A DNA stretch of 64,000 nt from Bradyrhizobium sp. Ec3.3 (GTDB lineage: Bacteria > Pseudomonadota > Alphaproteobacteria > Rhizobiales > Xanthobacteraceae). The notes beneath the pieces are model-generated. The model had not been told where the DNA came from. It saw nothing but the letters and a program-made list of their open reading frames with translations, and searched no databases. The position numbers and the translations under genes are program-made. The stretch lies in assembly GCF_000472925.1 (NCBI RefSeq), contig NZ_AXAS01000043.1, positions 1 through 64,000 on the forward strand, given 5' to 3'. Positions 1-64,000 of the stretch are shown here, piece after piece (the first letter of the stretch is position 1; each line of letters opens with the position of its first letter).

Positions 1-224
1 AGCTTGGCCTCGACCACTTCGAAGGGAGATCCTGGACGGGCTTACACCGACACGCCTTGATGACCATGATCGCCTACGCCTTCCTCCAATCCCGCCGCCT
101 TAAAGCAGCGGGACGAAAAAAAAAGAATCGCGGGACCACCGCCACAGCCGAGCATGCCGGCCGTCAGGCAAGCCATCCTCGAGCTCTTCGCTCAGCCTCC
201 ACCCCGGCGATGCCCGCACTGTGA
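1..224 (+). mobile_element. IS701-type transposase, C-terminal fragment
   Basis: Reading from base 3, the frame stays open to a TGA at 222-224 and contains GLDHFEGRSW followed by HRHALMTMIAYAFLQ. From memory this is the typical end of IS701-family DDE transposases, in which a conserved Glu lies in the last catalytic block. After it comes a basic, low-complexity tail. The 5' part lies outside the window, so completeness cannot be judged. It sits just downstream of hutU and is the only transposase sequence near the hut locus. Family assignment is from recalled motifs. Confidence 0.6.
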
Positions 225-269
225 GAAACTCCTCGTCGACCCAGGCAAAACTAAACTGCCAGAGTAGTG

Positions 270-1940
270 CTAGCCTACCAGGCTCGGCAGATCGAGCCCG
301 TTTGCGCGGGCGCAGTGGATCGCTGTCTCGTAGCCTGCATCGGCATGACGCATGACGCCGCTCGCCGGATCATTCCACAGCACGCGTTCGAGGCGGCGGG
401 CTGCCTCCGCCGTGCCGTCGGCGACGATCACCATGCCGGCGTGCTGCGAATAGCCGATGCCGACGCCGCCGCCGTGATGCAGCGACACCCAGGTCGCCCC
501 GCTGGCGCAATTCAAGAGCGCATTGAGCAGCGGCCAGTCCGATACCGCGTCCGACCCGTCGCGCATCGCCTCGGTCTCGCGGTTAGGACTTGCCACCGAG
601 CCGCTGTCGAGATGATCGCGGCCGATCACGATCGGCGCCTTCACTTCGCCGCGCGCGACCATCTCGTTGAAGGCAAGGCCAAGCCGATGACGATCGCCGA
701 GGCCGACCCAGCAGATCCGCGCCGGCAGCCCCTGGAACTTGATGCGCGCCTTCGCCATGTCGAGCCAGTTGTGCAGGTGCTTGTCGTGCGGCATCAGCTC
801 CTTCACGCGAGCATCGGTGCGGAAGATATCCTCGGGATCGCCAGACAGCGCCGCCCAGCGGAACGGCCCAACGCCGCGGCAGAACAGCGGGCGGATATAG
901 GCCGGCACGAAGCCCGGGAAATCGAACGCGTTGTTCAGCCCCATGTCCTTCGCCATCTGGCGGATGTTGTTGCCGTAGTCGAGCGTCGGAATGCCCTGCG
1001 CGTGAAAATCCAGCATCGCCCTGACGTGGTCGACCATGGAGGATTTTGCCGCGAGCTCCACCGCCTTGGGATCGTCCTTACGCCTGGCTTCCCACTCCTC
1101 AAGCGTCCATCCCTTCGGCAAATAGCCGTTGATCGGATCATGGGCGCTGGTCTGGTCGGTCACGATGTCGGGCTTGACGCCGCGGCGGACGAGCTCGGGG
1201 AAGATATCGGCGGCGTTGCCGAGCAAGCCGACCGAGACCGGCTTCCTGGTCCGCGCTGCCTCCGCCATGATCGCGAGCGCTTCGTCCAGCGAGCTCGCCT
1301 GACGATCGAGGTAGCCGGTGCGCAGGCGCATCTCGATGCGGCTCGGCTGGCACTCGATCGCGAGCAGCGAAGCACCAGCCATCGTCGCTGCCAGCGGTTG
1401 CGCGCCGCCCATGCCGCCGAGGCCCGCCGTCAAAATCCATTTGCCTGCAAGGCTGCCGCCGTAATGGCGCCGCCCGACCTCGACGAAAGTCTCGTAGGTC
1501 CCCTGCACGATCCCCTGGCTGCCAATATAGATCCACGAGCCTGCCGTCATCTGGCCGAACATCATCAGGCCGGCCTTGTCGAGCGCGTTGAAGTGATCGA
1601 GCGTCGCCCAGTGCGGCACGAGATTGGAGTTCGCGATCAGCACCCGCGGCGCATCCGCATGGGTGCGGAAGATGCCGACCGGCTTGCCGGACTGCACGAG
1701 CAGCGTCTGATCGCCTTCGAGCTTGCGCAGCGAAGTAACTATCCGGTCAAAACTCTCCCAGTCGCGCGCCGCGCGACCGATCCCGCCATAGACGACGAGC
1801 TCGCCGGGCCGCTCGGCGACATCAGGATCGAGATTGTTCATGAGCATGCGGAGCGGCGCTTCCGTCAGCCAGCTCCTGGCGCTGATGTCGGAGCCGTGAG
1901 GCGCGCGGATCGTGCGTTCATTGTCCAGTCGGCGGTTCAT
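270..1940 (-). CDS. hutU: Urocanate hydratase
   Basis: Cytoplasmic NAD+-dependent enzyme that hydrates urocanate to imidazolonepropionate, step two of histidine breakdown. The 556-residue length matches the family. Visible hallmarks are an N-terminal [16 protein letters not shown] block, the glycine-rich [10 protein letters not shown] stretch that contacts NAD+, and near the C terminus [10 protein letters not shown] with the family cysteine. The start codon overlaps the stop of hutH by four bases (ATGA), so the two are probably translationally coupled. It is the last gene of the minus-strand hutI-hutH-hutU operon, and the transposase remnant follows it. A long antisense frame across it is a GC-rich shadow. 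Confidence 0.97.
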
Positions 1941-3511
1941 GGGGCGACCTCTGAGGCAAGCGATGGAAACGGATCTTTCGCGAGCGCCGCGCTCGCAATG
2001 CGCGGCAGCGCGCCGGCCTCGACCAGCGCCTTGGCCCTGGCGAGGTCGTCGGCCATGTAGCGGTCGGGCCCGAGTGCCGGCACCTCCTCGCGCAACGCGG
2101 CGATGACGGCCGCAAGCGCGGGGCTGGTCAGGTGTGGCAGGCGCAACGTGATGCCTTGCGCAGCGACCAACAGCTCGATGCCGAGAATGGAGGCGAGATT
2201 ATCCGCCATATCGGAGAGCCGCCGTGCGGCGTGCGCGGCCATCGACACGTGGTCTTCCTGGTTGGCGCTGGTCGGCGTTGAATCGATCGAGCATGGCGCG
2301 GCGCGCTGCTTGTTCTCGGCGTAGAGCGCCGCCGCGGTGACTTCGGCGATCATGAAGCCGGAGTTGAGGCCTGGATCCGGTGTCAGGAATGGCGGCAGGC
2401 CGAAATTCAGCGCGGGATCGACCAGCGTTGCGATACGCCGCTCGCTGATCGCGCCGATCTCCGACAGCGCGAGCGCGATTCCGTCGGCGGAAAAGGCAAC
2501 CGGCTCGGCGTGGAAATTGCCGCCCGATACGATCTCGCCGGTCTCGACCAGCACCAGCGGGTTGTCCGTGACGGAATTGGCCTCGATCATCAACGTGCGC
2601 GCGGCCTGCGCCAGCACGTCGAGCGCGGCGCCCGCGACTTGCGGCTGGCAGCGCAGGCAATAGGGATCCTGCACCCGCTCGTCGCCTTCAAGGTGCGACT
2701 GGCGGATATCGCTGCCGTCGAGCAAGGCCGTCAACGTCGCGCCGGCGGCGATCTGTCCGGGATGGCCGCGCAACGCGTGGATCTCGGAGCGAAACGGCAC
2801 CGTCGAGGCCATCGCCGCATCGACCGACAGAGCGCCCGTCACGAGCGATGCACATGCCAGCGCATGCGCGCGCAACAGGCCGGAGATCGCATAGGCCGTG
2901 GAAAATTGCGTGCCGTTGATGAGCGCGAGGCCTTCCTTGGGACCAAGCGTCAATGGCGCGAGACCAGCGCAGGCCAGGCCCTCACGGCCCGGCATGATCG
3001 TTCCGCCAACCAGCGCCTGCCCCTCGCCGATCATGACCGCGGCCATGTGCGCGAGCGGCGCCAGGTCGCCGGAGGCGCCGACCGACCCCTGCTGCGGCAC
3101 CAGCGGGCAGATGCCGCGCGCCAGCATCGCTTCGAGCTGCGCGATGACCTCGCGCCGCACCCCTGATGCGCCGCGCCCCAGCGAGATGATCTTCAGCGCC
3201 ATCATCAAGCGCACCACCGGCTCCGGCGTCGGCGGTCCCACGCCGCAGCAATGCGACACGATCAGATTGTGCTGAAGCGTCGCGGTCTGGTCCGGCGAGA
3301 TGCGCTTCGAGGCCAGCTTTCCGAACCCGGTGTTGATGCCATAGGCCGGTGCAGGCGCTTGCGCGGCCGCGATCACGATCGCCGAGGCAGCATCGACCGC
3401 AGGCCAGAACGAGGGATCGAGCACCACGGTCGCGCCCGCCAGCACCTGCGCGAGATCGCCGAGGCTGACGCGGCCGGGTGTGACCACGATCGGTGTCGCC
3501 GCGCCGCTCAC
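1937..3511 (-). CDS. hutH: Histidine ammonia-lyase
   Basis: Deaminates L-histidine to urocanate and ammonia, the entry step of the pathway. The motif [15 protein letters not shown] contains the Ala-Ser-Gly that cyclises to the MIO electrophile. An N-terminal [12 protein letters not shown] and a C-terminal [13 protein letters not shown] also match the family. I chose the GTG at 3511 (524 aa): it gives the usual length, has GAGAGG just upstream, and overlaps the hutI stop as GTGA. The frame is open further upstream, but that extension lies inside hutI and carries no family sequence. Middle gene of the hutI-hutH-hutU operon. Confidence 0.95.
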
Positions 3512-4722
3512 TGGCCTCTCCAGATACGGCGATGCAGCGGATTGAACCCGATCCGGTAGACAAGCTCGGCCGGCCGCTTGACATCCCAGATCGCGAGGTC
3601 GCACCATTTGCCGGCCTCCAACGTGCCGGTCTCGGAAAGCATGCCAAGCGCGCGCGCCCCTTCGCGCGTCACGCCGGCGAGGCATTCGACGACCGTCATC
3701 CGGAACAGCGTCGCGCCCATGTTCATCGTGAGCAGAAGCGAGGTGAGCGGCGAGCTGCCGGGATTGCAGTCGGTTGCCAATGCGATCCTGACGCCATGCT
3801 TGCGGAACAGCTCGAGGGGCGGCTTCTGCGTTTCGCGGATGAAATAGAAGGCGCCGGGCAGCAGCACCGCCACCGTTCCCGCCTGCGCCATCGCTGCGAC
3901 CCCGGCCTCATCGGTGTGCTCGAGATGATCGGCGGAAAGCGCCGAGAATTTTGCGGCGAGCGCTGCGCCGCCGAGATTGGAGAGTTGGTCGGCGTGCAGC
4001 TTCACCGGCAAGCCGAGCGCCCTCGCCGCCGCGAACACGCGCGCCGTCTGCTCGGCCGAAAACGCAATGCCTTCCATGAAGGCATCGACGGCGTCGGCAA
4101 ACCCGGACTCCGCCACCGCCGGCAGCATCTCGCGGCAGACCAGGTCAATGTAGCGATCCTTGTCGTCGCCGGCTTCAACTGGAAGCGCGTGCGCGCCGAG
4201 GAAGCTGGTGCGGATCGCAACCGGCCGGACGCGCGCGAGCGCACGCGCGGCACCGAGTTGCCGCAGCTCGGTGTCCGTATCGAGCCCATAGCCGGACTTG
4301 ATCTCCAGCGTTGTCACGCCCTCGCCGATCAGCGCGTCGAGCCTCGGCAGCGCACTCGCAACGAGCTCCGCCTCGCTCGCGGCCCGCGTTGCTGCAACCG
4401 TCGAGACGATGCCACCGCCGGCGCGCGCGATCTCTTCGTAGCTGGCGCCCTTGAGCCGCAGCTCGAATTCGTGCGCGCGGTTACCGCCGTAAACCAGATG
4501 CGTGTGGCAGTCGACGAGACCGGGCGTGATCCACCGCCCCGCGCAATCGATCCACTCCACCACATCGGCATCCGCCGGAAAATCGGAGTGTGCGCCTGCA
4601 AAGACGATGCGGCCATCGCGCGCCGCGATCACGCCATGCGGGATCTCGCCGAGATCGGGCAGATCATCCCGCATCGTGGCGAGGTGGGCATTGTGCCAGA
4701 TCCGATCGAAGCGCTCTGCCAT
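3508..4722 (-). CDS. hutI: Imidazolonepropionase
   Basis: Amidohydrolase that opens imidazolonepropionate to N-formimidoyl-L-glutamate, step three of histidine breakdown. The 404-residue length is normal. Visible motifs are [15 protein letters not shown] (metal-binding His-x-His), the substrate-loop [19 protein letters not shown] (metal His) and [10 protein letters not shown] (metal Asp). It is the first gene of the minus-strand hut operon, starting 31 bp from the palindromic HutC operator candidate that it shares with divergent hutF. Its stop overlaps the hutH start by four bases. Confidence 0.96.
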
Positions 4723-4748
4723 GCAGGTAATCCTTCGCTGCCGGACGC

Positions 4749-4774
4749 TTGACTTATATGTCTAGACATATAAT
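4749..4774. promoter_or_regulatory. Divergent hut promoter with HutC operator
   Basis: Between hutI and hutF lies a 20-bp perfect palindrome, TTATATGTCTAGACATATAA (4754-4773). The core TGTCTAGACA matches the recalled GntR/HutC-type operator (GTCTAGAC). TTGACT (4749-4754) and TATAAT (4769-4774) flank it on the plus strand; their 14-bp spacing is short for a sigma-70 promoter, so their role is uncertain. A HutC dimer here could control both operons, with urocanate as the expected inducer. The palindrome is seen directly; the regulator assignment is inferred from context. Confidence 0.85.
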
Positions 4775-4806
4775 CGTGGCGCGGTTCTGTCCAGCCGGCA
4801 GGAAAC

Positions 4807-6165
4807 ATGACACGACTGCATTTCGCATCCGCGCTGCTGCCCTCGGGCTGGGCCGACGACGTGCAGGTCGTCGTCACCGACGGCGCCATCGCCGAGGTGA
4901 CAGCCGGCGTCGCGCCGGCAGCCGGAGCCGAGCGCCATCAACTCGCCATTCCCGGACTAGCGAGCCTGCACAGCCACGCGTTCCAGCGCGGTATGGCCGG
5001 GCTCGCCGAGACGCGCGGCAACACGGCCGATACATTCTGGACCTGGCGCGAGACGATGTATCGTTTTGCGCTCACGATGACGCCCGACGACGTCGAGAGC
5101 GTCGCCACCTTGCTCTATGTCGAGATGCAGGAGCAGGGTTTTACCCGCGTCGGCGAGTTTCATTATCTGCATCACGATCATGATGGCGCGCCCTACGCCA
5201 ACCCGGCGGAGATGGCGATGCGCATCGCGCAGGCCGCCGAGACTGCTGGCATCGGTCTCACGTTGCTGCCGAGCTTTTATGCGCACGGCACGTTCGGCGG
5301 CGCCGCGCCGCATGCCGGCCAGCGCCGTTTCATCTGCTCGGTCGATCAGTTTGCAAAATTACTTGCTGCTTCGCGCGAGGCCGTCACCAAGCTACCCGGC
5401 GCCAATATCGGCATCGCGCCGCACAGCCTGCGCGCCGTGACGCCGGACCAGCTGGCCGCGATCGTTCCGCTTGCCGACGGCGGTCCGATTCATATCCACG
5501 CTGCGGAACAAACCAAAGAAGTCGAGGATTGCCTCGCCTGGTCCGGCAGGCGCCCCGTGGAATGGCTGCTCGAACACGCGCCTGTCGATCAGCGCTGGTG
5601 CCTGATTCACGCGACCCACACGACGCCGATGGAAGTCGCTTCGCTCGCGAAGACAGGCGCTGTCGCGGGCCTCTGCCCCGTCACCGAAGCAAGCCTCGGC
5701 GACGGCATTTTTCCCGCGCGTGAATTCCTCGATGCCGGCGGCCGCTTCGGCATCGGCACCGACTGCAATGTGCTGGTCGGCATTGCGGACGAGTTGCGCC
5801 AGCTCGAATATGGTCAGCGGCTCAAGCACCGCGAGCGCAACGTGTTGTCGAACGGGCCCGGTGTCTCGACCGGACGCGCCCTGCTCGACGGCGCATTGGC
5901 CGGTGGCGGCCAGGCGCTCGCGCAACCCGTCGTGGGCCTCAAGGCCGGCGCGCGCGCCGACATCGTCACCCTCGACACCACCCATCCCTCGCTCGCCGGC
6001 CGCAGTGGCGACGCCGTTCTCGACGGCTGGATCTTTGCGGCGGGCACGAGCGCGATCGATTGCGTCTGGGCCGGCGGCAGGAAGGTCGTCGAGGGCGGGC
6101 AACATATGCTTCGCCGCTCAGCGCGGGAACGCTTCAACACGACGGTGCGGAGGCTCATCGCATGA
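4807..6165 (+). CDS. hutF: Formimidoylglutamate deiminase
   Basis: Amidohydrolase-superfamily enzyme that converts N-formimidoyl-L-glutamate to N-formyl-L-glutamate and ammonia. Its presence marks the five-step version of histidine catabolism, which needs HutG to finish. Visible motifs are LAIPGLASLHSHAFQRGMAG (metal His-x-His with the HutF-type AFQRGMAG), IHIHAAEQ, LIHATHTT and FGIGTDCNVLVG (metal Asp). The 452-residue length is typical. The start is 34 bp from the operator palindrome, and the stop overlaps the hutC start (ATGA). Confidence 0.95.
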   Translation: MTRLHFASALLPSGWADDVQVVVTDGAIAEVTAGVAPAAGAERHQLAIPGLASLHSHAFQRGMAGLAETRGNTADTFWTWRETMYRFALTMTPDDVESVATLLYVEMQEQGFTRVGEFHYLHHDHDGAPYANPAEMAMRIAQAAETAGIGLTLLPSFYAHGTFGGAAPHAGQRRFICSVDQFAKLLAASREAVTKLPGANIGIAPHSLRAVTPDQLAAIVPLADGGPIHIHAAEQTKEVEDCLAWSGRRPVEWLLEHAPVDQRWCLIHATHTTPMEVASLAKTGAVAGLCPVTEASLGDGIFPAREFLDAGGRFGIGTDCNVLVGIADELRQLEYGQRLKHRERNVLSNGPGVSTGRALLDGALAGGGQALAQPVVGLKAGARADIVTLDTTHPSLAGRSGDAVLDGWIFAAGTSAIDCVWAGGRKVVEGGQHMLRRSARERFNTTVRRLIA

Positions 6166-6893
6166 GCCTCGCAACCGACAAGCTCGACGACAAGCCGACG
6201 CTGTACAAGCAGATCCGGCGCGATATCGAGACCAGGATCTTGACGGGCGAGTGGCCACCGGGCCATCGCATCCCGTTCGAGCATCAATTGATGGCGTGCT
6301 ATCGCTGCTCGCGCATGACGGTGAACAAGGCGCTGTCGGAGCTTGCGCAGGCCGACCTGATCGAGCGGCGCCGGCGCGCCGGCTCGTTCGTCCGCCGTCC
6401 GCAGCATCTGTCCGCAGTGCTCAAGATCGCCGACATTCGCGCAGAGATTACCGCGCTTGGCCGCAGCTACGGATATCAGCTCGTTCAATGCGCACGCCGC
6501 GCCGCAAGTGCCGCGGATCGCGCCCGCCTCGGAGTGCGAAAGGCCGGCAAGGTGATCGCGATCACCTGCCGCCACAGCGCCGACAACGTGCCGTTCGCGC
6601 TCGAGGACAGGCTGATCGATCTCGAGGCGGTGCCGGAAGCGGCACACGCCGACTTTGCGGCCGAGCCGCCCGGCTCGTGGCTGCTTCATCATGTCCCGTG
6701 GACAGAAGCCGAGCATACGATCAGCGCCGTCGTTGCGGATGATCGCACCGCGGACGCGCTCGGCATCGCCGTCGGCGCGCCCTGCCTGGTGATCGACCGC
6801 TACACCTGGCGCAGCGCGCGGACGCTGACCGCGGTGCGGCTGCACTATCCCGGCGAGTCCCACCGTCTCGTCGCCCGCTTCAAGGGAGGTTGA
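6162..6893 (+). CDS. hutC: HutC, GntR-family hut repressor
   Basis: Local repressor of histidine utilisation, expected to release DNA when it binds urocanate. Residues about 12-80 form a GntR winged helix (PTLYKQIRRDIETRI, then RCSRMTVNKALSELAQADLI). Residues about 95-240 form a UTRA ligand-binding domain ending VRLHYPGESHRLVARF. I chose the ATG at 6162 because it overlaps the hutF stop and gives 243 aa, a normal HutC length. Its likely target is the palindrome at 4754-4773, which would make it autoregulated as part of the hutF-hutC transcript. Confidence 0.93.
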   Translation: MSLATDKLDDKPTLYKQIRRDIETRILTGEWPPGHRIPFEHQLMACYRCSRMTVNKALSELAQADLIERRRRAGSFVRRPQHLSAVLKIADIRAEITALGRSYGYQLVQCARRAASAADRARLGVRKAGKVIAITCRHSADNVPFALEDRLIDLEAVPEAAHADFAAEPPGSWLLHHVPWTEAEHTISAVVADDRTADALGIAVGAPCLVIDRYTWRSARTLTAVRLHYPGESHRLVARFKGG

Positions 6894-6989
6894 GCGGCGA
6901 TGTCGCAAGCGGCACAATTCATGCAGCAAGAGACCAATGTGAAGAGATCACTCGGGTTCAATTCATCGATCGGCAAGAGGACAACAAAC

Positions 6990-7934
6990 ATGCGTAATAC
7001 AAAAGCATTCGCAGCCATCATTGCTCTCGCAGCGGCAACGCCGGCGCTCGCCGATGACGTCAAGGTCGGCATTGGCATCTCCGGCTGGACCGGCTTTGCG
7101 CCGCTGACGCTCGCCAAGGAGGCTGGCATCTTCAAGAAGAACGGCCTCGACGTCACGATCAAGAAGATCCCGCAGAAGGATCGCCACCTCGCCATCGCCT
7201 CCGGCGACGTCCAGTGCGCCGCAACGACGGTCGAGACCTGGATCTCCTGGAACGCCAACGGCGTCGCGACCAAGCAGATCTTCCAGCTCGACAAGAGCTA
7301 CGGCGCTGACGGCATGGCCGTGCGCAACGATCTCGCGGCGATCAAGGACCTGAAGGGCAAGACGGTCGCGGCTTCCGCGCCGGGCACCTCGCCCTACTTC
7401 GCGCTCGCATGGATGCTCAAGAAGAACGGCCTGTCGGTGAAGGACGTCACGGTCGTGAACCTGGAGCCGGCCGCGGCCGCGCAGGCCTTCGTCTCCGGCC
7501 AGAACGATGCCGCGATGACCTACGAGCCCTACCTCTCGACGGTGCGCGCCGCGCCCGACAAGGGCAAGATCATCGCCACCACGCTCGACTATCCGATGGT
7601 GATGGACACGTTCGGCTGCACGCCGAAATTCCTGAGCGAGAATCCCAAGGCCGCCCAGGCGCTGGCAGACAGCTATTTCGAGGCGCTCGACATGATCGCG
7701 AAGGATCAGGCCAAGGCCTACGAGATCATGGGCGCCGACGTGAAGCAGACCGGCGAGCAGTTCGGCAACTCGGCAAAGTACCTGCGCTGGCAGGACAAGG
7801 CCGCGAACCAGAAGTTCTTCGGCGGCGAGTTCCTGGCGTTCAACAAGGACGCCGCGGACTTGCTGCTCGAGATCGGCATCATCAAGGCGGCGCCGAAGGT
7901 CGAGGATCTCTTCGACGCGAGCTTCATCAAGTAG
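6990..7934 (+). CDS. ABC transporter solute-binding protein, NitT/TauT type
   Basis: Periplasmic binding protein of a NitT/TauT-like importer. The first 22 residues (MRNTKAFAAIIALAAATPALA) are a clear Sec signal peptide. The mature part has the NMT1/SsuA-like layout, with VKVGIGISGWTGFAPLTLAKE, an internal LKGKTVAASAPGTSPYFALAW and YEPYLSTV. The ATG at 6990 is preferred because it begins the signal peptide and follows AGAGGACAACAAAC; longer frames add non-signal sequence. It follows hutC by 96 bp and heads a cassette with permease, ATPase and M20 hydrolase. The substrate is unknown; the context suggests a histidine-related or ureido compound (inference). Confidence 0.88.
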   Translation: MRNTKAFAAIIALAAATPALADDVKVGIGISGWTGFAPLTLAKEAGIFKKNGLDVTIKKIPQKDRHLAIASGDVQCAATTVETWISWNANGVATKQIFQLDKSYGADGMAVRNDLAAIKDLKGKTVAASAPGTSPYFALAWMLKKNGLSVKDVTVVNLEPAAAAQAFVSGQNDAAMTYEPYLSTVRAAPDKGKIIATTLDYPMVMDTFGCTPKFLSENPKAAQALADSYFEALDMIAKDQAKAYEIMGADVKQTGEQFGNSAKYLRWQDKAANQKFFGGEFLAFNKDAADLLLEIGIIKAAPKVEDLFDASFIK

Positions 7935-7949
7935 CCGCGGCTAACGCCT

Positions 7950-7981
7950 GGTCGGTCCGCTTCGCGCGAAGCGGACCGACC
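7950..7981 (+). other. Perfect inverted repeat after solute-binding-protein gene
   Basis: Two 16-base arms (GGTCGGTCCGCTTCGC and its exact complement) meet without a spacer, so as RNA it forms a long stem closed by a few central bases. It starts 15 nt after the binding-protein stop and is not followed by a T-run, so a full terminator is unlikely. A 3' stabiliser or partial terminator that keeps binding-protein mRNA in excess over permease mRNA is the likely role (inference). Confidence 0.8.
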
Positions 7982-8016
7982 CTGGATCTCGTTCTCGTCT
8001 GGAAACCTCGCCCGTG

Positions 8017-8790
8017 ATGCGTCCCCTCGATCCCGTGACTGCGAAGCAACGTACAGCTTACGGCCTCGCGTTCTTCGTGCTGTTCGTTGCCTTGTGGTCC
8101 TGGGCGACCTTCGGCGGCCATGTATCGAAAACCTTCCTCGCGAACCCGCTGACCATGGTGCAGGAAGGCTTTGAGCTCCTGACCCGACACGGCTTCCTGT
8201 TCGACATCGGGATGACGGTCTGGCGCGTGGTCGGCGGTTTTGCGCTTGCCGCCGTCATTGCCGTGCCGCTCGGCGTGCTGATGGGCGCCTACAAGCCGAT
8301 CGAAGCTTTCCTTGAACCCTTCGTGTCCTTCGCGCGATACCTGCCGGCCTCCGCCTTCATTCCGCTCCTCATCCTGTGGGCCGGCATCGGCGAGTTGCAA
8401 AAGCTGCTCGTCATCTTCATCGGCTCGGTGTTTCAGGTCATCCTGATGGTGGCCGTGACCGTCGGCGCCACACGGCGCGACCTGGTCGAGGCGGCCTATA
8501 CGTTAGGGGCCAGCGACCGCGGCATCATCCGCCGCGTGTTGCTGCCCTCCTCCGCCCCCGAGATCGCCGAAATCCTGCGGCTGGTGCTGGGCTGGGCGTG
8601 GACCTACGTCATCGTCGCCGAGCTGATCGGCTCATCGTCAGGCATCGGCCACATGATCACCGACAGCCAGGCTCTGCTCAACACCGGCCAGATCATCTTC
8701 GGCATCATCGTCATCGGCTTGATCGGCCTCGTCTCCGACTTCCTGTTCAAGGCGTTCAATGCGTGGCTGTTTCCGTGGAAACTCGCATGA
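8017..8790 (+). CDS. ABC transporter permease, NitT/TauT type
   Basis: Inner-membrane channel subunit partnering the upstream binding protein. The roughly 257 residues show about six hydrophobic segments, and the EAA loop is visible as DLVEAAYTLGASDRGIIRRVLLPSSAPEI, the site that docks the ATPase. ALWSWATFGG and PFVSFARYLPASAFIPLLILW match the BPD-transporter family. A GTG at 8014 immediately precedes the ATG used here, and either could start translation. The stop overlaps the ATPase start (ATGA). It is separated from the binding-protein gene by the hairpin at 7950-7981. Confidence 0.9.
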   Translation: MRPLDPVTAKQRTAYGLAFFVLFVALWSWATFGGHVSKTFLANPLTMVQEGFELLTRHGFLFDIGMTVWRVVGGFALAAVIAVPLGVLMGAYKPIEAFLEPFVSFARYLPASAFIPLLILWAGIGELQKLLVIFIGSVFQVILMVAVTVGATRRDLVEAAYTLGASDRGIIRRVLLPSSAPEIAEILRLVLGWAWTYVIVAELIGSSSGIGHMITDSQALLNTGQIIFGIIVIGLIGLVSDFLFKAFNAWLFPWKLA

Positions 8791-9572
8791 CCAAGCTCAG
8801 GATCGATCAGGTATCGCGAACCTTTCCTGCGCGGGCCGGCCATGCGCCGACCAAGGCGCTCGAGCCGACCAGCCTGGACGTCGGCGACAACGACTTCGTC
8901 ACCATCCTCGGTCCGTCCGGCTGCGGCAAATCCACCCTGCTCCGCATCGTCGCCGGTCTTGACCGGCCGACCAGCGGCCGCGTCCTGCTCGACGGGCGCG
9001 AGGTGGGCGGTCCCGGCGCGGATCGCGGCATGGTGTTTCAGTCCTACACGCTGTTCCCCTGGCTCACCGTGCGCGAGAACATCGCCTTCGGCCTGCGCGA
9101 GCGCGGAGTTTCGCAAGCTGAGTGCGGCAAGATCGCGGACGCCTTCATCCGCCAGGTGGGACTGTCCGGCTTTGAAAAACACTGGCCGAAGCAATTGTCC
9201 GGCGGCATGCAGCAGCGCACCGCGATCGCGCGCGCGCTCGCCAATGATCCAAAGATCCTGCTGCTCGACGAGCCCTTCGGCGCGCTCGATAACCAGACCC
9301 GCGCCTTGATGCAGGAGATGCTGCTCGGGATCTGGGAGCGCGATCAGAAGACGGTGCTGTTCGTGACCCACGACATCGAGGAAGCGATCTTTCTCGGCAG
9401 CCGCGTCATCGTCATGAGCGCACGGCCCGGCCGCATCAAGGCCGAGATTGCCGTCGACCTGCCGCATCCGCGCTCCTACAAGATCAAGACCACGCCAGAG
9501 TTCGTCCGTCTCAAGGAGCGCCTCGTCGAGGAGATCCGCACCGAGGCGTTGAAGGTGGCTGAACATGTCTGA
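8787..9572 (+). CDS. ABC transporter ATP-binding protein, NitT/TauT type
   Basis: Cytoplasmic ATPase of the importer. Visible are Walker A GPSGCGKST (about residues 45-53), Q-loop MVFQSYTLFPWLTV, signature LSGGMQQRTAIARAL, Walker B ILLLDEPFGALD and switch His in FVTHDIEEAIFLG. The 261-residue length is typical for SsuB/TauB-like proteins. The ATG at 8787 overlaps the permease stop by four bases. Its 3' end overlaps the M20 hydrolase start by eight bases, so all four genes appear to be one transcriptional unit. Confidence 0.94.
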   Translation: MTKLRIDQVSRTFPARAGHAPTKALEPTSLDVGDNDFVTILGPSGCGKSTLLRIVAGLDRPTSGRVLLDGREVGGPGADRGMVFQSYTLFPWLTVRENIAFGLRERGVSQAECGKIADAFIRQVGLSGFEKHWPKQLSGGMQQRTAIARALANDPKILLLDEPFGALDNQTRALMQEMLLGIWERDQKTVLFVTHDIEEAIFLGSRVIVMSARPGRIKAEIAVDLPHPRSYKIKTTPEFVRLKERLVEEIRTEALKVAEHV

Positions 9573-10797
9573 CAATCGTTCTGTCGCCAACGGCGAGCGC
9601 GTGCTCGCCGATCTCAATGCGCTCCGCGCCATCGGCGCCTACAAGACCGGCGTGCACAAGCCTACGTTTTCAGAGCCGCACAGGCAGTCGCTTGAATGGC
9701 TGGTCGAAAAACTTCCCGAGGCGGGCCTCACCGGCGCGATCGACGGTATCGGCAACATCCTCGGCACGAGCACACGGGCGGGACCGAAACTGCTGGCCGG
9801 ATCGCATCTCGAAAGCCAGAACTATGCCGGCTGGCTCGATGGTCCGCTGGGGGTGGTCTATGCGCTGGAGGCCGCGCGCGTCATCAATTCCGATCCGTCG
9901 CTGCGCGGCGCCGTCGAAGTCGCGGCTTGGTGCGACGAGGAAGGGCATTTCGGTCACTTCCTGGGCTCGCGGTCCTATGTCGGCGGCGTGAGCGAAGCCG
10001 ACATCGACGCAGCGCGCGACCGCACCACCGGGCAGAGCATGCGCGAGGCGTTATCCGATGCGGGCCTTGCCGGCCGCCCTCGCATCGCGGCTGAACCGGG
10101 ACGTCACATCGGATATCTGGAGGCCCATATCGAGCAAGGCGATGCGCTCGAAACGAGCGGCCTTGCGATCGGCGTGGTCACCTCGATCGTGGGCATCTGG
10201 CAGTACCGCATCAATTTCGTCGGCGAGCAGAACCACGCGGGCACGACCCGTATGGCTTCGCGCAAGGACGCGGGCCTGGCGCTGGCCAAATTCTGCGTGG
10301 CGATCGACGCACGGTTTCCCGCCGTGGCCGGGCCGCGCACGGTCTGGACGACGGGCCGCATCACGCTCGATCCGGGCGCACCGAGCATCATTCCCGGCGG
10401 CGCCGAGATGCTGTTCCAGATCCGCGACGACGATCCGGCCGTGATCGCCCGGCTGGAGGGCCTCCTGCGAACGATGATCGATGAGGCCAACGCGCACGGC
10501 CCCTGTCAAGTCACCCTGGAGCGGCTACGCACCGGCGTGCCCGCCAAAATGCATCCGCCCTTCCAGGCGGCCATTGAAGCTGCGAGCAAGGCCTTTGCGA
10601 ACGGACGCTCCGTCCGCATGCCCAGCGGCGCCGGCCACGACGCCCAGGTTCTCGCAACCATCATGCCTGCGGCGATGCTGTTCGTGCCCTCGATCGGCGG
10701 CATCAGCCATCACTGGACCGAGAACACGGCTGACGCTGATATCGTCACCGGCGCCCAAGTGTTCGTGGACGCCTGCCGGCGCATTCTCGCGGGATGA
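9565..10797 (+). CDS. M20-family amidohydrolase (N-carbamoyl-amino-acid hydrolase/allantoate amidohydrolase type)
   Basis: Zinc-dependent amidase of the AllC/HyuC/beta-ureidopropionase group (410 aa). All expected metal ligands are visible: His in AGSHLES, Asp in WLDGPLGV, Glu in CDEEGHFGHF, His in EAHIEQG and a final His in SHHWTEN. The dimer-interface catalytic His is in NHAGTTRM. Such enzymes cleave N-carbamoyl or related N-acyl groups from amino acids. Co-transcription with the importer suggests it acts on the imported compound. Because this hut locus shows no hutG, it might alternatively deformylate N-formylglutamate; that is speculative. Confidence 0.88.
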   Translation: MSDNRSVANGERVLADLNALRAIGAYKTGVHKPTFSEPHRQSLEWLVEKLPEAGLTGAIDGIGNILGTSTRAGPKLLAGSHLESQNYAGWLDGPLGVVYALEAARVINSDPSLRGAVEVAAWCDEEGHFGHFLGSRSYVGGVSEADIDAARDRTTGQSMREALSDAGLAGRPRIAAEPGRHIGYLEAHIEQGDALETSGLAIGVVTSIVGIWQYRINFVGEQNHAGTTRMASRKDAGLALAKFCVAIDARFPAVAGPRTVWTTGRITLDPGAPSIIPGGAEMLFQIRDDDPAVIARLEGLLRTMIDEANAHGPCQVTLERLRTGVPAKMHPPFQAAIEAASKAFANGRSVRMPSGAGHDAQVLATIMPAAMLFVPSIGGISHHWTENTADADIVTGAQVFVDACRRILAG

Positions 10798-10852
10798 GCG
10801 TGGCACCGCTTTTCGGTTAGATGATTTGCCTGAAGGCGAATTTTGCGACAAT

Positions 10853-11266
10853 CTACGATCTTACGCTGCGCCTCTTCTGCTTTCCCGGCTCCCGAGGGGA
10901 GCGATGGCGCCTTCGCACCGTCCGTTCTCTTTTTGCAGCGACCCGCCGCGCCGCCGCCACCGCCAGTCGCGCCCACGTGAGAAGCTCGTCGGGTTCGTCG
11001 AACAACCGTTCCGGCGCGCGCCAAAAGGAGAGATCGATGGTTTCGCCTCTCTTCTCGTAGTTGAGAGGTGGAAAGGTTTCGGCTTCCTTGAAGGTCGCCC
11101 GGTTATGCTCATCCACCCGAAAGTAGAGCGTGTTGTCTCTCACCATGCCGAGCATGAACCCGTCGCAGAACACACCCGTCTTTCCGAACATGCGGCGCAT
11201 TGTGATGCGTCCGAGAGATGCGAGCTGCTCGCGCAGAAACTCCGTAAAGCTTTCGCTGGCAACCAT
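10853..11266 (-). CDS. TfoX N-terminal-domain protein
   Basis: Small cytoplasmic protein matching the TfoX N-terminal fold: FTEFLREQLASLGRITMRRMFGKTGVFCDGFMLGMV followed by TLYFRVDE and FKEAETFPPLNYE. Family members of about 110-140 residues are common in alphaproteobacteria and are not demonstrated competence regulators. Residues beyond about 110 are an arginine-rich tail. I use the Met at 11266; a Met four codons upstream (11278) is equally possible. It is convergent with the M20 hydrolase and 34 bp downstream of the CMD gene, so it may be read through from it. Confidence 0.82.
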   Translation of the reverse strand: MVASESFTEFLREQLASLGRITMRRMFGKTGVFCDGFMLGMVRDNTLYFRVDEHNRATFKEAETFPPLNYEKRGETIDLSFWRAPERLFDEPDELLTWARLAVAAARRVAAKRERTVRRRHRSPREPGKQKRRSVRS

Positions 11267-11300
11267 GCTCGATCTCACGCAGTCCAGCTCGAGGCCTCAA

Positions 11301-11855
11301 TCATCGCGTCCAGAACCCTTGCGAGGGAATACGGAACGCGTGATTGAAGCGCGAGGACGCGTTTTGCCACGCGATGATCATCGTAAGCTCTGCAATGGTG
11401 TCGTCGTCGTAATGCCGTTGGAGGCGCGCGAACAGCTCGTCGTCAACGTCGCAGCGCGTCTCCGTAATCGCGTCAGCGTACTCGAGCGCCACCCTTTCCG
11501 CTTCGCTGAAAAGCGGGCTCCTCGCGTAGTCGTTGAGAGCGTCGATCTTGTCTGTCGAGACACCCAGCCTGCTGGCTTTTGCCGCATGAGCGTCCTGACA
11601 GTACTCGCAGCCGTTCGACCAGGCGACGCGTCGGTTCACCAGCGCTCGAAGCGTATCAAGCCCGCGCGCTGCTTCTTCCTGAAGGGCCGCCCACATCTTC
11701 TTGGCGGCGCGGAGGTAAGGCGGGTGGCGCGCGTAGAAGAGATAGGGATAGAGCGGTGCGCCCCAAAGCTTGCGTTGCTCCTCGAGCGTTTCGCGCAGGT
11801 CGTCCGGACAGGTCTCAACGTCGACCGGCGGAATGCGTGTTTTTCCGTCCTGCAT
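11301..11855 (-). CDS. Carboxymuconolactone-decarboxylase/AhpD-family protein
   Basis: AhpD-like protein of 184 residues. The redox motif CEYCQDAH (Cys-x-x-Cys and downstream His) sits in the typical helix after LVNRRVAWSNG, and it ends IAELTMIIAWQNASSRFNHAF, a usual CMD ending. Such proteins have peroxidase-like or decarboxylase-like roles; the substrate here is unknown. The ATG at 11855 follows a near-perfect AAAGGAGGTGACC ribosome-binding site, so I prefer it to the longer frame starting at 11906. It is divergent from a LysR gene, its likely regulator. Confidence 0.87.
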   Translation of the reverse strand: MQDGKTRIPPVDVETCPDDLRETLEEQRKLWGAPLYPYLFYARHPPYLRAAKKMWAALQEEAARGLDTLRALVNRRVAWSNGCEYCQDAHAAKASRLGVSTDKIDALNDYARSPLFSEAERVALEYADAITETRCDVDDELFARLQRHYDDDTIAELTMIIAWQNASSRFNHAFRIPSQGFWTR

Positions 11856-11942
11856 GGTCACCTCCTTTGCGCGGTCTGCCCCGCCATACCTTGAGGCACG
11901 GCTCAATCGTCATTGATCGCAAACGATAAATCGGCTTCAATA

Positions 11943-11959
11943 TGTGATGATTTCTCACA
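11943..11959. promoter_or_regulatory. LysR-type operator candidate
   Basis: TGTGATGATTTCTCACA is an inverted repeat (TGTGA and TCACA, seven-base spacer) with the T-N11-A spacing typical of LysR binding sites. It lies between the divergent CMD and LysR genes, 15 bp before the LysR ATG chosen here. A CRP site would usually have a six-base spacer, so LysR is the better fit. Confidence 0.5.
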
Positions 11960-11973
11960 AATTGGCCGTGACC

Positions 11974-12864
11974 ATGCCGCGCCCCCTTCCGCCCCTCAAT
12001 GCGCTGCCGAGTTTTGAGGCCGCGGCGCGCCACCTGAGTTTTTCCAGAGCGGCCGACGAGTTGCGCGTTACCCACGGGGCCGTGAGTCGAGCAGTCCGCA
12101 ATCTCGAGGATCATCTTGGCGTGCAACTGATGATACGGGCGACCCGCTCGGTGCGGCTCACCCCAATTGGCGCATCCTATGCAGCCGAAATTCGCAGCGC
12201 CCTGGAGCACCTCGCGTCGGCGACCTCGGCCGCCGCCGGAAAATCCTCTGGAATAGTCAGCGTCAGCACTATCGACTCATTCGCTGCCAGATGGCTCATG
12301 CCCAGGATGTTTCGTTTCCGGCAGATCCACGGCGATATCGACGTGCGAGTGGCGACGTCGGAACGGCTCGCTGATTTTGTCACCGACGGAATCGACATCG
12401 CCATTCGCTGTGGCGGCGGCCAATATCCGGGTCTGACAACCGAACTGTTGATGAAGGAAGATCATTTTCCGGTCTGCAGCCCGAAACTGCTCAAAGGCCG
12501 GTGTCCGTTGCGCAGCCCGGCCGACCTCGCTCGTCACACACTCCTCCATGACGTCTTCACCGTCGACTGGGCCATCTGGCTGCATAGTGGCGGAATCGAC
12601 AATGTCGATCCGCATCGAGGCCCGAGGTTTCTGTCGTCCGACCACGCGATCCAAGCCGCAATTCGGGGCGAGGGAGTCGTGCTTGGCCGCAGCGCCCTGG
12701 TCGGGGATGACCTTGCAGCAGGCCGGTTGGTGCGGCCGTTCGACCTGAGTCTGCCGGCAGGCTTCGCCTACTACGTCGTCTGTCCGCCGCGTGCCTTGCA
12801 ACGGCCCAACGTGAAGGCGTTCCGCGACTGGCTCATAGCTGAGGCACGCTCAAACAAGCCCTGA
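11974..12864 (+). CDS. LysR-family regulator, GcvA-like
   Basis: DNA-binding regulator of 296 residues. Residues 1-60 form the LysR winged helix in the GcvA style (PLPPLNALPSFEAAARHLSFSRAADELRVTHGAVSRAVRNLE). The rest is a type 2 periplasmic-binding-like effector domain, including VSTIDSFAARWLMPRMFRF and TDGIDIAIRCG. The ATG at 11974 starts at the usual MPRPLPPLNAL position; a GTG at 11944 would put the operator candidate inside the gene. It probably controls the divergent CMD gene and itself. Its last 15 bases overlap the end of the convergent GMC gene. Confidence 0.9.
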   Translation: MPRPLPPLNALPSFEAAARHLSFSRAADELRVTHGAVSRAVRNLEDHLGVQLMIRATRSVRLTPIGASYAAEIRSALEHLASATSAAAGKSSGIVSVSTIDSFAARWLMPRMFRFRQIHGDIDVRVATSERLADFVTDGIDIAIRCGGGQYPGLTTELLMKEDHFPVCSPKLLKGRCPLRSPADLARHTLLHDVFTVDWAIWLHSGGIDNVDPHRGPRFLSSDHAIQAAIRGEGVVLGRSALVGDDLAAGRLVRPFDLSLPAGFAYYVVCPPRALQRPNVKAFRDWLIAEARSNKP

Positions 12865-14520
12865 ATGGGCGGCCGCGATCAAGGTCGTCTCATCTTCTGT
12901 GTTCGCCAAGTGTGGTGCAGAGGGCGCCGTCTTCCCGAGAATCAGATCTGCCGCTTTTTCCGCGATCATGATGGTCGGCGCGTTCGTGTTGGATGAGGTG
13001 ATGCGCGGCATCACGGAAGCGTCGCAAATCCGCAGGCCATCGAGTCCACGAAGTCTCAGCGACGGATCGACCACCGCTAGCTGGTCGACACCCATCCGGC
13101 AGGTACCCACGGGATGGTGGTCGGTTTTGCAGGACCTGAATGCGTAGTCGGCGAGAGCATCTTCGCTCGTTGCCGCGATGCCAGGCATTCGCTCGACCAT
13201 GACAAACGGCTCGAGCGCGGGTTGCCGGAGAATCTCGCGGGCCATCTTCAGCCCCTCGATTGCTGCCGAGCGATCACGCGCATCAGACCAGTAGTTCGGA
13301 TCAATCATAGGCATCGCGGAAGGATCGCCGCTTGCGAGCCGCACGGTGCCACGCGAGGTGGGCCGCAGGAATGCCGAATTGAGCGTGACGCCTGCATGCT
13401 TGAGCTTCTCCACGCCCGCCTCGATTCCCGAGCCGAGCCCGAGATGGAATTGCACGTCCGGCCATTCCAGCGCTCTTGCCGCCGGGTCGGCGTACCAGAA
13501 GCCCCCGGTCTCAAACAGGGTGGACGCGACCGGTCCACGCTTGAACAGCAGATATTCCAGCCCCGCCCAGATCGTGCGGTGCAGCTTCGCATAGCTGTCG
13601 TAGGTAAAGTCGCCCTTGCACTCCGCAATCGCATAGAGGTCGAGATGGTCCTGAAGATTCTCGCCCACACCAGGCAAATCGTGGATCGGCCTGACACCGA
13701 CTGAATTCAGATGATCGGCCGGACCGATCCCCGATAGCAGCAGAAGACGAGGCGATCCGATGGCGCCGGACGCAAGGATGATCTCCCGCTCGGCCCGAAC
13801 GATCTCCCGCTCCCCTCCGCGCACCGACTCGATTCCGACAGCACGCCCGTTCTCGACCACGATCCGCGTGCTGTAGGCGCCGGTCAGGACGGTGAGGTTC
13901 GGTCGGCCGCGGATCGGCTTCAGATAGGCGGTGGCGGTCGAGCAGCGCCGCGCATCCCGCACCGTCACCTGATAGTGCCCAACGCCCTCCTGCCGCGCAC
14001 CGTTGAAATCAGGATTGTAGGGCATTCCGTATTCCTGCCCGGCTCGCAGAAAAGCTTCGCTGATCGGCAAAGGGTTGACGGGCACCGAGACGCCCAGCGG
14101 ACCACCGCGCGCATGGTAGGCGTCGACGAAGCGCTGGTTGTCTTCGGCGCGCTTGAAGTAAGGCAAGACATCCGCGTAGCCCCAACCTGTCGCACCATCC
14201 GCCGCCCAGCCATCATAGTCGCGGACATTTCCACGGGTGTAGACCTGCGCGTTGATGCTGGAGCCACCCCCGAGCACCTTCGCCTGGGTATAGCGCAGCA
14301 CCCGACCGCTCAGGTGGCGCTGGGGCACCGTCGAGTATCCCCAGGAGGCGATGCCCTTGGTCATCTTGGCAAAACCCGCCGGCATGCTGAACAGCGGGTT
14401 GTTGTCGCTGCCGCCGGCCTCGAGCAGGAGCACCCTGATCGACGCATCGACGCTCAGGCGGCTCGCGAGCACGCAGCCGGCGGAGCCGGCGCCGACGATG
14501 ATGTAATCGTAAGCCGTCAT
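12850..14520 (-). CDS. GMC-family oxidoreductase (choline/alcohol dehydrogenase type)
   Basis: FAD-dependent dehydrogenase of 556 residues. It has the N-terminal dinucleotide fold YDYIIVGAGSAGCVLASRL with LLLEAGG, the GMC signature around VLGGGSSINAQVYTRG, the second signature ASGAIGSPRLLLLSGIGP and the C-terminal active-site block HPVGTCRMG with NTNAPTIMIAEKAADLI. There is no signal peptide, so it is cytoplasmic. The substrate is probably an alcohol, polyol or glycoside. The start overlaps the stop of the second GMC gene (ATGA). It is the last gene of the long minus-strand catabolic cluster. Confidence 0.93.
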   Translation of the reverse strand: MTAYDYIIVGAGSAGCVLASRLSVDASIRVLLLEAGGSDNNPLFSMPAGFAKMTKGIASWGYSTVPQRHLSGRVLRYTQAKVLGGGSSINAQVYTRGNVRDYDGWAADGATGWGYADVLPYFKRAEDNQRFVDAYHARGGPLGVSVPVNPLPISEAFLRAGQEYGMPYNPDFNGARQEGVGHYQVTVRDARRCSTATAYLKPIRGRPNLTVLTGAYSTRIVVENGRAVGIESVRGGEREIVRAEREIILASGAIGSPRLLLLSGIGPADHLNSVGVRPIHDLPGVGENLQDHLDLYAIAECKGDFTYDSYAKLHRTIWAGLEYLLFKRGPVASTLFETGGFWYADPAARALEWPDVQFHLGLGSGIEAGVEKLKHAGVTLNSAFLRPTSRGTVRLASGDPSAMPMIDPNYWSDARDRSAAIEGLKMAREILRQPALEPFVMVERMPGIAATSEDALADYAFRSCKTDHHPVGTCRMGVDQLAVVDPSLRLRGLDGLRICDASVMPRITSSNTNAPTIMIAEKAADLILGKTAPSAPHLANTEDETTLIAAAHSGLV

Positions 14521-16034
14521 CTCATGTCCCCATGAGTTCGAAGATCGGTCCTCGCGACATGATCCGCGACGCGCAACGCCTGGGCGGCGATCGTCAGTGA
14601 CGGGTTCACCGCCGCCGACGTCGGCAGGAACGACGCATCGACAACGAACAGATTGAGGTGATCAAAGGCGCGGCAGAACGGATCGAGCGGTGATGTCGCG
14701 GGATCGAGGCCGATGCGCACCGTCCCGCACTGATGCGAGGGCGTGCGTCGGTCGAACGCCTTTGACAGCACGATCGGATAGCCCGCAGCACGCAACCGTT
14801 CCTTCAATGCCGCCACAAGCGCCAGATGGGTCGTCCAGTTCGAACGCTGCCAATCGAGCCGGATGTTCGCACCGTCGACCGTCACACGGCTCTCGGCGCT
14901 CGGCAGATCCTCGCTCATCGCGTACCAGTCGACCGCATGCCGGCTCATGAGCCCAAGCGCCAATTCCGGTGCGAGCGGCATGCTGGCTTTCAGAATCGGC
15001 GCTGTGACACGTCCAAGCAACTGGACGTTGCCGAGCGGCGGTCCGCCGTGCCCATCATCGAGATAGAAATCGTTGATGCCGATCGTCTTCTGGTAGATCG
15101 AGTCGTTGACGACACGCGGGTCGATCGCCAGCACGGCCGAGGAATTGTGGTTCATGAAATAACGGCCAACTGCATCGGAACGGTTCGCAATGCCGGCCTG
15201 TGACGAGCGCAGCAGCAGCGCGGCCGAATTGACGGCTCCCGCCGCGAGCACAACGATCTCGGCACAGATCATCCTCCGCTCACCAGCCTGGATGACCTCG
15301 ACGCCGGCAATGCGTTTGCCGTCCGGCTCGGCGACAAGCCGCTCGACCTGTGCATCTTCACGCAGTTCGACATTGTCGTGAGCGAGCGCACAGGCAAGCC
15401 CGCAGGACTCGGCATCCATCTTGCCGTGCCCGGCGTCCGGGAATGCATCCCAGGGCGTCCTGGCGCGCTTGAGCCATGTCTCGATGTCGATGCCGAGGGG
15501 CAGTGAAAACGGGTTGAGCCCGGTCTTCTTGAGCCGCTGTCGTACCGCGGCGATCGCCGGCTCATCCGGCACCGGGCCGAACGGATAAGGCAGGGAGTGA
15601 AAAGGCTCCGAGGAATCGTCGCCGAGCGCGCCGCGCACGTTGTAGAGCTGCTCCGCGCGGGTATACCACGGCTCCAGTTCGCCATAGCTGAACGGCCAGC
15701 CCGGCGTCGTTCCGTCGCGGTGCGCGACAGGCGCGAAGTCCTCCGCGCGGTAGCGGATCAGCACCGCCCCGTAAAGCTTAGTATTGCCGCCGACATAGTA
15801 GTAATTGCCGGGGTTGAAGGCCTTCCCTGTCCCATCGAGCCAGGACTCCTGCGGCCGGAACACCCCGCGCTGAAAGATCGCCCTCGCATCCCGCGCAGCC
15901 TCACAGTCGCGCAAACGCTGGCCGCGCTCGAGGATCACGATCCTTGCGCCTGTAGGCGCCAGGCCCGCGGCAAAGGTCGCACCGCCCATGCCCGATCCGA
16001 TGACGAGGACATCGGCTGTCTCCGTGATCTTCAT
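14517..16034 (-). CDS. GMC oxidoreductase, pyranose-oxidase/sugar-dehydrogenase type
   Basis: FAD-dependent oxidoreductase of 505 residues, only distantly similar to its GMC neighbour. It shows ADVLVIGSGMGGATFAAGL and IVILERGQ (Rossmann fold), then the distinctive YYYVGGNTKLYGAVLIRYR, and a C-terminal HQCGTVRIGLDP with AAVNPSLTIAAQALRVADHV. From memory, this architecture resembles pyranose 2-oxidase, C-glycoside 3-oxidase and sugar-dehydrogenase relatives that oxidise ring hydroxyls. Adjacency to a carbohydrate ABC transporter and a Gfo/Idh/MocA enzyme supports oxidation of a glycoside or cyclitol (inference). It is coupled to the next gene by a four-base overlap. Confidence 0.9.
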   Translation of the reverse strand: MKITETADVLVIGSGMGGATFAAGLAPTGARIVILERGQRLRDCEAARDARAIFQRGVFRPQESWLDGTGKAFNPGNYYYVGGNTKLYGAVLIRYRAEDFAPVAHRDGTTPGWPFSYGELEPWYTRAEQLYNVRGALGDDSSEPFHSLPYPFGPVPDEPAIAAVRQRLKKTGLNPFSLPLGIDIETWLKRARTPWDAFPDAGHGKMDAESCGLACALAHDNVELREDAQVERLVAEPDGKRIAGVEVIQAGERRMICAEIVVLAAGAVNSAALLLRSSQAGIANRSDAVGRYFMNHNSSAVLAIDPRVVNDSIYQKTIGINDFYLDDGHGGPPLGNVQLLGRVTAPILKASMPLAPELALGLMSRHAVDWYAMSEDLPSAESRVTVDGANIRLDWQRSNWTTHLALVAALKERLRAAGYPIVLSKAFDRRTPSHQCGTVRIGLDPATSPLDPFCRAFDHLNLFVVDASFLPTSAAVNPSLTIAAQALRVADHVARTDLRTHGDMR

Positions 16035-16054
16035 GCAGCTCTCGCAGCGCTCGA

Positions 16055-17167
16055 TCAGATGCGGCGCGTGGTCGCTGGGTCGAACAGCACCGCCTTGTCG
16101 AGATTGAACGCGAAGGTGTGCGGTTGTCCGAGCCGGACGTCAGCATCGGCGCGCATGCGGGCGGTCACCTCCTTGCCCGCGACCCGGATGACGACATAGG
16201 TGTCCGATCCAGCGGGCTCGATGATCTCCACGCTCGCATCGAACCGGATAACCGATCTGGCGTTGCGGTCCATGCTCTCGTCATCGTTCACGGCCTCGGG
16301 ACGAATGCCGAAGATCACCTTGGCACCGTCCTTCAACCCGGCAGGATCGGCACTCGCCGGCACTGGCAACATGATCGATGACCCATCCTTGCGCGCGAGC
16401 GCGATCCGCTGCTGGCCATCTGCCTGCACGACCGTGCCCTCGAGCAGGTTCATCGCCGGTGATCCCATGAAGTCCGCGACGAACATGTTGGCGGGACGAT
16501 TATAGATCTCGCTCGGACTTCCCACCTGCTGCAGTTCGCCATTCTTCAGTACGGCGATCTTTGTCGCCAGCGTCATGGCCTCGATCTGATCGTGCGTGAC
16601 ATAAACGATCGTCGTGCCGGTCGTCTGGTGCAGACGCTTGATCTCTACCCGCATGTCGACACGCAGCTTGGCATCGAGGTTCGACAACGGCTCGTCGAAC
16701 AGAAAGACACTGGGTCGTCTGACGAGCGCCCGTCCCATGGCGACCCGCTGTCTTTGTCCGCCGGAGAGCTGGCTCGGCCGGCGCGACAAGAGATGTTCGA
16801 TCTGCAAGGTCTTTGCGACCGAAGCGACCGCCTGGTCGCGCTCCGCTCTCGGAACACCCCGCATCTCCATGCCGAACCCGATGTTCTCGGCGACCGACAT
16901 GTTCGGGTAGAGCGCATAAGACTGGAACACCATTGCGATGTCCCGCTTCGACGGGTGCAGATCATTGACGACAGCGCCGCCGATGCGGATCTCGCCCGAA
17001 GAGATCCCCTCCAGGCCCGCAATGGTGTTGAGCAGGGTCGACTTGCCGCAGCCGGACGGACCGACCAGCACCAGAAAGCCGCCCTTCTCGAGCGTGATAT
17101 CGATCCCCTTCAGAACCTCGATCGTCCCGAAGCGCTTGCGAAGCGAGTTGATCTCGAGCGTGGCCAT
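16055..17167 (-). CDS. Carbohydrate ABC transporter ATP-binding protein, UgpC/MsmK type
   Basis: Importer ATPase of 370 residues with Walker A GPSGCGKST, Q-loop AMVFQSYALYPNMSV, signature LSGGQRQRVAMGRALVRRP, Walker B FLFDEPLSNLDAKLR and switch YVTHDQIEAMTLA. Residues after about 235 form a TOBE/OB domain typical of MalK/UgpC proteins (GIRPEAV is visible). It sits 4 bp after the permease gene and 20 bp before the second GMC gene, so it belongs to the same operon. No third transport ATPase gene is needed, as one homodimer serves both permeases. Confidence 0.94.
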   Translation of the reverse strand: MATLEINSLRKRFGTIEVLKGIDITLEKGGFLVLVGPSGCGKSTLLNTIAGLEGISSGEIRIGGAVVNDLHPSKRDIAMVFQSYALYPNMSVAENIGFGMEMRGVPRAERDQAVASVAKTLQIEHLLSRRPSQLSGGQRQRVAMGRALVRRPSVFLFDEPLSNLDAKLRVDMRVEIKRLHQTTGTTIVYVTHDQIEAMTLATKIAVLKNGELQQVGSPSEIYNRPANMFVADFMGSPAMNLLEGTVVQADGQQRIALARKDGSSIMLPVPASADPAGLKDGAKVIFGIRPEAVNDDESMDRNARSVIRFDASVEIIEPAGSDTYVVIRVAGKEVTARMRADADVRLGQPHTFAFNLDKAVLFDPATTRRI

Positions 17168-17171
17168 CTCA

Positions 17172-18119
17172 TCATCCCTTTACGGCGCCAGCCATCAGGC
17201 CGCGGACAAAATATCGACCGGCAATGACATAGACGAGCAGCGTCGGCGCGGCGGCAATGATCGCGGCCGCCATGTTGACGTTGTATTCGACCACACCCGT
17301 CGAGGTGTTGACGAGATTGTTGAGCGCGACCGTCATCGGCGCGGTATCGCCGGCCGCAAAGGTCGAACCGAACAGGAAATCGTTCCAGATATTCGTGAAC
17401 TGATAGATCACGGTGACGATGATGATCGGCGTGGAGTTCGGCAGCAGTATGCGGCGGAAGATCTGGAAGAAGCTCGCACCGTCGATCATGGCGGCCTTGA
17501 TGAGCTCGGACGGAAACGCCGCGTAATAGTTGCGGAAAAACAGGGTCGTGAATCCCAGTCCATAGATGACGTGCACGATCACCAGATTGACCGTCGCGTT
17601 GCCGAGACCGAACGACCAGCCGGTCAAGTCAGCGAGGTTGACTCCGATGCGGCCGAGCATACCGAGGATCACGGCCATCGGAATGATGACCGACTGGAAA
17701 GGGATGAAGCAGGCAAACAGCATCATCCCGAACACGAGCTTGTGGCCGGGAAAGCTCCACTTGGTCAGGACGTAGCCGTTCAATGCACCGAGCAAAGTCG
17801 AGATGAGCACTGCCGGAACGACCATCTTCACCGAGTTGAAGAAATAGCCGCTGATCCCGCGCGTCTCCGACACGCCGATGCGCGCCTCGCCCCACGCCAT
17901 GGACCATGGCGCGAATGTCAGGTGCCGCGGGAGAGCGAACATGTTGCCGCCGGTGACCTCATCCAGCGGCTTGAGCGACGTCATCACCATGACCAGGAGC
18001 GGCACGAGATAGACGAGCGCGAACAGAAACAACAGGCCATAGATGACGATCCGTGTCGTCCGAGAGTGGCCCGGACCGCGGCGCGACGGCGTTGACGTGA
18101 CCAGGTCGGCGGCGCTCAT
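17172..18119 (-). CDS. Carbohydrate ABC transporter permease (MalG/UgpE type)
   Basis: Inner-membrane subunit of 315 residues with about six membrane segments (for example IVIYGLLFLFALVYLVPLLV near the N terminus). The EAA loop PSELIKAAMIDGASFFQIFRRILLPNSTP is typical of sugar importers. The C terminus ends with YFVRGLMAGAVKG, the usual MalG-type ending. The ATG overlaps the stop of the partner permease (ATGA), and the ATPase gene follows after 4 bp. Confidence 0.93.
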   Translation of the reverse strand: MSAADLVTSTPSRRGPGHSRTTRIVIYGLLFLFALVYLVPLLVMVMTSLKPLDEVTGGNMFALPRHLTFAPWSMAWGEARIGVSETRGISGYFFNSVKMVVPAVLISTLLGALNGYVLTKWSFPGHKLVFGMMLFACFIPFQSVIIPMAVILGMLGRIGVNLADLTGWSFGLGNATVNLVIVHVIYGLGFTTLFFRNYYAAFPSELIKAAMIDGASFFQIFRRILLPNSTPIIIVTVIYQFTNIWNDFLFGSTFAAGDTAPMTVALNNLVNTSTGVVEYNVNMAAAIIAAAPTLLVYVIAGRYFVRGLMAGAVKG

Positions 18120-19072
18120 CGGCTCTGCTCCCTGGTTTCGGAGTAGATGTAGGGAACCATGATCGCCGCGATCGTCATCAGCATGATCACTGCGCTGGCC
18201 GATCCAACCGCCATCTGGTTGCGGGTGAACGTATAGGAGTACATGAACGTCGACGGCAGCTCCGCCGCCCCGCCAGGGTTCTTGCCGGTCACCGACAGCA
18301 CGAGGTCATAGGACTTGATCGCCATGTGGGCCAGCACGATCAGCGCCGAGAAGAAGACCGGGCGTATGATCGGAATGACGATGCGGCGGTAGGTCTGGTA
18401 GGTCGAGGCGCCGTCGATCTGTGCCGCCTTGAGGATTTCGCCGTCGACACCGCGAAGCCCGGCGAGAAACATCGCCATGACGAAGCCCGAACTCTGCCAG
18501 ATGCCGGCGATCGCGACGCAATAGATCATCATCTGCGGATCGACGACCCAATCGAAATGGAAGCTGGTCCATCCCCACTCGTGCAAGGCGTTTTCGAGCC
18601 CGATGCGCGGATCGAGAAACAGCTTCCAGGCTGTGCCCGTCACGATGAATGACAGCGCCAACGGATAGAGATAGATCGGCCGCAAAATGCCTTCGCCGCG
18701 AATCTTCTGATCAAGCAGGATCGCCAGCAGCAAGCCGAGGAAAAGGCAGAAGAAGATGTAGAGGCCGCCGAACAGCCCCATGTTGACGAGCGCGGTGTAC
18801 CAGTTCGACGGCGGATCGGTCTCGAAGGTCCAGTTCCACAGCCTCACGTAGTTGGTAAAGCCGACGAGGTTTGTGGTCGGAAACGCCTTCGAACTCGTGA
18901 ACGACAGAAACAGGGTCCAGAGATTGAAGCCGTAGACGAAGACCAGCACGAGCAGGAATGACGGCGCCAGCACAAGCCGTGGCAGCCAGTCCTGGAACCA
19001 CCCGCGTAAAGACGGGCCGAGCTTCCGCCGGGCCATTGCGGTTGCCGCCTCGCGTTCGGTCATCGCGGTCAT
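18116..19072 (-). CDS. Carbohydrate ABC transporter permease (MalF/UgpA type)
   Basis: First membrane subunit of the sugar-type importer, 318 residues from the ATG at 19072. That start has GGAGG six bases upstream; the longer open frame to 19138 has no comparable site. Hydrophobic segments include LVLAPSFLLVLVFVYGFNLW, and the EAA loop is GEILKAAQIDGASTYQTYRRIVIPIIRP. The gene follows the binding-protein gene after a gap holding an inverted repeat (19157-19192), and its stop overlaps the next permease start. Confidence 0.92.
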   Translation of the reverse strand: MTAMTEREAATAMARRKLGPSLRGWFQDWLPRLVLAPSFLLVLVFVYGFNLWTLFLSFTSSKAFPTTNLVGFTNYVRLWNWTFETDPPSNWYTALVNMGLFGGLYIFFCLFLGLLLAILLDQKIRGEGILRPIYLYPLALSFIVTGTAWKLFLDPRIGLENALHEWGWTSFHFDWVVDPQMMIYCVAIAGIWQSSGFVMAMFLAGLRGVDGEILKAAQIDGASTYQTYRRIVIPIIRPVFFSALIVLAHMAIKSYDLVLSVTGKNPGGAAELPSTFMYSYTFTRNQMAVGSASAVIMLMTIAAIMVPYIYSETREQSR

Positions 19073-19156
19073 GATGATCCTCCGAAAGCCACGCTCCGTC
19101 GCCGCGACGAGCCCTGGAGGGCGAGGCAGGCGTAGCAATGACTTCGATTTCGATAG

Positions 19157-19192
19157 CCTCTCCCGTTTACAGAGCAGCGCAAACAGGAGAGG
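19157..19192 (-). other. Inverted repeat between binding-protein and permease genes
   Basis: CCTCTCCCGTTT (19157-19168) and AAACAGGAGAGG (19181-19192) pair over 12 positions with one mismatch and a 12-base loop. It begins about 14 nt after the binding-protein stop on the coding strand and has no T-run after it. As with the repeats at 7950 and 35099, it may stabilise the upstream binding-protein mRNA or terminate part of the transcription (inference). Confidence 0.65.
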
Positions 19193-19205
19193 AGCCGTCG
19201 AGCCA

Positions 19206-20471
19206 CTACTTGGCGGCGTTGATTGCCTTCACCAGCTCTGTCACAGCGATATCCGACGTCTTGATCCCGCCGTGCATGAACTTCGTCACGACATCGTAGT
19301 ACGCCGTGGCGATGGCCGGCGGCTGAGCGTAGTTCTGGGCGAGCGAGCCGAAGAACGTTCCCTTTGCGTTGGCCGTCTTGACGTCGGCGATGCCCTTTTT
19401 GCCGCAGATGTCGAAGGCAGCGTCGGAAACGTCCGTTCTCGCCGGGACGGAGCCCTTGATGACGTTGAACGCCGACTGGACGTCGGGGTTCATCGTCACC
19501 TGCGCGAGTGCAAGCTGCGCCGCCTGGCGATCCGCCGGCACCTTGAAGAAGGCGAACATGTCGGAGTTGTAGAACACTGACCCGTCCGTGCCCGGGAAGC
19601 GGTAGCAAAGGTAGTCCTTCCCAGCCTCTTTGTGCGCTGCCGCGAACTCGCCCTTGGCCCAGTCGCCCATCACCTGCACGAGCGCGTCACCCTTGATCAC
19701 CATGGCGGTCGCGAGATTCCAATCGCGTCCGGTGTAGTTTGGGTCGACATAGTCACGCAGCTTGGCGAGGTTGTCGAACGCCTTCTTCATCGTGTCGGAC
19801 TTGAGCGCGCCCTCGTCGAGGTCCACGAAAGCTTTCTTGTAGAACTCGGTGCCGCCGGTCGAGGCGACGATCGAATCGAACATCGTCGCTTCCTGCCAGG
19901 GCTGACCGCCGAGCGCGAGCGGAATAACGCCGCCCTTCTTTGCCTTGTCGAGCAGCGCGACAAACTCGTCGAAGTTCTTCGGCTCCGTACCGCCGATCTT
20001 CTCCATCACGGCCTTATTTAGCCAGATCCAGTTGACGGAATGAATGTTGATCGGAACGGCCCCCCACTTGCCGTTGGTCTTGGCAAACTTCTGCAGTGCG
20101 ACGGGTACGACCTTGTCCCAGCCGTCCTTGTCCGCAAGCGACGAAATGTCGGCGAGCGAGCCCTGTTCGGCGTACTCCAGCGCGTAGTAGCCGAGGATCT
20201 GCGATGCCGTCGGCGGATTACCCGCGGCGACATTGGCCTTCAGCGTGGTCATCGCCGCACCCCCACCGCCGCCGGCGACCGGCACGTCCTTCCAGGCATA
20301 TCCCTGCTTGGCGACGGCCTGCTTGATGACGTCGAGCGCAGCCGCTTCGCCACCCGACGTCCACCAATGCAGCATCTGCACTTCCTTGATGTCCGCCGCG
20401 TGCCCCAGCGTCCCATAGCTGATGGTGACGGCAGTCAAAGCCGTCGAGATCAGAAATGCGCGGAACTTCAT
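19206..20471 (-). CDS. Carbohydrate ABC transporter solute-binding protein
   Basis: Periplasmic binding protein of 421 residues in the glucose/mannose-type family 1 group. MKFRAFLISTALTAVTISYG then LGHA is a signal peptide. The mature start IKEVQMLHWWTSGGEAAALD, then AGGGGGAAMTTLKANVAAGNPP and INIHSVNWIWLNK, resemble GtsA-like glucose or mannose binders. The ATG at 20471 is preferred because it begins the signal peptide and follows AAGGGAAGGG; the open frame upstream is not protein-like. It heads the importer part of the cluster. The actual ligand may be a glycoside rather than free sugar, given the GMC and Gfo/Idh/MocA genes nearby. Confidence 0.91.
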   Translation of the reverse strand: MKFRAFLISTALTAVTISYGTLGHAADIKEVQMLHWWTSGGEAAALDVIKQAVAKQGYAWKDVPVAGGGGGAAMTTLKANVAAGNPPTASQILGYYALEYAEQGSLADISSLADKDGWDKVVPVALQKFAKTNGKWGAVPINIHSVNWIWLNKAVMEKIGGTEPKNFDEFVALLDKAKKGGVIPLALGGQPWQEATMFDSIVASTGGTEFYKKAFVDLDEGALKSDTMKKAFDNLAKLRDYVDPNYTGRDWNLATAMVIKGDALVQVMGDWAKGEFAAAHKEAGKDYLCYRFPGTDGSVFYNSDMFAFFKVPADRQAAQLALAQVTMNPDVQSAFNVIKGSVPARTDVSDAAFDICGKKGIADVKTANAKGTFFGSLAQNYAQPPAIATAYYDVVTKFMHGGIKTSDIAVTELVKAINAAK

Positions 20472-20503
20472 GCGCGTGTCCCTTCCCTTTTTTGGTCGTT
20501 TCC

Positions 20504-20522
20504 TGCCGGAAGCGGTCCGGCA
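20504..20522. other. Short inverted repeat between ECH and importer genes
   Basis: TGCCGGA and TCCGGCA arms (7 bp) with a five-base loop lie in the 151-bp gap between the enoyl-CoA hydratase stop and the binding-protein start. It could be a weak intercistronic terminator or an RNA processing stem. There is no T-run, so the call is tentative. Confidence 0.35.
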
Positions 20523-20622
20523 CCGTTTCGAGAGGCCTGTTCGGCTCTTGAATTTCATTATCGTTGTCGTCCGCGGTTGCCGCCGAACCCACTCGAAGCG
20601 GCCCGCCTTCAACGCTCCTTTC

Positions 20623-21396
20623 CTAGTGTCCAACAAAACGAGGGGCGCGCTTGCCTTTGAAGGCAGCAACACCCTCGGCGAGATCATCGGTCGTGGCGGT
20701 GAGCGCGCCGGCAAGCCCTTCGATGGGGGCGTCACTGTCCTCCCCTTCGGCCGCATTGATCATGGCCTTGACGATCTGCACGGCGAGCGGACCGCGCGCG
20801 GCAACGTCGGACGCCAGGCTTTCGGCGCGGGTCAGTGCCTGGCCGCCGTCGGTTACCTCGTCGACGAGCCCGAGCTCGCAGCCTTCTTCGGCGGTGAACA
20901 GCCGGCCCGTGAGCGCCATGCGGCGCACCACGGAGGCGCCGAAGCGGCGAACCAGGCGCTGCGTTCCCGACCAGCCCGGCGCCATGCCCAATCCCGTCTC
21001 CGGAAGTCCGAGCTTGATGCCGCGCTCGGCGATGCGCACGTCCGCCACCGCGGCGAGCTCCAGTCCGCCGCCGAATGCGTGGCCGGTGAGCGCCGCAATG
21101 AGCGGCACGCGCAGGCGCGCCAGCGCCTCGAACGCGCGATGGCCCGCACGCGTCCAATCGCGCCACATGTCGAGCGCCGGCAAGCCGCCCCAGGCCGCAA
21201 TATCGCCGCCGGCGCAAAATGCCTTGCCTTCGCCGAACAGGATCGCCACGCGGGTCTCGCGCGAGGCCTCGATGGCCCGCGCCGCCTCACCGAGCGCCTC
21301 GACCATGTCGCGATCGAGCGCATTGAGCTTGTCGGGGCGCTTGAGGCCGAGACGGGCGATCGATCCCTGGAAGGTCAATTCGACAAACGGGCTCAA
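20623..21396 (-). CDS. Enoyl-CoA hydratase/isomerase family protein
   Basis: Crotonase-fold enzyme of 257 residues acting on an acyl-CoA thioester. It has the oxyanion-hole block AFCAGGDIAAWGGLP, HAFGGGLELAAVADVRIAERG with the Gly-Gly pair and a catalytic-region Glu (LGLPETGLGMAPGWSGTQRLVRRFG), and the C-terminal DLAEGVAAFKGKRAPRF common to the family. Whether it hydrates, isomerises or cleaves cannot be told from sequence. Its start overlaps the stop of the CoA-transferase (ATGA), so an acyl-CoA made by the transferase is its likely substrate. Confidence 0.92.
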   Translation of the reverse strand: MSPFVELTFQGSIARLGLKRPDKLNALDRDMVEALGEAARAIEASRETRVAILFGEGKAFCAGGDIAAWGGLPALDMWRDWTRAGHRAFEALARLRVPLIAALTGHAFGGGLELAAVADVRIAERGIKLGLPETGLGMAPGWSGTQRLVRRFGASVVRRMALTGRLFTAEEGCELGLVDEVTDGGQALTRAESLASDVAARGPLAVQIVKAMINAAEGEDSDAPIEGLAGALTATTDDLAEGVAAFKGKRAPRFVGH

Positions 21397-22982
21397 GCTG
21401 CCCTCCGCAATTCGAGGCCAATCGGTTCGGGGCGGAACAGCACGGCCGGCATCAACTTGAGATTGCCCGCCACTCGCAATGGGAATTCGGATTGTGCAAG
21501 CACGTCGCGCTGCAAGTCAACACCGGGCGCGATCTCGACGACGGTGACGCCCTCGGGCTCGAGCCTCAGGACGCAGCGTTCGGTGACGTAGACGATCTCC
21601 TGCCCCTGCGCGACCGCCCGCCTTCCCGAGAAGGACACCTGCTCGACCTCGTTGACGAGTTTCCTGACCTTGCCTTCCCTGGCAATCCGCAATGAGCCGT
21701 CGGCGATCTCGAGGCCTGCGCCCGCGGTGAAGTAACCGGAGAACACGATGCGCTTGGCTCGCGCCGTGATGTCGACAAAGCCGCCAGCCCCGGCCGTCAC
21801 ATGGGGACGGAGGCCGAGCTTCGAAACGTTGACCGAGCCCGAGCGGTCGATCTGCAGAAACGAGAGCAGCGACATGTCGAAGCCACCGCCCTGGAAATAG
21901 GTGAATTGATGCGGCGACTGAACGATGGCCTCGGCATTGGCGGCGCAGCCGAACTGGAAATCGAGCAGCGGAACGCCGCCGATGGCGCCCTGCTCGATCA
22001 CCCAGGTGACCGCACCGTGCCGGCCTTCCTCGATCAGAATACGCGGGACGTTGGCCGAAATGCCGAATCCGATGTTGACGGCGTCGCCGTCGCGAAGCTC
22101 CATCGCGACGCGACGCGCAATGGCTTTGCCGACGTCGAATTTTGGCGTCTCGAACGAGGCGATTGGTCGAAAGATCTCACCGGAAATCGCGGGCTCATAC
22201 GGTGTGTTCGTGGTCTGGAGCTGGTCCGGGGCCACGACGATCGCGTCGACGAGCACGCCGGGCACGACGACGTCATGAGGACGCAAGGTGCCGGCAGCCG
22301 CGAGGCGCTTGACCTGCGCGATCACGAGGCCGCCATTGTTGCGCACGCTCAGCGCCTGATCGAGCGGCCCGAGAATGCCGCCCTCGTGCTCATAGGAGAG
22401 GTTGCCGCGCTCGTCCGCGGTGGTAGCGCGAATAATCGCGACCTGCGGAACGATGCTCGGGAAGAACAGCCAGTCCTCGCCGGCGAAGTTCACGCGACTG
22501 ACGATCGGCTCGGCAGCAGCCTTGCCGTTCATCGCACAGCCTTCACGCATCGGGTCGACGAAGGTGTCCATGCCGACCTTGGTCAGCACACCCGGGCGCT
22601 TCGCGGCGGCTTCACGATGCATGTCGAACAGGATTCCCGACGGCACATTGTAGGCGGGAATGGTGTCCCCCGAGATCATCTCCCAGATCGCAGGGGGAGC
22701 GGCGGAAGAAGGGCCGGATGGATAAGAGCCGGCCAGGACCTTCCTGAGGCATCCAGGCTTTGCGATGTGATCGATGCCCTTGACACCCCACATGTCGCCG
22801 GCAGCGATCGGATGCAGCGTCGTCAGGTTGCGCGGGTGGCCTTCCGCATCAAATCTTGCGCCGATGGCGGCGAGCACGACATCCGGGCAGCCCAGCCCGG
22901 ACGACGAAGAGACCGTCACGACGGCGCCGTCGGGTATCAGATGGGCCGCCTCCGAAGCACTCAAGACCTTCGTTCGTGCCAT
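21393..22982 (-). CDS. Acyl-CoA:acetate/3-ketoacid CoA-transferase (YdiF/Pct type)
   Basis: Single-chain family I CoA-transferase of 529 residues, with the alpha and beta halves fused as in propionate CoA-transferase. The N-terminal half shows SASEAAHLIPDGAVVTVSSSSG and the second half has VNIGFGISANVPRIL and VTWVIEQGAIGGVPLLDFQFG, whose Glu is the expected covalent residue. It would activate a carboxylic-acid intermediate using acetyl-CoA or a similar donor. The gene follows the Gfo/Idh/MocA gene by 7 bp and overlaps the hydratase start. A thioester route in a cluster that also has sugar-type oxidoreductases is unusual. Confidence 0.93.
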   Translation of the reverse strand: MARTKVLSASEAAHLIPDGAVVTVSSSSGLGCPDVVLAAIGARFDAEGHPRNLTTLHPIAAGDMWGVKGIDHIAKPGCLRKVLAGSYPSGPSSAAPPAIWEMISGDTIPAYNVPSGILFDMHREAAAKRPGVLTKVGMDTFVDPMREGCAMNGKAAAEPIVSRVNFAGEDWLFFPSIVPQVAIIRATTADERGNLSYEHEGGILGPLDQALSVRNNGGLVIAQVKRLAAAGTLRPHDVVVPGVLVDAIVVAPDQLQTTNTPYEPAISGEIFRPIASFETPKFDVGKAIARRVAMELRDGDAVNIGFGISANVPRILIEEGRHGAVTWVIEQGAIGGVPLLDFQFGCAANAEAIVQSPHQFTYFQGGGFDMSLLSFLQIDRSGSVNVSKLGLRPHVTAGAGGFVDITARAKRIVFSGYFTAGAGLEIADGSLRIAREGKVRKLVNEVEQVSFSGRRAVAQGQEIVYVTERCVLRLEPEGVTVVEIAPGVDLQRDVLAQSEFPLRVAGNLKLMPAVLFRPEPIGLELRRAA

Positions 22983-22989
22983 ATCCGCC

Positions 22990-25037
<2,048 letters not shown>

Positions 25038-25061
25038 GCCCTCTGCGAACCTCCGCATCTT

Positions 25062-25075
25062 TTGGAACGTTCCAA
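25062..25075. promoter_or_regulatory. LacI-type operator, perfect palindrome
   Basis: TTGGAACGTTCCAA is a 14-bp perfect palindrome with the central CG step usual for LacI-family operators. It lies 24 bp upstream of the repressor ATG chosen here. A second, imperfect copy occurs at 25160-25171. Binding by the adjacent LacI protein is inferred. Confidence 0.75.
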
Positions 25076-25159
25076 TACTCCTATTCCAACCAAGACACAA
25101 GACCTCAAAAATGCGGCAAATGCGGAAAAATGGCCTCGAACGCCAGAACCTTCATATTA

Positions 25160-25171
25160 TAGAACGTTCCA
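25160..25171. promoter_or_regulatory. Second LacI-type operator, imperfect
   Basis: TAGAACGTTCCA shares the GAACGTTC core with the palindrome at 25062-25075, with one non-pairing position. It lies about 53 bp before the SDR start. The two core centres are about 97 bp apart, so looping between them is possible (inference). Confidence 0.6.
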
Positions 25172-25223
25172 AATTCAGGAGATGCCCGTTTGCTTGGGCT
25201 CGAGCGCATGGAGGGAAACCGAT

Positions 25224-25997
25224 ATGAACGATCAGCGACGACCTGGCGCCCTGGTGACGGGAGCGGGGCGCGGCATCGGCCGCGCAATCGCGCTCGCGCT
25301 ATCGAGAGCCGGCTTCTCGATCATCGTGAATGATCTTCCCGGCTCGGAAGATGTTGACGAGACGGTAGCAGCCATCCGCGAAATAGGCGGGGATGCAAAG
25401 GCCATCAGCCTCGATATTTCGCAGGTCGAGCAGCACCATCAATTCGTGGACGAAGCCTGGAATGCCTTTGGCGGCATCGAATGCCTCGTCAACAATGCCG
25501 GTGTTTCCGTGACCGTCCGCGATGATCTCTTGAAGATGACGCAGGAGAGCTATGACCGCGTCATGAGGATCAACCTGCGCGGTCCCCTCTTCCTGACCCA
25601 GGAGGTCGCACGGCGAATGATCGGCGCGCAATCACAGCACTTTCGCAGCATCATTACGATTTCGTCGATCAATGCCGAATTCGCCTCGACTGACCGCGGC
25701 GAGTACTGCGTCTCCAAGACGGGACTGTCCATGATGGCCCGGCTTTTCGCTATCCGGCTCGCCGATCACGGCATCGGGTCCTACGAGCTTCGGCCAGGGA
25801 TCATCCGAACGCAAATGACTGCCGTCGCGAAGGACAAGTACGACCGGCTCATTGGCGAGGGCCTCACGCCCATCAAGCGCTGGGGAGAGCCGGAGGATAT
25901 CGGAAAAGCCGTTGCCACCCTGGCGACAGGCCAACTCGGCTATTCGACGGGAGACGTCATCCACGTCGATGGCGGTCTGGCGCTGCGGAAGCTCTGA
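25224..25997 (+). CDS. SDR-family dehydrogenase (3-ketoacyl-ACP-reductase-like)
   Basis: Short-chain dehydrogenase of 257 residues. The cofactor motif GALVTGAGRGIGRAIA, NNAG (CLVNNAGVSV), catalytic Ser in TISSINAEF and Tyr-x-x-x-Lys in YCVSKTGLSMMAR are all present, and it ends with YSTGDVIHVDGG. The ATG at 25224 follows GGAGGGAAACCGAT; the much longer open frame upstream overlaps the LacI and Gfo genes and is a shadow. It is divergent from lacI with operator copies between them, so it probably acts in the same pathway, for example reducing a keto intermediate. Convergent with rhaI (22 bp). Confidence 0.93.
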   Translation: MNDQRRPGALVTGAGRGIGRAIALALSRAGFSIIVNDLPGSEDVDETVAAIREIGGDAKAISLDISQVEQHHQFVDEAWNAFGGIECLVNNAGVSVTVRDDLLKMTQESYDRVMRINLRGPLFLTQEVARRMIGAQSQHFRSIITISSINAEFASTDRGEYCVSKTGLSMMARLFAIRLADHGIGSYELRPGIIRTQMTAVAKDKYDRLIGEGLTPIKRWGEPEDIGKAVATLATGQLGYSTGDVIHVDGGLALRKL

Positions 25998-26019
25998 CGG
26001 CGAAAGCAAGGCCCCTCGC

Positions 26020-27318
26020 CTACACAATTCCCGCCGACGTCCCGGCGATGGCGGGACGCTCCATTGCCTTTTGCGCCCGATAACCGGATGCGCGATAGGT
26101 CGCGATCGGCGCGATCGCGCCGCCGGCGCGCAGGCGGGCGATGGCGAGCAGCGGCGAGACGTCGGTCGTGAAAACGCGCTTCAATTCGAGATGCGCGCCG
26201 AGCGCGTCATTCGCCTCTTGCGCCGCTTCGAGCGCCGCGCGATCGACGATGAGGGCCTGCGCATAGGCGCGCTGCAACTCGGTCGCCGATTGCATCAGGC
26301 TCTCGATAGGATCGGTCACGTTATGCGACTGGTCGATCATATACGCTGGCGCGAAGCCGTCCGCCTTGCGGCGCTCGGCGTCGATCAGCTCGTTGAAGAC
26401 GAGAAACAGCCTGAACGGCTCGACCGAGCCGGTGTCGAGATCGTCGTCGCCATATTTTGAATCGTTGAAATGGAAGCCTGCGAGCTTCCCGAAGCGAACG
26501 AGCCGGGCGACGATCTGCTCGATATTCACGTTCGGCGCATGATGGCCGAGGTCGACGAGACAATAGGCCTTGGGGCCGAGCTCCTGCGCGACGGCAAAAC
26601 TCGTGCCCCAATCCGAGATCACGGTCGAGTAGAACGCCGGCTCGTAAAGCTTGTGCTCGAGGAACACCCGCCAGTCGGCGGGCAGCGCCGCGACGACCTC
26701 GCGCATCGCATCAACATAGCGGTCGAGCGCCTTGGTCAGATTCGATTGGCCGGCAAAGTTCGAGCCATCGGCGATCCAGACGGTCAGCGCATTCGAGCCG
26801 AGCTTGCGGCCGATCTCGATGCATTCGATGTTGTGTGCGACCGCCTGAGCGCGCACGCGCGCATCGGTATGCGACAACGAACCGAACTTGTATGAAAGCT
26901 CCTGCCCCGGCTGATCCTGGAACGTGTTGGAATTGACCGCATCGAAGGCAAGGCCGCGCGTCGCAGCCTTCTCGCGCAAGGCGACATAGTCATCGACCTT
27001 GTCCCACGGAATGTGCGGCGAGATGGTCGGAGTGGCCCGCGTCAATCGCTGGATCACGGCGCAATCGTCGATCTTCTCGAAGACGTTGCGTGGCTCACCC
27101 GGCCCCGGAAAGCGAGCGAAACGCGTGCCACCTGTGCCGACGCCCCAGGTCGGAATGGCGACGCCGAAGGCCATGACCTTCTGCACCAGGGCCTCCGCGT
27201 CGATCCCCTGCCGCGCCAGTGCACGCTTCAGGGCGTCGTAGTCTTCAGTGGTGGCGTCTTCGAGCCGCGCGTTGTGGTCGGCGATGAAATCCGCGCTGAT
27301 CGAGAACGGCGTGCTCAT
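26020..27318 (-). CDS. rhaI: L-rhamnose isomerase, RhaI type
   Basis: Metal-dependent xylose-isomerase-fold enzyme of 432 residues that interconverts L-rhamnose and L-rhamnulose. It belongs to the Pseudomonas/rhizobial RhaI group, not E. coli RhaA. Metal-site stretches are visible: FLEHKLYEPAFYSTV, CLVDLGHHAPNVNIE and FHFNDSKYGDDDLDTGS. The ATG at 27318 overlaps the rhaD stop (ATGA). It is the second gene of the minus-strand rhaDI operon. Confidence 0.94.
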   Translation of the reverse strand: MSTPFSISADFIADHNARLEDATTEDYDALKRALARQGIDAEALVQKVMAFGVAIPTWGVGTGGTRFARFPGPGEPRNVFEKIDDCAVIQRLTRATPTISPHIPWDKVDDYVALREKAATRGLAFDAVNSNTFQDQPGQELSYKFGSLSHTDARVRAQAVAHNIECIEIGRKLGSNALTVWIADGSNFAGQSNLTKALDRYVDAMREVVAALPADWRVFLEHKLYEPAFYSTVISDWGTSFAVAQELGPKAYCLVDLGHHAPNVNIEQIVARLVRFGKLAGFHFNDSKYGDDDLDTGSVEPFRLFLVFNELIDAERRKADGFAPAYMIDQSHNVTDPIESLMQSATELQRAYAQALIVDRAALEAAQEANDALGAHLELKRVFTTDVSPLLAIARLRAGGAIAPIATYRASGYRAQKAMERPAIAGTSAGIV

Positions 27319-29411
27319 CGCGTGAAGGCCTGCGCGTTGCCGGCGTCGACATTGAGGATGTTGCCGGTTGATTTGGCCGAAAGGTCGGACGCGAAGAAGT
27401 AGATACCCTCGGCGATATCCTCGGGGAAAACCGACAGTTTGAGCATCGAGCGCTGGCGGTAGACTTCCTCGAGCTGATCTTCGGTGACCTTGTTGGACGC
27501 CGCACGCTGCTGACGCCACTCGCCTTCCCAGATCTTCGAGCCGCGCAGCACCGCGTCCGGATTGACCGTATTGACCCGGATGCCATGTGCCGCGCCTTCC
27601 AGCGCCAGGCAGCGGGCGAGATGGATCTCCGACGCCTTGGCTGCGCAATAGGCCGAAGCGCCTGCCGAAGCGGCAAGGCCGTTCTTCGATGCGACGAAGA
27701 TGATGGCGCCGCCGATGTTCTGACGCTGCATCAGCCGGAACGCCTCACGCGAGACGAGGAAATAACCCGTGGCGAGAATGTCCATGTTCTTCTGCCAGAG
27801 CCCAAGACTCGTGTCCTCGACAGGCGAAGCCGAAGCGATCCCCGCGTTCGAGACGACGATGTCGACACCGCCAAAGGCGCGCGCGGTCTCTTCGAACGAG
27901 GCGACCACCGCCGCCTCGTCGGTTACATCGAGCTTGACACCGATCGCCGCGTCGCGACCATGGCGTTTCGTGATCGCCGCAACGCGCTCGTTCAGCGCCT
28001 TCTCGTCGATATCGGCAATGACAAGGCACGCGCCTTCGCCGAGCAGCCGCTGCGCGGTCGCCCCGCCAATGCCGCCGGCGCCGCCAGTCACATAGGCGAT
28101 CCGCCCGGCGAGCGATTTCGGCTTTGGCATGCGCTGGAGCTTGGCCTCTTCCAGCAGCCAATATTCGATGTTGAAGGCCTCCTGTTCGGCAAGGCCGACA
28201 TAGGCACTGACGCCCGAGGCGCCACGCATGACGTTTATTGCGTTGACATAGAACTCGGCCGCAACGCGCGCCGTTGCCTTGTCCTTGGCAAACGTGAACA
28301 TACCGATGCCCGGAATGAGATACACAATCGCGTTGGGATCGCGCATGGCCGGCGAATCCGAACGTTTGCAGCGCCCGTAATAGGCGGCGTAGTCGTGCCG
28401 GTAAGCGGCGAGAACGTCGTCGAGGCCGGCGATCACCTCGTCGAGATTGTCGCGCACGGAATCGTAGGGCAGCAACAGCGGTCGGATCTTGGTGCGAAGA
28501 AAGTGATCCGGACAGGAGGTGCCGAGCGGCGCCAGCTTCGTCAGCGCGCTCGAGTTGACGAACTCCAGCACCTCCGGAGCATCGGTGAAATGGCCGATCT
28601 TGCGCTCGTCGGTGGAGATCTTGCCGCGGATCAGCGGCATCAGCCTGGCCGCGATCGCGCGGCGCTTCTCCGGCGAGGCCGTTTGGACCTTGGCGCCGCC
28701 GAAAGCCGGCTTCTGCTCATGCGCAGCAAGCCAATCGGCAGCCTGTTGAATCACGCGCAAGGTCATCTCGTAACAGGCTTTCGACGTCTCGGCCCAGGTG
28801 AACAGCCCGTGCCCGCCGAGGACCACGCCGACATAGTCGGGATGGCGCGCAGCCATCTCGCCGAGCTTCAGGCCGAGATCGAAGCCGGGCCGCTGCCACG
28901 GCAGGAACCCGAGCTTGCCGCCGAAAACCTCGCGGGTCAAACGCTCGGCGTCGACTGAGGCGGCAATGGCGATGACCGCGTCGGCATGGACATGATCGAC
29001 ATGCCGGTGCGGCACGAAGGCGTGCAAGGGTGTATCGATCGAGCTCGCACGCGGATTGAGATCGAAGGTGCAGTGATTGAATAAGGCGACCATCTCGTCC
29101 TCATGGGCGAGGCCGCGATAGATGCCTTTCAAGCTCTCGAGCTTGTCGAGGTACAGCGTCGAAAAGCCGTCGCGCTTCATCGAGCCGATGTCGCCGCCTG
29201 AGCCTTTGACCCAGAGCACGCGTACGCTCTCGCGCGTCAGCGGATCTTTCATCTCGATCTTGGCTGAGGTGTTGCCGCCGCCGAAATTGGTGATGCGCAG
29301 ATCGGCCCCGAGCAGGTTCGAGCGGTACAGCAACTGACCTGCCTCATCGAGCCCGGCGGCGAGCGCGTCGTCCCATAGGTTTGGCAGGGGCGTGGCCGCG
29401 ACCTCGCTCAT
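27315..29411 (-). CDS. rhaD: Bifunctional rhamnulose-1-phosphate aldolase/alcohol dehydrogenase
   Basis: Fusion of 698 residues. The N-terminal part (to about residue 430) is a class II aldolase with ITNFGGGNTSAK and the zinc pair in RHVDHVHADAVIAIA, cleaving rhamnulose-1-phosphate to dihydroxyacetone phosphate and lactaldehyde. The C-terminal part is an SDR (GRIAYVTGGAGGIGGATAQ, NAGIAS, catalytic YCAAKASEIHLAR, ending NILNVDAGNAQAF) expected to oxidise or reduce lactaldehyde. Such fusions are typical of alphaproteobacteria. It is first in the rhaDI operon, divergent from rhaR. Confidence 0.95.
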   Translation of the reverse strand: MSEVAATPLPNLWDDALAAGLDEAGQLLYRSNLLGADLRITNFGGGNTSAKIEMKDPLTRESVRVLWVKGSGGDIGSMKRDGFSTLYLDKLESLKGIYRGLAHEDEMVALFNHCTFDLNPRASSIDTPLHAFVPHRHVDHVHADAVIAIAASVDAERLTREVFGGKLGFLPWQRPGFDLGLKLGEMAARHPDYVGVVLGGHGLFTWAETSKACYEMTLRVIQQAADWLAAHEQKPAFGGAKVQTASPEKRRAIAARLMPLIRGKISTDERKIGHFTDAPEVLEFVNSSALTKLAPLGTSCPDHFLRTKIRPLLLPYDSVRDNLDEVIAGLDDVLAAYRHDYAAYYGRCKRSDSPAMRDPNAIVYLIPGIGMFTFAKDKATARVAAEFYVNAINVMRGASGVSAYVGLAEQEAFNIEYWLLEEAKLQRMPKPKSLAGRIAYVTGGAGGIGGATAQRLLGEGACLVIADIDEKALNERVAAITKRHGRDAAIGVKLDVTDEAAVVASFEETARAFGGVDIVVSNAGIASASPVEDTSLGLWQKNMDILATGYFLVSREAFRLMQRQNIGGAIIFVASKNGLAASAGASAYCAAKASEIHLARCLALEGAAHGIRVNTVNPDAVLRGSKIWEGEWRQQRAASNKVTEDQLEEVYRQRSMLKLSVFPEDIAEGIYFFASDLSAKSTGNILNVDAGNAQAFTR

Positions 29412-29458
29412 TAGGCGTTCTCCCTGTGCTTTACCTTGATGCAGCTTATGTCAGCCAT

Positions 29459-29508
29459 TCAATCACGGTCAATCATCCACGCTCACCATCGCGACGCAAT
29501 ATGATTGA
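29459..29508. promoter_or_regulatory. rha operator candidate (TCAATCA repeats)
   Basis: TCAATCA occurs at 29459 and 29469, one helical turn apart, and its complement TGATTGA at 29502. The last two extend to an 8-bp inverted repeat (TCAATCAT/ATGATTGA) with centres 32 bp apart, about three helical turns. They lie between divergent rhaD and rhaR. Spaced repeats of this kind suit DeoR-family tetramers such as RhaR; the assignment is inferred. Confidence 0.55.
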
Positions 29509-29595
29509 TGCAGCGCGATATTGAGCGAACTTGACGGTTCGCAGTTGACCAATGGTCGAGAGCATGACCTATTTGCGGGCAAAAGGGAGGGCGAC

Positions 29596-30408
29596 GTGCA
29601 CGAGCGGGAACGCTGGCAGGTCATCAAGGCACTCTTGCGTGAGCGGTCGCTGGTGCGCATCGCCGACGCTTGTCGCGCGACCGGCGTCTCCGAAGCTTCC
29701 ATACGGCGCGATTTCGCCAGACTCGCTGAGCAAGGTGTCGCGATCAGGGTGCACGGCGGACTAGAAGCCCTGCCGGAAACCGCCAGCGCACCGGGCGACG
29801 TCCTCTCCCTTGCCACCCGCTCCTTCGACGTCAGCCAGACGCTCAATATTGACGCCAAGCGCGCCATTGCGAAGGCGGCAGTCGCACTCTGCGCCGACGG
29901 CGAGACGATCATCATCAATGGCGGCACGACCACGTACCAGATGGGCGAGTATCTGCGCGAGCGCCGCCTGAAGGTGTTGACCAATTCCTATCTGCTCGCC
30001 GACGCGCTGATCCACACGTCGAAATGCCGCGTCGCCTTGCCGGGCGGCGAGGTCTATCGTGAGCAGGGCATGATCGTCTCGCCCTTTGAAGAGGATGCGA
30101 TCCAGCACTATTCGGCGACGCGGATGTTCATGAGCGCGATTTCAATCGGCCCGCTCGGGGTGATCGAGGGTGATCCCCTGCTCGCCCGCGCCGAGTCGAA
30201 ACTGCTGAAGCGTGCCGACAAGCTGATCGTGCTGGCCGATTCCTCGAAATTCGTCTCGCGCGGCAGCCTAGTCGTCTGCCCGCTCTCGCGCATCGATACG
30301 CTGATCACCGATTCCGGCGCGCCAGACGACGCACTCGACATGCTGCGCGGGCACGGTGTCCGCGTCGTTGCCGTCGATGCAGGCGCTCAAACCAATGCGG
30401 CGGCGTGA
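29596..30408 (+). CDS. rhaR: DeoR-family rhamnose regulator
   Basis: DeoR regulator of 270 residues that would control the rha operons in response to a sugar phosphate. The N-terminal winged helix is IADACRATGVSEASIRRDFARLAEQG and the effector domain contains ETIIINGGTTTYQMGEYL, LTNSYLLADALI and DKLIVLADSSKF. I place the start at the GTG at 29596 because GGGAGGGCGAC precedes it at ideal spacing. An upstream TTG at 29521 would add unrelated residues and place part of the promoter inside the gene. It is first in the plus-strand rha operon. Confidence 0.92.
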   Translation: MHERERWQVIKALLRERSLVRIADACRATGVSEASIRRDFARLAEQGVAIRVHGGLEALPETASAPGDVLSLATRSFDVSQTLNIDAKRAIAKAAVALCADGETIIINGGTTTYQMGEYLRERRLKVLTNSYLLADALIHTSKCRVALPGGEVYREQGMIVSPFEEDAIQHYSATRMFMSAISIGPLGVIEGDPLLARAESKLLKRADKLIVLADSSKFVSRGSLVVCPLSRIDTLITDSGAPDDALDMLRGHGVRVVAVDAGAQTNAAA

Positions 30409-30410
30409 CC

Positions 30411-31952
30411 ATGACAACGGACGCGCATAGTGAAACTCCCGGAACGCCGCTTCTGTCGGTACGCTCGATCGAGAAATCCTTTCCAGGCGTGCGGGCGCTG
30501 TCCGGCGTCTCGTTCGACGCCGCCAGGGGAGAAGTCCACGCCTTGCTCGGTGAGAACGGCGCCGGCAAGTCGACGCTGATCAAGATCGTTTCCGGCGTGT
30601 TCCCGCCCGATCGCGGCGAGGTACTCGTGGACGGCAAGCCGGTCGACCTAGCGCGTCCGGACGATGCAAGGCGCGCCGGCATCGCCACGATCTATCAAGA
30701 GCTGCTGCTGTTTCCGGAGCTTACCGTCGCCGAGAATATCTTCATGGGGCATGCGCCGCGCGCCGGCCTCGGCCGGATCGACTGGCGGGCGATGCACGAG
30801 AAGACGAATGCGCTGCTCGCTTCGCTCGAGATTCATGACCTGCAGGCCGACCGAGTCGTCGGTTCCCTCAGCGTCGGCAATCGCCAGCGCGTCGAAATCC
30901 TGCGCGCGCTGTCGCAGGACGCGCGCATCCTGATCATGGACGAGCCGACCGCGGCCCTGACCGAGTACGACGTGACGCGGCTGTTCGATATCGTTCGCAA
31001 GCTGAAAGCCCGCGGCGTCGCCGTGATCTATATCAGCCACCGGCTCGACGAAATCTTCGCCATCGCCGATCGTGTCACCGTGCTGCGCGATGGCGCGCAT
31101 GTCGCGACCAAGCGCGTCGCCGACACGGACGCGGCCGAGCTCGTGCAATTGATGGTCGGCCGCAGGATCGAAAGCCTGTTCCCGAAGATCACGGTTCCGA
31201 TCGGCAAGCCGGTGCTGGAGGTGAAAGACCTCGAACGACGGCCGCTGACAAGGAGCGTATCGCTCACGGTGCGCGCCGGCGAGATCGTCGGCCTTGCCGG
31301 CCTCGTCGGCTCGGGTCGCAGCGAGCTGGCGCAAACCATTTTCGGCGTCACGCCGGCCGATAGCGGCGAAATCCGGATCGCCGGACGGAAGGTCGATATC
31401 CGCTCGCCGGCACAGGCGCGGTCCCTGGGCCTCGCCTATGTCCCCGAGGATCGCGGCACACAGGGCCTGGTGCGGCCGATGAGTGTGCGCGAGAACTTCA
31501 GCCTCGCCGCGCTTGGCAAGGTCGCATTCGGCGGCTTCATCGATCGCGGCGCCGAGCGCAAGCTTGCCGACGACGGCGTCAAGCGCTTTGCGGTCAAGAC
31601 GAGCTCGCTCGAGCAGATCGCGGGCAAGCTCTCCGGCGGCAATCAGCAGAAGATCGTGCTCGGCAAATGGCTCGCCAATGAGCCGAAGCTATTGATCCTC
31701 GATGAGCCGACGCGCGGCATCGATGTGGGCGCCAAGGCGGAAATCCATCGGCTGATGGGCGAGCTTGCGGCCCAGGGGCTCGCCATCCTGATGATTTCGA
31801 GCGAGCTGCCAGAAGTGCTCGGCATGAGCGACCGCGTGCTCGTGATGCGCGAAGGCCGTATCGTTGCCGAATTTTCGCGCGAAGAAGCAACCCAGGAAAC
31901 GATCGGCGCAGCGATGATGGGCAGTCATGACAACGCGGAGAAAGCGGCATGA
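30411..31952 (+). CDS. rhaT: Rhamnose ABC transporter ATPase (two ATP-binding domains)
   Basis: Sugar-importer ATPase of the RbsA/CUT2 type, 513 residues with two cassettes. The first has Walker [10 protein letters not shown] and [12 protein letters not shown] with the CUT2-type signature [11 protein letters not shown]. The second has [15 protein letters not shown] in place of a normal Walker A, a signature [15 protein letters not shown] and [16 protein letters not shown]. This split is characteristic of CUT2 transporters. The ATG at 30411 is two bases after the rhaR stop; the stop overlaps rhaP (ATGA). Confidence 0.94.
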
Positions 31953-32935
31953 CGACGTTGACCTTGGCCGGAACCGAGGCTGATCCGCGGCGGCGGCTGA
32001 AGGTGCTTGCCTCGCAGGAGGCTTTGCTCGCGATCGCGGTGATCGGCCTCGCCATCGCCGTTGGCCTTTACAATCCGCGCTTTCTGGCGGCGCGCAATCT
32101 TTCCGACGTGCTGCTCGGCAACGCCTATATCGCAGTCGCAGCAGTCGGCATGTCGATGGTGATCGTCTCCGGCAACATCGATATTTCCGTCGGCGCGCTG
32201 ATCGGCGTCCTGGCGACGATCAGCGGCACTCTGGCGGTGAACGGCGCGCCGATCGTGGTCGCCTGGCTGGCGGCGCTCGTTGCCGGCGTCCTCGTAATGG
32301 CCTTGCAGGGGGCCATCATCGCCTACCTGCGCATTCCGGCGATCGTGGTTACGCTCGGCATGCTGTCGATCCTCAAAGGCGGCCTGATCAGCGTCACCGG
32401 GGGCAAATGGATCACCGACCTGCCCGACAGTTTCCATCTCGCCGATATCGAACTCTTCGGTGTGCTGCCGTTCCCGGTTTTTCTCATGATCCTGGTGACG
32501 ATCCTGGCGGCCTTATGGATGCGCTATTCGGCCTCAGGCCGCGCCATCTACGCCGTGGGCGGCAACGCCGAAGCGGCGCGGCTCTGCGGCATTTCGCAGC
32601 CGCGCACGATCGTCATGGTCTTCGCGCTGCACGGATTCTTTGCCGGGGCGGCCGCCCTGCTCTATGCGACGCAGCTGCGCGTCATCCAGTCGACCGTGCC
32701 GCCCAATCTCGAGCTGACGATCATCACCGCGTCGGTCGTCGGAGGCGTCAGCATCCTCGGCGGCGTCGGCACGGTGATCGGCTCGACCCTTGCCGCCGTA
32801 CTGATCGCCGAGATCGCGAGCGCGCTGGTCTTCATCGACGTCTCGCCCTACTGGATCCGCGCGGTCCAGGGCGTGCTCATCCTCGTGACCGTGATCGCCG
32901 ACATTCTGCGGCGCCGGCGCATGGCCGGAGCATGA
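31949..32935 (+). CDS. rhaP: Rhamnose ABC transporter permease
   Basis: RbsC-type permease of 328 residues with about eight to ten membrane segments. The family block VAAVGMSMVIVSGNIDISVGALIGV and the later AVGGNAEAARLCGI are visible. It is the first of two permeases in the rha importer, as in known rhizobial rha loci (rhaTPQ order, established knowledge). Start and stop both overlap neighbouring genes by four bases. Confidence 0.93.
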   Translation: MTTLTLAGTEADPRRRLKVLASQEALLAIAVIGLAIAVGLYNPRFLAARNLSDVLLGNAYIAVAAVGMSMVIVSGNIDISVGALIGVLATISGTLAVNGAPIVVAWLAALVAGVLVMALQGAIIAYLRIPAIVVTLGMLSILKGGLISVTGGKWITDLPDSFHLADIELFGVLPFPVFLMILVTILAALWMRYSASGRAIYAVGGNAEAARLCGISQPRTIVMVFALHGFFAGAAALLYATQLRVIQSTVPPNLELTIITASVVGGVSILGGVGTVIGSTLAAVLIAEIASALVFIDVSPYWIRAVQGVLILVTVIADILRRRRMAGA

Positions 32936-33924
32936 GCGCCATGAGCGAAATCCCTCTTCCCCAGACCGCCAAGCGCGTCGTCCCCTGGTGGCTGCTGCGC
33001 CACGAGACCATGCTCGCGGTGATCCTTCTCCTTGCGTTGATCGTGCTCGGCGGCTTGAACAGCCGCTTCCTCACGCTCGACAATCTGCTCAATCAAGGCA
33101 GGCTGACGACCGAGGTCGGGCTGATTGCGCTGCCGATGACCTTCATCATCATCACCGGGGGCATCGATCTCTCGGTCGGCTCGATCGTCGGGCTCTGCGC
33201 CATCTTGCTCGGCTATTCGTGGAAGAATTTCGGCTTTCCCTTGCCGCTGGCGATCTGCTTCTCGTTGCTCGTCGGTGCCGCGGCAGGTCTTCTCAACGGG
33301 ATCGTCATCACCAGGGTGAAAGTACCGCCACTGATCATGACGATCGCGACGCTCGCGCTCTATCGCGGCCTCGCCGAGGGGATCAGCCAGGCGCGTTCGG
33401 TGCGCGGCTACCCGGAATGGTTCTACTTCATCGGACAGGAAAACCTTTTCGGCGTGCCGGCGCAGCTCTGGCTCCTGCTGATCGCGATCGTGGTCTCGGC
33501 AATCGTTCTTGACCGCACCACTTTCGGCCGGACTCTCTATGCGATCGGCAACAACGAGACCGCCGCGCGCTTTTCCGGTTTGCCGGTCGATCGCGTCAAG
33601 CTGATCATCTACACGCTATCGGGCCTCATGGCCGGCCTTTCCGCTTGTGTTCTCGTCTCACGCGTGACCACGACCCGCTCGGACATGGGGATCGGCTATG
33701 AGCTCGACGTGATCGCGGCGGTGGTGCTCGGCGGCACCAGCATATTCGGAGGCGTCGGCACGATCTGGGGCACGGTCGTTGGCCTGGCGATGATCCAGCT
33801 CTTGAAGAACGGACTGGCCCTGACCGGCGTCAAGGGCGATGCGACGATCGTGGTCATCGGCGCAGTGCTCATCCTTTCAACTCTTGTGGCGAGTTCGCTC
33901 CAACGGCGCCGCGACGGCGTTTGA
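32932..33924 (+). CDS. rhaQ: Rhamnose ABC transporter permease
   Basis: Second RbsC-type permease, 330 residues. It shows LPMTFIIITGGIDLSVGSIVGLCAI and YAIGNNETAARFSGL, with a GGTSIFGGVGTIWGTVVG loop near the end. The start overlaps the rhaP stop (ATGA). A longer open frame upstream is only the shadow of rhaP. It probably forms a heterodimer with RhaP. Confidence 0.92.
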   Translation: MSAMSEIPLPQTAKRVVPWWLLRHETMLAVILLLALIVLGGLNSRFLTLDNLLNQGRLTTEVGLIALPMTFIIITGGIDLSVGSIVGLCAILLGYSWKNFGFPLPLAICFSLLVGAAAGLLNGIVITRVKVPPLIMTIATLALYRGLAEGISQARSVRGYPEWFYFIGQENLFGVPAQLWLLLIAIVVSAIVLDRTTFGRTLYAIGNNETAARFSGLPVDRVKLIIYTLSGLMAGLSACVLVSRVTTTRSDMGIGYELDVIAAVVLGGTSIFGGVGTIWGTVVGLAMIQLLKNGLALTGVKGDATIVVIGAVLILSTLVASSLQRRRDGV

Positions 33925-33974
33925 TGGAGTGTCTGACCGCGAAAACAGCGGCTTAAACATGGGAGGACAACAAG

Positions 33975-35090
33975 ATGAAGCTCGGATTAGCCTTTGCATT
34001 TCTCAGCGCGACGCTTCTGGCCGGAACGGCCTCGGCAGCGGACAAGAGATGGGACGGCGCGGACGACCTGCCGGTCAATCCGCTTGCCTGTGCGGCTGGC
34101 GAGGCCAACGCCGCGCCAGCGGCCAAGCCTTATGACGGCGGCCGGCCAACCAATGCGGCCGACAAGGCCGGCAAACCGATCACGCTGGTTGACGTGCCGA
34201 AGCTGATCGGCATCGGCTATTTCAACGCGACGTCGAAAGGCATGCAGGAGGCCGCCAAGGCGCTCGGCAATGTCACGGTGAAGACCGACGGCCCGACCGA
34301 AGCCAAGATCGACGAACAGATCAAGTTCATCGACAATTACATCACCAGCGGCGTCGACGGCATTCTCTTCGCCGCCAACGATCCGGTGGCGATCGCGCCG
34401 GTGCTTAAGAAGGCCCTGTCGAAAGGCATCCATGTCGTCGGTTACGACGCCAACTCGACGCCGGACGCGCGCGAATGGTTCGTCAACCAGGCCGAGTTCA
34501 ACGGCATCGCCAAGTCGATGATCGACTCGATGGCCAACGAGGCCGGCGAAGATAAGAGCTTCGCGATCGTCACCTCGACGTTCACGACGCCGAACCAGGC
34601 ACGCTGGATCGCCGAGATGTGGGCCTATGCGCAGAAGTGTCACCCCAAGCTGAAATGGCTGGAGACAGTCGAAGCGCAGGAGGACAACAACCTGTCCTTC
34701 AACCAGGCGACGACGCTGATCAACAAGCATGGCGACAAGCTTGCTGGCCTGTTCGGCATGACTTCGGTCGCGACGCCGGCTTCGGCGGAGGCCGTGACCA
34801 AGGCCAAGCTCTGCGGCAAGGTGGCGGTGGTCGGCCTTGCCACGCCGAATGCGATGAAGCCTTATGTCAACGCGGACTGCGTCAAGTCGGTCGTGCTGTG
34901 GAATCCGGTCGATCTCGGCTATGCCGCGACCTACGTGATGCGTGCCGTCGTCGACGGTACCCTGAAGCCCGGCGCGACCTCGGTGGATGCGGGCAAGCTC
35001 GGCAAGCTGAACGTGGTCAATGGCAGCGAGATCCTGCTTGGCTCGCCCTTCATCTTCACCAAGCAGAACATCAAGGACTTCGATTTTTGA
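33975..35090 (+). CDS. rhaS: Rhamnose ABC transporter solute-binding protein
   Basis: Periplasmic sugar-binding protein of the RbsB/CUT2 type, 371 residues. MKLGLAFAFLSATLLAGTASA is a signal peptide. The mature part includes IGYFNATSKGMQEAAKAL and SGVDGILFAANDPVAIAPVL, with the later GYDANSTPDAREWFVNQAEFN contact stretch. GGGAGGACAACAAG precedes the ATG. It follows rhaQ by 50 bp; in Rhizobium leguminosarum rhaS instead precedes rhaT. A 14-bp hairpin follows. Confidence 0.93.
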   Translation: MKLGLAFAFLSATLLAGTASAADKRWDGADDLPVNPLACAAGEANAAPAAKPYDGGRPTNAADKAGKPITLVDVPKLIGIGYFNATSKGMQEAAKALGNVTVKTDGPTEAKIDEQIKFIDNYITSGVDGILFAANDPVAIAPVLKKALSKGIHVVGYDANSTPDAREWFVNQAEFNGIAKSMIDSMANEAGEDKSFAIVTSTFTTPNQARWIAEMWAYAQKCHPKLKWLETVEAQEDNNLSFNQATTLINKHGDKLAGLFGMTSVATPASAEAVTKAKLCGKVAVVGLATPNAMKPYVNADCVKSVVLWNPVDLGYAATYVMRAVVDGTLKPGATSVDAGKLGKLNVVNGSEILLGSPFIFTKQNIKDFDF

Positions 35091-35098
35091 CCTAGGCT

Positions 35099-35134
35099 CG
35101 TCGCCCGGCCGCCGCAGAACGCGGCCGGGCGACG
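35099..35134 (+). other. Strong hairpin after rhaS
   Basis: A perfect 14-bp stem (CGTCGCCCGGCCGC and complement) with an 8-base loop starts 8 nt after the rhaS stop. Only CACTTT follows, so it is at best a partial terminator between rhaS and rhaK. Stabilisation of binding-protein mRNA is the other likely role. Confidence 0.8.
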
Positions 35135-35213
35135 CACTTTGGGCCTCGTTGTCATCGCCGTGACAAGCCGGCCATGACACGCGTGACGTTGCTTGTTGAG
35201 ATGTAGCTTGACG

Positions 35214-36575
35214 ATGAGCCAGACGGTCGCAGTCCTCGACATCGGCAAGACCAATGTAAAGCTTGCCTTGTTCGGTGACGGCCGACTTCTCTGGGAAAAG
35301 TCGGCGCCCAACTGCATTCGGCCGGGCCCGCCCTATCCGCACGAAGATGTTGAGAGCGCGTGGAACTTCTTTCTCGATGCGCTTCGTGAGGCCGCACGCA
35401 CGCATCAGATCAGTGCGATCGTTCCGACCGCGCATGGCGCAGCCGGCGCCTTGATCGGCGAGAGCGCGCTCGCCGCTCCGGTCATGGACTACGAATTCAC
35501 GGGCGTAGAAGTGATCGAGCCCGACTATGCCAGCCTGCGGCCGCCCTTTTCGGAGAGCCTGTCGCCGAGACTGCCAGCCGGTCTCAATCTCGGCCGGCAG
35601 CTCGCCTATCAGAAGTGGCGCTGTCCGGACCTCTTTGCCGATGCGAGGTATTTCGTTGGCTACCCGCAATATTGGACCTGGCGCCTGAGCGGCATCGCTG
35701 TCTCTGAAATCACGACCCTCGGCGCCCATACCGACCTCTGGGCGCCGCGGCAGGGACAGATCTCGAGCCTCGTCAAAGCTCTCAGCGTCGACCACTTGCT
35801 GCCGCCGCTCCGCCGCGCCTTCGATCCGCTCGGTCCGATTCAGCCTGAAATCGCCGCCCTGACCGGGCTCGCGCCTGAAACGCGAGTCTTTTGCGGTATC
35901 CACGATTCCAACGCTTCACTTCTGCCCTACCTCGTCTCGCGCCAGGCGCCGTTCACCGTGTTGTCGACCGGGACCTGGGTGATCCTGATGAGCGTGGGCC
36001 TTTCACTCGATCAGCTCGATCCTCGCGACGACACGCTCGCCAACGTCGACGCGCTCGGCCGCCCCATCGCCTGCGGGCGCTTCATGGGCGGGCGTGAATA
36101 CGCCGTCATCGCGGGCGGCGGCAATCCTGATCTTGACGCGATCGAGCGCGTCGTCGCCTCGGGCGCGATGGCTCTGCCCTGCTTCTCCGGCCATGGCGGA
36201 CCTTATGCGACGACCAAAGGCGTGATCCGCGGCGAAGTTGCAGCGCGCGATCGAACCGCGCTTGCGACGCTCTATTGCGCCCTGGTCAGCGATCTGATGC
36301 TGACGCGCATGGGAGCAATAGGCGGCGATCTCATCGTCGAAGGGACCTTCGCCGGCAATCTTCCATTCTGTCAGACCCTCGGCGCGTTACGACCGACGCA
36401 GCGCGTCTTTGCAGCGGAAGACGCCGCAGGCACGGCGCGCGGTGCCGCAATGCTTGCTCAATGGCCGCCTTCCTACCCCATCGCGGCGCCGATGCCCGTC
36501 GACGCAGCTGCGATCGCCGGCCTTGACGCCTATCGTGGCGTTTGGACGGCGCAGATCGGCCTGATCGATCGCTAA
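35214..36575 (+). CDS. rhaK: Rhamnulose/rhamnose kinase, FGGY family
   Basis: Sugar kinase of 453 residues. The actin-like phosphate loop VAVLDIGKTNVKLALF opens the protein, GIHDSNASLLPYL carries the catalytic Asp region, and FTVLSTGTWVILMS and GGDLIVEGTFAGN follow. Rhizobial RhaK phosphorylates rhamnose or rhamnulose and is also reported to be needed for rhamnose uptake (established knowledge from R. leguminosarum). The ATG at 35214 begins the family motif at the right distance, although its ribosome-binding site is weak. Last gene of the rha operon. Confidence 0.92.
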   Translation: MSQTVAVLDIGKTNVKLALFGDGRLLWEKSAPNCIRPGPPYPHEDVESAWNFFLDALREAARTHQISAIVPTAHGAAGALIGESALAAPVMDYEFTGVEVIEPDYASLRPPFSESLSPRLPAGLNLGRQLAYQKWRCPDLFADARYFVGYPQYWTWRLSGIAVSEITTLGAHTDLWAPRQGQISSLVKALSVDHLLPPLRRAFDPLGPIQPEIAALTGLAPETRVFCGIHDSNASLLPYLVSRQAPFTVLSTGTWVILMSVGLSLDQLDPRDDTLANVDALGRPIACGRFMGGREYAVIAGGGNPDLDAIERVVASGAMALPCFSGHGGPYATTKGVIRGEVAARDRTALATLYCALVSDLMLTRMGAIGGDLIVEGTFAGNLPFCQTLGALRPTQRVFAAEDAAGTARGAAMLAQWPPSYPIAAPMPVDAAAIAGLDAYRGVWTAQIGLIDR

Positions 36576-36625
36576 CCCCGATCGCTGCATTTGGCCTCTC
36601 GTGCCTTGATCTTCGCCTGGCGTAG

Positions 36626-36778
36626 CAGTTGGAATCGGTCGATGGGCCAATTGGCGGCCGCGCCGAAACCGGCCAAGCACTTGTCGCCGCCCTCGAAAAG
36701 GCCGGCGTCGAGTTCATTCCGGAGGATGGGAGCGGTGCTGGCGTGCGATTGGCGAGGCGCAGCAGGCAATCGAAGTAA
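36626..36778 (+). pseudogene. XRE-type regulator remnant (C-terminal end)
   Basis: This frame reads QLESVDGPIGGRAETGQALV then AALEKAGVEFIPEDGSGAGV and RLARRS before a TAA. From memory this is the C-terminal end of small XRE/Cro-type regulators common in Bradyrhizobium. An in-frame TAG at 36623 and the loss of the helix-turn-helix N terminus show it is dead. It follows rhaK by 50 bp and marks the start of the decayed accessory region. Confidence 0.65.
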
Positions 36779-36920
36779 ATTTCTTCTCCAGGTCGGGCAA
36801 ATCAGTGATTTGTCAGGTGCTAGCCCGATCGTCGAAAGGGGAACCGGCCTCGCCCGCTTCCACCGCGCCCCGAAAATGTCGCGAAATACTGGATGTGTTG
36901 CATAGCATTCAGGCGGACCA

Positions 36921-38783
36921 ATGGGACAGGCACCGGGTTACCGGCCGGAGATCGACGGGCTGCGCGCCGTTGCCGTATCGGCCGTTGTCTTCTTTCACGC
37001 CTATCCAGAGTACGTCCCCGGTGGGTTCATCGGAGTTGACGTCTTCTTTGTGATCTCTGGATATCTCATCTCCGGAATTATCTTCGATGAAGTCGCGCAA
37101 GGGTCATTCACGGTCACGCAGTTCTACACGCGGCGCGTACGACGGCTTTTCCCCGCCCTTATCCTTGTTATGTCGACGGTTCTGTTGGCATCATGGTTTA
37201 TATTGTTGCCGGATTCCTTTGTTCGCCTTGGAGCGCAAGTTGCCGCGAGCTCAGTATTCGCCGCGAACTTCTATTTTTGGTTTCAGTCAGGATATTTCAG
37301 CCCGGACACGCATACATTCCCGCTGCTCCACCTTTGGTCGCTTGGGGTAGAGGAGCAGTTCTACATCCTGTGGCCCCTCGCTGTATCGCTCCTTGCGGCC
37401 CCACGTCGATGGTGGACCGCGATATTGCTCGTCGGTGCGCTATCCTTCGGGGTTTCGGTCCTCCTCGATCACCATCGCGATCTGGATTTTTACTCTCCGA
37501 TCACTAGAGCGTGGGAATTGATGGCCGGGGCCATCCTTGCGTGGCGCGAACGGCACGCGCCCCTCGCGCGCGTTGCCAATCCAGATGCTGTGGTTGCAAT
37601 TGGGCTGGCCTTAGTGGTGGCGAGTTCTCTCTTGATCGATCAGAAGGCGGACTATCCGAGTTGGCGCGCAGCTTTGCCGGTCGCTGGGTCGATGCTGGTC
37701 ATCGCGGGTGGCGCAAGAAGTCGTTTGGCTGCTCTCATGCTCTCTAATCGTGCCACGGTGCTTACCGGCAAGATAAGCTATCCGTTGTACCTGTGGCATT
37801 GGCCCGTCTTGGTGCTGTCTGCTGCCGTGAAGTTCCTGCCACTGACCTTGCTAGAGCGCGGCTTGGCCGTTGTTGCTTCCTATGCCCTCGCTTGGGCTAC
37901 ATTTGCCCTCATTGAGACGCCAATCCGTTTCGGAGCGTTGAGCAACAAGAGAATTGGTCTGCTGGCCGGCGGCATGCTGGCGACAGCAATTGCCGGATTC
38001 GTCGTAATCCAATCCGACGGTTTCTCCGGCCGCTTTCCACCTGAGTTGAGAGCGGCTGCAGCGGAGCGGCCAATCGCATGGCGACTCGGCCGATGTCTGC
38101 TGGACTTGGGATCTCAAACAGAGTTCGCCGATGAATGCTTCGAGCACGTTCGCCCGCTCTTATCCGTATGGGGTGATTCCACAGCTGGATCGCTGATGCC
38201 CGGGCTCCGAGTTCTCCAGTCGCGTCAGCCGTCCGGACTTGTTCAAGTTACCGCCAGCTCTTGTATGCCGCTCCTGAGCGGTCCGATTTCTGTCGCCTGC
38301 GCGGAAAACAATGAGCGTGTGAGACAAATCCTCAGCTCTATTCGACCCGACGTCGTCCTGCTGCACGCAAATGGCCCTCTCGACGTAAGCACGAGGACAG
38401 GCTGGAGCAACACGCTGGCTGCATTGAAACTGATCGGTCCAAGAATAATTGTATTAGGCCCGGTACCATCGTGGAAGCGCGGTTTACCGGAGCAGGCCCT
38501 AAGCTACTACATCACGCGCAGACAGTTACTGCCCGCACGATCTAGCAGTTTTGTGAACAACCTTTGGGATGACGAACAGGCCCGCATGTTCTTCACACAA
38601 CAAGGTGCCGAATACATTTCGGCTTGGCAGGTATTTTGCAATGCCGATGGATGTCTCACACGTTTAAACGACCATTCTCCTGCGGCCATAGACAGCGTGC
38701 ACCTCACTGAGGACGGCTCGATATTCCTCATCGATTCAATCGAGGGCAAGCTCCTCAAGGCCTTGCGACCAAGAGACAAGTGA
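36921..38783 (+). CDS. Acyltransferase-3/SGNH fusion, surface polysaccharide O-acyltransferase
   Basis: Inner-membrane O-acyltransferase of 620 residues in the OafA/OafB style. Residues 1-350 form the acyltransferase-3 domain, starting YRPEIDGLRAVAVSAVVFFHA with GGFIGVDVFFVISGYLISGII and RRVRRLFPAL and about ten membrane helices. Residues about 375-620 form a periplasmic SGNH domain with block I WGDSTAGSL and a late Asp-x-x-His in AIDSVHLTEDGS. It would transfer acetyl or similar groups to O-antigen or other envelope glycans. It stands alone and is less GC-biased than the rha genes, which suggests transfer. Confidence 0.92.
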   Translation: MGQAPGYRPEIDGLRAVAVSAVVFFHAYPEYVPGGFIGVDVFFVISGYLISGIIFDEVAQGSFTVTQFYTRRVRRLFPALILVMSTVLLASWFILLPDSFVRLGAQVAASSVFAANFYFWFQSGYFSPDTHTFPLLHLWSLGVEEQFYILWPLAVSLLAAPRRWWTAILLVGALSFGVSVLLDHHRDLDFYSPITRAWELMAGAILAWRERHAPLARVANPDAVVAIGLALVVASSLLIDQKADYPSWRAALPVAGSMLVIAGGARSRLAALMLSNRATVLTGKISYPLYLWHWPVLVLSAAVKFLPLTLLERGLAVVASYALAWATFALIETPIRFGALSNKRIGLLAGGMLATAIAGFVVIQSDGFSGRFPPELRAAAAERPIAWRLGRCLLDLGSQTEFADECFEHVRPLLSVWGDSTAGSLMPGLRVLQSRQPSGLVQVTASSCMPLLSGPISVACAENNERVRQILSSIRPDVVLLHANGPLDVSTRTGWSNTLAALKLIGPRIIVLGPVPSWKRGLPEQALSYYITRRQLLPARSSSFVNNLWDDEQARMFFTQQGAEYISAWQVFCNADGCLTRLNDHSPAAIDSVHLTEDGSIFLIDSIEGKLLKALRPRDK

Positions 38784-39029
38784 TGTCGCTCCTTCAAGGC
38801 TCAATGCGACGCTCCGCATGTCTCGCATCTCCTTATCCCCTCCCCAACTCCCCAAATCCAGGCCGGATCGAACCGATGTAAGGACGATCGGGTGGGCGAA
38901 GCCAAGATCGAGAAGGCCCCACACTGCCCATTCTGGCTGATGATGCAGCAGCCGCGCTGAGCCCCTTTTTCGCCGCCTGCGCAGGGCCTCGAATACCCCC
39001 AGCAAAACACCCCTTTAGTCGAGGTCGAA

Positions 39030-39161
39030 CAGTTGCGTCGCCTGATTTCCACCGGCTCCTCCTTCGAGAAGACCGCCGGCTACAGCGGCGCCGTGATCGA
39101 CAGCGACTTCGCCGCCAGCACCACCGGTTACGACTACCCGACCATGACGAGATGCCAGTAA
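39030..39161 (+). pseudogene. RidA-family remnant
   Basis: QLRRLISTGSSFEKTAGYSG then AVIDSDFAASTTGYDYPTMT matches the N-terminal third of RidA/YjgF-like proteins. Two residues appear to be lost in the DFAxxxxTTGYDY strand, and the frame stops at TAA after MTRCQ. The remaining two thirds, with the active-site Arg, are absent. A clear dead fragment; the family call is from memory of the motif. Confidence 0.65.
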
Positions 39162-39373
39162 CGACCGCAGACCAAGGCGGCCGGCTCGTCGCTTACGGCG
39201 AGCCAGGTCTGGCGCGGTTGTCCGGTATCGAGATCTACCGGCGCCCCTGGGCGCCTATGGCCGCGCATCAGACTCCGGCCGATTCTGCACACCAAGGGCA
39301 GCCTTGATCTGGCTCAATGGTCTGCTCCCGCTCAGGCGCCTGCTTCGAGATGGGCGGGAGCCGGAGGCGCAAC
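39162..39373. other. Intergenic, no gene recognised
   Basis: Sequence between the RidA remnant and the small membrane ORF. Short open frames here show no motif that I recognise. Confidence 0.4.
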
Positions 39374-39463
39374 ATGACGCGCGACCGAACACGGATGATC
39401 CATTTGCTGTCCTGGATACTGGCCGCGGGCGGCTTGGTGGTCCTCATATCTGTTTTGTGGTGA
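39374..39463 (+). CDS. Possible 29-residue membrane peptide
   Basis: MTRDRTRMIHLLSWILAAGG followed by LVVLISVLW is a short basic N terminus and one hydrophobic helix. CCGGAGGCGCAAC gives a well-placed ribosome-binding site. No family is known to me. The strong site and helix argue for translation, but the surroundings are decayed. Confidence 0.35.
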   Translation: MTRDRTRMIHLLSWILAAGGLVVLISVLW

Positions 39464-39491
39464 GCCGGGGCAGCCCTTCGATCGTCTGATC

Positions 39492-39623
39492 ATGGTTGGC
39501 CGAGGCACAAACGAACCTACAAGTCGGTTCTGCCAGATCTTCATGGGCCTGATACTCGCCCTGATATGGGCGCCCATACTCTGGTTCATGGTGAACCTGT
39601 TTCTAGCATTCCCTAAAGGATAG
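39492..39623 (+). CDS. Possible 43-residue membrane peptide
   Basis: The frame encodes a polar N terminus followed by FMGLILALIWAPILWFMVNL, a single hydrophobic helix, ending FLAFPKG. It lies 28 bp after another single-helix ORF. There is no clear ribosome-binding site, so expression may depend on coupling or not occur at all. Confidence 0.3.
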   Translation: MVGRGTNEPTSRFCQIFMGLILALIWAPILWFMVNLFLAFPKG

Positions 39624-40107
39624 CCCGCCAGCGGCTGGCGGTTTCGCTTCCTGCGCGATTGGTGCGGGCTCGCAACGGTGCATTGTTTGCGCTCGGCCGC
39701 CGCGGCAGTGGCCTCGCGTGCTTGGACCAAAGGGCCCCGAAAGGACACGCTCCCAGGCTGGAATGCGAGGCTCCCCGCAAGGGACACAGCCGACAGATGC
39801 TCCCGGTGACCGGCCGGACACGGCGACGACCTGACCGCCACCCATGACACCTTCACGCAGTGGATTTTGTGTTTCTCGGATATGGACTGCCCGGGAACGA
39901 ATGTTCACTTTTGGACTTAAGCCCTCAGTTGAAGGCGTTGAGCAATGGCCGAAAAGGACCAGGACCAGTTGCCTCTCAGCAGACACAGGATCAGAAGCCC
40001 AAGGATCGCCTCAGATTGCGATTCTTTGAGCTTAGAAGGAACGAGACCTTCGGAAGCAGATTGTAAATACGTTACCTGATCCCCGAGTGTCAGGGACCCG
40101 CGTGAAT
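39624..40107. other. 484-bp stretch without a supported gene
   Basis: Several short open frames overlap on both strands, but none has a family motif or good ribosome-binding site. It ends in the hairpin at 40108-40137. It probably contains further decayed sequence. Confidence 0.4.
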
Positions 40108-40145
40108 GGCCCCAGCTTTCCCCCCTGAGCTGGGGCCTGTTCTTT
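40108..40145 (+). terminator. Rho-independent terminator-like hairpin
   Basis: GGCCCCAGCT and AGCTGGGGCC form a perfect 10-bp GC-rich stem with a 10-base loop, followed by TGTTCTTT. The T-rich tail is on the plus strand, so it would stop rightward transcription. No obvious plus-strand gene precedes it closely. Confidence 0.65.
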
Positions 40146-40245
40146 ACTGTCCACCATGCCCGCAAATGAGAAGCGAAACTTCTGTAACGGTGAGGCTCTC
40201 AACAAAATCTGCTGCGTTATTACAATTCCCTCGTGCACCGGGGAT

Positions 40246-40419
40246 CTAATTTTGATGCTCCCTCCGTGCAGTCACATAGCCGTTTTCGCGATGTTCGATC
40301 TCACGCACCTTGCGGGCATATGTCAGGTATTTGTTGATTAGATCATAGTCGTTGGGATTAAAACGGATTTGCTTTTCCATTGCGGCGAGATCTTCGCGCA
40401 GCGCGGCAGCGTCCAACAT
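40246..40419 (-). CDS. Small helical protein, unknown
   Basis: A 57-residue protein starting MLDAAALREDLAAMEKQIRF and continuing with NPNDYDLINKYLTYARKVRE. It is charged and predicted by eye to be helical throughout. AAGGAGGG lies six bases before the ATG at 40419, which is the main reason to call it real. No family is recognised and there is no signal peptide or membrane helix. Confidence 0.55.
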   Translation of the reverse strand: MLDAAALREDLAAMEKQIRFNPNDYDLINKYLTYARKVREIEHRENGYVTARREHQN

Positions 40420-40455
40420 CGTAGTCCCTCCTTCGCAATGTACAAACGACGCCAA

Positions 40456-40843
40456 TGGGAGCGGAGCTCTTGCTGCTAACTTGCCTAAGGAAGCGCTTCA
40501 CCGCGAGTGACAAGCTCTGTCCTATGTCACCTGCACGTTTTAAGGAAGCCCGCCATTCGCGACGGGCTCAAGGCTGAGGGAGAAAGCGCCATGAAGGACG
40601 CCACAAGAGCCTACGACGAGTCGCGCGAATGCGGTGTGTCGCGATCGACACTGTGGACAACAAAGCACTGCTGTCATCTACCGACATACCGCGTAGACAC
40701 ACGCGGCCGTGCGCGTCCTTAACCTTCATCCCTTACGGATTCGTGTTGTCGCGCAACTGCAGTTCCAGGTACGTCTCTCGTCGCCGAGCGGGATGGTCTG
40801 ATGCTCGACCTGCGTACTCGCGCGGTTAGGGGCCGATAGAGGT
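40456..40843. other. 388-bp stretch without a supported gene
   Basis: Between the small helical protein gene and the next remnant there are only short open frames. One plus-strand frame (from 40589) begins MKDATRAYDESRECGVSRST, but it is not recognised and ends soon after. Confidence 0.4.
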
Positions 40844-41020
40844 TGGCGGCGGAAGCTCGTCACGCTACGCGATGCTGGCGAGTACATCGCCGCGCTGCCG
40901 AAGGCGGTGCATGATCGGCCAGAATGGCAGGCCGCCATGGAGGCGCTGATCCTGGTCGCAGAGCGAGCCAGCCCGACGATGTTCGCCCGCATCGGCATCA
41001 TGCGCGCCTTGAACCGTGGG
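40844..41020 (+). pseudogene. Remnant of a small conserved rhizobial protein
   Basis: The frame reads WRRKLVTLRDAGEYIAALPK, then HDRPEWQAAMEALILVAERA and FARIGIMRALNRG. From memory this resembles a Bradyrhizobium hypothetical protein of about 80-90 residues, often near mobile elements. No good start precedes it and the ending diverges after ALNRG. Function is unknown, and I treat it as a remnant. Confidence 0.5.
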
Positions 41021-41190
41021 AGGGTGGCTCGATGTCGCGCCAGACCTCGCAGCTACGAACACTTGGACCGTCGTCGACACGAAGCGATTTCCGTTTGGGA
41101 GCAGCGAACGCCCATAAGATGTTGAGCTAACTGTGTTGCGCAGCAACGCCGCCGTTCATGTCACAATTCCCGCATTGATTTATGTCAACA

Positions 41191-41206
41191 GTGGTGCACG
41201 CACCAC
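41191..41206. promoter_or_regulatory. Inverted repeat upstream of AraC-type gene
   Basis: GTGGTGC and GCACCAC flank a two-base centre, giving a near-perfect 16-bp palindrome 150 bp upstream of the AraC-type start at 41356. It could be an operator for that regulator or a different protein. No second copy was noticed near the related AraC gene at 43751. Confidence 0.4.
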
Positions 41207-41355
41207 AAGTAAGAAGGGGCTAAAATACAACCCCCACTTGGGTGTCGCCGCGATCACCCTGCTCTGCTTTTGCGATCCGAAGCCAATTCCACGGATGCTG
41301 GCGCACTTATTGTCCGACAGGTAACGGCCTCTGTTTTTTTCAGGGGAGGATAGCA

Positions 41356-42363
41356 GTGGCGTGGAGTAGAGTATTTGATTTTACCGAACCGTCGGCGTGC
41401 TCCGCAGTCATTCGGTCTGCACAACTCGAACTGATCCCGACCGTGAGGGGACGTTTCCATGCCGAGATCACACAGATCGGCATGAACAGGCTCCTGGTTC
41501 ATCGGTTCCATGTGTCCCTTCCTCAGGTCAACACTGTCGCGGTCAAGCCCGGGCGTAGATCGATCGGCTTTCTTTCCGAACCCGGTTCGTCACGATTCCT
41601 GCACTGTGGCGTCGAGATTTTGCCTGGCGACATCATACTGAACCGGTCCGATGTCGTACATCAACGATCCGACGCTAACCTTCACTACGGAACAATGTCT
41701 CTTCCGATTGATGATCTGGATGCTGCTGCTGAGACAATAATCGGCCGTGAGTTTCCGAAAACGCGGCAAACGCAAATCGTTCGCCCACATTCTGCACTGA
41801 CGGTTCGACTGTTAAAGTTGCACAAGAGCGTCGGGCAGCTTGCTCATGATAATCCGGATATTCTTGAGTTGCCGCAAGTGCTTCGGTCGTTAGAGCATGA
41901 GCTCATTCACCTCATGGTGAGGTGCCTCGCCGAAGGCGCTGCCGTCGAGCCAAGCGCCGGGGGCCGTCGCCACGAGATCATCGTGGCGCAGTTTGAGGAA
42001 TTCTTGGAAGCAAATCCCAGCCGGCCGCTTTATCTCGTCGAAATTTGCGCGGCGATCGGTGTTGCCGAGAGATCGCTTCGCGCCTCCTGCAAAGAGCATC
42101 TCGGCATGGGCCCAATCCGCTATCTCACCTTGCGCCGAATGCACCTCGTGCGGCGGGCGCTCCTGAGTTCAGATCCGTGGAAGGCGACTGTTACGCAGAT
42201 CGTTACGGACCATGGCTTTTGGGAACTCGGACGTTTTTCGGTTGCCTACAATCTGCTGTTCGGAGAGACACCCTCGCATACACTGCGCCGTCCTGCGGAG
42301 CAGCCGGAAGTCCATCACGATCGTCCCTCATCGCTGGCAGTCACACACTTGCCGGTCGCTTGA
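41356..42363 (+). CDS. AraC-family regulator (paralogue 1)
   Basis: Transcription regulator of 335 residues. The C-terminal HTH domain is clear: LVEICAAIGVAERSLRASCK, HLGMGPIRYLTLRRMHLVRRALL and VTQIVTDHGFWELGRFSVAYN with LFGETPS. The N-terminal half (about 1-220) resembles the sensor part of AraC proteins, but its ligand is not predictable. The GTG at 41356 has CAGGGGAGGA just upstream; longer frames are weaker. It is related to the gene at 43751 and the two flank a trypsin-like protein gene. Confidence 0.86.
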   Translation: MAWSRVFDFTEPSACSAVIRSAQLELIPTVRGRFHAEITQIGMNRLLVHRFHVSLPQVNTVAVKPGRRSIGFLSEPGSSRFLHCGVEILPGDIILNRSDVVHQRSDANLHYGTMSLPIDDLDAAAETIIGREFPKTRQTQIVRPHSALTVRLLKLHKSVGQLAHDNPDILELPQVLRSLEHELIHLMVRCLAEGAAVEPSAGGRRHEIIVAQFEEFLEANPSRPLYLVEICAAIGVAERSLRASCKEHLGMGPIRYLTLRRMHLVRRALLSSDPWKATVTQIVTDHGFWELGRFSVAYNLLFGETPSHTLRRPAEQPEVHHDRPSSLAVTHLPVA

Positions 42364-42416
42364 GCCAGATACAGGGACCCCGGAAATGCCGTAGCCGGAC
42401 CGGACTGCGATCGGCC

Positions 42417-43193
42417 TCAATCGTCCGCCTTCCCTTGCGGCGGAACAAGCGTCGGAGCGGCTAGAGCAGCCTCATCGAGCGCCTGGACGGGCACAGAAAC
42501 GACGTTGGGCATTCCCCATGCCGTAGAGATTCGTATTTGGCGGGAAGCCCACACCAAAGTTTGCGTGAACACATTGCTGATGACCGCAGCGACGCGGCCG
42601 TCGCAATCGACCACCGGCGCTCCTGAAGCGCCGTGATCGATGACGAAGCGATTCTCGCCTTCATAGATTTCCAGGAGCGCCATGCTGTCGAGCTTCCCGC
42701 CATCTCCCAATCGAACGAACCGCCCTTCTACGAGGTGCGGGCGGCCGGCCGGATAGGCGAACGTCATGACCTGCTCCTCCGGCACGAGCGGCTTGCTCCG
42801 GATCGCAAAGCTCCGCGCGGTGGAAACGGGCTGTTGGAGTTCGATCACGGCCAGTTTTTCTGCGGCGTCTCCCGCCAGGCGCTGGATGCGCGCCCCGATC
42901 AACTGGGCGCCATCTTCGTCCCTGATCTCGAGCGGCCTCCACTCCTCTGTCGAGAGCTTCATCGCTCCGGCGACATGTTCGGCGGTGACGATCGTCGCCG
43001 GGGACAGGAACCAACCAGTGCCCCGGATGCCGACCACGTTGGGATGCGCGTCGCGCTCCGCGTCATCCCAATACCGCATGATGCTGACGGTCGAGTGTGC
43101 AAGCTGCGCGGGATCAATGCACGCTGCACTGACCCGAGTGCTTGCAAGAACAATGAAAAGAAAAAGCAGCCGCCAAGCGGTATGTCGATGCAT
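42417..43193 (-). CDS. Exported trypsin-like serine peptidase, possibly degenerate
   Basis: 258 residues. The N terminus RLLFLFIVLASTRVSA is a signal peptide, so it acts in the periplasm or outside. Trypsin-fold landmarks are GTGWFLSPATIVTAEHVAGA (catalytic His) and FVIDHGASGAPVVDCDGRVAAV (catalytic Ser in GASGAP instead of GxSGGP). The strand that usually carries the catalytic Asp reads AEKLAVIEL, where DLAVI is expected, so the Asp seems to be replaced. It may be a weak protease or a non-catalytic binder. It is convergent with the upstream AraC gene. Confidence 0.78.
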   Translation of the reverse strand: MHRHTAWRLLFLFIVLASTRVSAACIDPAQLAHSTVSIMRYWDDAERDAHPNVVGIRGTGWFLSPATIVTAEHVAGAMKLSTEEWRPLEIRDEDGAQLIGARIQRLAGDAAEKLAVIELQQPVSTARSFAIRSKPLVPEEQVMTFAYPAGRPHLVEGRFVRLGDGGKLDSMALLEIYEGENRFVIDHGASGAPVVDCDGRVAAVISNVFTQTLVWASRQIRISTAWGMPNVVSVPVQALDEAALAAPTLVPPQGKADD

Positions 43194-43750
43194 CGCAATG
43201 TCCCCTGTTCCCCAGACTGAGGGGAAGATGAACTCTGCGACGGGGCAATAGGAAAGATCGACTTATCCAGAAGGGCTCTCCGGAATCCGGGACGTTTCGC
43301 GCCGCACTGTCACGCATTTGTCACAGATGCTCCTGCTGGAATACAACAAGGAAGAATGGATTTTGGGGCCGCCTATGCGGAGAGCTTAGCCGGGCCAATG
43401 CCGCGGCAAACCGAACGTGACGCTGGCGGAGAGCGCGGTATCTCCATAAACCCGGCACATAGCTGCAACTCTAGCTTTAATCTCCGTTCAGTTTCGCGCT
43501 TTCTTTCTTGCTTGCTCCCTTCAAATTTGTCACGGGCGTTGTGCTTGCGCCTCATCTGAAGACAAACGGCGCGCAGCCTGACGAGATCACAGCTTGCCGG
43601 AATTGCATATTCGTCACATTCCACCCGCCGGACCGAACTTCCGAACCTGCATAGCCGAAGGCGGTCAGTTGCCTGATACTCCTGCGTGCGGTGAGACCCG
43701 TAATTCAACTGGTCGCAAGAACTGTCCGCCGGTCCAACGGGACGGGACAC
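43194..43750. other. 557-bp gap, no gene recognised
   Basis: This divergent space separates the peptidase gene and the second AraC gene. It should hold both promoters. A plus-strand frame at 43356-43559 (MDFGAAYAESLAGPMPRQ) has no recognised relative. No clear palindrome was seen. Confidence 0.4.
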
Positions 43751-44689
43751 ATGGCAGAGACTTGCATACTTACCTTTGGCGATCCCGATAGTTACTCAGC
43801 CGGATTCGCCGATGCATGTATCAATCTCACGATAACAGGTGCCGGCGATTTCAAGGCACGGCTGACACGGCTGAAATTGAAGGATCTGGAAGTCTCTCTG
43901 TGTTGCGAGAACCTTCCGCGCTTTGCCTGTGTCTCGCTACCCCCGGAGCGAACGTTCATGTCGTTTCCAGTGGATGCGGAATCTCTCATATCCGACGGAT
44001 TTGCTTTGCGTAGCGGCGACGTCGTTTTGCACGGTCGTGGCCAACCCACGCATCAACAAACCAACGGCGCATGCCAATGGGGTTTGATCGCGCTATCTCC
44101 TGGGGTACTTGGGAGTTGCAGCAAGGCATTGACGGGTCGGACGATTACGCCGCCGCACACAAGCAAGATACTCCGCCCGGCGCCGGCGGAGGCATTGAGA
44201 TTCCAGCGTCTTTTTGCGAAAGCCTGCCGCCTTGCGGAAAGGCAAAAACTGGCTCCCGAGGCGGCAAGAGCGCTGGAGCGGGAACTACTTCACGCGACGA
44301 TCAATTGCCTGGCCGCCAACGAGACGGGCGACAATCCCAAGACTAGACTCCATCACGGCGCAGTGATCGCTCGTTTCGAAGAAGCGATAAGCAAACGCTT
44401 CGACCAAAAGCTAAGCATGTCCGCGCTTTGTGCAGAGATCGGCGTGCCAGAGCGAACACTGCGCATGTGCTGCACTGAATTTTTTGGCGTAAGCCCCACG
44501 CGATATCTCTTATTGCGACGATTGAACAAGGCTCGCGCCGCGTTGCGACGTGCCGATCCTTCGACAACGAGCGTGTCGGAAGTCGCCCGAAATCATCAGT
44601 TCCTCGAACTTGGGCGGTTCGCGGTGACGTATCGCATCACCTTCGGTGAATCGCCTTCGGTCACACTGCAACAGACTCCGCAAAGTTAG
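43751..44689 (+). CDS. AraC-family regulator (paralogue 2)
   Basis: Regulator of 312 residues with the same layout as the one at 41356. The HTH domain reads MSALCAEIGVPERTLRMCCT, EFFGVSPTRYLLLRRLNKAR and VSEVARNHQFLELGRFAVTY with FGESPS. The two share the ELGRF(S/A)V block and the preceding linker pattern, so they are probably old duplicates. The ATG at 43751 is chosen as the first Met with a complete sensor-like N terminus. It precedes the tandem sulfatases by 189 bp in the same direction and could regulate them (inference). Confidence 0.85.
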   Translation: MAETCILTFGDPDSYSAGFADACINLTITGAGDFKARLTRLKLKDLEVSLCCENLPRFACVSLPPERTFMSFPVDAESLISDGFALRSGDVVLHGRGQPTHQQTNGACQWGLIALSPGVLGSCSKALTGRTITPPHTSKILRPAPAEALRFQRLFAKACRLAERQKLAPEAARALERELLHATINCLAANETGDNPKTRLHHGAVIARFEEAISKRFDQKLSMSALCAEIGVPERTLRMCCTEFFGVSPTRYLLLRRLNKARAALRRADPSTTSVSEVARNHQFLELGRFAVTYRITFGESPSVTLQQTPQS

Positions 44690-44878
44690 GCCCAAGCTGC
44701 CGAAATCGCATAGCGCACCCACGGCGCTTCGGCGAATTTTCCAGTCGCGAGAGCGTCGACCGAATGCGCGGGGCACGATCCCCCATGGATAAAGAGCAGG
44801 CGCGGTCGGCGGGTGGAGGTGGGCGAAGGCTGCGGCCCGCGCTTCAGCTTCAGCAGCCCGACATCAAGGGAAGCAACC

Positions 44879-46594
44879 ATGAGCATGTTCAGAACAATCT
44901 GGGGCGCTCTTGTCGTGTTGTGTACCACCACGACAATGGCGAGCATTCCTGCCTCCGCCCAGCAGGGACAAAAGCCCAACATCCTCTTCATCATGGGCGA
45001 CGACATCGGATGGATGCAGCCGAGCATCTATCACCGCGGGTTGATGGTTGGCGAGACGCCGAACATCGATCGCATCGGTAACGAAGGTGCGATGTTCGTG
45101 GACTACGTCGCCATGCAGAGCTGCACCTCCGGTCGCAACGCGTTCTTCACCGGCATGTATCCGCTGCGCACCGGCATGATCCCGCCGCAGCTCCCGGGGA
45201 GCCCGTCCTACCTGCGGCCCGGCACGCCTGCGCTCGCCCAGTTCCTGCTCGATCTCGGCTACAACACGGGCGAGTTCGGCAAGAACCATCTCGGCGACCA
45301 CACCGAGGCCCTGCCGACCGCGCACGGCTTCCAGGAATACTGGGGCTATCTGTACCACCTCGATGCGATGCAGCAGGTCAGTTTCCCTGACATCAACAAG
45401 ACTCCGCTCCAACAGACGGTTGCGCCGCCGTGCAAGAACACGCCGATTCCCGGCGTGCCGGAAGTGCCCGGCGCAGTCGATCCCAAGACCACGCTGTGTC
45501 TGACGCCCCCGCGCAACGTCCTCTGGTGCAAATCTCCGGACGGCACGGCCAAGAGCCAGATGTGCAGCGATGAGGGCCCGTTGACGCTCGACCGCTCGAG
45601 GACGGTGGACGAGGAGATCTCGGAGAAGGTCGTCGACTTCCTCGACCGCAACGATCCGAAGAAGACCAATAAGCCCTTCTTCGTCTGGTACAACCCGGCG
45701 CGCATGCACGTCGTCACCGTACTGCCGCCGAAGTACGAGGCCATGGTGGGCGAGCGCGGCGGTAAGGACTGGGGCGTCAACGAAGCCGGCATGAAGCAGA
45801 TGGACGACAACATCGGTGTCGTGCTCAAGAAACTGGACGACATGGGCCAGGCCGACAATACCATCGTTGTGTTCACCACCGACAACGGCGCCGAGGCGAT
45901 CTCCTTCCCGGACGGCGGCGTGACACCGTTCAAGGGCCAGAAGGGCGAAGCCTGGGAAGGCGGCTACCGCGCACCGATGGTGATCAAGTGGCCAGGCGTC
46001 ATCAAGCCGGGCACGGTGAAGAACCAGCTCTTCGCGGCGCTCGACTGGGTGCCCACCTTGGTCAATATTGCCGGTGGACCCAAGGGCGACGAGTTGAAGC
46101 AGCAGATCGAGGCAGGGAAGTACCCCGGCATCGTCAAGACGACCCTCGACGGCTTCGACCAGCGCGACTACCTCGAAGGCAAGTCGGACAAGTCGGCTCG
46201 AGACCACTTCTTCTATTTCTCGGGCGCGACGCCGTCCGCGGTGCGCTACAAGAACTGGAAGATGTACTACACCATGTCGCAGCCCGGGCCGGCCGGCTGG
46301 ATCATGCCGCTCATCCCGTTCCACTTCACGCTCGTCCAGAACATCAAGCGCGATCCGTTCGAGCAGGCGGTCGGCATCGACCAGAAGACGGCGATGAGCT
46401 TGGGCGGTGCGCTCGGCTCCCCGGCGACCGCCTTCCAGTACGATTGGAACATGCTGCCAATCGGTCAGCGGCTGTGGCTGGCGCACCTGACGAGTTACGA
46501 GAAGTTCCCGCCGCTACAGGCGCCGGAGAGCTACAACCTCAGTCAGGTGCTGGACGAGGTCAAGAAGGCCAATGCCAGTGGAGCGAGCGACTAG
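44879..46594 (+). CDS. Exported sulfatase (arylsulfatase type), first of a tandem pair
   Basis: Sulfatase of 571 residues that would hydrolyse a sulfate ester in the periplasm. A signal peptide ends at ASIPASA. PNILFIMGDDIG carries the metal-binding Asp pair, SCTSGRNAFFTG has the Cys (residue 82) to be converted to formylglycine, and GKNHLGD and FTTDNGAE complete the metal and substrate sites. The activating motif is Cys-Thr-Ser-Gly-Arg, lacking the canonical Pro. No formylglycine-generating enzyme is in the window. I start at the Met beginning the signal peptide (44879). A hairpin 20 bp after the stop and another near 46700 separate it from its paralogue. Confidence 0.92.
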   Translation: MSMFRTIWGALVVLCTTTTMASIPASAQQGQKPNILFIMGDDIGWMQPSIYHRGLMVGETPNIDRIGNEGAMFVDYVAMQSCTSGRNAFFTGMYPLRTGMIPPQLPGSPSYLRPGTPALAQFLLDLGYNTGEFGKNHLGDHTEALPTAHGFQEYWGYLYHLDAMQQVSFPDINKTPLQQTVAPPCKNTPIPGVPEVPGAVDPKTTLCLTPPRNVLWCKSPDGTAKSQMCSDEGPLTLDRSRTVDEEISEKVVDFLDRNDPKKTNKPFFVWYNPARMHVVTVLPPKYEAMVGERGGKDWGVNEAGMKQMDDNIGVVLKKLDDMGQADNTIVVFTTDNGAEAISFPDGGVTPFKGQKGEAWEGGYRAPMVIKWPGVIKPGTVKNQLFAALDWVPTLVNIAGGPKGDELKQQIEAGKYPGIVKTTLDGFDQRDYLEGKSDKSARDHFFYFSGATPSAVRYKNWKMYYTMSQPGPAGWIMPLIPFHFTLVQNIKRDPFEQAVGIDQKTAMSLGGALGSPATAFQYDWNMLPIGQRLWLAHLTSYEKFPPLQAPESYNLSQVLDEVKKANASGASD

Positions 46595-46613
46595 CTGCGC
46601 AAAGCGCCATGAT

Positions 46614-46646
46614 GTGATCGGGCGCGCCCCGACCGAGCCCGATCAC
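46614..46646 (+). terminator. Terminator-like hairpin after first sulfatase
   Basis: GTGATCGGGC and GCCCGATCAC form a perfect 10-bp stem around a 13-base loop, 20 bp after the sulfatase stop. There is no T-run, so termination might be partial. It is the first of two hairpins in the 164-bp intersulfatase gap. Confidence 0.6.
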
Positions 46647-46678
46647 GACCACTGAAGTGATGAAGCTTTCCAGAGTGA

Positions 46679-46717
46679 TGCGAGCTCTATTGGATCAGGA
46701 ATCCAATAGAGCTCGCA
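46679..46717. other. Long perfect hairpin between sulfatase genes
   Basis: Arms TGCGAGCTCTATTGGAT and its complement (17 bp) enclose a five-base loop, with no mismatch. It ends 41 bp before the second sulfatase start. It is less GC-rich than a typical terminator stem here and no T-run follows. It could act as an operator, an mRNA processing site or a translation-control stem. Confidence 0.75.
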
Positions 46718-46758
46718 GAACTGTGGGCCGGCTGCGAGCCGGGTTTGGAGGATTGATC

Positions 46759-48357
46759 ATGTGCAATCCGAAAAACACATTCCTCAGGTTGCTCGCGGTT
46801 CTTGTAGCTGCAACCTCAATCCTTGCACCGGCATCTGCACAGCAGCCGCAGAAACCTAATATCCTCGTCATCATGGCCGACGACATCGGGTACTGGAACA
46901 TCAGCGCCTATAACCGGGGACAGATGGGCTATCGCACGCCCAACATCGATCGTATCGCCAACGAGGGCGCGATCTTCACCGACTATTATGGTCAGCAATC
47001 CTGCACTGCCGGGCGCGCCGCATTCATTACCGGACAAAGCCCGCTGCGCACGGGACTTTTAAAGGTTGGCCTGCCCGGGGCGAAAGAGGGATTGTCCGAC
47101 AAGGATCCGACGATTGCCGAATTGCTCAAGCCACAGGGCTATGCGACGGGACAATTCGGCAAGAACCATCTTGGCGATCGCAACGAATTCCTGCCGACCG
47201 TACATGGCTTCGATGAGTTTTTCGGCAACCTCTATCATCTCAATGCCGAGGATGAACCGGAGCACGCAGACTATCCGAAGAACCCGGCGTTCAGGGCGCA
47301 GTTCGGTCCGCGCGGCGTCCTAAAATGCATTGCAACGACCACCGACACGCCGGGTGACGATCCACGCTTTGGTCCCTGGGGCAAACAAAAATGCGAAGAT
47401 ACCGGGCCGCTCACCAAGAAGCGCATGGAAACAGTCGACGAGGAGTTCATCAAGGCCTCCACTGATTTCATCGAACGCGCCAACCGCGACGGAAAGCCGT
47501 TCTTCGTCTGGTTCAATCCGACCCGGATGCACATCTGGACCCGGCTAAAGCCGGAGTCACAAGGCAAGACCGGCTTTGGCCTCTATCCGGACGGCATGGT
47601 CGAGCATGACGGGCAGGTCGGACAGCTATTGAAGAAGCTCGACGACCTCGGCATCGCCAACAACACGATCGTGATCTACACCACCGATAACGGCGCCGAA
47701 ACATTCTCCTGGCCCGACGGCGGCGCAACCCCCTTCCGGGGCGAGAAGAACACCAATTGGGAAGGCGGCTATCGTGTGCCTGCGATGGTGCGATGGCCTG
47801 GACTGGTCCCTCCCCGTAGCGAGATCAACGATATCTTCTCTGCCGAGGATTGGGCGACCACGCTGGTCGCCGCGGCCGGCGAACCCGATATCAAAAACAA
47901 GCTGTTGCAGGGCTATGACGCGGCGGGCAGAAATTTCAAGGTTCACCTCGATGGATACGACCAGCGCGATCTGCTCGCAGGCAAGGGGGCGGACAAGCGC
48001 CGCGAGTTCTTCTACTGGACCGACGACGGCAACTTGGCCGGCTTGCGCTACGATCAGTGGAAGGCGGTGTTTTTGGAGCAGCGTGCCCACGGTCTCGATG
48101 TCTGGGCGGAGCCTCTGCAGCAGCTGAGGTTACCCAGATTGCTTAACTTGCGATCCGATCCTTTCGAGCGGTCGCAGCACGAATCGGGCGACTACGTGCG
48201 ATGGTTCATTGAACACGCCTTCCTGCTTGTGCCGGCGCAGGCGATCGTTGCGCAACATATCGCAAGCTTCCGCGAATTCCCCCCGCGCCAGCGGCCCGGC
48301 AGCTTCTCGGTCGAGCAGGCGATGGAAAAGCTGAGGCTCCCCCCATCGACGAATTAG
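46759..48357 (+). CDS. Exported sulfatase (arylsulfatase type), second of a tandem pair
   Basis: Sulfatase of 532 residues, paralogous to the gene upstream. The signal peptide LRLLAVLVAATSILAPASA is followed by PNILVIMADDIGYWNISAYN, SCTAGRAAFITGQSPLRTG (formylglycine Cys, again residue 82; Ala in the Pro position), GKNHLGDRNEF and YTTDNGAETFSWPDGG. The ATG at 46759 follows GGAGGATTGATC. The pair differ mostly in the middle region (the first has an insertion rich in Cys and Pro), which suggests different substrates. A small secreted-protein gene follows directly. Confidence 0.92.
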   Translation: MCNPKNTFLRLLAVLVAATSILAPASAQQPQKPNILVIMADDIGYWNISAYNRGQMGYRTPNIDRIANEGAIFTDYYGQQSCTAGRAAFITGQSPLRTGLLKVGLPGAKEGLSDKDPTIAELLKPQGYATGQFGKNHLGDRNEFLPTVHGFDEFFGNLYHLNAEDEPEHADYPKNPAFRAQFGPRGVLKCIATTTDTPGDDPRFGPWGKQKCEDTGPLTKKRMETVDEEFIKASTDFIERANRDGKPFFVWFNPTRMHIWTRLKPESQGKTGFGLYPDGMVEHDGQVGQLLKKLDDLGIANNTIVIYTTDNGAETFSWPDGGATPFRGEKNTNWEGGYRVPAMVRWPGLVPPRSEINDIFSAEDWATTLVAAAGEPDIKNKLLQGYDAAGRNFKVHLDGYDQRDLLAGKGADKRREFFYWTDDGNLAGLRYDQWKAVFLEQRAHGLDVWAEPLQQLRLPRLLNLRSDPFERSQHESGDYVRWFIEHAFLLVPAQAIVAQHIASFREFPPRQRPGSFSVEQAMEKLRLPPSTN

Positions 48358-48360
48358 GAG

Positions 48361-48696
48361 GTGACTTTGCTCTCTCTCCTGCACTATCGCACGAACGGTC
48401 GCCTTCTGGTTTCGATCTTGACGATGTTGCCCGCCTTATCCGGACCGCTCCCGACGGAGCCGGCATCGGCGCAGACAAACCCGTCCGGGAGCCCATTGCC
48501 TGGAAATACAGTCAAGGACATGCTGGCAGCACAGATCCGGACTCAAGGCGTTGCGTGCGAACAACCCAAGCGCGCGATACGAGACGCGAAGCGATCAAGG
48601 CCGGACTACGAGGTTTGGGTTTTGCAATGCAGCAACGCCACGTACAGGATCAGTCGCTACCCCGACATGGCAGCGAAGGTGGAGCAACTGAGATAG
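48361..48696 (+). CDS. Small secreted protein after sulfatases
   Basis: 111 residues from the GTG at 48361. The N terminus is hydrophobic (LLVSILTMLPALSG) and ends at a likely cleavage site EPASA|Q. The mature part is about 75 residues with two Cys residues and ends YEVWVLQCSNATYRI then SRYPDMAAKVEQLR. From memory, similar proteins occur in Bradyrhizobium, with unknown function. The gene follows the second sulfatase by three bases, with AGGAGG spanning the boundary, so a slightly later start such as the ATG at 48424 is possible. Confidence 0.6.
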   Translation: MTLLSLLHYRTNGRLLVSILTMLPALSGPLPTEPASAQTNPSGSPLPGNTVKDMLAAQIRTQGVACEQPKRAIRDAKRSRPDYEVWVLQCSNATYRISRYPDMAAKVEQLR

Positions 48697-48735
48697 CGCT
48701 CCCCGCATGGCGCCGGGGCCGCGCTCGCAAACCGT

Positions 48736-48818
48736 ATGCGGATTATGACCAATGTCTAGTTTGGGACGGCTACGGCTGGGTGAACGGCTGCTATCAAGGC
48801 TATGGCTACGGGTGGTGA
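48736..48818 (+). pseudogene. C-terminal remnant of a small Tyr/Trp/Cys-rich protein
   Basis: The last 27 codons read PYADYDQCLVWDGYGWVNGC followed by YQGYGYGW and a stop. This looks like the end of the small secreted Cys/Trp/Tyr-rich proteins common in this group. No matching signal peptide or start precedes it; upstream bases in this frame overlap the previous gene. It may be a remnant. Confidence 0.3.
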
Positions 48819-48939
48819 GAAAAGGGATCGCTTGGCACGCGTCATATTCACCTCGGCACCGCGGAACATGGAGCCTTCTGACCGGAATGCTCTGAATTGC
48901 CGAATTTGCATAGCCCGCACCGAATCCTTTGATCAATCT

Positions 48940-48954
48940 ACCCTTCTAAAGGGT
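48940..48954. other. Small inverted repeat before cytochrome gene
   Basis: ACCCTT and AAGGGT flank CTA, 25 bp upstream of the multiheme cytochrome start. It could be a small operator or a translation-control stem. Only the symmetry supports it. Confidence 0.3.
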
Positions 48955-48979
48955 CGGCGAGGTCTAGCGAGTAGGGCCA

Positions 48980-51457
48980 GTGGCGCGCAAGAAGGGACGA
49001 ACCGGCAACCGCGACGAGCCGTCAGAGCGCGCCGCCCCATCGAGGCCAGCCGCGGACGCTCGGAACGAAGCTGTCAGCGCCCAACCCCATCGCTCTCGGA
49101 CATCGAAGCTGCGGATTGCAGTGTTTGCGTCAATTGCAGCGATCGCGATAGGTAGCCTGGGCGTCTTCCTCCTCGGCGAGGAAAGAGCCGGCTTGCCCGA
49201 GACGCTACATCGCACGAGTGCGGCCACTGCTCCCGCCTTCGTCGGCAGCGAAGCCTGCGGCGAATGTCACAAGACTGAAGCAGCGTTGTGGGCCGGGTCC
49301 CAGCACCGGCACGCCATGCAGCACGCCAGTGCCGCCTCCGTGCTCGGTGACTTCAACGATGCGAGCTTTGATTACTACGGCGTCCATTCCCGCTTCTTCA
49401 AAACAGGGAACAAATTTTTCGTCGAGACCGACGGCGCCGACGGCAAGCTTGCGACCTTCGAGGCGAAATATACCTTCGGAATCGCCCCCCTCCAGCAATA
49501 TCTGGTCGAATTTCCGGATGGCCGCATACAGGCACTTTCAATCGCCTGGGACAACCGGCCGAAGGACCAGGGCGGCCAACGCTGGTTTCATCTCTATCCA
49601 AATGAAGCGATCAAACACGACGACGTGTTGCATTGGACCAAGCTCAATCAAAACTGGAATTTCATGTGCGCCGAGTGCCATTCGACGGGCGTGCAAAAGA
49701 ACTACGACGTGGCCAACGACCGGTTCCACACCAACTGGGCGGAGATCAGTGTCGGCTGCGAGGCATGCCACGGCAAGGGCTCACGACACGTCAACTGGGC
49801 ATACAGTCAGCGGAGCTGGTGGCCATTCGGACGGGATAAAGACCCTCTGAAGGGCCTTGCCGTGTTTCTCGACGAGCGGGACGGCGTGATTTGGAACCGC
49901 GATCCCAAGACCGGCAATCCGCAACGCAACGTCTCCCCTGCTGCGATACGCCGGGAAGTCGAGACCTGCGGCTTGTGTCATGCGCGACGGGCACAGTTTT
50001 CCGAGGACTGGATACCAGGGCGGCCATTGTCCGACACGCACCAGGTCTCCAATCTGGCCCGCGGTCTCTATCACGCCGATGGGCAGATGCTCGACGAAGT
50101 CTACAACTACGGCTCGTTCAAGCAGAGCAAGATGTTTGCAGCTGGCGTCACCTGCAGCGATTGCCACGATCCGCACGCCGCCAAATTGCGCGCGTCCGAC
50201 GATGGCGTGTGCTTGCAGTGCCACGCTTCAGACAGCTATGAGGTTGCATCCCATACCCACCACAGTGACGTGACACCAAAAGTCACCTGTGCGTCCTGCC
50301 ATATGCCGGTCAGCACCTATATGGTGGTTGACAAGCGGCATGATCACAGCCTTCGAATTCCCAGGCCGGATCTTTCCGTGAAACTTGGCACGCCGAACGC
50401 CTGCAACAATTGTCACGTCGACAAATCCGCACAATGGGCGACCGATGCAGTCGAGCGCTGGCATGGGCCGGGTCGAAAAGGTTTCCAGAATTACGCTGAG
50501 GCCTTCCAGGCTTCTTGGACTGATCGTAGCGACGCGGCCGCTCTGCTGGCGTTCGTTGCAGCTAGCCCCACAATGCCGGCGATCGCGCGAGCAAGCGCTT
50601 TGAGCGAACTTCGATCCCGGGTCTCGCCCGCTACTATCGAGCTTGCCCGCAAGGGCTTGGCCGATCCTGATCCGATGGTTCGGATTGGTGCCCTCGAGAT
50701 GCTCGACGGCCTTCCAGGCGACCGGCTCTGGCCCCTGGTCTCACCCCTGCTCTCCGATTCAAGCCGTGGCGTTCGTATCAGGGCAGTGTCGGTGCTGGCT
50801 GCGGTGCCCGCTGCCAACCAGCCCGTCTCCGATCGTGCGGCTTACGAGACGGCAACAGCCGAGTTCATCGCCGCGCAACGTTTCAACGCTGATCGACCTG
50901 AAGCTCGCTCAGCGCTCGGAAACTTCTTCGTCAGTCGCGGACTCACCACCGACGCAGAGAGCGAATACAAGAGCGCACTGCGCCTTAGCGCGCAATATGC
51001 GCCTGCCGCGATCAATCTCGCAGATTTGTACCGACGACTTGGCCGTGAGGGTGACGGAGCGAGCGTGCTGAGGACAGCCATCGTATCGTCCCCCCGGGAC
51101 GCAGGACTGCACCATGCGCTCGGGCTCACCCTGACGCGACAGAAGTTGCCGGATGATGCACTCGGCGAATTCCGCCACGCGACCGAGCTGGAACCTGATC
51201 GGGCACGCTACGCCTATGTTTACGCCGTGGCGCTGCATTCATCGGGCCGCATCGATGAGTCGATGAAGGTTCTGAAGGAGAACCTGGCCCGGCATCCCGA
51301 AGATCGCGATACCCTGTTGGCGCTGGCAACCTTCAGCCGCGACTCCGGAGATCTAGGTACCGCACTCGACTATCTCGAGCGCCTCTCCCATCTCGCGCCA
51401 AACGACCGCAACCTGGCTCGTCTAACCGACGAACTCCGCGCACGTTTGAAACAATAG
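48980..51457 (+). CDS. Octaheme c-type cytochrome with HEAT-like and TPR repeats
   Basis: 825 residues. A charged N terminus and one membrane helix (about 45-65, IAVFASIAAIAIGSLGVFLL) anchor it, with the rest in the periplasm. Eight Cys-x-x-Cys-His heme sites are visible: CGECH, CAECH, CEACH, CGLCH, CSDCH, CLQCH, CASCH and CNNCH, from about residue 93 to 474. It then has HEAT-like repeats (about 500-620) and TPR units up to the end. Such c554-type and NrfA-adjacent proteins transfer electrons, but the redox partner is unknown. It follows the sulfatases in the same direction and starts at GTG. Confidence 0.9.
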   Translation: MARKKGRTGNRDEPSERAAPSRPAADARNEAVSAQPHRSRTSKLRIAVFASIAAIAIGSLGVFLLGEERAGLPETLHRTSAATAPAFVGSEACGECHKTEAALWAGSQHRHAMQHASAASVLGDFNDASFDYYGVHSRFFKTGNKFFVETDGADGKLATFEAKYTFGIAPLQQYLVEFPDGRIQALSIAWDNRPKDQGGQRWFHLYPNEAIKHDDVLHWTKLNQNWNFMCAECHSTGVQKNYDVANDRFHTNWAEISVGCEACHGKGSRHVNWAYSQRSWWPFGRDKDPLKGLAVFLDERDGVIWNRDPKTGNPQRNVSPAAIRREVETCGLCHARRAQFSEDWIPGRPLSDTHQVSNLARGLYHADGQMLDEVYNYGSFKQSKMFAAGVTCSDCHDPHAAKLRASDDGVCLQCHASDSYEVASHTHHSDVTPKVTCASCHMPVSTYMVVDKRHDHSLRIPRPDLSVKLGTPNACNNCHVDKSAQWATDAVERWHGPGRKGFQNYAEAFQASWTDRSDAAALLAFVAASPTMPAIARASALSELRSRVSPATIELARKGLADPDPMVRIGALEMLDGLPGDRLWPLVSPLLSDSSRGVRIRAVSVLAAVPAANQPVSDRAAYETATAEFIAAQRFNADRPEARSALGNFFVSRGLTTDAESEYKSALRLSAQYAPAAINLADLYRRLGREGDGASVLRTAIVSSPRDAGLHHALGLTLTRQKLPDDALGEFRHATELEPDRARYAYVYAVALHSSGRIDESMKVLKENLARHPEDRDTLLALATFSRDSGDLGTALDYLERLSHLAPNDRNLARLTDELRARLKQ

Positions 51458-51931
51458 CCATTGATACGTGACTATTGGCTGAATGCACTGCTGATGCCGT
51501 GCCAGTCTGGTCCTTTAGGGCTATCATCGTGGGAGGCGGCATCGTGAGTGGCGCTTCTGTTCGCCTAGGCGGGCAGCAGAACTAGGCCAGCACCACCTAG
51601 GCGGTGGCGCGCCCACCAGAATGATCCACCATTGTCGCCCACTGATTTCGTCGGCAGTACGCTTGGCAGCTGCCTTGCTCAGCCCTCATTCAACAACACT
51701 TCGCACCATGGCCTCTCGACCTTTACGACGGTCGAGCGACGCTGTGGGAAAATGGCAGGGTTGTGCGCGGCAACTGTGACACCCGAGACACAGTCTCGAA
51801 CAAACAGCAGGAGGCCGGGACGCTTGCCGATTCGGCATAGACGTAGCCCCCTGGTACCGGACTATGTTGACGTCGTGGGCATATTTTGGGGGATTTGGGA
51901 GAATTAAGGCCAGGAATTAGGGGACTGACAC
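51458..51931. other. 474-bp gap, no gene recognised
   Basis: Between the cytochrome and SphA-type genes. CGCCTAGGCG, a 10-bp perfect palindrome (51562-51571), and a second CCTAGGCGG nearby (about 51596) are the only symmetry noticed. The open frames have no motif. The end holds the ribosome-binding site (AGGGGA) for the next gene. Confidence 0.4.
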
Positions 51932-53014
51932 ATGTGGGATCTTGGATCGAGGTCAGCACTGCGTCTTTTGTGCATTGGATCGTTTGCCGCTCTATTCGCG
52001 CTTCCAGTTCGAAGCGCTCTCGCCGACGAAGGTGGCGTCAGCTTTTGGGTGCCCGGCCTCTATGGCAGCCTCGCAGCTGTGCCCCAGCAGGCGCCGGGGT
52101 GGTCGGCGACCACCATTTATTGGCATGACTCGGTTTCTGCCAGCGGCGACGTGGCGCGCGCCCGGGAGATCACCCTCGGCAATATTCCCGCGAATGTCAC
52201 AGCCACCGCGAACGCCAACGTCCACGCCAATCTGGATATTGGCTTTTTGATCGCGAACTACGCCTTCGAAACGCCGGTGTTCGGCGGGCAGGCCTCCGCC
52301 GGCTTTCTTGCGGCCTACGGCGCCAACAGCACGTCGCTGGCTGGAACCCTCACGGGAACGGTGACGGGCCCCGGCGGCGGCACATTTCCTTTCTCGCGCT
52401 CCGACAGCATCAACAGCTCGATCATGGGATTTGGCGATGTGTACCCGCAGTTCGCGCTGCGCTGGAATGCCGGCGTTAACAACTACATGACCTACATCAC
52501 CGGGGACATCCCGGTCGGGATGTACGACTCTGCCCGTCTTGCCAACATAGGGATCGGGCATTGGGCGCTCGACGCCGGCGGCGGCTACACTTATTTTGAC
52601 CCAAAGACCGGGCACGAATTTTCGGCGGTGCTCGGCTTCACGTACAACTTCGTCAACCCGTCGACTCAATATCAGAGCGGTGTCGACATGCACCTCGACT
52701 GGGGCGCGTCGCAATTCCTGACCAAGCAGTGGCAGGTCGGCCTGGTAGGTTATCTCTATCAGGAGATCGGCTGCGACAGCGGCTCCGGTGATCGCGTCGG
52801 CTGCTTCCGGTCGCGGGTGCAGGGCATCGGACCGCAGGTTGGTTACATCTTTCCGCTCGCAGACAAGCTGCAGGGCTACCTCAACCTGAAGGCCTACGGC
52901 GAATTCGCCAATGCCAGTCGGCCCGCGGGCTGGAACCTCTGGCTGACGTTCAATATTTCGCCTGCAGCGGCAACGCCGCCAACGACGCCCCCAAGGCCAA
53001 TGTTCACGAAATAG
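51932..53014 (+). CDS. SphA-type outer-membrane channel protein
   Basis: 360 residues with a signal peptide (LLCIGSFAALFALPVRSALA). The mature protein begins GGVSFWVPGLYGSLAAVP, a recalled hallmark of SphA/phenol-meta-pathway (COG4313) outer-membrane proteins, and continues in alternating strands ending FANASRPAGWNLWLTFNIS. It is probably a beta-barrel for small hydrophobic or aromatic compounds. TTAGGGGACTGACAC precedes the ATG. It shares direction with the cytochrome and orphan binding protein, but the gaps are large, so an operon is not certain. Confidence 0.85.
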   Translation: MWDLGSRSALRLLCIGSFAALFALPVRSALADEGGVSFWVPGLYGSLAAVPQQAPGWSATTIYWHDSVSASGDVARAREITLGNIPANVTATANANVHANLDIGFLIANYAFETPVFGGQASAGFLAAYGANSTSLAGTLTGTVTGPGGGTFPFSRSDSINSSIMGFGDVYPQFALRWNAGVNNYMTYITGDIPVGMYDSARLANIGIGHWALDAGGGYTYFDPKTGHEFSAVLGFTYNFVNPSTQYQSGVDMHLDWGASQFLTKQWQVGLVGYLYQEIGCDSGSGDRVGCFRSRVQGIGPQVGYIFPLADKLQGYLNLKAYGEFANASRPAGWNLWLTFNISPAAATPPTTPPRPMFTK

Positions 53015-53504
53015 AAGCCGCCGGTGCCTCCAGCGCATCGACCACCTCAATCCTTTTGGCGGCGCCAGTTTTTGATCTGGAACCTGCTCCGCGCTGCACA
53101 CGCCGACTTTGACCGAACGTGGATAGCGCGCGGCTCTCATCTACTCCCGGGACGCTGAGGTTTGCGCACGCAAATTGCCAGTACCCGCTACCAACAGCGC
53201 GCATAGTTCAGTTTCATCGAAAACATTAGATAGGCGATTGCGGAGCACAACAAACTCGCGAACAGCCGGTCGATTCGGAGTTTTCACGGCCGGTGGCCGA
53301 CGAGTGATCCGAGGGATCGCAGACAAGCGACAGGGATGAGACCGCCATACTCCCGCTCTTAATGGGGTGATGATCGACAGGGTGGAAACGCCGCAGCGCG
53401 CCTCGGAGGCAGCAACAAGAGCCTCGATCAATCTCAACCCGTTGATCTTGGCCCGCGACAGACTCGACAACGAACGAGCGCGCGGCACGTTTGAGGGAGA
53501 CGAT
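53015..53504. other. 490-bp gap, no gene recognised
   Basis: Between the SphA-type and binding-protein genes. No motif-bearing frame was found. The open frame that runs into the binding-protein gene from 53367 has a non-signal-like N terminus and is probably not translated. Confidence 0.4.
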
Positions 53505-54797
53505 ATGCGGCGAACACCGGCTTGGTTCGGCTTGTTGGTTTGCGCCGGATTGCTGGCCACCATCGCGGATGCAGCTGACCCAACCGGGCGTCTGGTCTTT
53601 CTGTCGACCCAACTGCGGCCGATAGGCGAGGCGCAGAAGATGCGCAACCTGGTCCTCAAGGAGTTCTCCCCTGAGGTCGACTACATCACCGATCTGCCGC
53701 AGCGACTTCTGACGCGCATAGAGACGGAACGACAGGTCGGTATGCATAACATAGATGTCGTGGGAGCGCTCCATGGAGAGTTGCAGCCGCTCGCGACCCT
53801 CGGCGCGTTGGTCCCGCTCGATGACCTCGCTGGCAAGCTGGCTGGCCGCGGCATCCCCAATCGACTGTTGGCACTTGGCAAATTTGGCTCCCCACACCAG
53901 CTCTATATACCCTGGATGCAGGCTGGCTACATCATGGTCGCCAACAAACAGGCGCTACCCTATTTGCCGAGTGGAGCGGACATCAATGCCCTCACCTACG
54001 ATCAACTCGGGACGTGGGCCATAACGCTCCAGCAGAAGACGGGCAAGCGCCTGCTCGGTTTTCCAGCAGGCCCGCATGGGTTGATGCATCGCTTTTTCGA
54101 GGGCTTCCTTTACCCGTCGTATACTGGCGGGGTGGTGGTTCCGTTCCGCTCGGAGGCGGCGGAAGCGATGTGGACGCAGTTCGCGTCGTTATGGAGGAGT
54201 GTCAACCCGAACTCGACCGGCTACAATTTTATGGATCAGCCCTTGCTTTCCGGCGACGTCTGGATCGGCTTCGATCACATCGCCCGCGTGCTCGGGGCGC
54301 TGCGTCAGAAACCGAACGAATTTGTCGCCTTCCCCGCGCCCGCCGGACCCAAGGGGCGCGGCTACATGCCGCTTCTGGTCGGCCTGGCGGTGGTGAAGGG
54401 CGCGCCCGACATCGCTGAATCGATGGCGCTGATCGACTATCTGACCCAACCTGCAACGCAGATCACCTTGGCTCGTACCGTCGGCTTCTTCCCGGTGGTG
54501 AGTGCGAAGTTGCCGCCGGATCTTGATCTCGGCCTGAAGATGGGCGCCGGTGCAATTGCAGAGATGCAGTCGGCGAAGGATGCGCTGCCGGCGCTGCCGC
54601 CGGTCGGCTTCGGCGAGCGCGACGCCGAGTTCGACAGCGTGTTCATGGAGACGTTCCAGCTGATCGTCTTGCGGGGGCAGAAGACGCGCCCAGTACTCGA
54701 TCGCGAGGCAGAGACGCTGAAGCGCCTGATGAGCGAGACCGGTGCGTCATGCTGGCAACCCGATCCTGCCAGTACTGGCCCATGCCTGGTCCAATAA
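53505..54797 (+). CDS. Orphan ABC-type solute-binding protein, family 1
   Basis: 430 residues with signal peptide MRRTPAWFGLLVCAGLLATI then ADA. The mature part follows the family 1 fold: GRLVFLSTQLRPIGEAQKMR, NIDVVGALHGELQPL, LPYLPSGADINALTYDQLGT and MALIDYLTQPATQITLARTVGFFPVV. The ATG at 53505 has GAGGGAGACGAT upstream. No permease or ATPase lies nearby, so it must use a distant transporter or act as a sensor or scavenging protein. The ligand is unknown. The gene is convergent with the adenylate cyclase. Confidence 0.85.
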   Translation: MRRTPAWFGLLVCAGLLATIADAADPTGRLVFLSTQLRPIGEAQKMRNLVLKEFSPEVDYITDLPQRLLTRIETERQVGMHNIDVVGALHGELQPLATLGALVPLDDLAGKLAGRGIPNRLLALGKFGSPHQLYIPWMQAGYIMVANKQALPYLPSGADINALTYDQLGTWAITLQQKTGKRLLGFPAGPHGLMHRFFEGFLYPSYTGGVVVPFRSEAAEAMWTQFASLWRSVNPNSTGYNFMDQPLLSGDVWIGFDHIARVLGALRQKPNEFVAFPAPAGPKGRGYMPLLVGLAVVKGAPDIAESMALIDYLTQPATQITLARTVGFFPVVSAKLPPDLDLGLKMGAGAIAEMQSAKDALPALPPVGFGERDAEFDSVFMETFQLIVLRGQKTRPVLDREAETLKRLMSETGASCWQPDPASTGPCLVQ

Positions 54798-54851
54798 CAT
54801 GGGGCCCGGTCCCTCGCTGCCGGCGGGGCAGCGGCGGCCAACGGATGTCAT

Positions 54852-56750
54852 TTACGCAACGGCTTCGACCAACTCATAGACGCGGGTTTCCGCCTTCATC
54901 CCCTTGGCGGTTACCGAACCGATGGCGTTGAATCGAAAGCGATGCTCGACGCGGTTGTGCACAGCCTCACTGACAAGGATCCTCGTCCCATACGCCTTGT
55001 TGAGTCCTTCGAGACGAGCAGCAAGATTCACGCTGTTACCCAGAACCGTATAGTTCATACGTTCCGTCGAACCGACATTTCCCACCACGGCATCGCCGAC
55101 ATGGATGCCAATGCGAGCGACGAACGGTGGCAGCCCCTCGGCTTCAAACTGAGCATTCAGCACGTCGCTCGCCGCCTTTGCCGAAAGGGCGGCCCGACAG
55201 GCCCGCTCGACATGATCGGCCTGCAAATGGGGAGCGTTCCAAAACACCATCACCGAGTCTCCGATGAACTTGTCCACGGTTCCGCCCTCGGCAAGAAGCG
55301 CTTCCGTCAGCGCCGCGAAATGGCGCGAGGTCTGGCGCATCAGACTGTCAGGGTCGGCGGCTTCGGAAATGCCGGTAAAATTCGTCACGTCGGTAAACAG
55401 GATGGAGACCTCCCTCCTCGTTCCCCCAAGCTCGGTGGAGATCGAGCCATCGACGATTCCTCTCACGATGTCCTTCGGGACAAAGCGTGCGAACGACCAG
55501 ATGCTGCGCTGGGCAACCGCCATCGTCCTGCCGAGTTCGTTGACCTCCGCGATATTCGATGTGACCGGAGCATCGCCCGGCGCCGCTAAAGCCTGGAGTC
55601 CCCTCGCTTGGGTAGTTATCCGTTTCAGCGAGGTCGACATCCGGCTGCCAAAGACCCAGGCCGCGGGCACAAAGCAGCTGCCGACGATCAGGGCAATGAC
55701 TAGCCCCCTGAACTGCAATTTCCTGACGTTCTGTGAGAAATCATCTTCAGCCGCAAACAACATGGAATAGCCGCTGTATTGCTCTCCTTGAGAAAATTTT
55801 TGCACGCGAAAAAGGTAGTCTCGTCCATCTTCGCCGCGCACGCTCCCCTCAAAGCGATCGCGGCCGTCCCACCTTTGCATGACGGCGCCGACCAGCCCGG
55901 TCCGGATTTCCCAAATCTCGGGGAGCTGCGGACGCGAGGGATGAGCCCTGGCTTCATCCACGAGCCGCTTGAAGTCGGGGTGAGCGATGAGTACGCCGAA
56001 CGAATCGAAGATGACGGCTGTTCCGTGCTCCCCCGGGCGTTGCGCGTTGACCAGCTCGCTGAACTTATCAAGCTTGAGGTCAGCGGCGATGACGCCGCGG
56101 ACATGCCCGTGCAGAGGTGCACTCAGGGTGATCATCGGCGTGCCGATGCTGAATGAAGCATATGGCGGCGAAACGAGAGCCCTTCCTGCATGCAACGTAT
56201 CGCGGTACCAGACTCGTTTTCTTGGGTCATAATTGTAGTCCGGCAGATCGACCTGGTCAGTCTTGTTGCCTTCGGCGTCTTCGAATATCCGCCGCATCGG
56301 CAATGCTCCGCCGGCAGTCGGGTGGACCAAATTGACGTTGTAAACGGCACCGGGTGGGGCACCCAGCTTTTGGCGCTCCGCCGGCTCGAGGACATCGAGG
56401 CGCCGGACCTGAAGCCAACAACCGTTTTCGTACCCGATATAGAAGCTATCCACCTGCTGCAGTTTCTGGAGCGCAGCTTTGAAGAGGACGATTGCGCTAT
56501 CCTCCTCGTTCCTGTCGTCGGAGTCTGCGAGAGACGGATTCGATGACAGCACTTCAACGACGGAGCTCAGTCCGGAAACCTCAGCCTCGAGCCGACTAAG
56601 GGTGTTCGCACTGGCAGCATCCATGGCGGTAGAGGCCGCTGCTCTCGCGACCGCATGAAAAGTCTGGAGCTGGACAAGAATAAGACATGCCGTCAGGGTT
56701 GCAATGAAGGCGATCACAGCCGCCGTTATCGCGATCCTGAACGTAAGCAT
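54852..56750 (-). CDS. Cache-HAMP adenylate/guanylate cyclase (class III)
   Basis: Membrane signalling enzyme of 632 residues. Helix 1 is at residues about 5-28, a periplasmic double-Cache domain spans about 30-335 (YDPRKRVWYRDTLHAG, PMITLSAPLHGHVRGVIAADL), helix 2 is at about 345-370, then HAMP, and the class III catalytic domain (VSILFTDVTNFTGISE, metal Asp; GDSVMVFWNAP, second Asp; HVGDAVVGNVGS; NYTVLGNSVNLAARLEGLN). It would make cAMP or cGMP in response to a small ligand outside. A FixK/FNR box 64 bp upstream suggests microaerobic control. Confidence 0.93.
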   Translation of the reverse strand: MLTFRIAITAAVIAFIATLTACLILVQLQTFHAVARAAASTAMDAASANTLSRLEAEVSGLSSVVEVLSSNPSLADSDDRNEEDSAIVLFKAALQKLQQVDSFYIGYENGCWLQVRRLDVLEPAERQKLGAPPGAVYNVNLVHPTAGGALPMRRIFEDAEGNKTDQVDLPDYNYDPRKRVWYRDTLHAGRALVSPPYASFSIGTPMITLSAPLHGHVRGVIAADLKLDKFSELVNAQRPGEHGTAVIFDSFGVLIAHPDFKRLVDEARAHPSRPQLPEIWEIRTGLVGAVMQRWDGRDRFEGSVRGEDGRDYLFRVQKFSQGEQYSGYSMLFAAEDDFSQNVRKLQFRGLVIALIVGSCFVPAAWVFGSRMSTSLKRITTQARGLQALAAPGDAPVTSNIAEVNELGRTMAVAQRSIWSFARFVPKDIVRGIVDGSISTELGGTRREVSILFTDVTNFTGISEAADPDSLMRQTSRHFAALTEALLAEGGTVDKFIGDSVMVFWNAPHLQADHVERACRAALSAKAASDVLNAQFEAEGLPPFVARIGIHVGDAVVGNVGSTERMNYTVLGNSVNLAARLEGLNKAYGTRILVSEAVHNRVEHRFRFNAIGSVTAKGMKAETRVYELVEAVA

Positions 56751-56805
56751 CTCGATTTATCCCCTTGCTTCTTGACTGGAGACCAGAGCTTCGAGGGGGA
56801 CATTC

Positions 56806-56821
56806 CTTGATCTAGATCAAG
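56806..56821. promoter_or_regulatory. FixK/FNR-type box upstream of cyclase
   Basis: CTTGATCTAGATCAAG is a 16-bp perfect palindrome containing TTGAT-N4-ATCAA, the exact consensus of FNR/FixK regulators. Its centre is about 63 bp from the cyclase ATG. A class II position (-41.5) would put the transcript start about 22 bp before that ATG. Binding by FixK2 or FnrN is inferred. Confidence 0.8.
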
Positions 56822-57197
56822 ATGAACCAACGCGATGCAGCTGTTTCTGCGTGCCCGAGGATCACTGCCTGTCTGCTGCGGAGCAATGTGTCCGGTATGG
56901 GCTCGTAGCTGACCTTTGCCGAGACCGCCGCAATGTGTACTTCCGGGAGATGAGCGGACCAAAGGTCGAGCAGCTGCCGAGGTCCGCTTGTGCCCCTTAA
57001 CCGACTGCCGGTCCAACCACCAACCGAGAACACTTGCGTTGGCGTGTCAGCCTTTATCAGCCAATCGTGGCTCGGCTCACTGTGCCTGCTTCAAATAGGC
57101 TTCGACCTGACGTGTCGTGTTGCGCAAGGATGAGCGTGCTGACCAGCGGCCTCCGAGATCGCACCTGCAACAAAGTTTCGGCGCTCTATATCGACTG
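56822..57197. repeat. Possible degenerate dispersed repeat
   Basis: This 376-bp stretch has no supported gene. Phrases such as GACCGCCGCAATGTGTACTT and GGAGATGAGCGGACCAAAGG echo an intergenic repeat that I recall in many copies in Bradyrhizobium genomes. Short frames on both strands (for example GHKRTSAAARPLVRS) would come from it. This is from memory and low confidence. Confidence 0.3.
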
Positions 57198-58511
57198 TCA
57201 TCCCGCTCTCCGCGATTGAATGCCCCCCGGCCTCGAAATCTCGCCAGCACTTGCCTGCTCGATCGACATTTCAACTTCCTCGGGCGGTTTGATGTGACGG
57301 AACGACAGGAGCAGTGTGATGTCGTAGGCGATCTTGAGAGCGCCGCAGATAACGAGCGGAAGCCCCGAAAATGCCGTACCGAGCATCGCGCCGGCCAGGC
57401 TCGGACTGACTGCGGAGGCGAGACTGCGCGGGACGGCAGTCACGCTGGCCGCCGCCGGGCGTTCCTCAGGCGTGACCACTGCCATCACGTAGGAGGTTCG
57501 TGTCGGCACATCCATCTGCGAGAGCGCTGCTCGGATCGAAAGCAGGACCAGTACGACCGTCAGATTCGGAAAGAGAGCGGCCGCGATCAGGCAGATGCTT
57601 GAGGGGATGTGTGTGAAGACCATTGTGTTGATCAGTCCGAACCGCTGCGACAGCCTTGCGGCGAGCGGATAAGAAAAGGCCGAAAGCGTGTTGGACCAGA
57701 AGAAGAAGAGGCTTGCGCTTGAAAGCGAAAGGTCGAAGCGCTCGAATAGCCACAAAGCAACAAGCGACTGGACGGCAAATCCGCCGGCAAATGCATCAAC
57801 GCTGAAGAGTGCTGCAAGCCGATAGACAATTCGCCGCGAGGGACCAAGGACCGAAGCCTTCGGTCGTGCATCAATCGCGGGTGATGTTTGCGGCAGCAGT
57901 CGATAGAGGACTGCGCCAATGAGACCAAGGGCGGTATAGACGAAGAACATGGACTTCAGGGCGGTGAGCCTTGGCATGTCAAACGAGACAAGAAAGTCGG
58001 GCACAGTGGCTATCAAGGCGCCCGCCGCGGTCGACAGCCCTCCAATCAGACTATAGCGGGCAAAGACCTGCGTACGCTTCTGGTCGCTCGCATCGCTTGC
58101 CAGCAGCGCATGCTCGAGCGGCACGAAGATGCCAATATCTCCTGGCGAGGGATTGATGGTGCCGACAAAGGCCAGAACCAGAATGATCGGAAACGCCTCT
58201 GCGAACGGAAACGCCAGACCGGTCAGCATCATCGTGAGCGCGCTCAGCAGTAGGAGCGTCCGCAAGTCGCGATGACCTCCCAGCCAACCGACGCCCAGCG
58301 TGAGGACCGCGGTCCCCAGCAGGGCGCCGGTGGCAACCACGCCGATCTGGAAAGGGGAGTAACCAAGCTCGACGAGGTACGCCGGCAAAATGATCGTGGC
58401 AAAGCCGTCACCAAGCCCGCGCGCGGCGCGTGCTCCAAACAGGAGCGCGATTGCCGGCCGGGCCTTTAGCCGCGGTTCCGCGTTCTGGCTTGTGTCTGGC
58501 GGAACATTCAT
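57198..58511 (-). CDS. MFS transporter
   Basis: Inner-membrane secondary transporter of 437 residues. About twelve hydrophobic segments are visible, beginning RPAIALLFGARAARGLGDGF and AYLVELGYSPFQIGVVATGA, with the segment LGGHRDLRTLLLLSA (MFS loop 2-3). The ATG at 58511 matches the usual cytoplasmic N terminus; a longer frame adds an unlikely leader. The substrate (sugar, drug or metabolite) cannot be told. It stands alone in the accessory region. Confidence 0.88.
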   Translation of the reverse strand: MNVPPDTSQNAEPRLKARPAIALLFGARAARGLGDGFATIILPAYLVELGYSPFQIGVVATGALLGTAVLTLGVGWLGGHRDLRTLLLLSALTMMLTGLAFPFAEAFPIILVLAFVGTINPSPGDIGIFVPLEHALLASDASDQKRTQVFARYSLIGGLSTAAGALIATVPDFLVSFDMPRLTALKSMFFVYTALGLIGAVLYRLLPQTSPAIDARPKASVLGPSRRIVYRLAALFSVDAFAGGFAVQSLVALWLFERFDLSLSSASLFFFWSNTLSAFSYPLAARLSQRFGLINTMVFTHIPSSICLIAAALFPNLTVVLVLLSIRAALSQMDVPTRTSYVMAVVTPEERPAAASVTAVPRSLASAVSPSLAGAMLGTAFSGLPLVICGALKIAYDITLLLSFRHIKPPEEVEMSIEQASAGEISRPGGIQSRRAG

Positions 58512-58780
58512 CCGCGCCGCGCCTCCAACACGCCGGTTGTTGGCAGCCACGCAGTCGTACGCTCGCAGCGAGAGAGCGGGACAAACCCCTCCGGGGAAAC
58601 GGCGGAACACAAAAAGGCTGTGGGAATGAGCTTAAGGGCAGGCATGCAGCGTCCTTCTCGGAAAACCGGACGCGATTCATGGGCATGTCGCCTCGTGGGG
58701 AGATCGCTTCCCCATGGGTGGAAGTAAGGCGCGCCCCACATGTTTGTCAAGGCGCCCTACGCTTCTCGCCGAAGCCTCGT

Positions 58781-59067
58781 TCAATTGCCGGCAGCTACGG
58801 TGTAGTCCGCGAAGTGCATGTGGCTGTCGGCCTTCGACCAAAGTCCGATCCGGCCGGAGAGCGGTTGCGACAGCGTGTGCTCCAAATAGAGCTTGCCATC
58901 GAGATAACCTTCTACCTTCGTGCCGTTCACGCGGACCTTGAGGTCGTGCCACTGCCGTGTCGCGGTCGGGGTGAAGAGCGCTTGCCGTTCTCGAACTTCC
59001 ACAGCACGATGTTGTTCTCCAGACAGTTCGCCCGGACTGTCAGGTAGTCCCCGTTGGGCTTGAGGTT
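58781..59067 (-). pseudogene. LamG-like (concanavalin fold) protein, truncated and frameshifted
   Basis: The first frame reads LKPNGDYLTVRANCLENNIV then LWKFENGKRSS; a one-base shift near 58978 moves the rest to another frame, LFTPTATRQWHDLKVRVNGT, KVEGYLDGKLYLEHTLSQPL and SGRIGLWSKADSHMHFADYT. Together these give the C-terminal half of an exported LamG/DUF1080-type protein of about 200-220 residues. The N-terminal half with the signal peptide is missing; the break at about 59067 abuts the next fragment. Confidence 0.7.
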
Positions 59068-59325
59068 GCCGAGACGTTCAACGAAGCCCGCACGAGTTTC
59101 CAAGTAGCGTGGCAGGAGCTGGCCGCCTCGCGCACGGAGGCAGACTTTGAGACGTGGCGTCGCCAGCGTGACTGGACCGCCTGGAAGGACCGGATGCACC
59201 AGCTAACACTCCCGCTGCCGACACTGCGTCCGGAAGGGATTGCACGTTGCTTCTGGGGCGAGTTAATCACGAACCCGACGCTCGATGCCCATACCCACAC
59301 CGCACACCGCCAGACCGCCGCATGA
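59068..59325 (+). pseudogene. 5'-truncated gene, small conserved protein with degenerate Zn-finger-like motif
   Basis: The frame reads TFNEARTSFQVAWQELAASR, then TEADFETWRRQRDWTAWKDR and LPTLRPEGIARCFWGELITN before a His-rich end (HTHTAHRQTAA). From memory, the family has RCFCG followed by two His, a C2H2-like site; here the second Cys is Trp. No start is seen before the junction at 59067. Its stop overlaps the next gene (ATGA), so they were once an operon. Confidence 0.55.
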
Positions 59326-59579
59326 AACTCACCGCCGAACGTCCCTTCGCCAACCCAGACGCCGCAGCGCGCAAGCTGGTCGAGATCGCCACTAGCATCG
59401 AGCCCGTGCAAGACGGTCGCATCCATATCGAGAAGATCAACGCGCCGTTCCTCTATACGCTCAAGGCCAGCGGCCCGGAGTTCGGTGAGGGCATCAAGCA
59501 TGCTGTCGAACGCGGCTGGCTCGAGCTACACGAGAGCGGGACTTTCGTGAGGATCTTAAAGACAGAGGCCGCCAACTGA
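59322..59579 (+). CDS. Small conserved protein of mobile regions
   Basis: 85 residues from the ATG overlapping the previous stop, MKLTAERPFANPDAAARKLV, then EIATSIEPVQDGRIHIEKIN and GWLELHESGTFVRILKTEAAN. I recall close relatives in Bradyrhizobium, usually next to phage or island genes, with no known function. The frame is intact. The ribosome-binding site lies within the upstream fragment and is not strong, so expression is uncertain. Confidence 0.6.
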   Translation: MKLTAERPFANPDAAARKLVEIATSIEPVQDGRIHIEKINAPFLYTLKASGPEFGEGIKHAVERGWLELHESGTFVRILKTEAAN

Positions 59580-59777
59580 GGCGGCTTCACTCTTCGCGGC
59601 AATCCATCCCGTCCGCAGCACGTTGCAGGCTTTATTCTTCCGCATGGCGCGGACGGGATCGTCCCGGTTCGCCGCAACAGGCCTAATTTTCGCGCGCCGA
59701 TCGGCAACCTCACCAATGAACCGCAAGGCTCCTCCTCGCGACAGAACTAAGGGGCGAGTGGTCAAGTGAGCAGTATC

Positions 59778-60077
59778 ATGCGTATGAAGACACTCGCGTC
59801 ACATTTCCTTACCTGTATCGTGAGCTTCGCCGGTCTAATTGGGGCGCAGCAAGCATTTTCCCTTCAGGTGGATGTCAGCGCGAAGGCCGACATATTTGTT
59901 GATCAGGTAGCCAATCGGGCGGTTAAGGGTGACAGGCTGTCCACTACGCGAGCACTGCCCAACGCTCAAAATGGATTGCTAGCGCCAAAATCGCGCTTTG
60001 ACGCTCGTTGCAAGCCGCCGATTGATGTCGTGGGACGTTGTTTCGCCGACGCGGGATTGAGCCAGAGAATAGCCTGA
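59778..60077 (+). CDS. Small secreted protein, unknown
   Basis: 99 residues from the ATG at 59778 with a signal peptide TLASHFLTCIVSFAGLIGAQ. The mature part includes DVSAKADIFVDQVANRAVKG then DRLSTTRALP and one Cys pair near the end. It resembles small exported Bradyrhizobium proteins with a VDQAANRAAKGDRL-like stretch (recollection). Function is unknown. A GTG at 59766 or a second ATG at 59784 could also start it. Confidence 0.6.
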   Translation: MRMKTLASHFLTCIVSFAGLIGAQQAFSLQVDVSAKADIFVDQVANRAVKGDRLSTTRALPNAQNGLLAPKSRFDARCKPPIDVVGRCFADAGLSQRIA

Positions 60078-60111
60078 GCCGAGCATTCCCCACCTGCTAC
60101 GCTTTGGCCCC

Positions 60112-60371
60112 GCCGACTCGTATTGCGCGATCTGCCATTGCACCAGCGCAAAACGAATTTGGAACGGCTGCTGGCGCGCCGTCCGGATGGCATCACCGTC
60201 GCGCCCTTCGAGCGCGGCGAGATCGGCCTCGATCTATTCCGCGCCGCGTGCCGCATGGGTTTCGAAGGTCTCGTTTCCAGGCATCGTGACAGGCCTTACC
60301 GGGGCGGCCGACAGAAACACTGGACCAAGGTGAAGAACCGCAGCCATCCGGCGGTGGAGCGAGAACTGTGA
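60112..60371 (+). pseudogene. ATP-dependent DNA ligase (LigD type) fragment
   Basis: The frame reads LRDLPLHQRKTNLERLLARR, then PFERGEIGLDLFRAACRMGF and EGLVSRHRDRPYRGGRQKHW TKVKN. EGLVS and WTKVKNRSHPA are ligase motifs IV and V, so this is the end of the adenylation domain. The N-terminal part with the catalytic Lys and the OB fold are absent. Nothing here can ligate; it is a remnant. The TGA overlaps the next small gene. Confidence 0.75.
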
Positions 60372-60529
60372 TCGTCTTCGTCTTCGTCTTCGTCTTCGTC
60401 TTCGTCAACACCGCCAAGCAGGTCGGCGACAAGGACCACAACGTGTTCGCCGATGTGGAAGCCGCCGAGAAATGGTTCGAAGAGAACGACCCCGAGGGCG
60501 TGGCGTTCGAGTATGAGGTTCTGGAGTGA
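60368..60529 (+). CDS. Small conserved protein with Phe-Val expansion
   Basis: 53 residues. After a run of alternating Phe and Val encoded by (GTCTTC)5 it reads NTAKQVGDKDHNVFADVEAA then EKWFEENDPEGVAFEYEVLE. From memory, relatives are about 45 residues and begin FVNTSKQVGD, so the expansion is an N-terminal addition. The GTG start overlaps the TGA of the ligase fragment. Function is unknown. The acidic C-terminal half is intact. Confidence 0.6.
   Translation: MIVFVFVFVFVFVNTAKQVGDKDHNVFADVEAAEKWFEENDPEGVAFEYEVLE
60374..60403 (+). repeat. (GTCTTC)5 microsatellite
   Basis: Five perfect tandem copies of GTCTTC near the start of the small gene at 60368. Because the unit is six bases, gain or loss of copies keeps the frame and only changes the Val-Phe run. 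Confidence 0.95.
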
Positions 60530-60768
60530 GAGCTGCCGTTATCGCGGAGCTGGTTCGCGCTATTCGTTCCGCTCTCCAGCTGAGGAAAAACACCGGCTGT
60601 TAGGCCATGATAGCCTAATCATCTCGATGGGCACCAAGTCGCAAAGCCCGACACCTTCAGCGCGCCCTCACCTCGTGGCTCCGACCGCCTTCGTTGGCAA
60701 CGATCCGTAGGATTCGCCCGCGCGGGCCACCGAGTCGCTGTGGGTTGTCCTGATCGCCGGATCGACCG
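60530..60768. other. Intergenic, no gene recognised
   Basis: Sequence between the small gene and the IS110 remnant. No motif-bearing frame or symmetry noticed. Confidence 0.4.
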
Positions 60769-61146
60769 GCGCGCTCGATGAAGCATCAGGCCGCTCTATT
60801 GCTCGACCGTCTTGGTCGGCACGAACCGCATGTTGGGTCTCGTGACCGCCTCGCAAATCGCCTCCGCATCGGTGGTGTCGTTCTTCTGCCGCTTGACGTA
60901 GGGCTTCACATAGGCGGGAGGCATCAACCGCACCGTATGCCCCAACGCCTGCAGTTCGCGGGACCAATAATGGGATGACGCGCAAGCCTCGATTCCTACC
61001 AGGCACGGCGACAATTTCTCAAAGAAGGACAGCACGAAACGGCGCTTGAGCTGGCGGCGGATCACCACCTGACCGGTTCCATCGACGCCATGCACTTGAA
61101 AGACCGACTTCGCGATATCCAGACCAATCGTCGAAATTGACTGCAT
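60769..61146 (-). mobile_element. IS110-family transposase, N-terminal remnant
   Basis: The protein begins MQSISTIGLDIAKSVFQVHG, with the IS110 DEDD-type catalytic Asp in GLDIAKS, then FFEKLSPCLVGIEACASSHY (Glu) and LMPPAYVKPYVKRQKNDTTD (DAEAICEAV). A TAG at 60796-60798 interrupts it after VEQ, but SGLMLHRAR continues in frame, so it is a point mutation followed by truncation. The C-terminal half is absent. Its upstream end at about 61150-61260 carries leftover IS-edge sequence. Confidence 0.85.
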
Positions 61147-61325
61147 AGGCTGCTCCTCCGAATCGTGGGAGCCTCAAACGGCGCCCACTCCTTGGCACTC
61201 TCGTGCCCGTGGAGGAGCCGTCCACAGCATCAAAAGTGGACCCAAAGGGCAATTTTCCGCGCTGCCAGCAGCGAAAATCCGTCGCCTGAAATCTATGTAC
61301 CATCCTGAATTTGCTTGTATTTTAC

Positions 61326-61402
61326 TGGCGCGCTCGGAGAGATTCGAACTCCCGACCCTCGGAATCGAAATCCGATGCTCTATCCAGCTGAGCTACGAGC
61401 GC
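61326..61402 (-). tRNA. tRNA-Arg(TCG)
   Basis: The complement gives a full cloverleaf of 77 bases. Acceptor GCGCTCG pairs with CGAGCGC, followed by G and an encoded CCA. The anticodon stem TCGGA/TCCGA carries loop TTTCGAT, anticodon TCG (reads CGA). The T-arm contains GTTCGAATC. The 3' end points left, toward the decayed accessory region. Confidence 0.95.
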
Positions 61403-61535
61403 ATCCTGCCCGGGACCGGGCGGGTTCCGAGTTTCGTCGGGCTGGGGCGCCCGACCGTTCGGATGCATTGGGATTAGCAGAGAGGCTTGGCGAGCAAAAG
61501 CCCCACCTGCCCCATCCGGGCAGGTCGAAGGACAT

Positions 61536-62045
61536 TCACCAGGTCGTGTTGAAGAGGCCGAAATGGGGCTGCTGCGCCACGCGCATCGGCCTGCCGAATG
61601 TCGGCTGGCCAAAACCATAATAAGTCGGCTGCCCATAGTAGTAGGGCTGCGGAGACCGCCTGGCGACCTTGCGCTTCGGCTGGACCGGCTTCTTGACCGA
61701 CGCCGCATCGCCCTTCGGTTCCGTCGGGACGAATTGGGCGAAGGATTCGCGAACCCTTGCCTTGGCTGACATTTCGCCTGCCGGGGAGACGTTCGGCTGG
61801 GCGGGCGGCTGCGGAGCAACGCTCGCAGTATTCACCGGCGCGGTCGATGCAACCCTCGGCTGGCTGGTATCGAGCACCACACGTTCCGGCAGCTTACGAT
61901 CCGAGCGTATCCGGATCAGCGGCGCCTCGTTGCTGGATGTCACGATGCTCTGGCCGACCGGCCCTTCGGGCAGCGCGAGATTCACGACCAATAGCAGCGC
62001 AAGCAATGCGCCGCCGACGAACACAAAATACCGAAGGATGGGCAT
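61536..62045 (-). CDS. Membrane-anchored Pro/Tyr-rich small protein
   Basis: 169 residues with an N-terminal helix MPILRYFVFVGGALLALLLV acting as anchor or signal. The middle is Pro/Ala-rich and the end is low complexity, with YYYGQPTYYGFGQPTFGRP. I recall similar short exported proteins in Bradyrhizobium, with unknown function. The Met at 62045 is preferred since it begins the helix. Confidence 0.65.
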   Translation of the reverse strand: MPILRYFVFVGGALLALLLVVNLALPEGPVGQSIVTSSNEAPLIRIRSDRKLPERVVLDTSQPRVASTAPVNTASVAPQPPAQPNVSPAGEMSAKARVRESFAQFVPTEPKGDAASVKKPVQPKRKVARRSPQPYYYGQPTYYGFGQPTFGRPMRVAQQPHFGLFNTTW

Positions 62046-62205
62046 CTGGCAGCGCTCCACCCGCACAACAGCACACGGGCCCTTCGCCTCAACCGGCGAT
62101 CCTTTAATTGGTTCCTGTGCCGCCCGTCCGGTTCAACGACAACGCGAACTTTTTTCGTGATCGGCGGCGTGACGGTAACTTTTCCGCTACCGCGACAGAC
62201 CGCCT

Positions 62206-62751
62206 TTAGACACGTCGCGCCGCGGCGAGCGAACACTTGGCCTGACTGGCGTTCACGTTAACGAAGCCGATTGGCACATGCGCAAAAGTCTTGCGGCTTT
62301 TCATGTTTACGGTTTCGGCAAGCACGCGCCTGCGATCGGTGAGATGGCTGCCGTCACGGCGGGTGAAGGCGCAGACGATCTCCAAATCCTTCACGGCGTA
62401 GTCGTTGTCATTTCGCAGCGTGAAGGTGACCAGCGCCCGCGATCCGAGCCCGCCACGGCGCCAGGATTGCGACGAAATCCGCAGGCGATCGAGCCCGGCC
62501 GGCACTGATGCCTCGGTCGTTGCTGCTGCCGGTGGCACAGACTGCGCAGGCTCCGGCTGGACGGTTGCCAACTCGATCCTGTCGCTCTCATTGCCTTCGG
62601 ACGCGGACATCAGCCCCCAGGCGCCTCCGCCGACCAGCACCGCTGCCGCAAGCCACAACGGGCTTCTTCGCCTCACTGAGAACGCCGGTCTCAGCAACGC
62701 ACCGAGTTTGACGAGACCGTTGAGATCGACGCGATAGAGCCTTGCGAGCAT
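62206..62751 (-). CDS. Membrane-anchored protein, unknown
   Basis: 181 residues from the Met at 62751. A membrane helix (SPLWLAAAVLVGGGAWGLM, about residues 31-49) follows a basic cytoplasmic start. The soluble part has SRALVTFTLRNDNDYAVKDL then EIVCAFTRRDGSHLTDRRRV, resembling an immunoglobulin-like or FxLYD-type domain. Function is unknown. A shared control region with divergent VOC gene lies beyond its start. Confidence 0.68.
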   Translation of the reverse strand: MLARLYRVDLNGLVKLGALLRPAFSVRRRSPLWLAAAVLVGGGAWGLMSASEGNESDRIELATVQPEPAQSVPPAAATTEASVPAGLDRLRISSQSWRRGGLGSRALVTFTLRNDNDYAVKDLEIVCAFTRRDGSHLTDRRRVLAETVNMKSRKTFAHVPIGFVNVNASQAKCSLAAARRV

Positions 62752-62983
62752 GGATGCGTCACCCGATATGCGACGACGCGCGTCTCGCGCCTGCCGTCTT
62801 CCTCCCTGGCGCGCCAATACGGTCGTCCCGCGGCGCTTGCCTAGACCAATCCTTCAACCCACAAGCCAGATTTGGGTTCCCGTGGGCAGCAGAATCTCGG
62901 GTAACAGGAATGCGCAAGTGGCGATCGACCGAGGGGACCGCTAACATGACCACGACGCCGCAAAGCCCGACGGGAGGAATGAA

Positions 62984-63367
62984 ATGCCTGTAGTCACCTG
63001 GGATCATGTCCATCTGCGCAGCCCCGATCCGGAGGCGGCGGCGGCTTGGCTGCGGGACGTGCTGGGTGGCGAAATCGTGCGCGGCCCGGCGCGCATCGAC
63101 GTCAAGCTCGGCGGCGCCAACATCTTCATTGCACCGCTCGAGCCCGGCAAGCCCATGAACCCGCCCCCGCCTCATCCCCATCAGGGCCTCGACCATTTCG
63201 GCGTCACGGTGAAGGACATCGATGCCGTCGCCGCCGAGATGAAGGCGAAGGGCGTTGAGTTCACGCGCGAACCGACGACGATCCGGCCCGGTGTTCGCGT
63301 CTGCTTCATCCGCGGCCCCGAAGGTATTTCAGTCGAGCTACTCGAGCGCGACAAGAAATACACCTGA
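62984..63367 (+). CDS. VOC-family (glyoxalase/bleomycin-resistance fold) protein
   Basis: 127 residues of the vicinal-oxygen-chelate fold. VTWDHVHLRSPDPEAAAAWL (first metal His), HPHQGLDHFGVTVKDIDAVA (second His) and RVCFIRGPEGISVELLE (metal Glu) are in the right order for one full module. GGGAGGAATGAA precedes the ATG, a strong ribosome-binding site. The substrate could be a small aldehyde, an aromatic or an antibiotic; none is indicated. Confidence 0.9.
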   Translation: MPVVTWDHVHLRSPDPEAAAAWLRDVLGGEIVRGPARIDVKLGGANIFIAPLEPGKPMNPPPPHPHQGLDHFGVTVKDIDAVAAEMKAKGVEFTREPTTIRPGVRVCFIRGPEGISVELLERDKKYT

Positions 63368-63436
63368 TCCTGCGGCGTGCAACATCACCCAATCCATCCA
63401 CCGTAGCTCCTCCGAGCTACGCTGGATCGGACATCG

Positions 63437-63955
63437 TCAGGTCATGCTGCCCGGCATGAAGCAGCGGATCGTGACACCCATGTAGCCGTAGATCGGCCAT
63501 ACCATGGTGCGCCCGACCCGGTTCGGCTCCGAAATCACGGCTTCTTCCGGGACATCGACCCACACCAGCTCCTGCTGCTGGCCGTAGATCATGAAGCCAT
63601 AGCGCGGCACGCGGACACGGTAGTGCCCGTCCTTGCTTTCCCAGTCGGAATCCGAGATCGCCGACCCGTCGGCGTCGGAGCAACACGGCCCCTTGCCACT
63701 GCGCAAGCCGTCAAACCAGGCCTTCAATTCGGCATTGGTGTTGACGAATTGGCCGCGGTCGCGTGCGTGCCCGAAGGGGGCCGCAAGCGCCACCAGGAGT
63801 ATGGCACAACCGAGTTTCGCCGCGCGTCTCCAGCGCGTTGAACGGCCGATCTGCCCATGACCTGGTTCACAACGGCTTGCTTCACAACTGACATTGTCTA
63901 GATGCGCACTGCATAGACGCGGCTCATCGCCGCCGGAATTGATCCAGTTGATCAC
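63437..63955 (-). CDS. Exported small protein, conserved in Bradyrhizobium-type genomes
   Basis: 172 residues as read from the first Met; the likely mature part starts after a hydrophobic stretch (LGCAILLVALAAPFGHA). The mature protein includes WFDGLRSGKGPCCSDADGSA and YRVRVPRYGFMIYGQQQELV then WVDVPEEAVISEPNRVGRTM, ending IRCFMPGSMT. From memory, this Cys-containing family is widespread in Bradyrhizobium and unnamed. An in-frame start closer to the signal peptide could exist, but none has a better site. Confidence 0.7.
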   Translation of the reverse strand: MINWINSGGDEPRLCSAHLDNVSCEASRCEPGHGQIGRSTRWRRAAKLGCAILLVALAAPFGHARDRGQFVNTNAELKAWFDGLRSGKGPCCSDADGSAISDSDWESKDGHYRVRVPRYGFMIYGQQQELVWVDVPEEAVISEPNRVGRTMVWPIYGYMGVTIRCFMPGSMT

Positions 63956-64000
63956 GTTCGTCTTGCTCCAGCACCCCGCGGCCGGTGCAACTAGGGTTTA

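What the first reader, a model, noticed from the sequence alone, without database searches (positions are those of the whole stretch)
44879..54797. Possible functional group: sulfatases, octaheme cytochrome, SphA channel, orphan binding protein
All seven intact genes in this stretch read in the same direction and almost all encode exported or envelope proteins. They could together take up and process a sulfated or aromatic compound outside the cytoplasm, with the cytochrome as electron sink. Gaps of about 470-490 bp between later genes make one operon unlikely, so the link is a hypothesis.
Basis: inference. Interest (0 to 1): 0.55.

Follow-up and report, generated by a model that had tools for sequence, protein, structure and literature searches.

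The report
Cytochrome that may activate sulfatases
An uncharacterised eight-heme protein made next to sulfatase enzymes appears to stand in for the known enzyme that switches sulfatases on, which makes it a candidate for a long-sought extra way in which bacteria activate these enzymes.

Summary
The genes are as described: two exported Cys-type sulfatases, an octaheme-HEAT-TPR cytochrome (CYT), a PF13557 protein and an orphan binding protein on one strand. Sulfatase plus CYT is a conserved association; the binding protein is not part of it.

Of 199 genomes of the same order, 51 carry this class of sulfatase. All 51 have the formylglycine-generating enzyme FGE (30, one truncated at a contig end) or CYT (32); 11 have both. 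All 21 without FGE have CYT, against 11 of 30 with FGE (p=1e-6). None of the other 148 has CYT. FGE and CYT sit beside orthologous sulfatases with the same partner genes. Two CYT-bearing genomes keep decayed FGE remnants beside intact sulfatases.

Best explanation: CYT is a periplasmic, heme-based replacement for FGE that makes, or directly enables, Cys-to-formylglycine conversion. The chemistry is unproven. Its heme core is of the OcwA/MccA type. Against it: nine metagenome-assembled genomes have CYT without a clear class sulfatase, and many genomes carry other PF00884 proteins with neither enzyme. My paper searches listed no work linking multiheme cytochromes to sulfatase maturation.

The parts
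44879..46594 (+). exported Cys-type sulfatase 1 (571 aa), Sec-like signal peptide; active-site motif CTSGR at 45122-45136
   Evidence: PF00884 E 1.7e-45; active-site residues conserved in A2; coordinates
46759..48357 (+). exported Cys-type sulfatase 2 (532 aa), Sec-like signal peptide; active-site motif CTAGR at 47002-47016
   Evidence: PF00884 E 2.6e-50
48361..48696 (+). small secreted-looking protein (111 aa) starting 3 bases after the sulfatase 2 stop; relatives beside CYT or sulfatase genes in other loci
   Evidence: no Pfam/NCBIfam family
48980..51457 (+). CYT: octaheme c-type cytochrome with hydrophobic N-terminal signal/anchor, beta domain (about 49361-49591), HEAT and TPR repeats; proposed FGE-independent sulfatase maturase
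   Evidence: 8 CxxCH; AF2 pLDDT 90.8; neighbourhood, phylogenetic profile, swap and FGE-decay evidence
49256..50416 (+). eight CxxCH haem motifs starting at 49256, 49667, 49757, 49967, 50153, 50210, 50288, 50402
   Evidence: conserved in aligned relatives
50495..51451 (+). HEAT then TPR superhelix (approximate limits from the model), likely protein/peptide-binding arm
   Evidence: AF2 model and TPR matches
51932..53014 (+). PF13557 (Phenol_MetA_deg/SphA-like) outer-membrane protein, recurrent but optional partner
53505..54797 (+). orphan extracellular solute-binding protein; not a conserved partner
43691..44689 (+). AraC-family regulator upstream (a second one at 41242-42363); possible regulators
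   Evidence: HTH_18; this cluster found in 5 of 86 loci, window included

Best explanation
The cytochrome is a periplasmic sulfatase-maturation factor that does, by haem chemistry, what the copper enzyme FGE does in the cytosol. The sulfatases are exported through Sec with the active-site Cys unmodified. CYT, anchored in the membrane and facing the periplasm, binds them (probably through its TPR/HEAT arm and beta domain). It removes two electrons from the CxxxR cysteine at an OcwA/MccA-type haem centre, giving formylglycine, and passes the electrons along its haem chain. SHOWN: linkage, nesting of CYT within class-sulfatase-bearing genomes of the order, complementarity with FGE, exchange of FGE and CYT beside orthologous sulfatases, FGE decay in two CYT-bearing genomes, haem-motif count, predicted fold. 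INFERRED: that CYT itself forms formylglycine, the oxidant, the binding mode, the catalytic haem.
For: (1) Linkage: sulfatase in 57 of 86 CYT loci; class sulfatase within 10 kb of CYT in at least 26 of 32 CYT+ genomes of the order sample (match lists were cut, so a minimum). (2) Nesting: CYT in 32 of 51 genomes with class sulfatase, 0 of 148 without (Fisher 4.9e-24). (3) Complementarity: FGE-lacking 21 of 21 have CYT, FGE-bearing 11 of 30 (Fisher 1.2e-6; 2.2e-5 if truncated G174 is counted FGE-less); 0 genomes with neither, against a mean of 5.6 when FGE labels are shuffled within families (0 of 20,000 shuffles as low). (4) Swap: FGE and CYT stand beside sulfatases with the same HAD/DUF1254/PF13557 partners and the same motif QQSCTAGRAAFITGQ; labels interleave on the sulfatase tree, 13 changes, at least 11 forced. 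(5) Decay: internally deleted FGE remnants beside intact sulfatases in CYT+ genomes G156 and G006. (6) anSME over cut-off in only 2 of 31 CYT+sulfatase genomes searched (31 given of 36 at hand). (7) Other genomes: of 34 CYT+ genomes without a close sulfatase neighbour, 32 have no strong FGE match and 25 have class sulfatase elsewhere. (8) Fold: OcwA Z 18.1, MccA Z 8.6, families with catalytic open-site haems (PMC6703420, passages). (9) Twin-arginine-like signals in 4 of 19 FGE-only against 0 of 35 CYT-only sulfatases (p 0.012).
Against: No biochemistry. 9 of 34 CYT+ genomes, all metagenome-assembled and of untold completeness, show no class sulfatase at E<=1e-100 (7 none at 1e-30, 2 weak). In the order sample 111 genomes outside the class have a PF00884 match (E<=1e-20); by my reading, 96 of them have neither FGE nor CYT. 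PF00884 also covers enzymes that need no formylglycine (recalled), and how many of these are Cys-type was not determined, but some are: cytosolic PMH-like enzymes with CGPSR occur in FGE-less genomes (L134, L147) and could not be reached by a periplasmic enzyme. G065, G066 and G068 have sulfatases at 260-271 bits to the class model with neither FGE nor CYT. 11 genomes, including the window's own, have both. The cut-offs for class (1e-140) and FGE (5e-70) were set after seeing the score gaps; A2 was built from CYT-linked sulfatases. anSME was not searched in the order sample; one CYT genome without FGE (G023) has anSME. Cys oxidation without O2, peroxide or radical SAM is chemically demanding.
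Confidence: 0.65

Rival explanations
1. CYT is needed for sulfatase activation but is not the catalyst: it is the electron acceptor or redox partner of an unidentified maturase, or it keeps the exported active-site Cys/formylglycine in the right redox state.
For: All the profile, swap and decay evidence is equally expected. Multihaem cytochromes are often electron carriers (recalled).
Against: No third gene recurs with CYT as often as the sulfatase: PF13557 18, HAD 17, DUF1254 11 of 86 loci, and these also occur with FGE. An unlinked maturase is not excluded.
Confidence: 0.2
2. One reading: the group takes up and oxidises a sulfated or aromatic compound, with the cytochrome as respiratory electron sink.
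For: Exported sulfatases, a PF13557 channel and a cytochrome on one strand; recurrent PF13557 and other putative outer-membrane proteins.
Against: The same partner genes occur with FGE and no cytochrome. One CYT coexists with several unlinked sulfatases (G036) and CYT-linked sulfatases are of different subfamilies. The complementarity with FGE is unexplained.
Confidence: 0.09
3. The association is ecological: lineages with CYT have sulfatases that function with unmodified Cys, and CYT serves anaerobic or metal respiration (OcwA-like).
For: Unmodified S. meliloti choline sulfatase keeps some activity (PMC6189696, passages). OcwA is the nearest solved relative.
Against: 0 of 148 genomes without class sulfatase have CYT and 21 of 21 FGE-less class-sulfatase genomes do. 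The Cys motif is identical in FGE and CYT genomes.
Confidence: 0.06

Closest known systems
Formylglycine-generating enzyme (FGE/SUMF1, PF03781)
   Same: Genomic partner of the same class of sulfatases; proposed same product (formylglycine from Cys); stands in the same kind of gene set
   Different: Unrelated protein and cofactor: FGE needs copper (PMC4505483, start of abstract in the listing) and is cytosolic in bacteria (recalled); CYT is an eight-haem c-type protein that is assembled in the periplasm
anSME (radical SAM sulfatase maturase, TIGR03942)
   Same: Alternative to FGE for maturing sulfatases
   Different: Cytosolic Fe-S/SAM enzyme (recalled); over cut-off in only 2 of 31 genomes searched
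'Third' sulfatase maturation system inferred in E. coli (Benjdia et al. 2007, cited in PMC6189696, passages)
   Same: FGE- and anSME-independent maturation of Cys-type sulfatases
   Different: Called elusive and unidentified in PMC6189696 (2015); whether E. coli carries a CYT-like protein was not tested here
OcwA, MccA, NrfA, cytochrome c554 haem-core superfamily
   Same: Haem-domain fold (OcwA Z 18.1, rmsd 3.4, 324 residues aligned; MccA Z 8.6) and sequence relatives (OcwA E 5.4e-20, MccA 1.5e-7)
   Different: OcwA is a haem domain plus a three-helix bundle, without the HEAT-TPR arm; OcwA reduces metals, nitrite and hydroxylamine and MccA sulfite; no sulfatase link is mentioned in the OcwA paper (0 occurrences)
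MauG (c-type dihaem enzyme, TTQ maturation)
   Same: Precedent for a c-type haem enzyme that oxidises an active-site residue of a partner protein (PMC6405878, passages)
   Different: Two haems, peroxidase superfamily, different target

Membership tests
Type I (formylglycine) sulfatase | PF00884 domain with metal Asp pair and CxxxR nucleophile motif | tested here: met
   PF00884 in both; D41, D42, C82, R86, K135, H137, H277, D335, N336(N/G context), K355 invariant or in the invariant list of A2
Type I (formylglycine) sulfatase | Nucleophile converted to formylglycine | not testable with these tools
   needs mass spectrometry
FGE (PF03781) | PF03781 domain with the Cys pair GGSxLCxxxxCxx[YF]R | tested here: not met
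   CYT has no PF03781 match; the pair was read in all 29 full-length FGEs of the class-sulfatase genomes
anSME | radical SAM domain / TIGR03942 | tested here: not met
   no radical SAM family among CYT matches
OcwA/MccA/NrfA multihaem superfamily | shared haem-core fold | tested here: met
   Foldseek 6i5b E 1.1e-12, MccA 4.7e-4; VIA Z 18.1 (OcwA), 12.5 (6qvm), 8.6 (MccA)
OcwA/MccA/NrfA multihaem superfamily | at least one haem with an open distal site | tested here: inconclusive
   7 invariant or near-invariant non-motif His for 8 haems, plus 3 invariant Met; ligation not resolved
MauG/bCCP | dihaem peroxidase family | tested here: not met
   eight haem motifs; no such Pfam family among the matches
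Sulfatase-maturation enzyme (function) | converts Cys to formylglycine | not testable with these tools
   genomic inference only

The most novel reading that the evidence does not exclude
Octaheme-HEAT-TPR cytochromes are a third, periplasmic, haem-based class of formylglycine-forming enzyme that has repeatedly replaced FGE in Proteobacteria and possibly beyond, acting after Sec export on several sulfatases per cell.
Probability: 0.6. Interest if true: 0.93.

Novelty: categorically new. Interest (0 to 1): 0.85.

Why it matters
Two sulfatase-maturation systems are known (FGE and anSME), and a third has been inferred in E. coli without an identified enzyme (PMC6189696, passages, citing Benjdia 2007). 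A haem-based periplasmic maturase would be a new kind of protein-modifying chemistry. It would explain how FGE-less bacteria activate sulfatases used to recycle organic sulfate, and could offer a new aldehyde-tag tool. It gives an unnamed, widespread cytochrome family a directly testable role.

Tried and rejected
Binding protein and adenylate cyclase as partners: the binding protein is not recurrent; the cyclase cluster (f44) is shared in the survey only with two close Bradyrhizobium loci (L030, L031). Different Cys motif for CYT-served sulfatases: rejected, motifs overlap. NCBIfam gave no family over cut-off for CYT. PDB fold search of the whole model was swamped by TPR proteins, so the haem domain was folded alone. 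Apparent exceptions: G060 and G152 have PF03781 hits of 228 and 208 bits, but these lack the Cys pair and score under 80 bits against the own FGE, so I count them FGE-less; G174 has an FGE cut by a contig end. G065, G066 and G068 remain unexplained. Paper searches whose listings showed nothing linking multihaem cytochromes to sulfatase maturation: (open-access library only; two searches listed 20 of 95 and 12 of 72 papers; the one paper, PMC5573963, was seen in the listing only). Of the papers cited I saw passages of PMC6189696, PMC3920027, PMC3141025, PMC6703420 and PMC6405878 and the listing of PMC4505483.
Full report
OBSERVATION. The window is G000:C87:1-64000 of a 10.03 Mb genome. Both sulfatases are Cys-type (CTSGR, CTAGR) with the type I active-site residues and Sec-like signal peptides (by eye). 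In the own genome only the window copy matches CYT's haem part; the other 14 matches cover repeats only. The genome has 18 PF00884 matches, two of them pieces of one locus and one weak, and two FGE genes elsewhere, one cut by a contig edge.

NEIGHBOURHOODS. Relatives of CYT in the plasmid collection were read in five of 160 records (R. binae, Methylocystis, Vibrio, Methylosinus, S. medicae); all five have an arylsulfatase in the 9-kb flanks. Their alignment with the window protein (A1) was used for one scan of 84,980 genomes. 566 stretches encode relatives and the best 80 were kept, so the sample leans to close relatives. Among 86 loci (80 + 5 + window; many cut by contig ends) a sulfatase-family ORF occurs in 57, a PF13557 protein in 18, an HAD hydrolase in 17 and a DUF1254/DUF1214 protein in 11 (Pfam names from one representative each). 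The loci range from Bradyrhizobium to Beta- and Gammaproteobacteria, a Gemmatimonadetes and a Rokuibacteriota metagenome-assembled genome. CYT has 8 haem motifs in 104 of 107 sequences counted (some loci overlap); the others have 7, 7 and 3, the last in a short fragment.

FIRST HINT. 36 loci with CYT and sulfatase were given to an FGE search and 35 were held. 13 of 35 have a clear FGE (E<=5e-70); one more (G022) is borderline at 232 bits. Of 31 CYT+sulfatase genomes searched for anSME (30 of these 35 and the window's own) 2 pass the curated cut-off, G009 and G023. In 13 genomes picked as FGE-less, a search with the own FGE protein found no full-length FGE in 13 of 13, one of them (G006) with a remnant. 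The PF03781 proteins read in five of these genomes (G005, G013, G015, G017, G018) lack the Cys pair and score under 50 bits against the own FGE.

PHYLOGENETIC PROFILE. The same 199 genomes of the window's order (asked for at least 95% complete) were searched for FGE, the CYT haem domain, all PF00884 and the class of sulfatases linked to CYT (profile A2 of 13 sequences). Class sulfatases (E<=1e-140; a cut-off set at the gap between 504 and 271 bits in the best match per genome) occur in 51. FGE was counted at E<=5e-70; the Cys pair was then read in all 29 full-length cases among the 51, and G174 has an FGE truncated by a contig end beside a sulfatase. Result: FGE only 19, FGE and CYT 11, CYT only 21, neither 0. 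CYT occurs in 0 of the 148 remaining genomes. Fisher tests, a within-family shuffle of FGE labels (observed 0 with neither, mean 5.6, none of 20,000 as low) and a genus-level table (p 2.2e-5) agree. Seven families contain both FGE-bearing and FGE-less members. Class sulfatase lies within 10 kb of CYT in at least 26 of 32 genomes and of FGE in 14 of 19 FGE-only genomes (read). The limit of this pattern: 111 of the 148 genomes outside the class have some PF00884 match (E<=1e-20), and 96 of these have neither FGE nor CYT (my reading). How many of those proteins need formylglycine was not determined.

OTHER GENOMES. 34 CYT-bearing genomes whose CYT had no, or only a fragmentary or distant, sulfatase neighbour (many Beta/Gammaproteobacteria) were searched. 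25 have a class sulfatase elsewhere (E<=1e-100), including all six isolates among them (four Dyella, Kaistia hirudinis, Marinobacter mobilis); 7 have no match at 1e-30 and 2 only weak ones, all nine metagenome-assembled. A strong FGE match is found in 2 of these 34: G263, and G235 at a contig edge.

EXCHANGE AND DECAY. FGE loci carry the same sets: SULF-HAD-FGE (L214), FGE-SULF-DUF1254-PF13557 (L258) and so on; CYT loci read SULF-HAD-CYT (L230). Sulfatases with identical active-site sequence occur in both groups. On a tree of 55 class sulfatases (36 from FGE-less CYT genomes, one of which, G023, has anSME; 19 from FGE-only genomes) the labels change 13 times, at least 11 forced by well supported branches; shuffled labels give a mean of 16, and 36 of 500 shuffles are as low. 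Some rows have long branches. In two CYT-bearing genomes, G156 (100% complete) and G006 (metagenome-assembled), an internally deleted FGE remnant of 155 and 130 codons stands beside an intact sulfatase. So FGE has been lost where CYT is present while the sulfatase was kept.

COMPARTMENT. c-type haems are attached in the periplasm (established knowledge), so CYT acts after export. Twin-arginine-like signals were found in 4 of 19 FGE-only and 0 of 35 CYT-only class sulfatases (p 0.012). In the window's own genome the two sulfatases at the FGE locus have twin-arginine-type N-termini (one passes the strict pattern) while the two in the window look Sec-type. This is modest but in the expected direction: cytosolic maturation before Tat export versus periplasmic maturation after Sec export.

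STRUCTURE. AF2 models: whole protein without its first 72 residues pLDDT 90.8, haem domain 84.5. The haem domain matches OcwA (Z 18.1, rmsd 3.4, 324 residues), the C. ferrireducens undecaheme cytochrome (12.5) and MccA (8.6), and by sequence OcwA, MccA and cytochrome c554. In OcwA haems 2 and 5 have open distal sites, haem 2 is the active site in c554 and MccA, and MccA and OcwA share an extra beta-sheet domain (PMC6703420, passages). CYT has a beta domain between haems 1 and 2, seven (near-)invariant extra His and three invariant Met. An open catalytic haem is plausible but not shown.

MECHANISM AND LIMITS. A c-type haem enzyme that matures an active-site residue has a precedent in MauG (PMC6405878, passages). 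Whether CYT uses O2, peroxide or its haem chain as oxidant is unknown. CYT might instead serve another maturase. Cytosolic PMH-like Cys enzymes and the sulfatases of G065, G066 and G068 exist without FGE or CYT, so CYT is not a universal answer, and 11 genomes keep both. anSME was not searched in the 199-genome sample. That I know of no print report rests, listings in an open-access library only.

Noticed in passing
48361-48696: 111-aa secreted-looking protein right behind sulfatase 2; relatives in CYT loci L030, L044, L046, L049, L050, L051, L233 and, as a partial match, beside another own sulfatase (L003). Possibly a sulfatase accessory factor.
   Followed up: partly
G000:C136:13-390 (L028, L262): Second FGE gene of the same genome, cut by a contig edge, about 9 kb from another class sulfatase.
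   Followed up: partly
L134, L147, L162: Cytosolic-looking PMH-like enzyme with CGPSR motif in FGE-less (G015, G018) and FGE-bearing (G000) genomes alike; how its Cys is matured, if at all, is open.
   Followed up: no
L087, L090, L098, L102: In Dyella and a Chromatiales genome CYT follows a conserved multi-gene block (clusters f13, f14, f18, f21, mostly f16) instead of a sulfatase; L043 has the same block with sulfatase ORFs further off. The block was not identified with a tool.
   Followed up: no
54852-56750: Minus-strand adenylate/guanylate cyclase with a Cache sensor domain downstream; the cluster (f44) is shared with two close Bradyrhizobium loci, L030 and L031.
   Followed up: no
G065, G066, G068: Genomes with divergent sulfatases (260-271 bits to the class model) and neither FGE nor CYT.
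   Followed up: no
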